From Argopecten irradians (Eukaryota > Mollusca > Bivalvia > Pectinida > Pectinidae): DNA of 64,000 nt. Where the stretch lies: contig NC_091138.1 in assembly GCF_041381155.1 (NCBI RefSeq), forward strand, positions 31,241,604-31,305,603. The letters are read 5' to 3'. The notes below the pieces were generated by a model, which did no database searches, was not told where the DNA came from, and worked only from the letters and a program-made list of their open reading frames with translations. This document shows, in pieces, positions 1 to 64,000 of the stretch. Made by a program: the position numbers and the translations under genes. The stretch's first letter is position 1. The number at the start of each line of letters is the position of its first letter.

Positions 1-992
1 ACATTTGAAATATAAAAATCATTATTTTGATATGATAAAACTGTATCAATAATTGATATATGGCTTAAAAAAAATTAAGTTATGATAATATGCATAAAGT
101 TAATTAATTGTTGATGATCCAAAACAGGTACTACAGATGGAATTTTGAATATCACCTAACAGGAATAACCAGGTAAAAAGTGTCAAAATTTCCAATGATG
201 AATTTTTTTTGGAAATTTTCATTGTGAATATGTTTTCTGTATATAAGCAATCCAGATTTAAGTCAAGCCGTTTATATTTCAATACGATTTCTTTCTAGAC
301 TGATTGATCATACTTTTGTAAAGACTTGAGTTCTTGCCATCTATACATGTTGAATAACAACACGTTTTGGACAGGATCCAAAACTTGGCAAAAGGGTAAA
401 AAGACCAGAACTGAAGTTCAATCAACAGATTAAAACAGGTGATAAGTTACTCTAATCTGCTTAATGTCTTTCTGTTAGGACACGATATGGTATACCGGTA
501 TATCCTTCCTATAGTGTTTGTATACACAGATACCTGTCTCTCTTTTCTTAAGAAATAAAAACACTAAATGTCTACAGAGATTTTACAAGCTTAAAATGAT
601 ACCAGAAAATTAATTATCTATCAAACAAATTATGGAATTAAGTATGTATTTTATTAATACCAATTAATACCAGAATTTATCAAACATAGGTATCCATTTC
701 TAAATGGGTATCATCATTCTTTCCTTTCAAAAAAAAAAAAGTCATCATGTACAGATGTCTTTTTTATATTGCATCATATTAGGTCCACAGAGGGCCATTA
801 ACTAGCAACTCTCTTTCCCTGGTCTTGATTGTCGCAGCAACCAAAAGTTATTAGAAGTAAGAACTGGCAATGGCAGGATAATATGGCAGTCTCTACACAT
901 CTTTAAGTCCTGATGATGACATATGATGCCTCTGCTTTTTCATTTTAAGTTTGACACAAGGGCCAGGGGAGCTAATAAACCTCTATCAAGCC
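1..992. other. AT-rich sequence, possible 3' UTR of minus-strand gene
   Basis: No coding exon stands out on either strand. The part nearest 993 would be 3' UTR of the minus-strand gene if the terminal exon proposed at 993-1001 is used. A short poly(A) tract lies near 729. I recognise nothing else here. Confidence 0.3.
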
Positions 993-3900
993 CTAGAGTA
1001 GCTAAAGGATAAATAAAATTTTTATTACAAGATACTTTATGATAAAGTATTTCTATTAACAGATGCAATTATACCATTAAAGTGAATTAGTCTTTAGTTA
1101 TTTTTTAATTTTTAATTAGTTTAACGTCCTTATAACGGTCAGTATCAATTAAGGATATGCCTGTTTATTGGTAGAGGAAAATCACCATCCAGTATCGGTC
1201 AGTAACTGGCAACTGCCCCACATGAGATTCAAACATGCAACTCAGTGGTGGAAGACTTGTGGTAATATGTTGGGACAACTTAACAACTGTGGTCAATGTG
1301 GTGGAATCTCAAGACTTCACACTGCTGGGCCACCATATGTGTACATGAATGATTAAATATCTTCATTAATTTTCCTTGTCCCACCCACCCATTCAAGGCA
1401 CTGTTTATTTAAGCATTATTCTCAATATCTTTTGGGGGTATAGACAAAAAACAGAAGGACATTCTTCATAGACGCTTCATAAATGAGATATTGAGAATAA
1501 TGCTTATCATTTTAGATAACTCAATCAGGTACTAATTAGGCATAAATTTCCGTAAATTTACTTACTATTACAATAAAACAAATTGAATTGTGGCGCATTA
1601 ATGTCTTATCCAATAACTCAGTTTGGCCAATGACGGTGCCGCTTATAAAATTCCCCGCGAAAATGTTTTGTATTTATGACGTCATAATATATTACATACA
1701 ACTCTTACGGCCTATGGGAAAATAACCTCAAAGATCTAACCAATAGAAATAAGTGTAATATACGGAATTAAATTATTAAGTGATGAGAGTTTAAATTTGC
1801 TCTTTTCTATAGATTTCAACTGTACATCACTGATATGTTATCCAATAGAAATAATATTTATCTTTACAAACTTACAGCTTCATCCCTCTCTGTGGGTTCC
1901 CCTGTCTGTTGTCTAGTTTCTTCCTCTATAGCCAACATTATATCCATTTGTTCTGTTGGGGTCATGGGTCGACTAGGAGGTAGATCCTGTATGTCCGGCA
2001 ATACTTCATATCCATTCATTCCATTTTTATGTTCACTATTAAATAAGCAAATAAGAAATTGGTTTTTAAATTTAAAATTCGTTTTGATACAATTTCAGTT
2101 ATTAACAAGCAAGTCTCAAACATAGAACTGGCATCCCATTCAGAAATCACAAAGTATTATCATAATATGTCACATTCAAATTTAGATTAAAGCTAACAGG
2201 GATAGATATATCTTAAGTTAAATTTACATGCACATACAATAATGGTTAATCCAATTCTGTAATTCTACATAATCATGAAATTTAAGGAACCACTGGAAAC
2301 AGTAAACTTCAACTCTGTGAGACCTGATTTTGTAATAAACATGAAAAGGACCTATGGAAAATCATTTTGTTTCAGATTCTAATAACTGCATGGTTAGTAT
2401 AATGAAGATTTGTTTTGGTTTGATTAATCTAATGTCCTATCAACAGTCATGAGGCTTATTTTAAAGAACATTCCAGATTTTGATGGCTAAGGATAGTATA
2501 AGTACCTGGATAAAAACCACCGACCAGCGCTGTTCTTTTACATGTTATTGTATCTTAGGACTTATCAAAAATACCAAAACTTACCCATTCACTCCATTTA
2601 CTCCATTTTCTTCTTTGCCTTTACTTTCCTCCACTATGGTTTTAGCCCTAGCTATGGCATTGGAGCGAGGACTCCCCATAGATCCTTTGGAAACTGAAAC
2701 ATTAAATTTTGTAAAACATATTTAAAAACATGTATTGTCTCGAGTAAAATGTTCCAAATATTCACATGCATGTTGTTGTGAAGGAATTACTTAATGTTTC
2801 TCGACAGACATACTGCAGCTAATTTCACATTCAGCAGATGTTAAAGGTTTAGATATGGCTGATATGTCTAAATGAATTGATAGAAATCTGACAGTGCGCA
2901 TCTAAATAATAAAATTCTTGTATCTGAGCTTAATTATTAAATGTATAATTAAAAACCTAAATTAGCATTTAAATTCTGATTGAAGGACTTACTTCTAGTT
3001 TTGGATCTATTAAGCTTTGGTAGATCTCGTAGTTTTAGGTCACTGGCTGTCGGAGTGTAATTATTAGCTATTGATTCACTCGGCGTCCTGTGGTATTTCT
3101 GCTCCTTATATGGAGCAGCTAATGTCCAAGATGTTCCTTTCATAATTGGTGGATGCTCACTGTTACGAAGGACAATCTGGTAAAAAAAAACCACAAAATT
3201 TTACTTCATATAATATTGCATATTAAGTTAAAACTGATCAAAATCTTATTTTAATAAACTGATGTCATTTTGTACATAATAATGTTTGTTGTATGATAAT
3301 TAAAATTATGTTTGTTGTATGATAATTAAAATAAGTAATACAATAGACTTATTTTAATACAGATGCCTGTAGTCAAGAAAAGTGAAAATCTAGACAGTAA
3401 TGTAGGGAATGGATTTGATTATAAACTCTGAAATTGATGGAATTCACAATCCAGAAAATTTGCAACCCTGACTATTGTGGCTGGAGAAACCAGTGACTGG
3501 ATTATCAATATTCAATAGTCAACTGTATAGTTTATAGTCAACTGTATACTTTCAGATCTATATATTTCACCTGATATTATTTAATTACTGATATAAAGTT
3601 CAAATTGTTACAGAATTGGCATCCAAAAATTACCCACAGTGGTATATAATCTCCTTACAAGACATATATAAGACACTGTAAGGGTCTTACATACATATAT
3701 ATGTCTTTGAAAGAGATTGAAGGGTCTTATATACGTCTTTGAAGGAGATTTTAAGGGTTTCATATATGTCATTGAAGGAGAATACTTTAAAAAAGAAGGG
3801 AAGAGTATAACAGGAAATATCAGTGACCAGATAGCTCAATCGGTATAACATCCGCCTAGTGTTAGTATGACCAGAGTTAAGCCCAGTCTGGCCTCTACAA

Positions 3901-6880
3901 TTCTCTCCATTTCAGCTGTTACAATTAAATATTTTGTTTAATATTGTCCTAACTGCTATAAGATCAATTACCTTGTATAGATCTGAGGGCTCCTTCATGG
4001 TGGATGGTAGTGGGGGCAAGCCCGGAAGGCCCCTTGTTTTACTGCAACTTTGCACTGGAGTTTCAACATACTGAAAAATAGCAAAAGTGAATTCACAATA
4101 GCTCAAGATAGATTTCTGCACATCTATAAATACAGTTAACTACACATATATCCAAGATTGAACAGACAATCAACTTAATTTTATTTTTTTCTTGTTATAC
4201 GTAATACATAAACTGATCTATAATTGTAACACATATATATAAAAAAAAAAGGAATTTTACATCATCTTCATATGTTTCTGAAAATGAACAATCATTAGTA
4301 AACGAATCAGTAAATACACTTAACAACGATTTAATTTCTCTGTCTCAGTGGGCAAAACGATGGCTTGTCACATTCAACGCACAAAAACCTGAATTTGTAA
4401 TTATCTCTAAAACAAGATTTGTTAAAGATGCTCCACCGCCGACAAATAGTATTTTTTCACTATCAAAAACAGGAGCAGACGATTTAGTATTTTTCTTCAG
4501 TTACAAAAATTACTTACTTTACACCATTACCACCATTGAAAAGTTGGAGCTTCTAATTCTACGTCAAGTTAAAAATATGAAAAATATTTAATTGCATCCC
4601 GAAAAAATTCCAACACACTATATTCTATATGGAATGAAGTATAGATTGCGTATGCACCAAAGGCAAAATGAAGATATATATATTATTTTTGTGTTAATTA
4701 GACATACATACACACGATTGAACACCAATTATTGTTCAAATAATGAATATCATTCATTCTCTGTCAGCGGTGGAGCATCTTTAATAAACCTAACCTTCTA
4801 CTTAATAACATTCCGATTAAACATGTAATAACCATAAACATCTGGGCATATTTCTATCTGGTAAACTTAGCTAGCATTCTCACATCTCAGAAATTGTAGC
4901 CAAAGCCAACAGAATATTAAATATCTTACAAGCATTAGCTTATATTATCCCGCGTTCATGCCTAGAAACACTATATAAAACTATTGTAAGATCGGTTATG
5001 GAATATGGCAATATTTTATTTGATAATTGTCGTCAGCAAGAGTCTGACCTTATTGAAAGTGTTCAGCGTAGGGCGGCATTAATATGCACAGGTGGTTATA
5101 AGGTAACCAAATATACTAAACTGTTGGTTGAATTGGGATGGGAAAAACTAAGTGATAGACGAAAAAATTGCAGACTAAAAATGTTATTTAAAATTAAGCA
5201 TGATCTGTGTCCACCATATTTGAAAACTATCTGTCCAATTCAGACTCATAGAACACAAAACTACAACTTTAGAAATTCAAATACTATTCTCCCTATCCTG
5301 TCAAGAAAATCTTTCTATCATCAATCCTTCTTTCCAAAATCAATACACGACTGGAACAATCTACCTGACACATTAAGAAATATCTCTTCACTAAGTCCTT
5401 CTCTCTTGCACTGTCAAATATATCCACTTCACAAAAAATCTTTTTATATACATATGGACACGGGAAAGGTAAAATTAATCACACTAGAATAAGAATGGGA
5501 TTAAGTGCTTTAAACAAACATAGACATTCTTATAACTTAACCAATAACAAATTCTGTGACCTTTGCATGAACTCCTCCGAAGATGAAATTCATTTCTTTT
5601 TACGTTGTCAAAAATATAACAGAATCTGTTCCAATATGCTCCGCACTATTTGTCATATATTCGCTCCAAACATCAATTCAAACCTCATTGTAGAGCTCAT
5701 GCCAAATGTTCTTGTCAAAATAATTTCATTTGGCTTACTCTAAACGAAATTGAGAACAAAGCATTATTTGACCATGTATTTAAATATATAGTAAATTCAA
5801 ACAGATTCTGACCCCCCCCCCCCTTCCTCTCTCTCTCTCTCTCTCTCTCAGTCCCCCCCCTCTCTCTTTCTCTATCTCTCTCTCTCTCTAAAGTATGTAT
5901 GTGTGAGTGTGAGCGTGTGCGACATTTGTATGTCTTTTGTGTAATTGTACATATTTTTTGTTTGATATATGTTGAGGAGAATATCTAGTAGCCTTCGGGC
6001 AGTTTGTAATCCTCGTGAAATAAATAAAGAATTAAATTAATAATATGAGTAAACGAAAAGTTTGTATATCATCATCAGGACCCCAATCCAAAAGACCACA
6101 TATGTAATCACCATATGACAGCTTGGAGAATATGCACAAGAGAGCAACCAGATTCATATTTTCAACTTATTAAAAAAAATACAGCTCCTTCAACCTTGGC
6201 TCTTGAACTATAAACACCTTACATGCATACTAAAGTACAATATTTTAGAACAAAGAATTATCTGGAAAGAAAGTTCATCCTATAGCCATTTCAGACACAA
6301 CTTTCTTATAGTCATTAAATCAGATTCAAAACTCAGTTGGCAATGCACATTTTCCACATTCATTTCATTTGATGCCACGACCAAATCTTGCTGTAACTTA
6401 TTTGTTTCAATAGAGGAGAATAATTGAAGTGAGCTAGGATACCCATGTGCAGGCAAACCTGGCTATGGGTTGTGTATGCAATGATTAGTACTTCAAGACT
6501 TTGACACATCTGGTCATGTCTTACTTAAAATTTTAGTCTCAATATATACATTGTATATGCTTGATGAATCATAACTAAACTTAGATGAAACTAGTCCTCT
6601 AACCAAATTAAACTTTTCAACTTGTATCCAATATGTTTGTTTACCTTTGTCAGAGAATCAATCCTCTAAAATGCAATGTAAACGACTTCTATATATAGCT
6701 ACGAAGTTGTAACTAGGCCTAATGATAAATACCTTAGGGCATCGGTGGCGATAGCAACACATCAAATAGAAAATTATCAAAGTCGATAGTAAGATGAAAG
6801 AAAATGGAATTGGTAGTTGGAGACATATGCAAATTAAACTAGGTTATTAAATAAGATACCTTTGCTCTTTCCATTGCCAT
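993..6880 (-). CDS. Unrecognised ~193 aa hydrophilic protein, 5-6 exons
   Basis: Gene reconstructed on the minus strand from GT-AG sites with compatible phases: exons 6880-6860, 4070-3972, 3176-2993, 2693-2585 and 2035-1876. The ATG at 6880 is in a good context (AAAATGG). The N-terminus reads MAMERAK followed by YVETPVQSC. Later stretches are rich in Pro, Ser, Thr, Lys and Glu: LPGLPPLPSTMKEPSD, KYHRTPSES, KEENGVNGVNG, and a C-terminal PPSRPMTPTEQMDIMLAIEE. I see no signal peptide, membrane segment or catalytic motif; the protein is probably soluble and partly disordered, with a possible short helix near the end. It could end by read-through of the last donor (AVSL-stop) or by splicing to 1001-993 (LL-stop). 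Either way it is about 193 residues. The gene lies head-to-head with PFDN1. I do not recognise the family. The exon structure is well supported; the function is unknown. Confidence 0.7.
1115..1345 (-). repeat. tRNA-derived SINE, antisense
   Basis: Read on the minus strand this is a degenerate tRNA-like head (GTTAAGTTGTCCC, then a box-B-like GTTTGAATCTC). It is followed by the GGGGCAGTTGCC body and the tail that appears on the plus strand as TTAGTTTAACGTCC. The same family occurs at 2410-2535, 13750-13960 and 63590-63985. The open frame through it is not a gene. Confidence 0.75.
1411..1504. repeat. Short foldback with perfect 20-bp arms
   Basis: AAGCATTATTCTCAATATCT at 1411-1430 is exactly reverse-complemented at 1485-1504, separated by about 54 bases. 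This could be a MITE remnant or hairpin element. No flanking duplication is clear. Confidence 0.7.
1876..2035 (-). CDS. Exon 5 of the unrecognised minus-strand gene
   Basis: The acceptor is TTTAATAG before 2035 and the donor is GCT|GTAAGT at 1876. It begins in phase 2, completing a Gly codon, and encodes HKNGMNGYEVLPDIQDLPP and then TPTEQMDIMLAIEEE. If the donor is ignored, a stop follows four codons later. Confidence 0.7.
2410..2535 (-). repeat. SINE fragment, antisense
   Basis: It contains TTAATCTAATGTCCTATCAA and, further on, AAACCACCGACCAG, both matching the antisense SINE at 63.65-63.73 kb. It sits in intron 4 of the minus-strand gene and is degraded, with no recognisable tRNA head. Confidence 0.6.
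2585..2693 (-). CDS. Exon 4 of the unrecognised minus-strand gene
   Basis: The acceptor is TTTCAG before 2693 and the donor is AATGG|GTAAGT at 2585. Phases fit both neighbours (1 in, 2 out). It encodes SKGSMGSPRSNAIARAK and then an acidic, Asn/Gly-rich end. Confidence 0.72.
2993..3176 (-). CDS. Exon 3 of the unrecognised minus-strand gene
   Basis: The largest exon, 61 codons plus one base. The acceptor is TTTTTACCAG and the donor AGAA|GTAAGT. It encodes IVLRNSEHPPIMKGTSWTL and then a Ser/Thr-rich and basic stretch ending KLNRSKTR. Basic and serine-rich content suggests a phosphorylatable linker, but no family is recognised. Confidence 0.75.
3825..3910 (+). repeat. Degenerate tRNA-like SINE head
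   Basis: GATAGCTCAATCGGTATAAC resembles a tRNA D-arm and box A. A weaker box B (GAGTTAAGCCC) follows about 45 bases later. The stem pairs poorly, so it is more likely a SINE head than a functional tRNA gene. This family differs from the SINE at 13.75 kb. Confidence 0.4.
3972..4070 (-). CDS. Exon 2 of the unrecognised minus-strand gene
   Basis: Exactly 33 codons, phase 0 at both ends. The acceptor is TATTTTTCAG and the donor AAG|GTAATT. It encodes a proline-rich segment around LPGLPPLPSTMKEPSD and ends LYK. Confidence 0.72.
4426..4780 (+). mobile_element. TTAA-type MITE inserted in the LINE
   Basis: Inverted termini AGATGCTCCACCGCCGACA and TGTCAGCGGTGGAGCATCT match at 18 of 19 positions. TTAA flanks both sides (4422-4425 and 4781-4784), as expected for a piggyBac-type target duplication. 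There is no coding capacity. Relatives lie at 24.48, 30.50, 36.84 and 54.39 kb. Confidence 0.85.
5811..5890. repeat. Poly(C) and CT microsatellite
   Basis: A C run is followed by CT dinucleotide repeats interrupted by another C run. It lies in the 3' UTR of the LINE copy. Confidence 0.9.
6110..6430 (+). mobile_element. Possible decayed LINE fragment
   Basis: A frame near 6130-6160 reads NMHKRATRFIF, resembling the VQRRATRF motif found after the reverse transcriptase in several LINE clades. The rest is broken by stops. Weak support. Confidence 0.3.
6860..6880 (-). CDS. Exon 1 (start) of the unrecognised minus-strand gene
   Basis: ATG at 6880-6878 encodes MAMERAK, then the donor AAG|GTATCT, phase 0, matching phase 0 of exon 2. 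The upstream context CTCAAAATGG is a good start site. A second ATG two codons on is an alternative. First exons this short need transcript support. Confidence 0.55.
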
Positions 6881-7677
6881 TTTGAGCGTTTCTCGGAACG
6901 GATTGTTTCAGGTCTGAAATCCAAACAAGCTATATCCGGAATGCCAATATCATTGAAATATCAGACAGCTGAAAACTCCCAGAAATAATATAGGAGACTG
7001 TCGCTTAGGATCACTATTTCAAATTTATATTTCCATAGTGCCTATTTTCACATTGTAATACTAGCACGGTCCTCCATTTTCATAAGCAGCATCCGGGCTA
7101 TTTAGTTGCTAGGAAAATATCGCGATTTGATTGGCAGATAATCTGTGTAATGAAAACGCTTCAAAAGATTTTCAGCAAAGCGCTTGATTCTACGGAAAGT
7201 ATCGACAAGATCCGGGGAAACACGGAAATACCCGAATGTTTCAGTTATGAAAATACATAGACCCAGAGATTAATGTGCTTAAGAAACATATCAATTGACA
7301 GATTTTGCATATCATTGAGTAAAACTCAAAATTTCAGATCATTTTTTCCAGTTTTGACCCTGAAAATGGAGAGATCTAGATAGTTTGTGCTGTACACAAA
7401 TGTCTGTGCGTTTAAAAGTAGCGAGTAACGAAAATAAATGTTTCTGATACGACTGTACCTCATCGTCTCTGGTGTAAAAAATATGTCACTGGAGATTTAC
7501 ACGTAGACGTGTACCTATGAATTAATTTATGTTGTGATGAATGAAGGAAATAATATCCGGAATATTATGTTTCTCAATTTAGAAGCTCTAGTATAGTTCA
7601 TGATCAGACGTGCGCTTAACAATTACGAATGTTTTAAAACATGTCGTGACGTTGACGATAACTTAGAAAATTCCAAG
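6881..7677. promoter_or_regulatory. Shared head-to-head promoter region
   Basis: Only about 800 bases separate the divergent start codons of the minus-strand gene and PFDN1. This must hold both 5' UTRs and both promoters. No TATA box or named motif is clear. It is somewhat richer in CpG than the introns. Bidirectional promoter activity is inferred from geometry only. Confidence 0.45.
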
Positions 7678-7719
7678 ATGGCTAAAGGCACGCTGCCTGT
7701 TGATATGGAACTCCGAAAG
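7678..7719 (+). CDS. PFDN1: PFDN1 exon 1
   Basis: The start codon is in CCAAGATGGC. It encodes [14 protein letters not shown] and ends phase 0 at AAG|GTTTGT. ELRKAFQELQ is formed with exon 2. Confidence 0.88.
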
Positions 7720-10700
7720 GTTTGTTTCTTGACCTTCTTCTTCGACTTCGTTTTATCAAAATGAAAAAAAGCCATTTTCTTGTTTAAGAATGAAAAGCTT
7801 TCGTTATTTACTTACCTCGGTGCAATCTCCATTGAACAGTAAACATGAGAAACAAGCCTCAGTGATCCACAAGCAAGTGATTTCTGCTTATAATTTTTCG
7901 CAGAGAAATGGGGATAGAAAGGCCAATTTGATTTTCATTTTAGGATTGAAACCACATGAAATGTGATCGAAATAAACACTGATGGTTCGCCCTAAATTAG
8001 AATATTGATTTGAAACAACTCTGGGCGAATTCGAACGTGATTTAGGTCGATACGACCCGTCAATAATCATACATTGTTAATATGAATTTAAGGCAAAGCC
8101 TCATTAGAGCGCAGCTACTTGTTAAAAATGTTATGTTAGGATTGCAACCTCAGAACGAGATAAAAACTGTTTTAACTTATAGTCCTTGAGCCGGATCATT
8201 GATTTTTATTAAATGCTGTTCTTCAATACTATTGATTCAGACATCGCAAGCACAGAGCCTCATCAATGCCTCTCAACAAGTCCCATGACTTTCAATGAGG
8301 CCGAATACCTGCGAAATGATGGATGTTTTGATTTATGTCTAGCAATATATTGACAGTCGTCATATATACAGGCCAGAAAGAAATATTCAACTGGAATTTT
8401 TCAATTTCCTTTTGATCTTGTTTTCTTTCGAAGGCTGAAAACTTGGAAACATGCCATGAATCAAAAAAGTGCATGTATATATCCCGTCATCTTTGGCACC
8501 AAGCTTCCTGACATCACGGGTGACGGTGCGCTTGACAATTAACACACACACAGTAGGGCTGAAACGATTCATCGCGATACACATCGAATCGCGATATTTG
8601 TATGTCAATACGATTTTACGATACAGCCTTCACGTTTCGGTTCGAAACAATGCAGTCTTTAGACTACCGCTTGTAGCAATAAATCTTAGCCAAGATAATC
8701 AGACACTGGGATCACACCAAAAAGAAGTGTAAACACTCTGATCATCTCCCCACCTGTTTTGATTAACATTCTGAGCCTATTAAGTCTTGTAGTGAGCTTG
8801 TGTCACTATTCACATGTGTCTGTTGCAGAAGTCAGCCAGCCGGTCGAGGCCGACTTTGGAAACAAGCTACCAACTTTTAAAGACTTTATAAGAAATGTTT
8901 TGACTACAGCTAGTAAGAACCACATCAAAAGCAAACACTTTTCATAATTGTAATGATTAAGCACGTTTTCAGTGTTAAATAGGCCTACACTGTCTGAAGG
9001 TATAGTCATAAAGTTTGCAATCGTAATGGCTGCCATTTTGGCATTGGCAATTATAATAAAGGAGTCGGATAGGTATAACAAATCCGGATTTAATTACATT
9101 TGATGATATTAATCATATACTAATGATAGCAAATGTCAATAAATTGTACAAGTATAAAAAAAATTGTACAGAAATTTTATGAACACAAAGATTTTTTTTC
9201 TCTAAACATCTAAACATATAATCAAATGTAATAATTTAATTAGTAGGTCAAAAAAATATTTTATTGGTACTTTTAGGCTAGTTGTTATGAGAACAAGTCC
9301 ATAATAGAATGATTATTATGTACAATTTTGAACCATGTTCAATCAATTTAAAGTGAATAGTCGGGCAAAGATAACCAGTCTAAATGCGTTCATTGGCCTT
9401 CCAAAAGTTCTCACATATTAATACGACGGTCAAGTTCTGCTTAGTTTCCCAGTTCTGACCATTGAAATAAAGAAAAGTTGAAAGCATTGAAAGCGAGGCT
9501 GCGTGGAAATGTAACCACGGACATAGTCAGATGGGAGGACGTTTTAGGATTCCTATACTTTAAATTAATTTCTTTGTACGCAGACAGATTTTGGCGAGAG
9601 ATTTTATTTTTCCATTTCATAAGAAATTATACTGGATACATTCACACCATTTTTACCGACTTTAGCCATCCTTGCCCGACTGTTCACTTTAAATAAGTAT
9701 AGGTATATAAAAATATATGAACCTAGTTTTATTATTTTTTTGGTTTAATACAGTTACATTAAGTCATTAATTGTTTTTCATCTCTCTTTATTAATTGATT
9801 ATTTATGTTATGGTTTTTTAACCCTTTTTGTAATTTGAGTTATTGATGTTTGTTTACATCAAACATAAAAAATGCTCTACTTTTTATTTTTTCTCTTTTA
9901 GGTATGATTTATTAATGCATTAGTTGTACATTTCAAAATCCTGATGTAAAAAACAACTGTTAAAACACAAGATTGCACAAAACAGAAGTATCATATCGAA
10001 AATAATCGAATCAAGAGGCATGTATCGTGATACGTATCGTATCGGAATACTGGTGTATCGTTGCAGCCCTAACAAAAAGTATATCATTTTGACCAGTACA
10101 TTTATTGTGTCGTTCTTGTCTTTATGTAGTTATCTAAAACTACTTACAGTAATTTCAAAGTATATTCTGATGACACATTTTGTCTTTAGAGAAAATTTCA
10201 AATTTCGTCATGCTGATAATGAGAATTAAAACATGGCTGCCTGCATGGAGGCACGAGACTTTTCTTGCGGGTACTTCATGGGGTACTGGAATGTATTGGA
10301 ATCTATTGAAATTATTATGTTTTGATTCACATGTAAAAGGCTTGCAAGTTCATGTAATATGGTCCATTTTATGGGATACAATGCTGATGGGTACATGATT
10401 CGTTTTTAAAAAAAATGAAAACAATAAAAGTACATAATATATGAGAAAAGTAAAGCACTCGCTCAGAGCTGAAATCAGACATAATTTTAGCTGATCACCT
10501 GGCCCGAAGGGTGTGGCGTCTGTCTGTCAACATTTCTTTTAATTCACTACTAGCCATAAACTTCTGCATGGATTGTAACCCAAATTTACCCATAAATGTC
10601 CATAGGGGAAGGGGAACAGAATTTGTATAAATTTTGGCTCTGACCCCCCAGGGGCAGGAGGGGCGGGGCCCAATAGGGGAAATAGAGGTAAATTCTTTAA

Positions 10701-13700
10701 ATCACTACATGTCTTGTCATAGAGTTCTGTATGGACTGAAACCAAATTTGACCACAAACATCCTTGGGTGAAGGGGAACAGAATTGGTATAAATTTTGGC
10801 TCTAATACCCCAGGGGTGGGGCCCAATAGGGAAATTAGAGGTAAGTATTTAAATTTCTTCAGAAAGAAAGCAATGAACCTGTATTCAGAACATTATTTGG
10901 CATTTACAAACCATAGTGTTTCCCACAGCCCTGATTAGCATGGTGCTGCGCCATGTCATTTTTACCTGAAGTCATGGTACGGACACAGCAAGAAATTCAA
11001 ATAGTACACTTCCATCGGTTCATTGAATGAAACAACAACATACCCTTATATTTATTTAATGCAAAAGGTTCCCCTGTTGGTGGCCTCGGCACTTTTTATT
11101 GTTGTAAAGATTTTGATGCCATGCATGATTGATTGTAGCGATATATATAGTCATATATATATATAGAATAAATAAATGTAGTATGTCCTTGTGATGGAAC
11201 AAAATATGGAAAAAACAACTATTAAAACAAATCTGCCTTCCCTAATGCTTCCGCAGCTACCACAGCTCCTCGGGGGATGTTTATTTGTTTCTGAAGAGCA
11301 GCAGTAGCTGCGAAAGCACTAAGGAAGGTAATTTATTGTTTTAATATTTGTTTTTTCATATTTTGTTCCATCACAAGGACATACATGTACTACATTTATT
11401 TATTCTATATATATGGCTGTATATAGCATTTGGTTTAAACTTGCATTTTTTTGGTGTCATATGTATGCAATCAGGAAGTCCAAAGTTTCTGACATAATCT
11501 TTAAATTAACATTCATAAATTTATTTCTTCATTTTTTTCAGGCTACAAAATATCCCCAGGTATATTTTACATTAACAAAATAGAAACTTTTGAAGTTCAT
11601 ACTGTTCAACATTGTCGCATCAAAAAACCAAATTCTTGCTTTCCTTCAATCTAATTATGTTGGTTTGATTAAGTTTTATTATAATTAACAGTATTATTAT
11701 TTATGTCAATTCAATACAATATAGGAGCTATTTATTTGGCCAGTATCCATACATATTTTGAATAATTCCTAAATCTAATTTAGGCTACAAAATGTAGCTA
11801 TATACATTTATATGTAGTGGTGGTGTGGAATTACATCACTCACGTCACCAACACAGTGACACAACATTTAACCGTTCATGAGTGAATTGTGAAAAGGTGT
11901 AAGGATATATTGATTCCTTTTACTTCATATATCAGTTCTTGGTCCCTATAATCAGTGTATATAAGACCCTCAAACGTGGCAAAACTTTTATTTAATATGC
12001 TGTTTCAAGGGCATGCTCAGAAACAACAACTACCAGTTGGTAGATGTAAGAAGACGATGAAGTGTCTCACAAGATGATTTTGTCCTTGTTTTTAAGTTTT
12101 TTCTTTTTGATAATTTTGAGAGTGCTTGTAGAGGGAAGCTGTTTTTGAAATGTTTGACTTTCATGGTTGACATTGTCCTGAACCAGGACTCGGTCAGAAA
12201 TACGTTTGATGTAAGGATTCACAATACTAGTCCAACCAATTGCAAGTGTACTTGTATTTAGCTAGCTTTCATGATTCTGCATCACTATATGTCAAAATTT
12301 CTTAAAGGAAATTCTAGTTTTCGTCTGTCTTAAGTAGTGTTGGACAGATTTTTAATTTGAATTGATAATCAATCGATTGTCAGATCTTACTAAAAACTAT
12401 ATATCAATAATGAAAGCTAGGTAATTATTGGTTATTAAATGGGAGATATGTACAGTATAACCCCTATAACTCGAACCTGGATTCTGGAACCTGGTCCCGA
12501 CCATGTCCTTATTAATATATGTAATAAAACACCGGATAGCTTGCAATTGAACAGCTATTCGTCGAAGACCCCTTATTCCTCGAACAGAAATGTATAACTG
12601 TTTCATCAAATACATAGTATTAAACCACGAACAGGTATTAAGCCCTTGAGAAATTTTTACCTCAGACGTTCATCTTTTTGTAAATCTAATACATATTTTT
12701 TTTCAACTTGATACTACTATCAAAAACCACTTTCATAAAAATTCAAAATGCTCAAAATCACAGTAATCAAAATATCATTGATAAGCATTGTTTGCCATAG
12801 CTTGAGACCAGACATTTTAACTGTTGATGAAGATCTTGACCATCCTCGGATGAGTCAAATACCCTGTATTCCTCGAACTATTGATCTGGTCCCCTGCTGT
12901 TTGAGTTATGGGGGTTTTACTGTAATTGATGATGCTTTTCTTACACTGTTGAAGTGTTCTGAATCTTTAAGATGTAAAATTTATGTCAAAATATCTTGAA
13001 TAATAATACACAATACATTAAATTACATAAAAAACAAACAAAACACCATCTTTACCAGGTATATTCTTAGTTCACCTTCCTAAAATCCTTATGTGAAAAA
13101 AAAGTATATGTAGATAGTAAGCAATTATAAAGTTGATAATTTAGTAGGTTGTCTTCAACGTTACTGAGTATCGATTATGATTTTACAACCAATTCCCAAT
13201 GTACACCCAGTACATTTTAGTAAGTGTATTATTTATTAAATTATATGTAATTATAATATATCAGTATACTGTTAAAAAGTTTTGCGCCCGACTGATTGAG
13301 TGAAACTTTTGAAATTGATTGCCATTTCCTTGCATATTGATTGATTGTTTGATGAGTCAGTTTGATTTATCCATGATTATACTGTTGCAAAATTAAGTCA
13401 TTTGACAATTTTAGTTTGTGTTAATTTACTTGTTCATTTTTTCTATTATATATTTTATTGGACATGGCTTTTTAAAGTACCTTTGAATCACATAAAAATA
13501 GATGTTTTTGCAATATTACAGAGTACCTCTGTCGACACAATGGACACAGAAGGTGTCAATTGTGTCGTCATTATTTTGCGAGCAAAACTTGCATCATTTT
13601 CTCTGAAAAGTATGACATTACGTTTGCAAACATTGATGTCACAATTAATACCTACCCGCGAGGACTGTAATATGCAAATAGGGAATACATCCCCAACAGG

Positions 13701-16700
13701 ATGAAGACAATGAAAACAAAATTTATCTGTATATATTTATATAAATATGTGAGAGGCCGCAGTGGCCGAGGGGTTAAGATGTCTCGGCATATGACCAAAA
13801 GCCCTCCACCTTGGGATTACAAGTTCGAATTCCATGTGGGGCAGTTGCTAGGTACTGACCGCTGGTCTGTGATTTTTCTCCAGGTACACCAGCTTTTCTC
13901 CACGATCAAACCTGGCACGTCCTTAAATTACCCTGGCTGTTAATAGGAGGTTAAACTAATTATATATACATGTAATAACAATTAAATATAAAAAAACCTA
14001 AAGTATATATGTGCTTGGGGATATTTTAGGGGATTATTATTTCTATACCACCACTTAAATTAAGGTCACCTTTTTACGGTCTGAGTTTTCTTGTATAATA
14101 AATAACAAAATCACAGAATTGGAACTTTATCATATAAAGATTTTAAGCTTGAATTGGCACTATATTGATTTGAACATGAAAACACAGCATTGATACCATA
14201 TTCGACCCAATAATCGTCCCCATCACTATATAAAGGTGTCCCTACTCCTTTTTGAGGCTTCCATTGCAAATTACCTCAAATAAAATATTTAGGCGCACTG
14301 TACGCTTATTGGGTCGAATACAGTCTTAGGGTTGGGTAGGGAATTTGAATGTGGGTTTGCAAAGTTCTTTATTGTTTGACTTTGTACATCGTGATTCACT
14401 CTGAACTCCTCGTATGGAACACCTGACCTCAGGTGGACATGTGCTAGCTATACATATAGACAATTCATCTAGCTGAATTGTCTATATATATAACTAGCAC
14501 ATGTCCACCTGAGGTGTTCCAAAAGTTATTTATACACGTGGATTTAGTTGTTTCAAATACTAAAAGCTGATATTATTATTGTACATATATATATTAACAT
14601 TTGTTTTAAAGGCGTTCCAAGAACTCCAAACGAAAATGATCAACACAACACAACAGATTAAACTGTCTAATGCACAAATAGACACCTTGAAAAGGACTGT
14701 GCAACATTCAAAGCTGGTGGACCAGGAAATCACGTCTCTCCCGCCAAGTACACGTACATACGAGGGTGTCGGCAGAATGTAAGTTCATTAATACTTATAA
14801 ATATTGTCAGATAATAAAACTTGTAGCATTTCTGTCCTTATGTTTCTTTTCATAGGAATTATCACAAACATAGTTTACATGTGACCCATGTGTTTTCTGT
14901 TATTATTTGAAAAAGTATTACTGTATTCGACTCAATAATTGCTTATGTCCCTATAAACACCCCTCCCCTTTTTTGAGGCCTCGATTTCAATTGCCCAGGC
15001 ATAAATAAAGACCAAAACTACACAAAACTTTATAGAATTGCAATAATTTCATTTTGTTAGCACCTTTTCATTTTTAGTGCAAATGTACTCATACTATTGT
15101 TTTCCTTGTCGGGTGTAGAGTCTGTGTACAACCGCTATGTGCAGATTCCAACTGCGCACGCGATACCGGAAGTCAGTGTCTTATAGTGTTTAATAGATTT
15201 CGCCATGGTAATTTAGTGACACCAAACTTTCAAAAACATATATTAAGATATACTTGTCAGCGATAATCTACTATACATTAACAACAGTGACATTTCACAG
15301 TGCTATATGCATTTGTTTTGTGTAAATTTCAAGCGGCATATCATACAAACTCTTGCATCGGTCACGATATTCTAAACATCTGATCGACTTTGGAAACTTC
15401 CGGATCAATACAATGCAATTCAGGTTTATATAGTCAATAAAAGAAAGTGACGAAACGGATAACTTTTAGTACTGGCCACATATTTTATTTATTTCACATC
15501 ATCCAAGATCCTAGGTGTACATTGCACTATCGCTTACTAAACCCTGTGACCATAGACCGCATTTGCTGCAGTTCTAATTAATACTTATAAAATAACACAG
15601 CTTTGCGTGAGAGAAACAGAATAAAAAAGAAACACATTATAAAATATCAGTCTGAGGTCTAGATCTTATGTACCCCAGAAAGGCATTCAAGCATGACACA
15701 AGTAAGTCACCACGTGCACAGAGACTGGACGGTGTTCTAGCGGACGACTATTTTGAACAACGAAACAATTTTATCGTATCAATATGATAATAAACACACT
15801 TTTATGTAACAAAGAACTTCAAAGTAATTTCACATTTTAAGTTCTGATGAAGTAAAGGAAAGTATGTATTGCAATGCACCAAGGGCGTAAACCATCTCCG
15901 TGCAATAGTCCCAAGGATAATGAGTGAAAGTGCTACGTAAGCCAGTTGTAGAGGATGATTTCATAGCCTAAATTAAGGTTAGGAAGTATTTAGCGAGCAT
16001 TTAATGTCTAACAGACTAGTTTCAAATGCCCTGGGCACTTATTGGGTCAAACACGGTACTTTATACATACATCCACATACCTTACATACATCAGTATTAT
16101 TATATAAATACTACCTGCATTAGAGGGTGACAGCGCCCAGTGTCGCCGTGAGGATATCACTGTCACCCGAGGCGAAGTCTAGGGTGACAGTGATATTCCG
16201 AGGGGTGACACTGGGTACTGTCACCCTCTAATGTAGGTAATATTTATTTTAATATAACAAAAGTCTTGACACAAAATAGTTATCTATTCTTGAAACATTT
16301 TACTTGTTTTAGCACAAGTCGAAAACTCCCCGTTGGTAGTAAAATAACACATATTAGCTTATACTCAGAAGCGCTTATTACCATTGTATTGTAAAATGAA
16401 TAATCACAATAAACATTCTGTGAAATATCCTTGTCATCATGTCTCCTGCGTTTGTTAGAATTTAACCGTTTTTGTAAATCTCAATGAATTTTGGTTTCGT
16501 CCCGTTGTCTGTTTACATTAGCAACGTCACGAAGACACTTGTAATGGCATGTTTTCCGTTCACCTAATCACCGACGGCATTAATAAAAACCAACATATAT
16601 ATAGTGCTTGGATGGTAAGCGAAAAGATGTAAACGGAAAGCTCCGCACTTAATTTGAAAAAAAATTAATTAATAAACAGACTAATTTGGCAAAACGATTA

Positions 16701-19700
16701 CGCTATAGCTCCGGATACGTTTTGAAGCGTTGCTTCAAAAAACAAAGATGGCGTCGTGAAAAGAAACGAGTGCGCATCTTTTTCTGGCGGTTAATATTTT
16801 GCACTGTCAAAAATACACATCACCCTTTGCTAGGGGATTGCTATGAACGTGTCTATTGTCTCCTATTGTTATAATGCTAACTGCCGTGTGATAGTGTAAA
16901 ATACCAAATATCTCTCGACCAATCAGAATGCAGGATTCTCACTTGAGGTCTTATAATAATCAGTATTACCAATCTGTTCAGGACAATATATTTTAGTCCA
17001 CAAACTTTCATGTACATTTTTAGTGTTCAACCAATATCAAAAGTGCAAACTATATACTGATGATTTTTTTTTTTAACTCATAAGATGTCAAACCATTTAC
17101 ATGTACTAAACCCATTATGTGTAAGGTATCATGAGAAAATGAGGTACTGTAAACCAATATTCTTTTGTGTGCAATTTATTTTCACAAATTTTGTGATTGA
17201 AGTAAATTCCAAAATTCCCAGTTTATCTCTACATATTGATATTTACCTAATTGATTCTGATAGTAATTTTCGAACAATTTTTAAATCCGCAAATATTAAT
17301 CTTCACAAACTTGTTTTGAAATGAAATTCGCAAAATTTAGTAGCCACGAAAGAACATTGGTTTAAAGTATATGAAAGGAAATCGCATGTAAATTATCTCC
17401 AAACTTATATCAAGGACGTATATGAGAAGGATAAGTCACACTGGGCTTTTTTTTTTTTTTTTTTTTCCAAACAATGTTTTAACAAAGACTACATTTGCCA
17501 CATATACATGCACATTACTTCCATTTCCTTCCATTCTGGCATTTTCCTCTCATACACTAGAAATTACATTGTTATTTATTATTATTTATGAAAAGGGGGC
17601 AGGGGGTAAGAGAAAAAAAAACAGATGGGGAGGGGGGAAGGAGGTAAAGGGGGATAAAGGTATGAAGAGGGATGGTATATAAACTAGTAAATAAACAATT
17701 AACGTAAGAGATAGAAAAGGGGGAAATAAAGGACAGAGATGGATATCACTTCACAGATCTATACAAATGTATACATAGTGCAAGCATGACACATGGAAAA
17801 AAACATGTATAAATAACTATTTTATTTCAATTTAAAATATGGACAAACTGTCAGGGGTTTGCAAGTTCCACTAGTTTTAACCATTTTTGCCAATCTTTAT
17901 TGAATCTATTAATTTCTTTTTCTCCTTTACCAAAAGCTATATACTTTTGAACATAGTAATACTCTTTAATAGAGTTTAAAAAAGCTGTCACATTTAATGA
18001 ACCATGTAAGCATCTAGTTTTGTAAATATAATGTTTAATATAAAGAACAATTTCATTATCAATCCTATGATATATACAATTTTGATCTAGTTTCCCAAAA
18101 AGCATAGTTTCTTTATTAATAGCAAAAGGAATAAAAAGAATATCCAAAAAATTTTCAAAATTGACTAAAAAGTTCTGAACTTCAGAGCATTCCCAAAAAA
18201 GATGTGTGATTGTCTCCCTTTCTAATGCACATAACATACAGTGAGGATTATTTGAAAGACCAATTTTACAAAGATATGTATTAGTTGTTAGAATATGATG
18301 GGAAATTCTGAACTGAAGCCATTGAAGTGTAGTATTATTAGTAGTCATGAAGGGTTTTGGGGACGTACAACCTAGGAGCTTTTGTGTTTGTGCACTGACC
18401 ATGACGTTGGGCAACGACTGATTTTCCTTTGATATTCCCTGGTGCAGCCTTTGATGTAGCTTGCGGATGCGAGGGTTACCGTCTTACATTCTGAAGCGGA
18501 ACATCATTTTATGAGCTGTCATATTTTTGAACGAAAATTTAAGACATGTCTTCTTAATCTTCCTTCCTTAAAGCAAGTAATAAACATTGTGAAATTTAAT
18601 AAACTTTACATTTGACAAGATAATACAAGTATTTGTTGAGAAAAATGGTTTTTATTCCCGGTTCATAGGCGTCTCTCATGGTGTTTAGTAGTGTAAAGAG
18701 ACTGACGAATCCATTAAATAACAGCATGATATTGAGGAAAGATGGAAGTAAAACCTACACATTTCTTTTTGTTTACAGGTTCATTTTGCAGTCAATTCCA
18801 GATATTCAAAAGAATTTACAGCTTAAAGTGAAGGCTTCAGAGGACAAGATGAAATCTCTAGAGGTATAATATTAAGATTTTATACAGTAAGATGAAATCT
18901 CTGGAGGTATATAGTATTTATAGTGTTTTATACAGTGAAATGAAATCTCTAAATGTATCTAATATTTAGTGTTTTATACAGTAAGATGAAATCTCTAAAG
19001 GTATATGATATTTAGTGTTTTATACAGTGAGATGAAATCTCTAAAGGTATAAGATATTTAGTGTTTTATACAGTAAGATGAAATATCATGAGGTATAATA
19101 TTTAGTGTTTTATACAGTAAGATGAAATCTCTAAAGGTATAAGATATTTAGTGTTTTATACTGTAAGATGAAATCTCAAAATGTATATAATATTTAGTGT
19201 TTTATACAGTAAGATGAAATCTCCTGAGGTATAATATTTAGTGTTTTGTAAAGTAAAACAAGGTCATAATGAAACCCTGGGGACCAATGAAATTACTTCA
19301 ATATCATCTTAGTTTGTTATAACTAGAAATAACTGTATAGAAATCTTGATGGGGTTGAGAAGTACAAAAAAAGTACTTTAAGCATGACTTTGTTGTAAAT
19401 GTGTCTGTTATAAATATGTTATACTGTATCTGGTTATTTAGGTGAAATGTTTTAGAAGTAAATAATTTTACCAGACGTTTTGAAAGGGTCCTTCACTTTC
19501 GAGATACCAAAATGACATGAAAAGTACAATTTACTGTTGATTTGTTTCACCTTTCGCTGATTCAAAAATCACTTCAAACTATAATTTCACAATTACTAGG
19601 AGATGGGACTATATATCTAGCTAATCTACAGTAAATTCATCCTCGATACTCCAGTTGTTATATGCACCCCTAGACTATCTCATCGTAAAACTGGCGGCAG

Positions 19701-20600
19701 TTCAGGAGAAACAATCTGAACCAATCACAGGCCTGCAAAGATTTCCTTACTAGACTACAGAAAGAGTGTCGCCAAACTTCAAATCCACACAGTCAACCAT
19801 AGTGTACCGTTATACGGCTCTTTTGATGTACATCAAAGGGCTAAATTACCTGTTTTGTCTCCAGTTTTGCTATGAGATAGTCCAGGGGTGGATATAACGT
19901 CAGCGGTAGTAATCCCTGGAGTATCGAGGATGCAGTAAATAATATTTCACCCATGTTGTTTTGGTATTTCAATATTGATGCATTTTAATTTTAATTTTGA
20001 ACTGAACATGCTTCTTATCTAAATGATTAAATTTATTTCTTGTCCAAACTATTTTCTTATAATTTTTTATTTTTTGTCAAACAATATATCAATTTTACAA
20101 TAATCACATAATCGTGAAATATGAATATAGTTATCTTCCATGCACATCTTTCACTTTGCTATTCTTTCATTCATCAGTATAATTACATTGTTTGGGTTTT
20201 TTGAAAGAAAGGGAGGAGGGAAAGAAAAAATAAAATAAAGAACAAAGACATTTTTTTTGTCCAAACTTATGTTACAAGTAAAACGGACATCAGTAGGCAT
20301 AGGCATACCTTGTTAAAGTTTCTATTGAACTTAATCAACCTGGCCATGGAAACTCTTCAAATTATTCAAGTATGTATTCAGTAATGTAATGTACCTGAGA
20401 CATTATGGTCATGATCAGGACCAGCAAAATATTGAGATTGAGATCTTATGAAATTGTGAATGATGTATTTGATGCGGGTATTTATGAACACGAATCTGCT
20501 TGATCTGTTTCAGACAAACAAATCTTACTTAGAGAGGAATTTAAAGGAAAGCCAGGACAACTTGAGAGAATTAATTGTATCAAAACAACAATCAAGATGA
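7678..20600 (+). CDS. PFDN1: Prefoldin subunit 1 (four exons)
   Basis: Spliced CDS 7678-7719, 14612-14778, 18779-18863 and 20514-20600 gives 381 nt, a 126 aa protein plus stop. Phases (0, 2, 0) join cleanly. The product is a beta-type subunit of the hexameric prefoldin co-chaperone, which passes unfolded actin and tubulin to the CCT chaperonin in the cytosol. The sequence shows an N-terminal coiled-coil helix ([19 protein letters not shown]), the family motif [13 protein letters not shown] at the hairpin, and a C-terminal helix ([18 protein letters not shown]). Length is close to the usual ~122 residues. Introns of 6.9, 4.0 and 1.65 kb hold many transposons, but all splice sites are canonical. 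Probable polyadenylation signal ATTAAA at 20712. Identification is from remembered family sequence; it is very likely right. Confidence 0.93.
8554..10071. mobile_element. hAT-like DNA transposon, non-autonomous
   Basis: The termini TAGGGCTGAAACGATTC and ATCGTTGCAGCCCTA are inverted repeats. Candidate 8-bp flanks ACACACAG and ACAAAAAG differ at two positions, consistent with an old hAT-type duplication. Both subtermini contain further CGATAC-type repeats. No transposase motif was found; the short open frames inside look random. It hosts a nested MITE at 9352-9688. It lies in PFDN1 intron 1. Confidence 0.7.
9352..9688 (+). mobile_element. TTAA-type MITE (AGTGAATAG family), copy 1
   Basis: The ends AGTGAATAGTCGGGCAA and CCCGACTGTTCACT are inverted. 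TTAA flanks both sides (9348-9351, 9689-9692). A second full-length copy at 20778-21115 aligns along its whole length. The short open frame at 9478-9696 is not conserved between copies. Confidence 0.85.
10487..10852 (+). mobile_element. Helitron-like element fragment with two internal tandem units
   Basis: It starts like the 21.87-kb family (AGCTGATCACCTGGCCCGAA). It then has two roughly 153-bp units, each with a GGGGAACAGAATT-GGTATAAATTTTGGCTC-type core and a G-rich CCCCAGGGG segment. The 3' hairpin end is absent. Confidence 0.55.
11155..11431. mobile_element. Foldback MITE, nearly whole-length hairpin
   Basis: GTAGTATGTCCTTGTGATGG at about 11179 reappears inverted at about 11370-11395, and the arms extend through AAGGAAGG/CCTTCC towards the centre. 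It could form a hairpin about 275 bases long with roughly 120-base arms. A fragment of the same family lies near 47635-47720. Confidence 0.75.
12453..12922. mobile_element. pogo/Tigger-like non-autonomous element
   Basis: The termini CAGTATAACCCCTATAACTC and, inverted, CAGTAAAACCCCCATAACTC match at most positions. TA flanks each end, the Tc1/mariner-pogo target duplication. CCTCGAAC-type subterminal repeats recur inside. No transposase. Confidence 0.75.
12923..13745. other. PFDN1 intron 1, no recognised feature
   Basis: AT-rich intronic sequence. The 100-residue open frame at 13402-13704 has no recognisable domain, crosses no plausible splice sites and is treated as chance. Confidence 0.5.
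13750..13960 (+). repeat. tRNA-derived SINE, near full length
   Basis: The best-preserved SINE here. Box A is GTGGCCGAGGGGTTAAG and box B is AGTTCGAATTCC, like a tRNA-Ser/Leu head. The body starts GGGGCAGTTGCTAGGTACTG. The tail GGCTGTTAATAGGAGGTTAA is the reverse of the TTAACGTCCTATTAACAGC motif seen at antisense copies. Confidence 0.85.
14195..14324. mobile_element. Short MITE with CGACCCAATAA termini
   Basis: Inverted ends ATATTCGACCCAATAAT and ATTGGGTCGAATACAGT. It shares termini with the larger element at 14930-16057, so it is probably an internally deleted relative. Confidence 0.7.
14416..14520. repeat. 105-bp foldback next to PFDN1 exon 2
   Basis: GGAACACCTG at the left and CAGGTGTTCC-type sequence at the right pair, with GGACATGTGCTAG and ATAGACAATTC arms continuing inwards to TCTAGCTGA. 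It ends about 90 bases before the exon 2 acceptor. Confidence 0.8.
14612..14778 (+). CDS. PFDN1: PFDN1 exon 2
   Basis: The acceptor is TTTTAAAG and the donor GAAT|GTAAGT, phase 2. It encodes the first coiled-coil helix, [15 protein letters not shown] onward, and the motif TYEGVGR, so it carries the most diagnostic part of the subunit. Confidence 0.95.
14930..16057. mobile_element. 1.13-kb DNA transposon with CGACCCAATAA termini
   Basis: The left end ACTGTATTCGACTCAATAAT and the right end CTTATTGGGTCAAACACGGT are inverted repeats, same family as 14195-14324. The interior has no long frame, so it is non-autonomous. The superfamily is not decided. Confidence 0.65.
16107..16247. repeat. Palindromic hairpin element (GGGTGACAG arms)
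   Basis: TTAGAGGGTGACAG on the left pairs with CTGTCACCCTCTAA on the right. Further pairing of CCCAGTGTC/GACACTGGG and GATATCACTGTCACCC/GGGTGACAGTGATATT leaves a loop of about 13 bases. It is the most GC-rich hairpin in the window and may be one end of a larger element. Confidence 0.75.
16248..17441. other. PFDN1 intron 2, mostly unrecognised
   Basis: Contains a CCAATCAGAATGCAGGATTC-like stretch near 16920 of possible repeat origin and otherwise AT-rich sequence. No coding exon seen on either strand. Confidence 0.4.
17443..18416 (-). mobile_element. 5'-truncated L1/Tx1-like LINE with A-tail
   Basis: The minus-strand frame 18414-17851 encodes the end of a LINE ORF2: [19 protein letters not shown], then a zinc-ribbon-like [18 protein letters not shown] (zf-RVT type), and ends [21 protein letters not shown]. 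A G-poor 3' UTR (minus sense) follows. The plus-strand T run at 17443-17467 is the A-tail. The RT domain is absent, so it is strongly 5' truncated. Inserted antisense in PFDN1 intron 2. Confidence 0.85.
18779..18863 (+). CDS. PFDN1: PFDN1 exon 3
   Basis: The acceptor is TTGTTTACAG and the donor GAG|GTATAA, a weak donor. It joins exon 2 to give [13 protein letters not shown] and ends KMKSLE, the start of the second helix. Its last 18 bases and the donor are the founder of the tandem repeat that follows. Confidence 0.93.
18845..19254 (+). repeat. Minisatellite derived from the PFDN1 exon 3/intron 3 junction
   Basis: About nine units of 44-48 bp. Each contains a copy of AGATGAAATCTCT (end of exon 3), a GGTATA-like donor and TATTTAGTGTTTTATACAGT. 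The first unit is the genuine exon end; the rest lie in the intron and several retain a GT dinucleotide at the donor position (for example CTCTAAAG|GTATAA). Confidence 0.9.
19638..19932 (+). mobile_element. Long-TIR MITE, 9-bp target duplication (copy 1)
   Basis: The ends CATCCTCGATACTCCAG and CTGGAGTATCGAGGATG are inverted. Flanks CAGTAAATT and CAGTAAATA are a 9-bp duplication with one change. TIRs of about 60-70 bases include GACTATCTCAT. 9-bp duplication with long TIRs suggests a Mutator-like origin. In PFDN1 intron 3. Confidence 0.85.
20514..20600 (+). CDS. PFDN1: PFDN1 exon 4 (C-terminus)
   Basis: The acceptor is CTGTTTCAG. It encodes [20 protein letters not shown] and ends VSKQQSR-stop. 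KSYLER followed by a charged coiled coil matches the conserved end of the family. Confidence 0.93.
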   Translation, partial: TNKSYLERNLKESQDNLRELIVSKQQSR

Positions 20601-20777
20601 GCTATATAAGTGTATATTATAGTACACAGACTTTTTCATACTCTTACCCTTTTGGGAAACATTTCTTAAATTATATTGTAAGTACTTGTAAAATGTTGCA
20701 TTTAAGAAGCAATTAAAATGTGACTTAAATTGATTGTTTCTTGTGATTATGTTTCTTTTATCCTGGGAAATTGTTAA

Positions 20778-21115
20778 AGTGAATAGCCGGGGAAAGAAAA
20801 CCAGTCTAAATGCGTTCATTGGCCTTCCAAATGTTCTTGCATATCAAAACGACTGTCCGGTTTTGACCAAAAAAAGTTCCATGTAAATTTCGAACATTTC
20901 AAAAATAATTCTTTGGAAGCGAGACTGTGTGGAAATGCCAACACGGACATAGCCAGCAGGGAGGACATTTTAAGATTCCTTTAATATAAATTAATTTCTT
21001 CACATGCAGAGTGATTTTGACAAGAAATTGTATTTTTCTATATCATCAGAAATTATACTGGGTATATTACCACCATTTTTACCGACTTCAGCCTTCCTTT
21101 GCCCCATTATTCACT
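20778..21115 (+). mobile_element. TTAA-type MITE (AGTGAATAG family), copy 2
   Basis: Aligns end to end with 9352-9688. The flanks are TTAA on the left and TTCA on the right. It lies less than 200 bases past the PFDN1 stop, just beyond the likely polyadenylation signal. Confidence 0.85.
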
Positions 21116-21265
21116 TTCATGGGAGTTTAATTTCCATGGCATATCTTTTTTAGACAGAAATCAACAAATTTACAACCTACAAAAATTTTTATTATTTGGT
21201 CCTTTTAAAGAATACTGCGATGTCTCACCGTAAACAATCAACTTATTCATAACCGCTGGTTGGAA

Positions 21266-21870
21266 TTTAACAAAAGTTTCCCGATAGCATCCTTTTGGGA
21301 TGGCCACTCAAACTCAAATGGTGGAGCTGACCCTCTACGTTCCGCTTCAGGGGCCTAGGAGGTGGGCCAAAAATGTCAATTTGCCTATATTTCAATATAA
21401 AACACTTCTCTGAAACCAAGCATTGGATAAAACTCATTGCATTGGTAGCATCCTTATGGGGAGGGAATTTCAAAATTGTACAAATGGTGAGGCCAACCTT
21501 TGGGGGCCTGAAAAGCAAGGCCAATTGAAATCAATTTGAATTTTTCCATGTAAATGACTTTTCTGAAAGTAAGCACTGAATAACACTCATATTGCATCGG
21601 TATACGTAGCATACTTATTGGGTGGGGGTTCAAAATTGTACAAATGGTTGGGCTGACTACCCGGGGGCCTGAGGAATTTAATTTGACTATATTCATATAC
21701 AATATTGTAGATGACTTCTTGTGTGATATTCTTATTCATATATTGTTCAGATGCCTAGTTCAATCAGCTGAAGGTTGGGCCAGATGTACTTGTGATAAGT
21801 TTGGTTGAAATTAACCTGTATTTATGACATTAAACAAGGTGAGCAATTCAGGCCCTCTGAGTTTCTTGTT
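21266..21870 (+). mobile_element. Helentron-like element, 5'-truncated, tandem copy 1
   Basis: Three units with GCATCCTTATGGG, AAAATTGTACAAATGGT and GGGGCCTGA-like segments. It ends AGGTGAGCAATTCAGGCCCT and CTTGTT, directly abutting the AGCTCACC start of the next copy. Minus-strand frames here are shadows of the repeat. Confidence 0.7.
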
Positions 21871-24007
21871 AGCTCACCTGGTCTGAAGGACCGAGGTGAG
21901 CTTATGGGATACCGCAGCGTCCGGCATCCGTCAACAAGTGACTGGTAGCATCCTTATGGGCTACTAACTGAAATTGTACAAATGATGGGGCCTGAGTGGC
22001 GGGGCCAAAAGGGGTCAATTTGGCTATTTCCATATAAATGACTTCTTCTCTGAAGCTAAGCATGAGATAGCACTCATAATGCAATGGTAGTATCGTTATA
22101 GGGTGGGGATTCAAATTGTACAAAAGATAGGGCTGACCCCCGTGGGGCCTGAGGGGCGGGGTCAAAGGGATCAATTTGGCTATTTCCATATAAACAACTT
22201 CTTCTCTGAAACCAAGCATGGGATAGCACCCATAATGCAATGGTAGCATCCTTATAGGGTTGGGATTCAAAATTGTACAAATGATCGGGCTGACCCCCCA
22301 GGGCCTGAGGGGTGGGGTCAAAAGGGGTCAATTTGGCTATTTCCATATAAACAACTTCTTCTCTGAAACCAAGCATGAGATAGCACCCATAATGCAATGG
22401 TAGCATCCTTATAGGGTGGGGATTCAAAATTGTACAAATGATGGGGCTGACCCCCAGGGGCCTGAGGGATGGGGTCAAAAGTGGTCAATTTGACTATTTC
22501 CATATAAATGACTTCTTCTCTGCAACTAAACATGGGATTAGGCTCATAATGCAATGGTAACATCCTTATAGGTTTGGGAATCAAAATAACCCAGAGTACT
22601 GATATTTGGCCTGTAGCATGCCAGGATGAAGGGCTACTAAGTTTGTTCAAGTCAATGATCTTGACCTTCATTTAAGGTCACAGGGGTCAAATAGGCTAAA
22701 AATCCTTTAAACAACTTCTTGTGAATAACTAAGAGGCCTGGAGACCTGATATTAGACCTGTAACATGCATGGATGAAGGGCTATCAAGTGTGATTAAATG
22801 AATGACCTTGATCTTTATTCAAGGTCGAAGGGGTCAAAAAGGCTAAAATCTTTAAACAACTTCTTCTCTCAAGACCCAGAAGGCCCAGGGTACTGATTTT
22901 TGGCCTGTAGCATACTGGGATGAAGGGCTACTAAGTTTGTTCAAGACAATGACCTTGATAATCATTCAAGGTCACAGATGTCAAATAGGCTAAAATCTTT
23001 AAATGACTTCTTCTCAAGAACCAAAAGGCCCAGGATACTCATATTGAGTCTGCAGCATGCTGGGATGAAGGGCTATCAAGTTTGTTCAAATAAATGACCT
23101 TGACCTTCATTCAAGGTCACAGGGGTCAAATAGGCTAAAAAAATTAAACAACTTCTTGTGAATAACTAAGAGGCCTAGAGACCTGATATTAGGCCTGTGA
23201 CATGCTGGGATAAAGGGCTATCAAGATTTATCAAATCAATGACCTTAATCATCATTCAAGGTCACAGGGGTCATATAGGCTTGAATTTTTAAACGACTTC
23301 TTTTCAAGAACCGAAAGGCCCAGGATACTGATATTAGGCGTGTAGCATGCTGGGATGAAGGGCTACAAAGTTTGTTCAAATGAAAGACCATCACCTTCAT
23401 TCAAGGTCACAGGGGTCAAGTAGGCTTAAATCTTTAAACGATTTCTTCTCAAGAACCAAAAGGCCCAAGATACTCATATTTGGCCTGTGACATGCTGGGA
23501 TAAAGGGCTATCAAGTTTGTTCAAATCAATGACCTTGATCTTCATTCAAGGTCACTGAGGTCAAATAGGCTAAAATCATTAAACGACTTCTTCTCAAGAA
23601 CCGAAATGCCCGGGATACTCATATTGGGCATGCAGCATGCTGAGATGAAGGGCTACCAAGTTTGTTCAAATGAATGACCATGACCTTCATTCAAGGTCAC
23701 AGGAGTCAAATAGGTTAAAATCTTTAAACGACTTCTTGAGAATAACTAGGAGGCCTATAGAGACCTGATATTGGGCCTGTATCATGCTGGGATGAAGGGC
23801 TACCAAGTTTGTTCAAATGAATGACCTTGATCTTCATTCAAGATCACAAGGGTCAAATATGCTATAATTTTTAAACGACTACGTTGTATTGTGCTAATAG
23901 TCAGATGACCGGTAAGGCCCTTGGGCCTCTTGTTCTAATTGTCAGAGTATTTGTGATAAATACTAAAAAAACCAGGTGAGCGATAAAGGCCCTCTGGGCC
24001 TCTTGTT
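21871..24007 (+). mobile_element. Helentron-like (HINE) element with two internal satellites
   Basis: The 5' end AGCTCACCTGGTCTGAAGGA can fold (AGCTCACC...GGTGAGCT). The 3' end has the inverted motif CAGGTGAGCG, then a hairpin GGCCCTCTGGGCC and a TCTTGTT terminus; a related terminus also occurs at about 23933. This asymmetric layout matches Helentron-type non-autonomous elements. Inside are about four ~170-bp units (21.93-22.57 kb) and then about nine ~145-bp units with TCAAGGTCACAGGGGTCAAA (22.6-23.9 kb). The long minus-strand frames here are repeat translations, not genes. Confidence 0.75.
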
Positions 24008-24484
24008 ACATTTGTATATTAGATATAAAAAATTGGACAAATGTCTGATGTGCAATTACAAGAAAAGCAACGCCCATAGGACGGCACCTTGGAGAACTCA
24101 ACGTATAAAAGGCAAATGGATTCACAAGCTAACGTCGACCAGATGATGTCATTTAAAAACCGAGCCGATATGCTATAAACCGGGTATATATTGAGACCCA
24201 CATCAGATGACCATTGTTTGCCAGTAAGAATACTAAATATTAGAGCGATGTTCTGAACTATCAAAAACACCATAGCCTACATTTATTTAAATTACTTTAT
24301 TTTTTGGTGCGTAACATCATCCAGCGTATTCAATATCTTTAGTACATGCAACTTAATATGTCAATCTTAAAAATAGTATACATTCTCACGACTCAAAAAA
24401 CTTGATGAGTCACACTTGCATACATAAAAGGACTACCGGGTAATTCACTTCAAGGATAATACACCCGTTAATGGTAATTGGTTT

Positions 24485-24735
24485 GTATTTAAAAAATAGG
24501 AGCAGACGAATTTACATTTTTCTGCCGTAACAAAAGTTACCACTATTGAAAAGTTCCTGCTTACTATTGTAAAAGTATATATAATGATTAATTAATCCCG
24601 AAAAAAAATCCATGACACTATATACTGATTGCGCTGACAACAAAAGCAAAACAAATTATTCTATATGCATATTTGTGTTAAATAGACATATATATTCTCT
24701 CTCTGTATTCAAAATAAAGCATCAGTTATTGTCCA
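24485..24735 (+). mobile_element. Decayed copy of the TTAA-type AGATGCTCC MITE
   Basis: Shares AGGAGCAGACGA, ACTATTGAAAAGTT and ATCCCGAAAAAAA with the 4426-4780 copy. Termini are not preserved. Confidence 0.6.
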
Positions 24736-25540
24736 AATTAACTTTATAGCTCCATTGTCACGGAGTTTTGTTCTTCCCGAAGGAAATTATTAATGTTTGT
24801 GATGTACCTAATCGATTTTTTTTTTTCACAGCTGGAATGGAAATTTATTTATCCAAGTTAATGAACTAACTAACTGTATCTACGTATTCCATTGATTGAT
24901 TGATTGTTTGATTGAATTTTCTGTGCTCCCTGTAGAGTTGCTCATTCCCATTTTTGAGATTCCAAAAAAAGAGAAGAACAGGGATATAGCCTGTGTCAAT
25001 ATAAAACACGACATAACTCCTAAACAAAAGCATACACTATCGCTCATGCCTAACTTTTGACATTCCTTTTAATGTTTGAATCATATCAAATAGTTAATAC
25101 AACAGCTACATCTGCTCGTCATGACAATTTACTTCACCTCTTTCTAGTAAAAATCACCCTACCGCAAAAAAGATGTTCGCTTCGTGAGTAAACACAATTG
25201 TATTTGGCTAGGTATTGAATCCTTGACAAATTCCTTGTATATACTGTAAAGTAATTTCCTAATTGTGTGTATATTACAGGAAATTACGTATATACGTGTT
25301 GTTACGTGTTAAGTGGTGACTTACACATTCTAGACTGACCCATAGGAGCCAGGCACGAATTTCTAACCAACAGGATATGAATATATATAGTATAGTATTT
25401 ATAATATATGTATAAATACTGTTGGTTAAAAATTCGTGCCAGGTCCCTGTGGACTGACCTACAAAACGTATGGCGCGTATTTCACCTGTACCGCTTTAGA
25501 AGGTATATACCTTTCTTAACTGTCGTGTAATATGATGTTT
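24715..25540 (+). repeat. Segmental duplication, copy A
   Basis: Aligns with 26250-26625 plus 28405-28790: CATCAGTTATTGTCC, CCCGAAGGAA, TTTGTGATGTACCTAA, CATGCCTAACTTTTGACAT, TTCGTGAGTAAACACAATTG and TTTGGCTAGGTATT occur in the same order. It carries a private MITE at 25341-25451 that copy B lacks. No coding function visible. Confidence 0.75.
25341..25451. mobile_element. 111-bp foldback MITE with 8-bp target duplication
   Basis: The arms CAGGCACGAATTTCTAACCA and TTAAAAATTCGTGCCAGG are inverted. GACTGACC flanks both ends (25333-25340, 25452-25459). The duplicated locus near 28725 shows the empty site. A relative lies at 47525-47790. Confidence 0.85.
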
Positions 25541-27479
25541 AAAACACTACCTTTCAGAAGCAAAAACACCTGTAAATGATCGATGACAAGATAAAATTAA
25601 AATATCAAACAAAAGATTCCGCGTGTAAATAGAGGTAACTATGAAGCATCATATTGCTATTTTTCTGTAGCTTACGTGCAGTGATAGCTAACTTAGTATA
25701 CAGGCGCGTAGCCAAATGCAAGCAACCATAGAGTCCCGTACCCGCGTGCATCCACGCCATTTTCCTGTTCGTTAATACTGATTAAGTTTACACACAAATC
25801 TAGGAGAACTTATTTGATTTCATTATAAACATTTAGATATGCCAGAAATGTACAGCGTAATTATGACATTATTTATTATTTTTCAATCTTGCCGTCATTA
25901 AATAGTTGAATTAAATGTAAAAATAACCCAATGTTTATGCAACAGTTTAACATTTGTTAAAGTAGCATTCGTAAGTTTTTCCCAACATTGCAGGCAGGGG
26001 AGTATCTGCCCGCCCGTTGCGTACGCATATAACATTAGATCACCGTAAACATCAATGGGACCTAACATTTTGCGTATATCACAAAAACTTCCACATACGC
26101 GCCTGACAGGATATAATGTATGATAACCATGTTTCAGGTATAAAATTAAGTGTCAATTATAATGATCCAACTTTATTTTCAATATAAAGTAAGTAACTTT
26201 CTTTTCAGAATATCAGTATATGACAGACACCGGTAAAGATAAATACACACAATAAGACATCAGTTATTGTCCATATTAACTGTATATATCCATTGTCACT
26301 GAGTTGTTTGTTTTATTATTCCCGAAGGAATTATTATTATTATTGTTTGTGATGTACCTAAGCACAACTGGAATGGAAATATATAACTATATCTAGGTCA
26401 TAATGAACTAACTTAATGTATCTAAATCATAAGCCTGAACTGGCTTTCGACGATTCATCGCCATTGATTGATTGATAGAAGACGGATTTTATCTGCTCTG
26501 AAATTTCCCGGAGACAACAATGGTTGCTCATTCTCATTCTTGAGATTCCAACAAATAGAAAAATAGATATGTGTCGGTATAAAAAAAACATTCAATACTT
26601 TCTAAACAAAATCTTACGCTGATTTCAGGCGCGGATCCAAGGGGGGGCGGACCCGGCGTACCCGGCATGAACATCAGATTTTATCTCCATCGCTTAAAAG
26701 GTACAATGTAAATCCCTTCAAGTATTTACTTTTTCCTAAAAAAACGATAAAATCCCAATATATTAGATAATTTATTGTCATTAATATTCAATATTGACAG
26801 GTTATATCTCGATATCCTTAGCAAATAAAAGAAAAGGGGGAGGGGGTGGGTATAAGGAATTGTAGCTGGCCATGAGTCTTCGCTGGTTGACTATATGCCA
26901 TGCCCTTCGTTCTCCAGGTTGTAAATGACATATTACACATTTTTGATTCAGCATTAAAGTCCTGTATTAAACCCGACTATCAATTCACAAATGTGTGCGT
27001 ACTTTCAAAACGCCAGTTACAAGATTACTACTGACGTCGAATGCTTCTAGAAGCTTTTTATTTGTCCTAAGAAAACGTGTGTAAAGAAAAAAGTGGAAAA
27101 TCAAACCAAATGGAGAACCAATGGGTCTGGGTGCACACCATGGCCAGATGCCTTCCTTTTTTGTTTCAACAAAAACATATCTTACCGATAATGTTATAAG
27201 ATGGGACAAAAGATGTTAAAAAATTAATGCACATGACAAAAGGCTCCCTATTAGAAAACAGGATGATAGTAATAATTCCAGGCAGCGTCTGGCCATAGAC
27301 AGACCATTAGCCTACTTTTCTGTCATTGTCCAATACACGAATTATGAAGATTGTGTATGTTAGTGAAAATAAATTATCTAATCTGACAGATAATGTATAA
27401 AAGTAAAAGCTTATATCGTTAAAAAAGTTCACATACATTTTTATTATTCCTATAAAAACCTTCAATAGGCGACCCCTAG

Positions 27480-27845
27480 CTGCAATATTGTAGCTCAAAA
27501 GTATTTTAGACTGAAAATGGTGTCTTCTTTAGAGCTACAATTGTTCCTTATTACTGCAAATGGAGCAAAGTGATGATTATGTAAACCATTATAAAACGTT
27601 TGTTTTACATTTTATCGTACTTGTTTGATATAGCTTACCTACTAGGCAATAAAAACGAACCACATAAAATATAAAATTCTCATCGAGGCATTATTTGTTT
27701 ACATTATACATAAGGTCTTTCAGAAGGGAATTTATACGGCAAGTTCACAAAATGTGATTTTGACGTTTTGTGAGCGGTACGGTAGATAGTAAGCATTGTA
27801 TTTATGTTTGTTTTGGACAAAAATAATATGTAAATGCATAGTAGG
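27480..27845 (+). repeat. Dispersed repeat module, empty-site copy
   Basis: Homologous to 56309-56840 (AGCTGCAATATTGTAGCTC; GAGGCATTAT; TTTGTTTTGGACAAAAATAA). It lacks the palindrome that interrupts the 56-kb copy. Confidence 0.75.
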
Positions 27846-27866
27846 CCGGGTATGTATATTCGTTCT

Positions 27867-28400
27867 AGGCGGCCCCCAGACCCCCATCCTTTTCTTTGCT
27901 TCGTGCCTCTATAAATATATAGATTTTAGGCAGTGCAATTCTGTAACTTTATATTCAAAATGTGACATTAGACGTCAAAAATAATAAACGAACATTTTTA
28001 CATGGCTTCAATTATTTTTTGGAAAAAGTGTACATGAAGTCCTCAGAAAGCAGGATTTATTAGCATTTATTCGAGGGCTTCTGGGGGCCTAGGCGGCCCC
28101 CAGACCCCCACCCTTCTTCGCTTTATGTCCATATAAATATTAAGATTTTGATATTGCAATTCTGTAAGTAAAAAATTAAATCAAAACTTCAAATAAAAAA
28201 TATGACACTTGACACGAAAACCATAAATAAACATCATTAAATGGCTTCAATTATTTTCTGGAAAATGTGTTCATGAAATCCTCAGAATGCAGGATTTTGC
28301 ACCATTTATTCTAGAGCTTCTGGGGGCCTAGGCGGTTCCCAGACCCCTCGCCTGATTTGCTTGGTCACACGCCCCATCTAACCTCAAAACCTGAATCTGC
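27867..28400 (+). repeat. Tandem repeat, ~223-240 bp units
   Basis: Two full units and a partial third. Each begins with GGCGGCCCCCAGACCCC, contains ATGGCTTCAATTATTTT and ends GCTTCTGGGGGCCTAGG. The unit boundary itself is a short palindrome. Confidence 0.8.
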
Positions 28401-28790
28401 CCCTGGATTTAAACTAATCCATGCCTAACTTTTGACATCTTTTAATATGTTTGAATCACAACTACAGTAACAGGTGATAAAAAATCTACTTCTCATTGTA
28501 ATCCAATATACATCATTGTGAAACATCATGATCATTCAACCTGAAGGAATTTATATTCGTTTCGTGAGTAAACACAATTGTGTTTGGCTAGGTATTTTGA
28601 CATGAACAAAGAATCCGTGACAAATTTCGTGCATAAGGTGAAGGAACATGAATGATTATGCGTAAATATTACAACGACATAACGTGTTAAGTAACTTACT
28701 TCACTAAATCCTTGATCATGACTGGTCTACAAATGTATGACGTGTACATTATACCAACATCTTTTCTGAATCTATCTGTCGTATAACATG

Positions 28791-29749
28791 TGTTTTATCT
28801 TTATTTTGAATGGAAATAATAATAATAAAAAACATCTCCCTCTATCTTCTTAATTTACATATATCACTTTACGATATTTAAATATTGCCTGCTACTCCGA
28901 TATTAGATTATTCACAATTCGATTACCTGGTGTAATGATGAGTGCATCATCCTAAAATTGGGTAGGTATTCCCCACCTTCAATATGAGGCGATATGTCAC
29001 ATTTAAAAGAATGCATTTCATCATTAAAAAAGGTAAATTAATCTTCATGACCACTCCATTGAATGTTTTTAACATGAACTAAATGATCCCATGCACATGT
29101 TCTAATTTCCGATTCTGAGACAATAAAGATAACTTGGCTCTTATATAGCATCTTTGTCACAATGTAGGTACTGTGTAAAACTTATTATTTCACGGTCTTC
29201 TGATCCCTTGTCTTCGTAGGGTCTGGGACATAAGTCTAAGACTTGGTTACGAAGCTCTGTATTTGTTTGTCTGTTTGTGTTTTACGGCCCATAGACAACT
29301 GAGGTCATTTAGGGCCAAACTACAAGTCATGCAGCAGTTGCAAGGACAAAAGATAAGTATTTGTGTTTGTTTGTTTGATTAATTAACGTCCCATAAACAG
29401 ATAGCAAAGACGACCTCCCATGCTGCCGAAGACACCAAGCAACACATCCCACCCGGTCACATTTTACAGACATTGGATATTTTGTTGTTCAAAAGTAAGT
29501 TTGCTTTATCGATCTCATTGTACAGAACGCTTTTTCTTATACGATTACACAAGAAATTTCAAGAACAGGTTTATCGGGGTTTTTTCCTTTCATGTTTTCT
29601 GTCACTTGATTCACTTTTTCCTTGGGATTCTCTTTTCTGTTTTTGATGTAATTGGTGGTCATTAATGTTTTAGAAATAATTTGTTTAATTAATTTTCTGC
29701 AAAAGGCTCTTGATTTAGTTCCATGAAACTATCCATTGTACCAAAAAGG
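28791..29749. other. Intergenic, SINE-tail fragments
   Basis: TTGATTAATTAACGTCCCAT near 29374 and TTTTACGGCCCATAGACAAC near 29278 resemble antisense SINE tails. Nothing else recognised; the open frame 29420-29665 is probably chance. Confidence 0.4.
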
Positions 29750-30093
29750 TAGCCCGAGATTCTCTGGCTTTGACATTAGTCTTAGACAATATGACAGATA
29801 GATGTCTGGTGTAGGGCCCAGAGCGCACTGCTATATGAAAACTTGGAATTCGCCGACACCGTTTGGTATCGAGTAAGACCATCTCTAATTAAGACTGCAT
29901 ACAAAATAATACCACCGAGAAGCGCCAATTACCTTTGAATTTTCAACAAATGAATAATTTATCTACTCATAAAAGGACGTGGAAATTTAAAGCAATTTAT
30001 ATATTATCCGAAAAATGACGATGGCGAAGAGGGAAATTGAAGTCTAAGAAATTATGTCTAAGTCTGGCGCCGGGGCCAGAGTATCTCGGGCTA
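29750..30093. mobile_element. MITE with TAGCCCGAGAT termini
   Basis: Left TAGCCCGAGATTCTCTGGC and right GGCCAGAGTATCTCGGGCTA are inverted. Subterminal GTCTTAGAC and GTCTAAG also pair. AAAAGG-like sequence lies on both sides. About 344 bp, non-coding. Confidence 0.8.
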
Positions 30094-30494
30094 CAAAAGG
30101 TATCATATGTCTATCTGTTTTTGGATATTTACATGTACATTGTAGTTTATCTGCATATTGCATTGTGACATAAGATATGATAAAGAGCATTCCTGAATAA
30201 AAGCATTAGTTACACTGCTTTGGACGTATTTGTTTTTATAAATTTCCAAATAACGATAGTTTTATTTACTTCAGGAACCCGTCTACATTCATCTTGAAAA
30301 GTTAAATATCCTGGTTGATTCCATTTCTGCCACATTATAGGAGTACAACATAGCTTTAAATAGTTTTTTAATGATAACTAAAGTAATAATTTATATTCCA
30401 TGAAAGGTCAATATAAAGAATAAGAGGAAAAAGCTGATGCATCTCCAAGAGTTTGGAAATACATGTACAAGGTAAGATGATTTCATATTATTAA

Positions 30495-30714
30495 AGATGT
30501 TACACCGCTGACAAATAGAATTGTTTCTATATCAAAAACAGGAGCAAACGAATCGATATTTTTCTTCATTTTCAAAAGTTACTTACTTTACTCCATTACC
30601 ATCATTGAAAAATTTGCGCAACTTGTTTTACTTCCAGATACAACATTAAGAATAATCAATTGTCTCCCGAAAAAAAAGATCCATCGTTTATGTTCTGTCG
30701 GCGGTGGAGTATCT
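30495..30714 (+). mobile_element. Internally deleted AGATGCTCC MITE
   Basis: Starts TTAAAGATGTTACACCGCTG and ends TGTCGGCGGTGGAGTATCT. It shares AGGAGCAAACGA and TCTCCCGAAAAAA with the family and lacks the right-central part. Confidence 0.75.
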
Positions 30715-30887
30715 GAAGATTAAAGTTTAGAATTCCAGTTTAGGTAATACTGCCTGGTCAACCTCCCCCAACCCCCACTGACAAGCCGACCCACAGTCCA
30801 GTCACACTGTCCGCTCTAGTTTTTGCTTTGTGGTTTCCAGTATAAGGATATAGCACTTCGACACTCCCCCAAATTTATCAGAGAACT

Positions 30888-31101
30888 ATGGAGGATGCAG
30901 TAAAGGTGAGATGTGGAATTTTTACTTACATAAGAACAGTAATACGTTATTTTAGCTTACGTAAGTTACGTTGGACATAAAATTGAACTTTGATCAAGGC
31001 GAACATGTGATAACCGAGGAAAATTATACTATGTTGGACAGCTGTGCAGAAGCTAGTCTAGCATGTGGTGAAAATTCTGGTAATATTGATGGAGGTCATG
31101 G
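30888..31101 (+). other. Possible small coding segment(s), unverified
   Basis: ATGGAGGATGCAGTAAAG|GTGAGA at 30888 looks like a start plus donor (MEDAVK). The frame ending at a TAA at 31101 reads NFDQGEHVITEENYTML and then DGGHGEL, with protein-like acidic content. The two do not join in compatible phase by any splice I can find. Recorded as a weak candidate. Confidence 0.2.
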
Positions 31102-32539
31102 TGAACTGTAAGAGCGCAGGCTTTTGGCTCAAGATACACGATACATCTTATGTATGTTATACTGACCCGGTATTACATATATAAGAGGTATCCATATACA
31201 TGTATCTATAGAATCAAATGCCTGTGGCCAGAAGACATTCAGGATGCAAAATGTCCAAACTATTTATTTAGACATTTTGTAACATCAGCAAGCGTTTCAG
31301 TTGTGGCTTGGTAATGGTTTACCACCTCACGTTAGAAATTCGACTGGGTATCCGTAAAATACGGGGGGGGGGGGGGTATTACTTGCCCAAAGAGGTGTGT
31401 GGAAATAATGATGGTCGTATAAAAGAAAGCATTAGACAATTAAGACAGAACAGAAGTTGGCAGATGTATGTGGACTAAAAGAAAAATCATAATGCCAGAG
31501 TGCCTTTTGGGGTTTTTTTGTGCGACGATTATACCCCAACCCTCTGTGGCAGCCGTACATAGTAGATAAAATTATCCTTCACCCAAAAATTAGAATCTGT
31601 ATTAGACACGCTTATCAGTAAAAGGCAAAAGCACAAAATCATTTAATTCCACCAGATTGTTCATGGTCAGTGCCCCTAGCTGGCCTCTTAACTAACTAAC
31701 ATTTTCTATCAACCTCCATACTAGCGATGTACTAACCTCTTCAAAGATTCCTGCCTACCGTCTGACTTATATAACTCATTGGTACTTAATATGTTTGGCT
31801 TTGTTTTTCGCTATATTTCTGATTCTAGAGCCTGGTCACTCAAGCCTGATTGATTGATGGTACTTTACGTCCTTGTTCCGATTAAAACCGAGCCTAGGAC
31901 ACTGGTCACTCAATCTGTGTGTGTAAGGGGCTATAAAATCTACCACAGGCCTAATCACTTTATCAACTCCTCACAGTCATAGTAATGTAATAGCGAACTT
32001 GGCATTTCTGTACTCACCAAAATTCTGGGGAGTGATGTCCAGATTTGGCCAGACCCCGAGTTTCAAACTAGGGGGAGATAATCCAGTATTATAAATCTGC
32101 TGAGATTGTCTTACACTGTATAGGCAACTTGGGGCTTGGTGACCAGTCTAATCATATCCCAGCTGTCCCCTTTTCTATTCTATTATTATTGTCGCCAGTT
32201 TTACTACGCCTGTCTTAGAATGCATTACAGTTCAAAAAGGACTCCATGTGTATGCCTATGTAAAGTCGAATCCGGTCAAACCAGCGCTCCTACTACATGC
32301 TAAAAACACCAGAAAACATAATGGCATGGTTATTTGATGACATGAATATGTACTGAACTGGACTTACAAACAAAAATGTACATTTTTAGCATGTTTTGAC
32401 TATATATTTACAAGCAACACAACAATCTACGAGTCAACAGTGATATCTAAGAAGGATGCTTAGACACTACATGTATATCAACTAAGTTATGTTCAAGTTC
32501 ACCTTAGAAGTTATATATAAGCATACAAAAATCACTAGT
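31102..32539. other. Intergenic, poly(G) tract and weak repeat signals
   Basis: A 14-base G run lies at 31363-31376. A SINE-tail-like TTGATTGATGGTACTTTACG lies near 31850. No gene seen. Confidence 0.5.
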
Positions 32540-32800
32540 TTAAAAATGGTCTTAAACCTTAACTCACCTATACGATGTACTTTGTTCATGTAACAAATCT
32601 AATGAAACTTCAGAACATTTCTTTTTAATTTTCCAACTTACCAACAGATAAGGATAAGTTATGTTTTAGAAACCTGTCCCCTGACTATGATATTAACATT
32701 TTACTCTGTGGTAGCCTTAATTTCAATGATCAAACTATTGTCGATTTCGTTTTTTTCAACAATCTTAACCTTTATATGATTGAAAAATAAACTCTATCTC
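32540..32800 (+). mobile_element. LINE C-terminal fragment, decayed
   Basis: A frame near 32580-32640 reads CTLCSCNKSNETSEHFFL, the Cys/His cluster at the end of the LINE type found at 5.5 kb. Stops follow. No tail identified. Confidence 0.55.
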
Positions 32801-34318
32801 TGTACCCTTTTTCTTTCCTACCCTAGCACTTTAACACAAATAATTTATAACATTGACGCCGACAGAACACTGACATTAGTCAGCGAGACAATCGATAAAA
32901 CAATTATTAACTAAAAATAGTCAATATAGTGAGTGCTGTACAATCACTTGCCATTTACTCCCAACGGATTTTGTTTATACTGTACTTAATTCAGAATCCA
33001 AACAACAAGCGTATACTACATGCTATATGTTTTTTCTGTAGTATACACATTTCTCATAAGCTGTATATGAGAAAAAAATCTATATAGCCAAACAACCGTA
33101 ATACAACAAAAAATTGTTTAAAAAATGTAAAAGAGAATATCACACGAGTCGGTCACCAATCTATGTAAAATAACCAGTGGACCCACAATCAACTAGATCA
33201 ATGTCGATTTGTATGTTTAGTTCTCATTTTTTGTCAACATTTTTCTAATACGAAATAGATTCGATAATTAATGTGTGCTACTTGAAACAGGTAGTTTTCA
33301 ATTACAAACGTTGAAAATTTAGTATTATACTAACGCTTACAAATTACAATAATCTGAAACTAGTCGCCTATTATTTTACAACATGAACCTTCGACAACAT
33401 ATTTCTAATTGCTCTATAAAAGATTTCCTGAAGATTCTTTAACATGGTGGTGTTGATGCACTCCGTAACTAAAGGAGGGGTAAAACTTTGGCATAATTCT
33501 AAAACCTTACCTCAGTTAAGGCGTTGCTTGAAATTAAGATCATAAAACAAGTCTAAATAATTTAAAATTCTACTTTAAGAATGGGAAAACAGCATATGCT
33601 TAGTGGACAAATGATACCATTCATTGAATATGACCAAATCTATGCATGTGATCTAGCCATTGTGAACCTAGGATGTAATCATCTTAAGCAGGTCATGTCA
33701 AGATCCTTATGCAGTACTAAACATGAATTGTAGGCTATCAAATCTTGAAAAATCCTAGTTTTCAGCAAAAATATTAAAGTTTTTAATGCTAAAATTGAAT
33801 ACATGCTTAACTAGGTCACTGTGATCTACTTTTTGAACTTTTCATCAGTTTTCTTAGCTGAACTTCACAAACCCAATACTAACAGGCAACATCTGCAAAA
33901 AGTGTCATCTCTGTTCTAATATTTAAGTAATAAGGACAATAAAAATTTGAATTTTCACCCTTTGACCTTTGACCTCTGAAATTACCATGAGCGCAGAAAA
34001 CATTGGATATTCTGAATAGCATACAATATGCAGCTGACCCTAATGTATCTTCATGCAAAATATTTTGCTTATCACTGAGTGGCCGTAAAACGGCCCAAAG
34101 TGATATCCCTTCTTTTTAAGGAAGTATTATTACATTCCAGTTTCTTCCCTAAATTTCTGTAATGCTTTCCTATATAAATTTCCCAATAGGGAAGCATTAC
34201 AATCCATTTTTCTAGTAAGGATCATTCCAAAACCTTACCCTAAACTTCTGAAATGCTTACCGATGAAGGATTTTAAGTGAAGGAATTTCTTTACATTATG
34301 TTATGTTCCATCCTCGAT
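32801..34318. other. Intergenic, decayed repeats
   Basis: Near 33480 a frame reads VKLWHNSKTLPQLRRCLKL, resembling the VKLWNSLP region near the end of some LINEs. 34080-34270 holds imperfect repeats around AATGCTT and GGGAAGCATTAC. No host gene seen. Confidence 0.35.
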
Positions 34319-34625
34319 ATTCCAGGGGTTCCGATCACTTACGATCTCTACACCCCTGGACTATCTCATAGTAAAACTGGAGGCAACAGAATAGAACAGG
34401 TAATTTAGTCCTTTGATGAACATCAAAAGAGCCGTATAACGGTACACTGTGGTTGACTGTGTGGCTTTGATGTTAGGCGTCGCTCTCTCTGTAGTCTTCA
34501 AAGGAAATTTTTGCTAGCCTGTGATTGGTCAAATGTTTTCCACTGAGCTGCCTTCAATTTCACTATGAGATAGTCCAGGGGTGTAGAGATCGCAAGTGAT
34601 CGGAACCCCTGGAGTATCGAGGATG
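34319..34625 (-). mobile_element. Long-TIR MITE, 9-bp target duplication (copy 2)
   Basis: Same family as 19638-19932 but inverted. GTTATGTTC is perfectly duplicated at 34310-34318 and 34626-34634. The internal sequence matches the two 50-kb copies closely, indicating recent activity. Confidence 0.92.
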
Positions 34626-34633
34626 GTTATGTT

Positions 34634-34930
34634 CTAAAAGTCATGCGCGGCGTTTGTATTTTTAACCCAGTTCAATGCAATAATTGCTTCGCGGCTCCGC
34701 TCTGTTGATTTTGTGAGATTTTCTCGACATGCATGGCTACATTGGAAAGTCCCTGGCGTATTGATGATAACTTCTCCCTGTCCTAGCGATACCAGTAATA
34801 GCCCAAATTTACATCCTTCATATAACTTATAACCTTCATTTAGAAATAGGATCTTTATCACACCGAAATAACGCATACCTTGATTGACTGCTAGTTCAGC
34901 AAACCGTAACACAGCCTCGCCCGATATATT
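34634..34930 (-). other. Unidentified open frame, possible exon or pseudogene
   Basis: An uninterrupted minus-strand frame reads VLRFAELAVNQGMRYFG, GYKLYEGCKFGLLLVSLGQG, then NTPGTFQCSHACRENL and ends NTNAAHDF-stop. The frame stays open upstream of its first ATG, so it could be a terminal exon. Composition is more protein-like than neighbouring frames, but I recognise no domain and saw no convincing acceptor. It abuts the MITE at 34319-34625. Confidence 0.3.
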
Positions 34931-36205
34931 ATATCATGTACATACATCTTCACTGCGTTTGATTCAGAGCGATATAAAATAAATAGCTATGCTATTATCG
35001 ACTTATTTTACGCGGAGAAGATATTTGCGATTTCATAAGGTCACGAAGATGATTCGTAAAAATAATAATAATAATTAAAAAAAAACAGAAATGCAAATAC
35101 ATGGTATAAAGATTTTTATGCAGTCAATTTATTACAATCATAATGTTACACTTTAATTAACATCGCGAAAAAAATAATCGCTAATACAGACACAAATTAT
35201 TTCTTGGATTCCACAGGAAGGTATTTCATGGATAGGCGTCCAAGGGGTTACAGATCCATTACATACACAAGTAATTCATTGTAAATACGGCCATGTTTCC
35301 TTGCAGATTGACCCGACATGATCCCTAGAAAGTAAAAGATCACCCAGACCAGCCAGACAAATACACAACTACCGAACCTTGAAACTATTCAAATTCCTTT
35401 CCTTTTGTTATTCACCGGCCTGTTTAAAGCTATTGTGCCTGCAGGACGGTGTTGGGCCGATTTCTGCACCAGGATTATTGTGTACCACTTATGAAACCAT
35501 ATATTGTAACATATGTTGAAGTTGGTCTCGGGCTCAAGGTGAAGCGCGGTGTAAAGATGACAAACTGATAACTTGTATTGTTTAGAACTGTTAAGTTCAT
35601 TATATAAGGTGTTTGTCACAAGTTTACAAAGCAAGGGTCATTTAAGTTGCATATGTGTAAACTCTATAAACTACTCGGTATACACATGCACTGTTCTTTC
35701 AATCTAATTAAAATTAGACTTGTTATTCCGCTCCACTACGATACCCTACGTTACGCTCCATTGCTGTTCTTTGATCTTACACGTGTAGGTAGAGTATCTG
35801 GTTAAAAGATAACTTGGATAACTTTAAAATGTTACAAGATAATTTGCTTTGTGTTTCAAAAGAGTGTCGTCTGCTCAATGTAACATTCATCCATATTCAG
35901 GTCAGATCATGGTTATTTTTATGACAAAATTGCTTTATGATTTCAACGGTATAATTATAACGTTTAATAACAACAAGATAATAGTTACGACGCATTCTAT
36001 ACACAATCTATTGAAATATATTGAATAATTATCTTGATAGGATGATAAAGTAAATTCTGAAGCCATTACATGTTCCAATTACAACCAAAATTGAATTATG
36101 AAAGTCCTAAATGAGGAATTTTTGGTGGCTTAATGTGACGAATTATACACGTCCTCAATGCATCATATAGGCGTACGTACAATGTAGTTGCCTGCTCTCA
36201 TTGCT
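34931..36205. other. Intergenic; dispersed repeat near 35.7 kb
   Basis: AATTAAAATTAGACTTGTTA and TTCCGCTCCAC at about 35706-35735 match, inverted, the 61.62-61.68 kb region, so this is an interspersed repeat. The minus-strand frame 35634-35389 is not convincing. Confidence 0.45.
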
Positions 36206-36405
36206 TACTCGGAGTTCCAGAGGTTACTATCAATGCCGTTATACCCACCCCTGAACTATAGCATAGTATTATTAAAAGCATTTCAAACGAAAACATCTTG
36301 CCAATGATAGGCCTACATAGACTTCATTCAGCGATTTTCAGAGAGCGACGCCCTAGGTTATGTACAGTACAGTGTACCGTTATTTAAGTCTTTTGATTCC
36401 ATAGT
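36206..36405 (+). mobile_element. Decayed long-TIR MITE (copy 3)
   Basis: Retains GGAGTTCCAGAGGTTACTAT, ACCCCTGAACTAT, AGAGAGCGACGCC and AGTGTACCGTTAT in family order. The right end is missing. Confidence 0.6.
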
Positions 36406-36839
36406 TTTGTGACTGATTAATAATAAAGATCATAATTCTATACAACGATGCACTGTTTTAAATGGGGATCTGATAGTGACCAATAAAGGATTATGGTCAG
36501 ATCACTCTAATATCTACTGTAATCCACTCAATTTAGGCGAGATTCAAACGAAATATCGCGCGAACGTGAATTCAAATTTTTGCGCACATAATTGAATGAA
36601 TGTGAAAATGTATATGAATGCATGAATGTCAGAATGAATCCTTGATCGCAATTCATATATTCACGAATATGTTGACATTAACGAAGACGTGAAATAGTAT
36701 ACGCGATAACACACCGAGTTACATTATATGCAAATAAAATTGCGGTGTACGAACCTTTTATGGCGGTTCATGCATATACTGTTATCGATTGTCATACAAA
36801 TCGTAATGTACTGTAATCATGAAGGAATACAAAGATTTA

Positions 36840-37222
36840 AGATGCTCCAACACTGACAAATGGTATTTTTTCTCTATCAAAAACAAGAGCAGACCATTAA
36901 GAATTTTCTTCATTTAGTTAAGTTACTTATTTTACACCATTACCAACATTGAAAAGTTTGATCTTTTTATTTTACTTCAAGATAAAATTTAAAAAAATAA
37001 TTAATTGCATCCCGAAAAAATCCGTGGCACTATGTCCTATATGGAATGCAATACTAATTGTGCATGCACCGAAAGCAAAATAAACTATTTTACAAGTATA
37101 TTATTTTTTGTGTTAATCAGACATATTTACACCATTAAACACCAATTATTGTACAAATAATTAACACCAATTATTGTACAAATAATTGGTATCATTTATT
37201 CTCTATCGGCAGTGGAGCAACT
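36840..37222 (+). mobile_element. AGATGCTCC MITE, full-length copy
   Basis: Starts TTTAAGATGCTCCAACACTG and ends CAGTGGAGCAACT followed by TTAA. A roughly 25-base internal duplication (ACACCAATTATTGTACAAAT) lies at 37138-37187 and is unique to this copy. Confidence 0.8.
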
Positions 37223-37639
37223 TTAACTCTTACCGGTCGCTGTTCTACCGCCATAATAACAACATCTTCAATCACAATTGAGAGAAAAAAAATAAATGAA
37301 AGGTACAAAAGTAATATAACCATGTTCTCTTAGAAAAAATAACATAATAGCGAAAGCTTCATTGTTCATGTAACAGGTCAACAGACCGAAATGAGAAAAA
37401 AATGTTTGTCATCCTTAAAGGGTAACGATGTCTTATTAAATATGCATCTCTTTGATCCGCTTGTAGTTTTCCTCCACATATAATTTCAGTCTTTAAAACT
37501 CACCATTCTCTGATGGTTGGTGGTCATACCGTTCGTCGGAGATTACTGAGATACAATGGACGCTTCTTCTTGTGTAGCTGGTTGTAACGGTATGGTTACT
37601 CTGCGATTTCCTGCGTTTTAACAGGACAGACTGAATTAG

Positions 37640-40530
37640 GGAAGTGTGCTTTTCCAGGTTGTATTCTGTCGTGACTTGAAAGAGTCCAAAGTTTTCGCGT
37701 TGATCACCGTAGATGATAGATTGATGCAGTTTTCAATGACACGGTTCGAAAACGAATTTTCACACACCTTTATCTGTTTCTAAAACTTTTTTTTGTATTA
37801 GCTTGCTTCCATGTCCTCTAGTATTTTTATCATTTCGTCTTAAGACTTTATCTGGAATATTGTTTACTGTTCCGTTGCAGATCTTGAATAAGTGTCAGCT
37901 ATAAGACTTTATCTGGAATATTGTTTATTGTTCCGTTGTAGATCTTGAATAAGTGTCAGCTATAAGACTTTATCTGGAATATTGTTTACTGTTCCGTTGT
38001 AGATCTTGAATAAGTGTCAGCTATAAGACTTTATCTGGAATATTGTTTACTGTTCCGTTGTAGATCTTGAATAAGTGTCGGCTATAAGACTTTATCTGGA
38101 ATATTGTTTTCTGTTCCGTTGTAGATATTGAATAAGTGTCAGCTATAAGACTTTATCTGGAATATTGTTTACTGTTCCGTTGTAGATCTTGAATAAGTGT
38201 CGGCTATACGACTTTATCTGGAATATTGTTTTCTGTTCCTTTGTAGATCTTGAATAAGTGTCAGCTATAAGACTTTATCTGGAATATTGTTTACTGTTCC
38301 GTTGCAGATCTTGAATAAGTGTCAGCTATAAGACTTTATCTGGAATATTGTTTATTGTTCCGTTGTAGATCTTGAATAAGTGTCAGCTATAAGACTTTAT
38401 CTGGAATATTGTTTACTGTTCCGTTGTAGATCTTGAATAAGTGTCAGCTATACGACTTTATCTGGAATATTGTTTACTGTTCCGTTGTAGATCTTGAAGA
38501 AGTGTCGGCTATAAGACTTTATCTGGAATATTGTTTTCTGTTCCGTTGTAGATATTGAATAAGTGTCAGCTATAAGACTTTATCTGGAATATTGTTTACT
38601 GTTCCGTTGTAGATCTTGAATAAGTGTCGGCTATAAGACTTTATCTGGAATATTGTTTTCTGTTCCGTTGTAGATATTGAATAAGTGTCAGCTATAAGAC
38701 TTTATCTGGAATATTGTTTACTGTTCCTTTGTAGATCTTGAATAAGTGTCAGCTATAAGACTTTATCTGGAATATTGTTTACTGTTCCGTTGTAGATCTT
38801 GAATAAGTGTCAGCTATAAGACTTTATCTGGAATATTGTTTACTGTTCCGTTGTAGATCTTGAATAAGTGTCGGCTATAAGACTTTATCTGGAATATTGT
38901 TTTCTGTTCCGTTGTAGATATTGAATAAGTGTCAGCTATAAGACTTTATCTGGAATATTGTTTACTGTTCCGTTGTAGATCTTGAATAAGTGTCAGCTAT
39001 AAGACTTTATCTGGAATATTGTTTACTGTTCCTTTGTAGATCTTGAATAAGTGTCAGCTATAAGACTTTATCTGGAATATTGTTTACTGTTCCGTTGTAG
39101 ATCTTGAATAAGTGTCAGCTATAAGACTTTATCTGGAATATTGTTTACTGTTCCGTTGTAGATCTTGAATAAGTGTCGGCTATAAGACTTTATCTGGAAT
39201 ATTGTTTTCTGTTCCGTTGTAGATATTGAATAAGTGTCAGCTATAAGACTTTATCTGGAATATTGTTTACTGTTCCGTTGTAGATCTTGAATAAGTGTCA
39301 GCTATAAGACTTTATCTGGAATATTGTTTACTGTTCCGTTGTAGATCTTGAATAAGTGTCGGCTATAAGACTTTATCTGGAATATTGTTTTCTGTTCCGT
39401 TGTAGATATTGAATAAGTGTCAGCTATAAGACTTTATCTAAAATATTGTTTACTGTTCCGTTGCAGATCTTGAATAAGTGTCAGCTATAAGACTTTATCT
39501 GGAATATTGTTTATTGTTCCGTTGTAGATCTTGAATAAGTGTCAGCTATAAGACTTTATCTGGAATATTGTTTACTGTTCCGTTGTAGATCTTGAATAAG
39601 TGTCAGCTATAAGACTTTATCTGGAATATTGTTTATTGTTCCGTTGTAGATCTTGAAGAAGTGTCGGCTATAAGACTTTATCTGGAATATTGTTTTCTGT
39701 TCCGTTGTAGATATTGAATAAGTGTCAGCTATAAGACTTTATCTGGAATATTGTTTACTGTTCCGTTGTAGATCTTGAATAAGTGTCGGCTATAAGACTT
39801 TATCTGGAATATTGTTTTCTGTTCCGTTGTAGATATTGAATAAGTGTCAGCTATAAGACTTTATCTGGAATATTGTTTACTGTTCCTTTGTAGATCTTGA
39901 ATAAGTGTCAGCTATAAGACTTTATCTGGAATATTGTTTTCTGTTCCGTTGTAGATCTTGAATAAGTGTCAGCTATAAGACTTTATCTGGAATATTGTTT
40001 AATATTCCGTTGTAGATCTTGAATAAGTGTCAGCTATAAGACTTTATCTGGAATATTGTTTACTGTTCCGTTGTAGATATTGAATAAGTGTCAGCTATAA
40101 GACTTTATCTGGAATATTGTTTAATATTCCGTTGTAGATCTTGAATAAGTGTCAGCTATAAAACATTATCTGGAATATTGTTTAATATTCCGTTGTAGAT
40201 CTTGAAAAAGTGTCAGCTATAAGACTTTATCTGGAATATTGTTTATTGTTCCATTGTAGATCTTGAATAAGTGTCGGCTATTTCACGTCTTTACTCTGAA
40301 GATGGTAAACTAAGGCTTTTAAGACATTCCTTGTTGTTAAGATCCCAAAGTTCTGACACAATTCTGGTGGCACGGCGTTGTACATATATACATCTCTGTC
40401 TTTCTTGAAGACAGGAATCAATCAGATGCACAGTATTCAAGATGCGCTCGTGCAAGCTGAGTAAAATATTCTTATACTTGTAGAAAGTTTTAGATATCAG
40501 ACCTTTTCGCCTGTATGTTATGAAAGACAT
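37640..40530 (-). mobile_element. LINE ORF2 C-terminal fragment split by a tandem array
   Basis: Read leftwards on the minus strand, 40530-40297 encodes a post-RT region: RAHLEYC, YVQRRATRIVSELWDL, then ECLKSLSLPS. The right edge of the array continues RHLFKIYNGTINNIPDKVL. The left edge of the array continues PDKVLRRNDKNTRGHGSKL and, after a frameshift in an A8 tract near 37795, ENSFSNRVIENCINLSS and NAKTLDSFKSRQNTTW-stop. This order (RRAT, KI.NG, NTRGH..KL, FS.RV, NAKTL.SFK) is the usual LINE C-terminus. The RT core is absent. Confidence 0.85.
37839..40281. repeat. 61-bp satellite array, ~40 copies
   Basis: Strict 61-base period (each 60-base line shifts by one). The unit contains AAGACTTTATCTGGAATATT, GTTCCGTTGTAGATCTTGAA and AAGTGTCAGCTAT. 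Variants: GTTTACTG / GTTTTCTG / GTTTATTG, GATCTTG / GATATTG, CAGCT / CGGCT. A seven-unit block recurs. On the minus strand one unit encodes LFKIYNGTVNNIPDKVL of the host LINE. Confidence 0.97.
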
Positions 40531-41638
40531 TAACATTTGATAAAGTCAATCAATTCTTTACCCATAATACTATCCATCAAACCGTAAGTAAAGATAATAG
40601 TGTGGGTACACATCGGTAGATATGAAATCACATTAGGGCATATACAATGACAAAAATCAAACAACAGCAACAAAAATGAAGCAATATTGCCATACTTAAT
40701 ATGTGGCTTATCGGAAATTGGCTTTCTATAAGTTGACAACTTGCTCCCGAACCCAATGTATATATCAAATACAACCAAATGCATCAAAATTAAATATGTT
40801 TCCCTTAAATGGAGTAAGGGTACACAATTCAATAACATTTCTTTCATAAAGACCATGATACATGAAGTTTTGAAATCATGATATACCCTTTAATCAATGC
40901 TGTATGGAACTTCATTTGTCGAAATAAGTTGATGCGCCAAGTAAATTCGTCAGTGATGCAACGTGGTCCGTAATGGCAAGTTTAAAGACGGGTCAAACTT
41001 AGAAATAGACCAAACGAACGAAGTTATATTTAACCTGTTAGTGTGTAGAAAGGAAAGGCTTAAAAGCAAATAATCAGCCAGATGTCAACATTTACTTCTA
41101 CATATCTCCTTTCACCTAACAATCAGCGTACGATAAACCATTTCGTTGATGCTTTCATATCTGCATGTGTGTGCTGAAATAATGAGTGATAATAATCAGA
41201 TGCCAATGGCTGGAAATACTCTAAAATAAAGTATATATTGTTATAAGATGTCCATCGTTGAATGCTTGTAAGTCTGATGGCATATCAGCTACAGATTCCG
41301 TATGTCTGCGTTAAAAGGGGAGTTGGTAAATCTACCTCATCAACCTTCGGGAATTACATTATAGAAAGAGTGCAAACCAAGTGTGTTGCATACGATTGTT
41401 ATATACCACCCGGTAATAGATATTCAGTCAATCATGGTTCTGTCACGCCTAGACACAATTTGCCCCGACACCGGGCGGTATGCTTGTCATTGACACCCAG
41501 TTAATGCTATATAGTTTCGTAGGCAGTCACCCGTACGTCTTACTAAGCCACGGTGAGTGTGGGTCGGTGGCAGAATTTCTCTTCCTTGTGTTAGTAACGG
41601 GTGTGGACATATAGACCATTCCATTGATGCTGACCACA
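40531..41638. other. Region upstream of the lectin gene
   Basis: Must contain the promoter and 5' UTR of the C-type lectin gene near its right end. No TATA box is obvious. The open frames at 40856-40530 (minus) and 41262-41504 (plus) show no recognisable domains. Confidence 0.4.
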
Positions 41639-41668
41639 ATGTCATGGTCAGGGCTTCTGGCACTGCAG
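41639..41668 (+). CDS. Lectin gene exon 1 (start of signal peptide)
   Basis: ATG at 41639 encodes MSWSGLLALQ, then donor CAG|GTAAGT. Joined to exon 2 it makes a convincing hydrophobic signal peptide, which is the reason for choosing this start. The next intron is about 9.6 kb. Confidence 0.7.
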
Positions 41669-44600
41669 GTAAGTTGACAAAATGCTTTAATCAAGTTGTA
41701 TTCGAGAAAAGGTGTGTAATTGCATCGATCTAATTAAGCTAACATATATATGGGTGGGGTCAATATCACGTGTGCATTTGGATATGGCTTCCTGGTTATA
41801 AAACATTATATTTAGTTTATTTTGTAATATTTTATTTTTGTTGATATTTTTTTCTGATGTTGATGAAAAATGAATTTGCTTAAAGATTGCATGATATTCA
41901 CAGCCTACTTTCACTCTAATAATTTTTTTTCTTATGGGTGTGTCAAAGATCTATTATTTCTTTCTTAGCAAAGGACTCCGGTGATGACAATCATTAAAAC
42001 GATTTTTGCATATTTGACAATTATTACAATGGCCTTGTCATATGGCTATATACTAGACTGCCTATTTTACTTCGTAGTAATCGATTTGGTAACAGGTTTG
42101 ATGCTCAGGTATATGGAACACCTGTAACGGATACCCTAGTGCTTCTTCAATGATAAATTAGTGATGCCTCACTTTACAACTAACGTCTTCTGTGCATAGA
42201 TTAAGGCAAAGGTTGCTTGTGACAGATCTTGACGTTGGATAAGATAAGTAAACAATACGAAAATGTTCAAATCAGTCGTCCTAACCATTGGGATATCCTA
42301 ACGTGTGGTAGAATAGAGGCAAGTGTGTTCATTCAACCGGAACGTAATGTTTACACTGTTGCTTATATAAACGTGTGTGTCTATTGTTATTCCGCATATA
42401 TGTACTGACTTAAGTCACTGTCGGTATGGGTGGAGCATTAAAACATTCTAAAGACAGTCCTGATCGTGTCTGCGAAGGAACACGCCCCTGTAGTTGATCC
42501 ATGGTTTAATGGGTTACGTTTTATACGCCGTACTTTGAGGCAAAAATGCACTGTCAATAGCGTTGTTCGGGCACACCCTTAATGACCCAGCGTGATTTTC
42601 TGAGAAACCAACGTGACAATTTTGCTATGGGTGATGGTTTATGGTGCCACTTCACTGATTTCAATTTTTATTTTTTTTTTATTTTTACGATAGGAAAATA
42701 TATGCAGGGATTACTTACACTTACAATACAACATTTCTTATTATAACAAATAAGGCTTTCTCGTAGATCTTATAGTTTTCATAAGTGCTATAAGAATAAA
42801 AAATAACAGTAACAAAAACAGGGGGCCAACTCAATGAAAATGGATTTTTCATACATTTTTCGTATTTTGTGGATGGACTGATGAATATGTAAAACATGTT
42901 ATTTTTCAGAAAAAACGAGATTTGAAAAATTATCAAAAAATCGGGATATTTAAATCTTTGTTTTATAGTAAATATCCCGATTTTTAAATAATTTTTCAAA
43001 TCTCGTATTTCTGGAAAAAAATCATATGACTTACATGTATATACAAAAAATGTATGACAACATCCATTTTCATTGAGTTGTGTAACAATACTGTATATAG
43101 TATTACGGTTTAGCATGCTCGGATGAGTTTAAATCTTCATGAAATTACAGCTGAGCCTATGTACAGGTGGATTATAGGGCATTGAATCTGTCATAAGTGG
43201 TATGGTATTACCAAAAGAACTGAGAGTCCATGCGTAACTATACATTGTCGTAAATGACCTCACATTAAGTTCAACCGCGTGATTCTTGCCCAATCTTATA
43301 TAATGCACAATAGCATATTGTGGAATGTGACAGTGGGATTAACGGTTCAATAGCAATTAGTTTCCTTTATAAACACTATAGTAAATAATACGACTTAGCT
43401 CTAATTCAAGATGATATGTTATATGAACAACCTATCTAGTTTTCGACATGCAAAAGTATATTTATTTGATATTAAATTTATATTGTGTGTCATAATTTCC
43501 ATAAAGACGAATCAAGAAAAGCATTTCATATGTTTTTCACCCCTAGAAATTACCAGCATTTTTAGAATCGGAATACTAACGGTGCGAAAGGTTAAATTTT
43601 ACAGAAATAACTCAAATAAGAGCTCAAAATGAAAAAAATGCCAAAACACATTTTGAATACGTATGGTCAGACCATGAAGCCAATTACAAACAGGTGTCTT
43701 CAATTTCATTTTTAAATGTTTTGCGGTGATATTTATGATTTTTAGGGCTTTTCACTATTTGTGAAAAGACCTATTGTTTTCGTTAAGTTTCTTATTAGGG
43801 CTTTTCACTTTTTGGTGAAAAGACCTATTGTTTTCGTTAAGTTTCTTATTCTTCTTATTATTATTATTCTTATTATTCTTCTTCCTGTTTTTGTGAACGC
43901 TCTCTCGGTCAAACGGTAACACACAGGTTAAAAATGATTTCAGTATGTTTTAACCAAACATCTGAAGGTGTTCCATGAACAAAATTAAGTAGGTCAAAAA
44001 TTCCAAAATGGCCGCCATGACGTAAAACCTTAAAACCACAAAAACTGCTTTAACTCAAAAAATATGAAAGCTATTGCAAATCTGAAGGTATTTTATTGTA
44101 GGGAATGAACATATCTAACTTTTACCCATGACATGTTTCCACAAAATATGTCTTGTTAAAAAGCTCGCTAGAGGTCAAAGTTTACAAAAAAGTGACTATT
44201 TTTAGAATTTTTTTTATTATTCAATTTTTTCCAAATTTTTTCCATTGCATCGATGCAGTATCTCATTCTGAAGGCTTTGATGTCTTCAAATTAAAAATTA
44301 GTCCACTAAATAATTTTTTATGACGTAATTAATATTTAACTAAGATTTTTTTTTCAAATTTCGACAATTATATTTTAAACATCTCCTCTGATTCCACCAG
44401 TGCAATCAAGCCCAAACGCACTACAAATCTTCCACTTGTCACCGTGACCAATTCTTGTTAATATGGTGTTGATTCAAATTCAAATATGGCCGCAATGACG
44501 GCACTTCCGGTTTAACCTAGACATCCATAACTCGTTAACCACTGAGCCAATTCCTTTCATGTTTTTGTATGTTATGTAGAATAGCATACTGAGAAACTTT

Positions 44601-47600
44601 GTAATTGTAGATTTTTCTCTAAAATGTCAACTTCCGAATGATCATTGACTCATAATGGAAATTCGCCATTTTCGGTGAAAATCACGAAAAAAATCTTCTT
44701 GTCAAGTTCTACATAGTATAGAGGCTTCATGATTAGCATGAAGTAAGCTTAGGTAGTTGACTATCGGGTTTGAAAAAATAAACGAGCTTGACCGTCATCC
44801 AAGGTCACAGAGTGCGTGTGATTGTAGAGTTATGAAAATAATCCTGTGAAAATTCAGCTCATTGAGACAGCCGTAGCTCGTTAACCACACAGCCAATTAC
44901 TTTCATTTTTGGATATGTTATGTAGAATCAAAAATGAAACAATTAGTTTTGTATCATTTTTCTGTTAAACGTCAACTTCCGGTTGGAAATAAGGGACAAA
45001 GTTCAAAAATGCAATTTTTTGACAAAATCATTAAAAAATCTTCTCCTCAATTTCTAGAAGGCCTAGAGACCTAATATTAAGCATGGAGCATGCTGACATA
45101 AATGCCTACCAAGTTTGTTAATGTGATTGACCTTGACCTATATCAAAGGGCACTCGGGCTAACAATCCTAAAATCTTCAAATGACTTATTGTAAAGTTCT
45201 GAAAGGCCTAAGACCTGGTATTAGACTTTTGGTATGTTGAAACTTATAAGCACTACCAAGTGTGTTATGAATGACCTTGAACGGAGTAGCTTTTAGGTGA
45301 AAAGCCCGTCAAATTGTCCCGGTGACAATTTCTAGTTCTTATTATTATTATTATTCTTCTTCCTGTTTTTGTGAACGCTCTATCGGTCAAACGGTAAGAC
45401 ATAGGATAAAAAAGATTTCAGTATGTTAAAACTGTGTATCAGAAGGTGATCCATGAACAAAATTAAGTAGGTCAAAATTTCCAAAATGGCCGCCATGACG
45501 TAAAACCTAAAAACACAAAATCTGCTATAATTCGAAAAGTATGAAAGCTATTTCAAATCTGAAGGTATTTTATTGTAGGAAATGGAAATATCTAACTTTT
45601 ACTCAATACATGTTTCCACAAAATATATCTCGTTAAAAAGCTCGCTATTAGGTCAAAGTTTACCAAAAATGACTATATTTAAAAATTTTTTTATTATTCA
45701 TTTTGTCCCCAACTTTTTTCAATACATCGATTCAGGATGTTATTTTGAAGGTTTTGATGTCTTCAAAAATAAAATTGGTCAACTAATTAATTTTTTATGA
45801 CGTAATTAATATTTAACTAAGAATTTTTTGCAAATTTCGACAATTATATTTTAAACATCTCCTCTGATTCCACCAGTCCGATCAAGCCCAAACACACACA
45901 AGATATTCCATTTATTACCGTGACTAATTCTTGTTAATATGGTGTTGATTCAAATTCAAATATGGCCGCAATGACGTCACTTCCGGTTTAGCCTAGACAG
46001 CCATAACTCGTTAACCACTGAGCCAATTTCTTTTATTTTTTTATATGTGATGTAGAATAGCATACTGAAAAACTTTGTAATCGTACATTTTTCTCTAAAA
46101 TGTCAACTTCTGGTTGTTTATTGACTCATAGTGCAAAATCGCCCTTTTCGGTGAAAATCACGAAAAAAATCTTCTTGTCAAGTTCTACATAGTATAAAGG
46201 CTTCATGTTTTGCATGCAGTAAGCTTAGGTAGTTGACTATCGGGTTTGAAAAAATAAACGAGCTTGCCCTTCATCCAAGGTCACAGAGTGCGTGTGATTG
46301 TAGAGTTCTGAAAATAATCCTGTAAAAATTCAGCTTATTGAGACAGCCGTAGCTCGTTAACCACAGAGCCAATTACTTTCATTTTTGGATATGTTATGTA
46401 GAATCAAAAATGAAACAATTCATTTCGTTACAACTTTTCTGTAAAACGTCAACTTCAGGTTGGAAATAAGGGACAAAGTTCAAAAGTGCAATTTTTCGAC
46501 AAAATCATTAAAAAATCTTCTTCTCAATTTCTAGAAGGCCTAGAGACCTAATATTAAGCAAAAAAGCATGCTGACATAAATGCCTACCAAGTTTGTTAAT
46601 TTGATTGACCTTGACCTATACCAAAGGGCACTCGGGCTAACAATCCTAAAATCTTCAAATGACTTATTGTAAAGTTCTGAAAGGCCTAAGACCTGGCATT
46701 GGACTTTTGGTACGTTGAAACTAAGCGCTACCAAGTGTTTTATAAATGACCTTGAACGAACTAGCTTTTAGGTGAAAAGCCCGTCAAATTGTCCCGGTGA
46801 CAATTTCTAGTTATATTTATAATTATAAAGTGACTTATGTGAATATTTTCATCTTCACACACACATACATATATGTATTAAGTATAAAACAAGGACTTTT
46901 ACAGTGCAAACATGTACTGTAACTAAAGTTTATAAGGCACCATATATTTTGTCTATACCTTTGAATTATTTCCATAACAATTCATCAAACTGTATGGTTC
47001 TCAATAGACAACTGAAAGGATAACTCGCTCAGCTATGGCATCTATAAGCTTAGGTAAATATCAGAAGATATAAATACTTGGTATAAGGTCCTCATTGGAC
47101 TCCAGAATAACGGAAGTAGTAAAACATTAATCTAATGTTATACCCAGACAATAGAATAAGAGTTAATAAAATATTTTTCATTTCAGTCAATTTTATAGAG
47201 CAAACAAAAGAATTTAGAAACAGATTAGGTCTACATATAATTTTCTTGTCTATAATCATATACAAAATGTTTTATATTCTTTTATTTCTAAACAACCGTC
47301 ATCCAGAGGGAGATATATAGAATTCAAACTGTATAAATGCCTCTTCTGACTGAGAGTCGCCAAGAGGCCAAAAATTTGTATAAGAAGGGACATATGTACT
47401 GTTTGAATTATATTCTTCAATCATATCTTTGATGTGTTTCTTTAGAAATCATCGAAGACGTTTACCTAATCAGTACAAACTTTTGACCAAGCGCTTGATG
47501 ACTTTTGCCCAATCACATTCCATGCACAGGAACTGACTCGAATTTCTAACCTCAGCATTGATATATATTTTGTATATATATAAATATATATATAAATTAT

Positions 47601-50600
47601 ACTATAGATACTATAACATATATACGCAAATAAATGTTGTATGTCCTTGTGATGGAATCAAATATGAAAAAAAAAGAAAATATTCAATTATGTTAAATTA
47701 ATGAAGGCAAATTTGTTTAAATATTATACTATAATATATATAAATAATGTTGGTTAGAAATTCGTGCCAGGTCCCTGTTATTCCAAGAGGGTTAGAGGAA
47801 ACACGACCGTGCCAATAAAAAACATCAATATACCGTATGTTTATTTACTTACGTGGGTCAATATTTTCGCAATTTAAACTAAAATCAAGGAAATAATATT
47901 ATAACCATTTTAAAATTTTCGCTGTCAGTCTTTCAAGAATTTATTCAACAATTTTTAATATTTCACACTTCTAGTTTTACCCTTTATAGCAATGACCCGC
48001 AAAACTTTCGCTGTCAGTCTTTCAAGAATTTATTCAATGATTTTGAATATTTCGCGCATCTATTTTTACCCATCATCGCAATGACCCGCAAAACTTTCGC
48101 TGTCAGTCTTTCAAGAATTTATTCAATAATTTTTAATATTTTGCGCGTCTTATCTTACAATGTACCCATCATAGCAATGACCTACAAAATCGCGAAAAGA
48201 TCATCCTCGCAAAAATTACTGACTATGCATGCCGTATAGCCGGTTATTTTGGCAGGGATGATATTTTCGCCATTTCGCGGGACATTGCTAGGATCGCGAA
48301 AATTTGGTCCGCGAAAATTTGAAAAATGGTTGAATGATATCTACCCTTAAATTCATGTCGCGAAAATAAAACGATAATATGATTTTCTCGTTTTTAGATA
48401 AAAAAAAATCTTAAATATTGTTTGGTCCGCGAAAACAACCGGCTATATGGTACATGAATAACCGCTGACATTATCTAATCGAACGATCTCCTATGAAAGC
48501 TCTTGAAAAATGGTTTCCGAAACAATTTTAGAAGTTGTTTCCTTTTCTTGAAGTAAAAAGACTTTTTATACTGTTCTAACAATTGAAGTCGCAGACTTGG
48601 TCAAGTCCTTAACTGACAAGTTAAATGACCACGATATAGTTTCAGCAATCATTTGGATATTCTAGCGGTCTGTGGCTAGTTTATTGTAGTACCAGTCACT
48701 AGGCTGTGAAGGAAAAGACCTAAAAGAATGTCATCAACCAAGGATCTACTTTTTATAGGGTTTTCGTAAATATATATTGTGCTTATAATATCCTACGTAT
48801 TATATATCACGGCTGGATCATTGCTTACAACAGTAGGATTCGCTAGGTTTTGCAATGCTTTATCGCTGATTCGATGGTGAACAGTTGTTAAATATAACAT
48901 ACAAGATCCGGGATGGGAGACTCTGAGATTTTTAAGCATTGCGTGTTATTTCAATCAATACTATACATGCTTTTATGATGCTTTTTGTTGGTTTGGGGAT
49001 TTATAAGAGACACACATTTATCCATAGCTACAATACCTAGATATAGTCGGTATATTGTCACCGTTTATTTTACGGTTGTCAATGAGTTTATAATTGACAA
49101 GAGTTAGACGGCGAATGTGTATATATTTACTTATCAAGTCATGCATAGTTTACTTACCTATAAAGTTGTGACAGTTCCGCTCACAGGCTTTTTCTGGTTC
49201 ATTACACTTTCATGGATGATTTCAGCTATTTTTCTTTCTTCGGGTAGGTGTGGGACATCGATGTGGATGTGCTGATCCTACATATGTCTGTTAAAGATGG
49301 GCGTTGAAAACTAGATATCTGTAAATCAATCGAAAGCAAACACCCCATACAGATGTATTATACACCATCACATGCCCTGAAGTTATTATTTAATTTCATT
49401 GAGGAATAGTGTCATTATTTTCTAAAGTGTCACATTTCGAGGTAAATGCACGATTTAATGTTGAAATTAGTTTTTTTTTCGCGGCGAATTTCACATCTAC
49501 ATGTAAAGACTTTTACTGTGATTCAATTCAGCGTTTTAGAGCCATAATTATTCAACTGGGTATGCGTTTGAAACATTTTTGATTAAATTAGTTTTCGTGA
49601 TGTTTTAACGAAATTAAATCGAATGCAAAAATTAAGTATGTTCTTTCAAAGCATTTGTCATATTTTTCGGCCTGTCTCCTAACGTTTACTGAATATAAAT
49701 AATAATGTACATTTAAGTCGCTTTCGCGGATACCTATTTCATATAAATTCTTCAAATGCACTTACTTGCTGATTCCTCTTCATGCGATCAGTACCATCTC
49801 CAGTATTGTCTTTCTTTAAACTAACGTTTTCCACAACCATCCTGTCTTCATTCTTTAACTGTGCTTAAACGTATTTATCATTGCGGTGCGGGTCCCGTAC
49901 AAGTGACTAGGTTACTACGTTTTTTGGTTTGAAAACGTATAGTATATTATTCTTATTTCGATATATGTACATACAAATAGGATATATTTGGATTTGAAAA
50001 CAAGCTCAAAACTTATATAAATTCCTATCCCACAATAATAATTTTGAACATCTGGTTAAACCCGTCTAACTAGTAAAGACAAACTCTATTCTGAAACAGG
50101 TTAGTTACCTATTGAACCTAGACGTAATAAACATGAAACAATTATGTTCCGAAAAAATGTTCATGGACTCGTTCCTCAGTTTCTTCAGGACATGTTCCTT
50201 TCCCGGAATAATCGAATACACGATTATAATACACGTGTTGGCAATAACTTTCGACCTATCGCTTGTCGAACAATTGCATATTAAATCTCGTTTTTAAATA
50301 GACTCGAAATACATTTAAATGAATCTATCATCAGGGTTCCTACTATTCCTACTAGCGGTTGCGGGAAGGTGGTGTACAGTACGTACAATATCCTTTGGAA
50401 GTGTTACGTCTCATACCTTGTAGCATCCTCGATACTCCAGGGGTTCCGATCACTTACGATCTCTACACCCCTGGACTATCTCATAGTGAAATTGAAGGCA
50501 GCTCAGCGGAAAACATTTGACCAATCACAGACCAGCAAAGATTTCCTTTGAAAACTACAGAGAGAGCAACGCCTAACATCAAAGCCACACAGTCAACCAC

Positions 50601-53600
50601 AGTGTACCGTTATACGGCTCTTTTGATGTACATCAAAGGACTAAATTACCTGTTCTATTCTGTTGCCTCCAGTTTTACGATGAGATAGTCCAGGGGTGTA
50701 GAGATCGTAAGTGATCGGAACCCCTGGAGTATAGAGGATGACCTTGTAGAAACTCCCCGGACTTTCCCGGAGCCAGTCGTATTTTTTCTTTCCGATTGGT
50801 CCATTTTTGTTCTTCGGAACAAATCAGTGCGAAAACAAGAAATAGTTGATGCCATCCTCGATACTCCAGGGGTTCCGATCACTTACGATCTCTACACCCC
50901 TGGACTATCTCATAGTGAAATTGAAGGCAGCTCAGCTGAAAACATTTGACCAATCACAGGCCAGCAAAGATTTCCTTTGAAGACTACAGAGAGAGCGACG
51001 CCTAACATCAAAGCCACACAGTCAACCAATGTGTACCGTTATACGGTTCTTTTGATGTACATCAAATGATTAAATTACTTGTTCTATTCTGTTGCCTCCA
51101 GTTTTACCATGAGATAGCCCAGGGGTGTAGAGATCGTAAGTGATCGGAACCCCTGGAATATCGAGGATGAGTTGATGCATGACTATCATTTACGCAATTT
51201 CCTATGTGTCATTTATTGTAGGATGGTTCCGAATAAACTGTTCTGCAAATTTGTGAACGCAAAGAAATTATCTCCGCATTTAGTGTATATATCAATAATT
51301 TTGTTCCATTTGTAGGTGCTGCTTGCCACGCCTTTCGTTGAAGCCCAGTTTTCTCTCACCTGTCCAACAGGTAAGTAATACTCCTTAGGACAATGATCCA
51401 AATCAATATTGATGCAGGGTATAGGTCTGATCATTCTTTTCCAAAGATTGTTTTAAAATGTAATGAATTCAAAAAAGGTAAAGGGCTAAAAAGGGTAAAA
51501 TTTAACAACTCATTCATACATGATCAAGAATATTTGAACCTGGTAAATAATACAATTAAATAATACAATTAAATTGGTGAAAGCACAGTACTGTTTGCCA
51601 ATATATAATCTTGACTCTATTGATAATATTCAGGATAGCAGCCTACAATTTATAATAAATGATCAACTGTTTCTTGAGACACTTTTAATGGAAATAAGAG
51701 GAAGAACAATATCTTATTCATCTTTTAAAAAGAAACAAAAGAATTTAAGAGAAAACAATCTGAAAGAAGATATAAGTAAACTTGAAAATCAAACTGCTGT
51801 TGATATAGATCTAGATGAATTGAATTGAAAAAAAGAAGGAATTAGAAGAGATTCGGTTGGAAAAACTTAAAAGTAGTGTAATTCGGTCAAAAGATTTATG
51901 GATAAAAGAAGGGGAAAAGCATACTGCAATATTTTTTAAATATAGAAAGTAGAAATTATGTATCAAAATTTATTCCAAACTTGAGAAAGAAAATGGAGAG
52001 TTTATCACTAATCAAGATGAAATTCTTAGTGAAGTTAAATCCTTTTATGAACAATTATACTCTGTTGACAAGAACATTGAGGAAGTAGATTTAGAAGAAT
52101 TTAAAAAGGTTGTGAAGTTCCAAAATTAAATAATACAGAATCTTCGAGTATGGAGGGTCAAATAACGTTTGAAGAAGCATCAACAACTCTTAAAAATATG
52201 AAAAATAATAAAAGTCTGGGATCGGATGGATACACTTCAGAGTTTTTCAAATGTTTTTGAAGTAAAATGGGGCTTTTCGTTGTTTGTTCTATTAATTATG
52301 GGTACTTAAATTGTCAACTTTCAATTACACAACGTCAGGGCATTATCACCTGTATTCCAAAGCCAAACAAATCAAGATACTGTATTAAAAACTGGCGTCC
52401 AATTTCTACATTGTATATAAAATAGCTTCTGGACCAATAGCTAACAGGATTAAAAATATTTTGGGTAAAATTTTAAATTCAGACCAGACAGGTTTTATTT
52501 CTGAACGATATTTAGGAGAAAATACAAGATTTATTTATGACATGATGCAATACACTGAGGAATATGATATCCCTGGAATGTTGTTAATAATTGATTTCGA
52601 AAAAGCTTTTGACTCCGTTTCCTGGAAATTTATTGATAAAACTCTGAAATACTTTTATTTTGGAAATAGTTTAAGAAATTGGATAAAAGTTTTACATCAT
52701 AATGCTAGCTCTGCAATTAATCAAGGAGGTAATTTGTCTTCATTTTTTAATATTATGCGCGGTTGTCGTCAAGGCGATCCAATCGCCCCTTATATTTTTA
52801 TCATCTGTGCAGAAGTCTTAGCTACTCGTATTAGAAATAACAGAAACATTGTTGGTATAAATATAGAAAATTGTAGTATTTTAAATTCTCAATATGCTGA
52901 TGATACTTCTCTAATACTTGATGGATCTGAAAACTCTTTGAAGGCAGCTGTTACAGAATTAAATAGTTATGCCAAAATTTCAGGACTTAAAATAAATAGT
53001 AAAAAAGTAGTGATAAACTTATTCCGAGCTTGAACTTGCAATGGGGAGTTACTAAATTTACACTTCTTGGTATTGACTTTCATGTTGATCTTCATAAAAT
53101 ACCAAAATTGAACTTTGATAAAAACTTTAAAAAAATGTTTGTATTAAAAAATTTAATACAAACATGGAACAAAAGGAAAATATCTCCTATTGGTAGAGTG
53201 TGTATCATAAAATCTCTCTTAATTTCTCAGTTAAATCATCTTTTTATTTCACTTCCAAATCCAGATGAAAATTTTGTAAAACATCTTAACACAGTTCTTT
53301 TTAATTTTCTTTGGAATAGCAACTCAGATAAAGTTAAGCGAGATGTAGTTATCCAGAATTATATAGATGGAGGTTTGATAATGATTCATCTTTCATCGTT
53401 TATAGACTCGTTAAAGATAGGATGGATAAGAAGAATTTTTAGATCAACTGGTAAATGGCAAATGATTCTAAAAACTAAAGTAAACTTTCTTCATTTGGCA
53501 AACTGTGGAAGTGAATATCTAAATAAAATTTTATCTAATTGTAAGAATGATTTTCGGAAGGGTGTATTTACAGCATGGTTCAAACTAAGATTAAAGGATA

Positions 53601-55625
53601 ACCAATTAGAAGCGGAAAAACACTCTGTTTTTAAGACACCAATTTGGTACAATAAAAACATTATTGTTGGAAATAAAACGATTTTCTACCAATCATGGAT
53701 TAGAAAGGGAATTTCAATTATACAAGACCTGTTAAAAAAAGACCTGTTACCACCAATCTCTACCATTACCTTACCGTACCATCAATCTCTACCATTACCT
53801 TACCGTACCAAAAATCTCTGCTATTACCTTACCGTACCAAAAATCTCTACCATTACCTTACCGTACCAAAAATCTCTACCATTACCTTACCGTACCACCA
53901 ATCTCTACCATTACCTCACCGTACCACCAATCTCTACCATTACCTTACCGTACCACCAATCTCTACCATTACCTTACCGTACCACCAATCTCTACCATTA
54001 CCTTACCGTACCACCAATCTCTACCATTACCTTACCGTACCACCAATCTCTACCATTACCTTACCGTACCACCAATCTCTACCATTACCTTACCGTACCA
54101 AAAATCTCTGCTATTACCTTACCGTACCACCAATCTCTACCATTACCTTACCGTACCACTAATCTCTACCATTACCTTACCGTACCACCAATCTCTACCA
54201 TTACCTTACCGTACCACCTTACCGTACCAACAATCTCTACCATTACCTTACCGTACCGACAATCTCTACCATTACCTTACCGTACCGACAATATCAATAA
54301 TTATATTAATACATGTACCCTACCAAATTCTACTAGAAGCTTGCCATCTCAAGGAATATATTTAAATTAAACTTTACAATTATCTCAAAGATGCTTCACC
54401 GCTGAGAGGCCATAAACGATACTTACTACTAAGACAATAATTGGTGTTTACCCATGTACATTTATGTCTAATTAAGACAAACAAATGATATAAAATAACT
54501 GTTTTGCTTTTTTTGAATGTGCAATCAGCACTTCATTCCAAAGAGGGCATATTGTCATGGACTTTTTTTCGGGACTCAATTTTGTTCAATATTTTTATCT
54601 TGAAGTAAAATAAGAAACTCAAACTTTTCATTGGTGGTAAAAGGGTAAAGTAAGTAAATTTTTTAACCGAAGAAAAATACTTATTCGTCTGCTACTGATT
54701 TTGATTACCGTAGCATATCTTGGTTATTCTTTCGATAACTACCACTCTCCAATACCGCTCCAATATCTACCAATTACCTACCAAACGTATCGTACTATCT
54801 TTCTAGTATCACTCAATTCCACCAATCTCCGATATCAGTCAATTATACAAAGTTACTTTCCTTACGATCTCTAAATTCAAATTTCATTTTGATTTCTATT
54901 TCAGGCTACCAGATGAAGGATACGTACTGTTACAAGACAGCGTATACCCCGTTAAACTGGTATAAGGCCTCCGAAGCATGTCAAAGGTAGGTATATCTTT
55001 CAAGGACTTTTGACAGGTATTCTTTGTTTTACTTTTTTTTTTTATTCATGACCATTACCCTAGATTAACTTGCAGGTGTTGGGTACATACATCCTTTGGG
55101 TGTTTTGGTCCATGTTTCAGACATTTCCCATTCACCCCTTAAAATCATAATGGGCTCTCCTAGCCTTTGAATTAGAAGAGTTCAAATGCGTCTTCAGTGG
55201 TCACAAAATGTTTAGAATCCGAGGTTTACTGAGGGTTTTTACCACAATTTGTGATCCCGATGGAGCACGTGTAAACGGGCTCCATTATCATTATACCCTC
55301 ATAACCTCAACAAAAAATAAAAATGTATTCCTTATTTTTACAGTTTTTTCACGTAAATGAATATTATTTATTCTCGCGGCAGTTGCATATCTTTTATCTA
55401 AAATACCCATATTTTTCCTCTCCCGTCATCGTCAACGAATTCGACTGAACAGCTGATTGGAATCGAATCATTCATATGTTCCCACCAAAAATGGGGTCAT
55501 GGCCCCACGTTGCTACGCCATCGACTATTCCCGTAACAATAGAATCTGTCCTATCATTATACACTGATAATGATAATACTAGAAAGCATGATTATTGAGT
55601 CCATGTCAGTGCAAACTGTAAATAT

Positions 55626-55659
<34 letters not shown>

Positions 55660-58600
55660 TAAACTGTAAATATTCTTATATATCCTCCATATCCACATAT
55701 GAATTCTAACTTCATTTCATACCTCGACGTTTGTTCTATGGCAATTTTACCATTATAATATTCCGCCATTTTGAAAGAAGTTTGACAAAACTGCGAATAA
55801 AAGTCAATTATCCATGAAACAAATCTCGTTGTTTTCATCATTTGTTTCTGAAAAGGAAAGTTTACATTTTACCGAGTGATTGTAATTTTGTTGACGCAAT
55901 GACGTCACGAGACTGTATTGTATCGATATATACAAATATAATACAGCCTCGGACGACATGGGCAACGTCGCTTGAAAATAATGACACGGGATAGACCAGT
56001 ATGTTATTTGCCCGTGATATTGACGGTGAAATCAGGAAACAATTAACAGTATAAAACAATTCTATTTAGTCTATCGTTATATTATAATACATTTACAAAA
56101 AGGCAAAAAAATAGAAGCGATTCCTGTTCAAGTCAAGAATAAAAAAAAAACCAAATCTGAAATCGAATCATATGATAGCCACTCCCACTGTTATAGATAT
56201 GTTGTCAACATATAGTCACATTGTATACATCATTGTACCTGTTTTGTCACATACTCTCGGATCTGCGGAACTGTGCACATTTATCAGTGCGTTGTGCACG
56301 TGATACATTGTAGCTGCAATATTGTAGCTCGAAAGACTTTTAGGCAGAAAATGGTGTGGTCTTTAGAGCTACAATTGGTGCCTACTACTGCTAATGGAGC
56401 AAAGTAATGATTATGCAAACCATTATAAAACGTTTGTTTGCATTTCATCTTACTTGTTCGATATCGCTTACTTGCTAGGCAGTAAAGCCGAACCACATGA
56501 ATTATTAAATTCTCACCGAGGCATTATATTTTTACGTAATACATATGAAGGTCTTTCTGAAGGGAATATTTACGGCAAGTCCAGAAATTGTGAATATGAC
56601 GTCGTGTGAGCGGTACAGTAGATATTAAGAATTGTAGTTACGGAAGCGTATTAGGCTCACGTACGAAAATACTTTTTAGGATAGCGAAAATATTTTATTT
56701 GGCGGCCGTCAGATTATTAAGTGGCGGCCGCCAAATAATTATCAAGTGGCCGATTCGCTATCCTAAAAATTATTTTCGTACGTGAGCCTAATACGCTTGC
56801 GTAGTTATGTTTGTTTTGGACAAAAATAAAATGTAAATGCATGCAAACCTACAAAAAATATAGAAAACTGTGCCGTACATATTCGTTCTATGCACGTGAT
56901 GAATGCGCTAGAAATATCACGTCTTGTCTGCGTGCTCAGCCCAAAACAAGAATGGTGTGGTACATTCGAATTTCCTTATACGTTCAGTGCAGTCTTACCA
57001 AGTGAAGTTGCACGGTGCGCGTGCCCGGGGTGTGACCTCTCAATTTAGAAAATTTTCCGCTGTTCGGCGCATTTTCTAAAACGTTCAAGTATGCAACACC
57101 TTTAATTATAAAAATTAATACACATCAACTAGACTGTTTTTGAAGTTTTTATCCTTGCATGTCTTATACATACATTCTCAAATGTTATCTCGAACGATCT
57201 AAGAAGTAATACATAACTATTTTTATACATGTATCAATATATCCAATGCTTCGCTGTCGATTGTTTTACCGTCGATATTCGCATTCTTGAAAAAGAAGTT
57301 ACTGCGTGAAACGCAATTGAAACTTTTGAAACTGTGAACGGCAACTAGAAGACAAGTCGCACATGTCTATGTATACAGTAGGCCTATATGTAGAAGATAG
57401 TGGGGTGGTTGTTTGAAATGTAGAGGGCCGGTACCTTTGCTTCCCTATTTACGTTTCACCTTCCTACGTCATAACAAATTTCAACAAATATAGATCTAGT
57501 GCGTCTTGTTTACACCAAAGAGGAAATTTCGATGACTAGTGTAGGCCTACGTTACGTAACGCCACGGATAGGATCGCCATCTTGGATCCAAATGTTACGT
57601 GCACGTTTCGGTTTTCCGCTAGGTTGCGCTCCGCTCACTGCTGATGAGGCGGGAACCTGTCTCAACCGGAATCATTCCGTAATATTAATAGACCTATATA
57701 CGTTGGTGTTGGGCCTCGTACCCGTAAACGAATTATACGTCACGGTATGTTAAACCCCTCAACGCCATAGGTGACGCGTAAAAAAGGAAGGCTAAAAACG
57801 CGTACGTGCGATTAAAACGAAGACATACCAGGTAGACGTGTTACAACAAACAAGTGTGCCAGGAAGTGGCCAGCATATTAGCATGGGCCTTTATTGAAAC
57901 ATTGTTTAATTCAATATTGCATATTTTTTTATCGCTTTTCTAATTTTGTATACCTATTTTAGCATGGTGAAATTGTAGCGAAGAAATAAAAAACTATGAA
58001 TTACGATTTATTATTAAAGATCGATATACATATTTAGCCCAATATCACCAGTATGAAAATATCCTAAATTTCTACATCAAAAACAAAAACTTAAAAGATT
58101 GAACGAAAGGTATTGAAATTAAACTACTGCTGAAATAAGTTTACGTTTACTTTATGCTTTATATGATAGAGCCTAACAATGGGACGAATGTGTTATTGCT
58201 GTTTTCTGTTTCAGTGAGGGGAGTCAGCTGGTGTGGATTGTTGACTGGGATGAGAACGAATATGTGAAAACTTTGCTTAGTGCAGCACCACAGAATATGT
58301 ACTGGACAGGTATACAACATTGTTTTTTGTTACTTTGTAAAACCCCTCCCCCCAAACTTTTTGGAAAGGGGAGCAAACCAAACATGTCTTTTTGTCCTCC
58401 TCCGCCCCTTCTACTTTTTGTCATTTGAAATTAAAAACTTTTCATATCACCAAAAAAAGGTTAGGAAGTTTTGATAAAATATCTTTAAAATTAGCTATCA
58501 ACCACTTCATCCATTTGCAACAGAAAAACAGTATTACAGTGTACTAAGTTTTGTGTGGATGGGGGTGAAGGGGATGGAGGGGGTTGGGAAAGGGGAATGA

Positions 58601-61600
58601 AAAGGGTGCATGTATATAATTTTTTTAATGAAATTCTATCTTTTTCAACCCTAATCCCACCTCTTAAATTGTGCTTACATTTATTATTTAAAATATTAAT
58701 ATGTTGTATCAATACAGTATCAATAGAATTCATTTCCACCCCTTTTTTGTATAACAGGTTTGAAGAAGCAAGGATCTAACTGGAGATGGGAAGGCAATTC
58801 AGAAGACTACAACCTATATTATGGTTTCTGGGAAGATATGCAGCCTGATGAAGTTTCGATTAACGCCACATGTGTTGCTGGTGTTGTGAATGGCGACTGG
58901 ACAGTTGCACCCACTTGTGACAGAAATTGGCTGCCTTTCATTTGCAAGACAATGGCTTATCCACAAAGTAAGCCAGTTCCTTGCGGGGCATTTGAATTTG
59001 GAATTTTACATTGTAAATGGTGAAATTGGGAATATATGTTATTTAAGCATGCTAAAATGCCATAATTTCTCAAAAAAAAATCATTTCAGCTACTTGTATA
59101 CTAAAGAATTTTTTTTCATGTTTTGATAAGAAATTTGACTACCGATTGTGAAACATTATACTGAGGAACAAATTTCCACACTTACGACAACATTGCAGTA
59201 TATGGCTATTCATTTCTCCCAGTTTTCACTTAGCTATTTCAATCCTAGAAGAGACACAAATTTTTGGTTCTTATATGCAGACACTTACATATGTGAAATA
59301 CTGTATCAAGATCAATGACTAAAACGTCTTGTGACTCAACCTGATTTTAGATATGTGTGACTGTGTAACAACAAATTGTATTGCCTATGATAATTACATA
59401 TATAGAATAAACTACTCAATCAATGCAGATAATTTGTCTATATTTTAGTACGTACATAATTCAATGGATATGTTGCTACATGAATAGTAGTCTTGAAGCA
59501 TCAAAAAATAACTCTTGGTAGATTGCAGTACAACAGACAGCATTTCATCCACCGATAAACATACTTCAAGGCTGTTGAAAAAATAAACTTAGATCGAAAA
59601 TTAGTTGCCTCAAGTAATCTTTATCTGGGTTATGGGTTCACCACAGATTGATCTACTTGTGATGTGACATCAACGTTAGGACTAGTATGATGACAAAAAA
59701 TTATGATGTTGGGTCTAATCGTACTCAGATTAATTTTACAATCCCGTAACTGATATTGAGAATGGATTTAATTTTTCCAGCTTCATTTAAATGCAGCAGA
59801 GGACCTGCAATCAGCGCCAGACATACCTGTGATGGCTTTAACGACTGTGAGGACGGATCAGATGAAGTAAATTGTAACATCAGTAAGTAATTGAGTAGGT
59901 AAACATACAGGTAAACTCAGGTATGGCAAGGCAAAGTTAATTGGACGAAGCAATATGATGTCTCTACTCCGCTGTGTTTCACAAGTAATTCACAAGAAAA
60001 TGTGATGTAAGCTTACAGCGACAGCAGACTGGCACAGATATTGGTAGAATAAATGTTACTAGGTATATAGATAGATATTAAAATAACATGAAAACCTTCC
60101 ATAACATTGGTTTTTTTTTGGTCGAATCTACAGCCGAACTTCGGCTGTTTCCCCTAGCCAAAAAATGCCTTATTTTCCCAATTTTGAAATCAAATTTCCC
60201 AATAAAAACTGATCAAATTCAGTGACTTTTGTGTTAATAATTTGTAATAGATTTTCATTCCTAAAATGTGGAAATATAGTCTTCATTACTTAAACAAATA
60301 ATTTGGGATTAGAAACAATTTCTATTTCACAAAATGAAAACAAAATCGAAATGAGCATAAACTAGGTCGCAAGGTGCACCTTCAGTTCAGAGACGTTTTA
60401 CAGACTTTCAAGCTGATAAAAACAATAGTTAACTGCTTTTAAGTTATATTACAATGTTTCTAAGGTTAACCTACATTTTTAGTCGTATAATTATAATTTT
60501 TTCGACATAACCAAGGAGTTTTTCTGTGTAAAACGATCTCTGTTCAAGGTAGGAAGTAGCACTTGGGATCTAATCATGGAGCCGGAATCCGGTTTCCGGA
60601 ATTCAGGAATTTAGAAAAAATGTAAAAGTGAAACGAAAAAAAAACGTTTTAAAAATGCAAAAAGTGCTGAAAATTAATTGTTTTATTTTTCTTCTAATTA
60701 TAGAAGTAAAATATCCTGTGAAATAGCATTAGAAATTTTTATTAGATAATTCTCAAGTTTTTGATTTTCAATTTTCTAGTAAGTACAGAACTGCGAAAAA
60801 AAATATGGTATTTTTTGGGGGCAATGGAATTCAATTTTGGGCAATTGCAAGGTAATAGTTGGGCCCTACTTGCCTGGGGCAAGTAGTTTTGAAAAATTTT
60901 TACACCCCTGAAATTTTTCCCAATTTCTTCCAAATTCCGAGTTATTTTCCCAATTGAAAAGGCATGGGCTGTTGAAAATAATAAGTGAAAAAAACACTGC
61001 ATAACTTGACAATATACTTGGCTTTGACCTCCTTTAGGTTTTAGAAAGGGACCAAACAGGTACAAACAATAGGTAACTCCTCAAATCTTTGATGAAATAA
61101 ACTTTATCGTGTTCTCATTTTGACTTTGCTGGGCTTTACAAGCCAGGTGAGCAATACAGGACCAATGAGCCTCTTTATGTACTGAATCTTATAAACGATA
61201 TTGAAAACCCTGGTACTATATATACTTAAAGTTGTTAAAGGGACATAACCAATGTGAATTAAATTTCTATAAAATAAATAAATTAATTCAACACCAGGTA
61301 CATGGCCACCTCGACTTTCATAGCTACAGGATAGTCTAAATTCTCCAACAAAAGATTATATAATATAGATGCATCTGAAACGGTCAATAGGATAAAAACT
61401 TATTCTGCTGGACAGATGTGATTGTCGACATTGACCACAGTGGACATTGTGTACCGGTTACAGTATGACCTCCGGCATAGAAAAGCCACTTATACTTACC
61501 GTAGAATTGACTACTCCGAAGATTTCATAGGTGACACTCTTAATTGGCTAACCATAGGGGTCATGCTGAGGTGACCCCGAACGGAGAGTTGTTAGATCTT

Positions 61601-61734
61601 GTATTGGAGCGTATCATAAGGCATAGTAGAAGTGGAGCGGAATTACAAGTCCAATTTTAATTAGATTTTTATAATAACTACAGGTAATTATATAACTGCT
61701 TTTGTTTTCAGACCCTTACTGTAACTGGTACTAG
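41639..61734 (+). CDS. Secreted C-type lectin with LDL-receptor class A module
   Basis: Seven exons (41639-41668, 51316-51370, 54905-54986, 58215-58309, 58758-58967, 59781-59882, 61712-61734; phases 0,1,2,1,1,1) total 597 nt and encode 198 aa plus stop. Residues 1-20 form a signal peptide (MSWSGLLALQ then VLLATPFVEA). Residues 26-151 are a long-form C-type lectin domain: C26/C37 N-terminal pair, C54-C150 and C126-C141 core pairs, YWTG in place of WIGL, a QPD sugar-type motif at 116-118 but no WND (GDWTV instead). N123-A-T is a glycosylation site. Residues 155-189 are an LDLa module. The product is probably an extracellular recognition protein; ligand and immune role are inference. Introns are large and repeat-filled, and promoter elements are not identified. 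The short last exon is the least certain part. Confidence 0.85.
41669..42828. other. Lectin intron 1, proximal part
   Basis: AT-rich, no recognised element. The minus-strand frame 41914-41687 is not supported. Confidence 0.4.
42829..43078. mobile_element. 250-bp foldback element
   Basis: ACTCAATGAAAATGGAT on the left pairs with ATCCATTTTCATTGAGT on the right. Centrally ACGAGATTTGAAAAATTAT and AATCGGGATATTTA pair with their complements around a loop of about 18 bases. Nearly the whole element can form one stem. The 131-residue minus-strand frame across it is a by-product. Confidence 0.85.
43079..43743. other. Lectin intron 1, no recognised feature
   Basis: AT-rich intronic sequence with a chance open frame at 43411-43632. 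Confidence 0.4.
43744..45335 (+). mobile_element. Helentron-like element family 2, tandem copy 1
   Basis: The 5' end AGGGCTTTTCAC...GTGAAAAG is palindromic and occurs twice (43744 and 43797). A TTATTATT-type microsatellite follows. The 3' end has GGTGAAAAGCCCG (inverse of the 5' end), then a hairpin AAATTGTC-CCGGT-GACAATTT and CTAGTT. Non-coding; interior carries CAAAATGGCCGCCATGACG. Confidence 0.75.
45336..46810 (+). mobile_element. Helentron-like element family 2, tandem copy 2
   Basis: Direct repeat of copy 1 with a period of about 1478 bp, high similarity throughout, and the same hairpin plus CTAG end at 46807-46810. It lacks the AGGGCTTTTCAC head, as expected for a head-to-tail junction. 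Open frames inside are not conserved between copies. Confidence 0.8.
46811..47524. other. Lectin intron 1, no recognised feature
   Basis: No exon or clear repeat seen. Confidence 0.4.
47525..47790. mobile_element. Foldback MITE with a second MITE fragment nested inside
   Basis: The outer ends CTCGAATTTCTAACC and GGTTAGAAATTCGTGCCAGG match the 25341-25451 family. The interior (about 47625-47720) carries GTTGTATGTCCTTGTGATGG, the terminus of the 11155-11431 family. Confidence 0.65.
47916..48186. repeat. Three-copy ~90-bp tandem repeat
   Basis: TTTCGCTGTCAGTCTTTCAA recurs at about 47917, 48006 and 48096, each followed by GAATTTATTCAA and ending with GCAATGACC. Confidence 0.85.
48232..48450. 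mobile_element. MITE with CCGTATAGCCGG termini
   Basis: Left CCGTATAGCCGGTTATTTT and right AAAACAACCGGCTATATGG are inverted. Interior repeats CGCGAAAAT several times. Confidence 0.75.
48451..50422. other. Lectin intron 1, no recognised feature
   Basis: About 2 kb of AT-rich sequence without exon-like segments. The open frame 50112-50297 is not supported. Confidence 0.4.
50423..50740 (+). mobile_element. Long-TIR MITE, 9-bp target duplication (copy 4)
   Basis: Perfect CATCCTCGATACTCC start. ACCTTGTAG is duplicated on both sides (50414-50422 and 50741-50749). Internal sequence is almost the same as the copy 112 bases downstream. Confidence 0.93.
50853..51169 (+). mobile_element. Long-TIR MITE, 9-bp target duplication (copy 5)
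   Basis: AGTTGATGC is duplicated at 50844-50852 and 51170-51178, different from copy 4, so this is an independent insertion rather than a local duplication. It ends 146 bases before lectin exon 2. Confidence 0.93.
51316..51370 (+). CDS. Lectin gene exon 2
   Basis: Encodes VLLATPFVEAQFSLTCPT and the first base of Gly29. The acceptor is CATTTGTAG and the donor ACAG|GTAAGT. It completes the signal peptide (cleavage likely after VEA) and starts the lectin domain. Confidence 0.8.
51395..53745 (+). mobile_element. L1/Tx1-like LINE, truncated at both ends
   Basis: Starts within ~25 bases of the lectin exon 2 donor. It opens with the end of an endonuclease domain (DAGYRSDHSFPKIVL), then linker, RT motifs (KNNKSLGSDGYTSEFF, NWRPISTLY, IDFEKAFDSVSW, GCRQGDPIAPYIF, YADDTSLIL) and a post-RT region to FYQSWIRKGISIIQDL. 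Several stops and frameshifts (for example near 51567, 51825, 52128, 52257, 53031) make it a pseudogene. The zinc-ribbon end is lost, replaced by a minisatellite. It lies in lectin intron 2. Confidence 0.92.
53746..54295 (+). repeat. 29-bp minisatellite, ~19 copies
   Basis: Unit ACCACCAATCTCTACCATTA plus CCTTACCGT, repeated with few changes (AAAATCTCTG variants, one shortened unit near 54215). Because 29 is not a multiple of 3 the LINE frame runs through all three frames, giving a 29-residue protein period with no stop. Not considered a real protein. Confidence 0.95.
54389..54722 (-). mobile_element. AGATGCTCC MITE, inverted copy
   Basis: Starts AGATGCTTCACCGCTGA. It contains, inverted, TCGGGACTCAATT and TTCGTCTGCTACTGA of the family. 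The far end is decayed (GTAGCATATCTT). Confidence 0.7.
54905..54986 (+). CDS. Lectin gene exon 3
   Basis: The acceptor is TATTTCAG and the donor CAAAG|GTAGGT, phase 2. Encodes YQMKDTYCYKTAYTPLNWYK and ASEACQ: the CYK and W..A...C landmarks at the start of C-type lectin domains. Confidence 0.92.
54987..55612. other. Lectin intron 3, proximal part
   Basis: No exon or clear repeat recognised. Confidence 0.4.
55613..55677. repeat. Poly(T) tract flanked by a 17-bp direct repeat
   Basis: AAACTGTAAATATTCTT occurs at 55613-55629 and again at 55661-55677, with about 31 T residues between. This is the form of a tail-only retroinsertion with target-site duplication. Confidence 0.85.
56309..56840 (+). 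repeat. Dispersed repeat module interrupted by a palindrome
   Basis: Homologous to 27480-27845; comparison shows the 165-bp palindrome at 56639-56803 is an insertion. Open frames here are shadows. Confidence 0.75.
56639..56803. mobile_element. 165-bp palindromic MITE
   Basis: TACGGAAGCGTATTAGGCTC on the left pairs with GAGCCTAATACGCTTGCGTA on the right. Inner arms TTTTAGGATAGCGAA and GGCGGCCGCC also pair. The empty site is visible at about 27800. Confidence 0.85.
57440..57850. other. CpG-rich patch inside lectin intron 3
   Basis: Visibly richer in CG dinucleotides than its surroundings (TTACGTAACGCCACGGATAG, GTCACGG, AAACGCGTACGTGCG). The plus-strand frame 57499-57753 has no recognisable domain. 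It may be a young repeat or a regulatory element; undecided. Confidence 0.35.
58215..58309 (+). CDS. Lectin gene exon 4
   Basis: The acceptor is TTCTGTTTCAG and the donor ACAG|GTATAC, phase 1. Encodes EGSQLVWIVDWDENEYVKTL and then APQNMYWT. G..LV.I....E...+ is typical of the second helix of the fold. Confidence 0.92.
58758..58967 (+). CDS. Lectin gene exon 5 (sugar-site half of the domain)
   Basis: The acceptor is TTGTATAACAG and the donor CAA|GTAAGC after one base. Encodes GLKKQGSNWRWEGNS, WEDMQPDEVSINATCV, GDWTVAPTC and NWLPFICK. QPD is present but the usual WND calcium motif is WTV. Core cysteines are intact. Confidence 0.95.
58968..59780. other. Lectin intron 5
   Basis: AT-rich, nothing recognised. 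Confidence 0.5.
59781..59882 (+). CDS. Lectin gene exon 6 (LDLa module)
   Basis: The acceptor is TTTTTCCAG and the donor ATCA|GTAAGT, phase 1. Encodes SFKCSRGPAISARHTCDGFN and DCEDGSDEVNC. The acidic calcium box (DG..DC.DGSDE) is intact, but the positions expected for cysteines 1 and 3 are Tyr155 and Ala167. Confidence 0.93.
59883..61711. other. Lectin intron 6 with dispersed repeats
   Basis: 60.12-61.06 kb holds a repeat with several TTTTCCCAATTT segments, whose minus-strand frame (61065-60742) has no recognised domain. A fragment AGGTGAGCAATACAGGACCA near 61145 matches the 3' end of the 21.87-kb Helentron-like family. 61440-61680 is a dispersed repeat also present inverted near 35.7 kb. 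Confidence 0.45.
61712..61734 (+). CDS. Lectin gene putative last exon
   Basis: The acceptor is TTTTGTTTTCAG. In phase with exon 6 it gives N-PYCNWY-stop. It has a good polypyrimidine tract but is tiny, so it may be one of several alternative ends. Confidence 0.5.
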
Positions 61735-62640
61735 CACAAATTCAATGGGCACACAGTCAATTTACCTATCGCGCGGATAAGACATGTTTGGTTCACATTG
61801 AAGGCAAATATTGGGAAAGAATAAAAAGGTAAAATAAATAGGAAAGGTTACGGTATTATAAGGACTCCTGTATATTTAGACTTATTCAGGATGAAAGGTT
61901 ACGGTTCCCGGAGGGTAGAATATAATCCTTCATAATTGAGTATATTTTCATTCATACCACGACTCCTCTGTAACTCAATTTTTTTTCAAGAAATCACATG
62001 ACTTATAATTTCCATACAAGAATAAAAATATAATCCTTTCTTTCATCTTTGGTATATTATTAAAACCAGTCATTATTATGTGAAAAAAATGTTAAAATTT
62101 TACCGAGGAAATAGAGATTTGTTGACGCCCGAGACGTCACGAATACATGGGTAAGCCATTTAACTTTTTTTTTTTAGGTATGATTCATTTTAGCTAACCT
62201 TGCCATACTGTATTTAATTAAACTTCTGTAGCATCAATTTATAAAAGTGTATTCCACCGCCCAGGCTCTCTGGACTCAAATAACACAAAGAAATAATAAA
62301 AAAAATACAATTTTTTTGCCTTTGCTCTATCGCAAACATTCTATATAGGATAGTGACTGGATTTTTTTACGGGATGCAAATAAATACTATTAACAGTAAC
62401 TGAAAAGTAAAATGAACTCAAACAAAATGGTGTTAAATGGTGTAAAGTGCCTTTATGGAATGTAAATAGTCTTCAATACCCGCAGCTTACTTCACCATGT
62501 TCTTTATAATAATTATAATGGTTCTATTTTGTATTAGAAGGAACTTGTATACTCTCCTTTAACACAGGCTACTAATAAATACATAAACAGTAACTGATGA
62601 AGAAAATGTGGTACATGTCTTTATGGAATGTTTCTTCAAT
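61735..62640. other. Possible 3' UTR, then unrecognised sequence
   Basis: AATAAA-like signals occur (for example near 61820-61835). Around 62536 TTAGAAGGAACTTGT could be a weak acceptor with EGTCILSFNTGY-stop, not convincing. Nothing else seen. Confidence 0.3.
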
Positions 62641-62665
62641 CCGCCTAACCTTATCTGAGAGTTAT

Positions 62666-62798
62666 CTAGTAGGTTCTGTGACAGGATCATTGAGTGGTCA
62701 AGGACAATCTTTCGTATCCGGGAATAATTACTTAATCCTCAGGATGACCACTGACCAATCAAGGGAGGGCCAAAGTATTACAATGACATGGACCAATG
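62666..62798 (+). CDS. CUB-like domain exon (C-terminal half)
   Basis: The frame reads YLVGSVTGSLSGQGQSF, VSGNNYLILRMTTDQSREGQ and SITMTWTN, ending AATG|GTATGT, a good donor in phase 1. The FVSSGN-LTLRFTTD-like run and final aromatic strand are typical of CUB domains. The 5' edge is uncertain (acceptor perhaps at TTATCTGAG). No first-half CUB exon was found upstream, so it may be a broken copy, part of a longer lectin isoform, or a neighbouring gene continuing past the window. Confidence 0.6.
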
Positions 62799-63589
62799 GT
62801 ATGTATGATCAAGTACTAAATAACAAATAGTTTCCTAAATAAGACCTATAACAATAACAGTCCAACTGTGGGGTAATATTGAAGCTTTGCTGTGCCTTTT
62901 GTATTTTGAGACTGATTTTAAAACAAGACTCCTGACAGTCAATCTCGTCTATCTTTGATTTCACATTAAATTATTGTTATCACTACTTCTCAGAAAGTAC
63001 TGTAGGGATTTTTTTGAAATTTGAAGTCTATGTCGCCCTTGGTCTTATTCCCACTTGCTGTACCTATTGCTTTTTAAGTCAGATTAGAAATATGAAGGGT
63101 GATAAGTGGACATCTTTAATTTTGACAGTTTGTTTTCACTATTTCTCGGAAAGTACCAAAAATGTTTTTCTCAAATTGATTTTTCAGATAGGATCTGCTG
63201 GGTTCATATTTATCATATATTTCTTTTTAGCAAATTCGATCTCAATTGGGATGTATCTTACAACCTTTGTTTAATGGATAATTATACAAAATTAGATTTA
63301 CAATTATTTGCATTAAAATCGCACATAGTGGGTTGTATTCTAATTAGCTAGAACATGGTCACATAAAACTGTGAATCTCTGATGCATGGACCAAATCTTT
63401 CTATAAAACCAGAAAAAAACTGTTTGTTGTGTGTTGTGAGGTCACACTAACCTAACAAGGAGTTTATCAGAGAAATGTTTTGTGACCGCTCCATTTAATG
63501 TTTGATATTTAACAATGCAATTTAGCTTTTGTAAAACAGATTTCCTATACATGTAAAGAGTTAAATGTGTCTGTATTAATACACCGAGG
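62799..63589. other. Unrecognised sequence with an imperfect duplication
   Basis: CACTACTTCTCAGAAAGTAC near 62980 and CACTATTTCTCGGAAAGTAC near 63137 suggest an imperfect tandem repeat of about 157 bp. The overlapping open frames 63014-63351 are probably repeat-derived. Confidence 0.4.
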
Positions 63590-63985
63590 GGGCTATGGTG
63601 GCCAAATGGTTAAAGTGTTTGGTTTGGTTTTATTAGTTTAATATCCTATTAACAGCCAGTGTAATATAAGTACGTGCCAGGTATCTTGGTGGAGGGAAGC
63701 CGGAGTACCCGGTTAAAAACCACCGACCAGATTAGTTCAGTTCCAACTGCCCAGAAGGGCAGGGATTGTGGTAATATATTGGAACATCTTAACCACTCAG
63801 CCACAGCTGTGTTCCAACAAATTACCACTATAGTCCCCAATCTCGGGTTTCGAGTTTGAATCCCATTAGGGGCAGTTATTTTAGGTACTGATCACTGTAG
63901 GTAGCTGAGTGTTTTTTTCTCCAGGTACTCTGACTTTCCTCTATCTCATATACTAAGTCCTGGAATGGCTATTAATAAGACATAA
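63590..63985 (+). repeat. tRNA-derived SINE, split by another SINE
   Basis: Box A is GTGGCCAAATGGTTAAAG at about 63600. After the insertion the body resumes with GTTCCAACAAATTACCAC, box B AGTTTGAATCCC and GGGGCAGTTATTTTAGGTAC. Same family as 13750-13960. Confidence 0.85.
63620..63808 (-). repeat. SINE inserted antisense inside the SINE
   Basis: The tail TTTAATATCCTATTAACAGC is at the left and the tRNA head (plus-strand CTTAACCACTCAGCCACAGC) at the right. GTGTT flanks both ends. Its box B is deleted. The open frames on both strands here are artefacts. Confidence 0.85.
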
Positions 63986-64000
63986 AACTGTAACAGGAGA

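Follow-up and report, generated by a model that had tools for sequence, protein, structure and literature searches.

A 61-bp minisatellite private to one locus of the scallop Argopecten irradians, very probably grown in place from a dead LINE copy

Main finding

A single 61-bp stretch of a dead LINE copy in the scallop Argopecten irradians has very probably been amplified where it lies, by a duplication followed by growth in blocks of units, into a tandem array of 40 copies. The window, i.e., the whole stretch of 64,000 nucleotides that was analyzed, holds both LINE flanks of this array. In-place amplification of one LINE segment, as proposed by the first-pass annotation, is borne out by the collinear flanks, by paralogues with one unit and by the absence of the unit elsewhere in the genome at up to three mismatches. 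Two parts of that annotation had to be given up. First, the reading frame in which the array arose was no longer a working one: a frame-shifting deletion is present in 40/40 units, so that the LINE copy had died before. Second, the array is private to a single locus, and satellite in the genomic sense is the wrong term for it.

Location and classification of the array

The array occupies positions 37841-40281 of the window (TRF: period 61, 40.0 copies, 95% matches) within the 3' portion of a minus-strand LINE ORF2. In the minus-strand phase ATAGC...GTCTT, it consists of 40 whole units, or 2440 nt, plus one base common with the flank, in agreement with the earlier description of a 61-bp unit in about 40 copies. 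The mean pairwise difference among the monomers is 3.98%. The features of the locus are as follows.

40282..40509, minus strand: right flank, LINE ORF2 upstream of the unit, from the VQRRAT motif on, with a stop codon and a frameshift
37841..40281, minus strand: tandem array of 61 bp x 40 with 15 distinct monomer sequences, homologous to the LINE ORF2 segment downstream of the reverse transcriptase (RT) core
40221..40281, minus strand: array copy 1, on the LINE 5' side, containing the peptide RHLFKIYNGTINNIPDKVL except for one base
37842..37902, minus strand: array copy 40, adjoining the left LINE flank, with a junction ambiguous by 1 bp
37648..37840, minus strand: left flank, LINE ORF2 downstream of the unit, reaching near the protein end, with a frameshift

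As a tandem repeat derived from a transposable element, the array has a monomer homologous to part of such an element, and the segment is single-copy in other copies of that element. Minisatellites have units of about 10-100 bp and arrays of 0.5 to tens of kb, and the array, at 2.44 kb in 40 units of 61 bp, lies within this size range. Satellite DNA in the genomic sense comprises abundant arrays at many loci or long heterochromatic blocks; here, all 39 of 39 matches to a unit pattern fall into one array. An array private to one locus does not qualify as genomic satellite DNA, and the term satellite is too strong here; single-locus minisatellite is the fitting one. It is apparently without function. 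As the unit length of 61 is not divisible by three and repeated units run into stops, the array cannot have belonged to a working ORF. A search of the window against Rfam at gathering thresholds gave no matches, nor did a 30-nt unit pattern against viral and prokaryote contigs.

LINE flanks and class of the element

To avoid circularity, the HMM used for the flanks was restricted to outside proteins: it was made from 17 outside LINE homologues, without window sequence, and searched against the six-frame window. Three matches, all on the minus strand, were obtained at the locus: in the right flank (40413-40300, 26.1 bits, model 40-77), from the last unit into the left flank (37891-37784, 20.8 bits, model 90-125) and in the left flank (37770-37648, 33.0 bits, model 128-168). 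Given this order, the model passes collinearly through the right flank, one unit and the left flank. Ten triplet-shuffled windows, searched as a control, gave top matches of 5.0-7.9 bits, and an extra right-flank piece (40468-40427, 7.4 bits) is at noise level. The top match in the window is another LINE relic (4947-5393, 57.9 bits). With one unit, the RR and TRGH codons lie 89 nt apart, whereas they would be separated by 28 nt with zero units and by 150 nt with two; the same interval spans 31-36 codons in the 17 outside homologues.

The first-pass annotation had quoted LINE peptides at both edges of the array. Its left-edge reading stands, with PDKVL within the last copy and RRNDKNTRGHG within the flank. 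On the right, the quoted RHLFKIYNGTINNIPDKVL runs from 40276 to 40220, inside array copy 1, and is therefore uninformative on the flank; the true LINE reading there uses another frame, VQRRATRIVSELWDLNNKECLKSLSLPSSE-stop-RRE, and is interrupted by a stop and a change of frame. The conclusion itself holds, on other evidence.

The LINE read-through piece, used as a protein query, gave 15 matches of 36 candidates (best E 1.8e-13). Two further outside proteins (969 and 950 aa) have endonuclease and RT domains; P0016 and P0017 carry PF03372/PF14529 plus PF00078 and match the C-terminal segment. Full-length relatives holding the C-terminal segment thus combine endonuclease and RT, as APE-type LINEs do, and we take the element to be of this type, from a large family related to CR1/Jockey-type elements. 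In the window copy, nothing but the part following the RT core remains. In a protein search of the scallop's own genome (150 scored of 1135 candidates), at least 13 rows lie in open frames of more than 900 aa. When the LINE protein was compared with viral contigs, 15 stretches matched and none was confirmed.

Several other features of the surroundings were seen. By eye, the left junction seems to carry a perfect palindrome of short length, and both flanks seem to have a short word in common; no conclusion rests on either. A dispersed repeat at 37000-37227 adjoins the LINE relic and recurs in at least 39 other genomic places with 80-86% identity (40 scored of 3811 candidates); a 25-bp tandem duplication (37138-37187) lies within it.

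Unit and LINE copies elsewhere in the genome

The searched assembly of A. irradians amounts to 846 Mb (845,758,899 bases) in 1508 contigs, with the window at C5:31241604-31305603; some stretches read N, and the searches cover the remainder. A 46-nt unit pattern with up to three mismatches had 39 matches genome-wide, all of them in the array (39 of its 40 copies), and its reversed control had none; at this threshold, the unit was not found elsewhere in the readable assembly. The left flank with one unit, used as a DNA query, led to three candidate loci, namely the array, a copy on contig C16 (73% over query positions 12-159) and a locus on contig C7 that matches 48 bp of the flank alone. The C16 paralogue aligns through flank, unit and flank with one unit (184/268 positions identical, 69%) and has 7 extra nt exactly at the deletion predicted by frame analysis, as well as smaller length differences. 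No genomic copy more than 80% identical across the site was found; with the nearest site-spanning copy, that on C16, at 69%, the original sequence at the breakpoints can be reconstructed only with uncertainty.

LINE copies were then compared at the point of the array by a profile count, which replaced a regular-expression count of spacing that had caught 5 of 36 loci. The profile count covers 37 loci, with stops written as X, at 34 distinct places (three are represented twice). The domain spans the segment in 35 of the 37 loci (36 rows), each time with 33-36 codons, i.e., one unit; the minus-strand row of L046 and L058, a locus included on other grounds, are weak among these. The remaining two, L021 and L053, are frame-broken and not spanned by the profile, and DNA alignment gave one unit for each. 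An array at this LINE point is thus absent in 37/37 loci (35 by domain, two by DNA), and carriage of the array by the LINE family is rejected on the one-unit paralogues measured. TRF reported arrays with a period of at least 20 in 9 of the 37 loci; that of L048 falls outside the stretch matching an intact relative, and none of those in L021 overlaps the aligned LINE stretch. The first-pass annotation had suggested a search of the genome for LINE copies with one, two or more units, and one unit was found at the measured loci; neither of the outcomes it had named as contrary to in-place origin, a LINE family lacking the segment or arrays occurring widely away from LINE sequence, was found.

Among the five closest of the copies compared, the spacing is 35 codons, or 105 nt, in L054, L055 and L056 and 36 codons in L057, which has broken frames; L053 was not measurable. 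The window spacing of 89 nt equals these 105 nt minus two deletions of 7 and 9 nt. All six genomic copies aligned as DNA have one unit. At the first deletion site, four of the six are 7 nt longer than the window and L053 and L057 are longer by a net 4 and 5 nt, and at the second site all six are 9 nt longer.

Deletions and the death of the LINE

The frame-shifting 7-nt deletion lies well inside the unit, and the start of the unit with its flanking sequence is found in 40/40 copies. The deletion therefore predates the amplification, and the LINE copy was already dead at the first duplication, which rules out birth of the array in an intact reading frame. The 9-nt deletion ends near the unit edge. 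The last 12 bases are identical in 37 of the 40 copies and differ by substitutions only in copies 2, 30 and 34; since this deletion is so near the unit end, it can be placed before the founding duplication with less certainty than the 7-nt deletion.

Founding junction and growth

Microhomology at the founding junction is 1 bp, which is too short for homologous exchange or ordinary direct-repeat slippage. This favors end joining or template switching as the route of the founding duplication, with the reservation that later changes in the flanks could have erased part of a microhomology that was originally longer. DNA folding of the unit, of two units and of both edges gave z from -0.19 to 0.65, so that the breakpoints are not explained by a hairpin.

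None of the 39 pairs of adjacent copies is identical; identical pairs make up 7/35 at a distance of 5 units, 7/33 at 7 units and 7/21 at 19 units. The longest repeated block of monomer types comprises 5 units, a length attained in 6 of 2000 shuffles. Such repeated multi-unit blocks suggest later unequal exchange. The mean number of changes from the consensus is 2.6 in the first five copies, 1.3 in the middle 30 and 1.0 in the last five; with the first five the most divergent and the last five the least, only the right edge shows the decay that an old edge should have.

The proposed history would begin with insertion of the LINE at the locus and its decay, in the course of which, as comparison with the paralogues shows, it acquired the stop, the frameshifts and the two small deletions after the RT core. 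A 61-bp stretch with the deletions may then have been duplicated head to tail during replication or repair, at breakpoints with 1 bp in common, as the junction suggests. From two copies on, unequal sister-chromatid exchange or slippage of multi-unit blocks would have brought the array to 40 copies, as the repeated blocks of monomer types indicate.

Alternative explanations

The present structure alone would look identical if RT had slipped during LINE copying, so that the element already contained the array on insertion and only its other parts decayed, with the units kept similar by unequal exchange. We nevertheless consider this highly improbable, because the frame-shifting deletion in 40/40 units means that the template would already have been dead, and none of the 37 loci has an array at this point. 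An origin outside the LINE copy, with a pre-existing satellite or a circle of units entering through homology with the segment, is equally improbable: a circular intermediate re-entering the same LINE would give the same structure, but the unit was not found elsewhere in the 846-Mb assembly at up to three mismatches, and the query of unit plus flank led, apart from the array, only to the one-unit C16 copy and the 48-bp flank match on C7. An imported satellite was accordingly rejected as a candidate on the unit-pattern search (39/39 matches in the array).

The copy number of an array can be collapsed or expanded in any assembly, and this general tendency is what speaks for misassembly as the source of the repeat count or of the array itself. 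Against it, the array holds 15 distinct monomers in non-random order, four of the eight single-occurrence monomers lie within the first six copies, and the region (37001-41000) is free of any N; an artefact thus has a minimal probability, below that of either alternative above. Growth in place from the dead LINE segment is retained as the preferred reading.

Other repeats in the window

A 29-bp array on the plus strand (53748-54292, 16.2 plus 2.7 units) starts at the end of another LINE match (52323-53743), whose frame continues open across the array to 54370; by eye, its unit does not look LINE-like. The C-terminal relic of another LINE of the same broad class (4821-5399, plus strand) was matched by 11 of 37 outside proteins. 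One of the window's other LINEs, used as a protein query, gave 20 relatives. Two adjacent arrays that differ in period, 157 bp (3.8 copies) and 145 bp (8.9 copies), occupy 21987-23880. A 46-bp array at 18846-19256 also scores at period 136; about 430 bp from it lies a LINE fragment (17851-18414, minus strand) that carries a zf-RVT domain. At about 54900-54985 (plus strand), there is a short reading, YQMKDTYCYKTAYTPLNWYKASEACQ, which presumably resembles a C-type lectin exon.

Significance and comparison with known systems

Later homogenization usually removes the traces of how a satellite or minisatellite was first duplicated. In this one genome, the single-copy relatives can be read together with both flanks, the founding junction and a deletion that precedes the array. 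LINE insertion, death, near-homology-free duplication and block growth can therefore be put in sequence, and this sequence can be tested in other scallops. A broader reading, which we offer as tentative and rather doubtful, is that decaying LINE relics are a steady nursery of locus-private minisatellites, founded by near-homology-free end joining, with homology serving later growth only. With almost no homology at the founding, most such arrays would stay private and never become satellites, and the scallop locus would be a case in which the succession of events is still legible.

A literature search, in sources available in part, found no report of this scallop array, which is weak evidence of absence. 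End joining and non-allelic homologous recombination are among the mechanisms proposed, in the available part of PMC12628747. Minisatellites from Alu, B1 or LTR elements are on record and, as far as the available text of PMC6947457 describes them, share with the scallop array short units taken from part of a transposable element; the scallop array differs in having a LINE coding segment as its source and a founding single-copy state that can be inferred. The satellite-like arrays of the Pacific oyster Helentron are likewise short arrays tied to a bivalve mobile element, but the Helentron, in the portion of PMC7492417 consulted, spreads its arrays through the genome, whereas the scallop array sits in a dead LINE copy and is found nowhere else. 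Satellites derived from LINE ORF2 include PROsat (Phodopus), Pvc 20 (seal) and chicken HinfI/CR1, whose monomers, according to the accessible part of PMC9659126, also match part of a LINE coding region. These are named genomic satellite DNAs, whereas the scallop array occupies one locus, where both flanks can be seen along with paralogues of one unit and deletions that are older. The scallop array thus clearly exemplifies a process already known, and its record is unusually complete.
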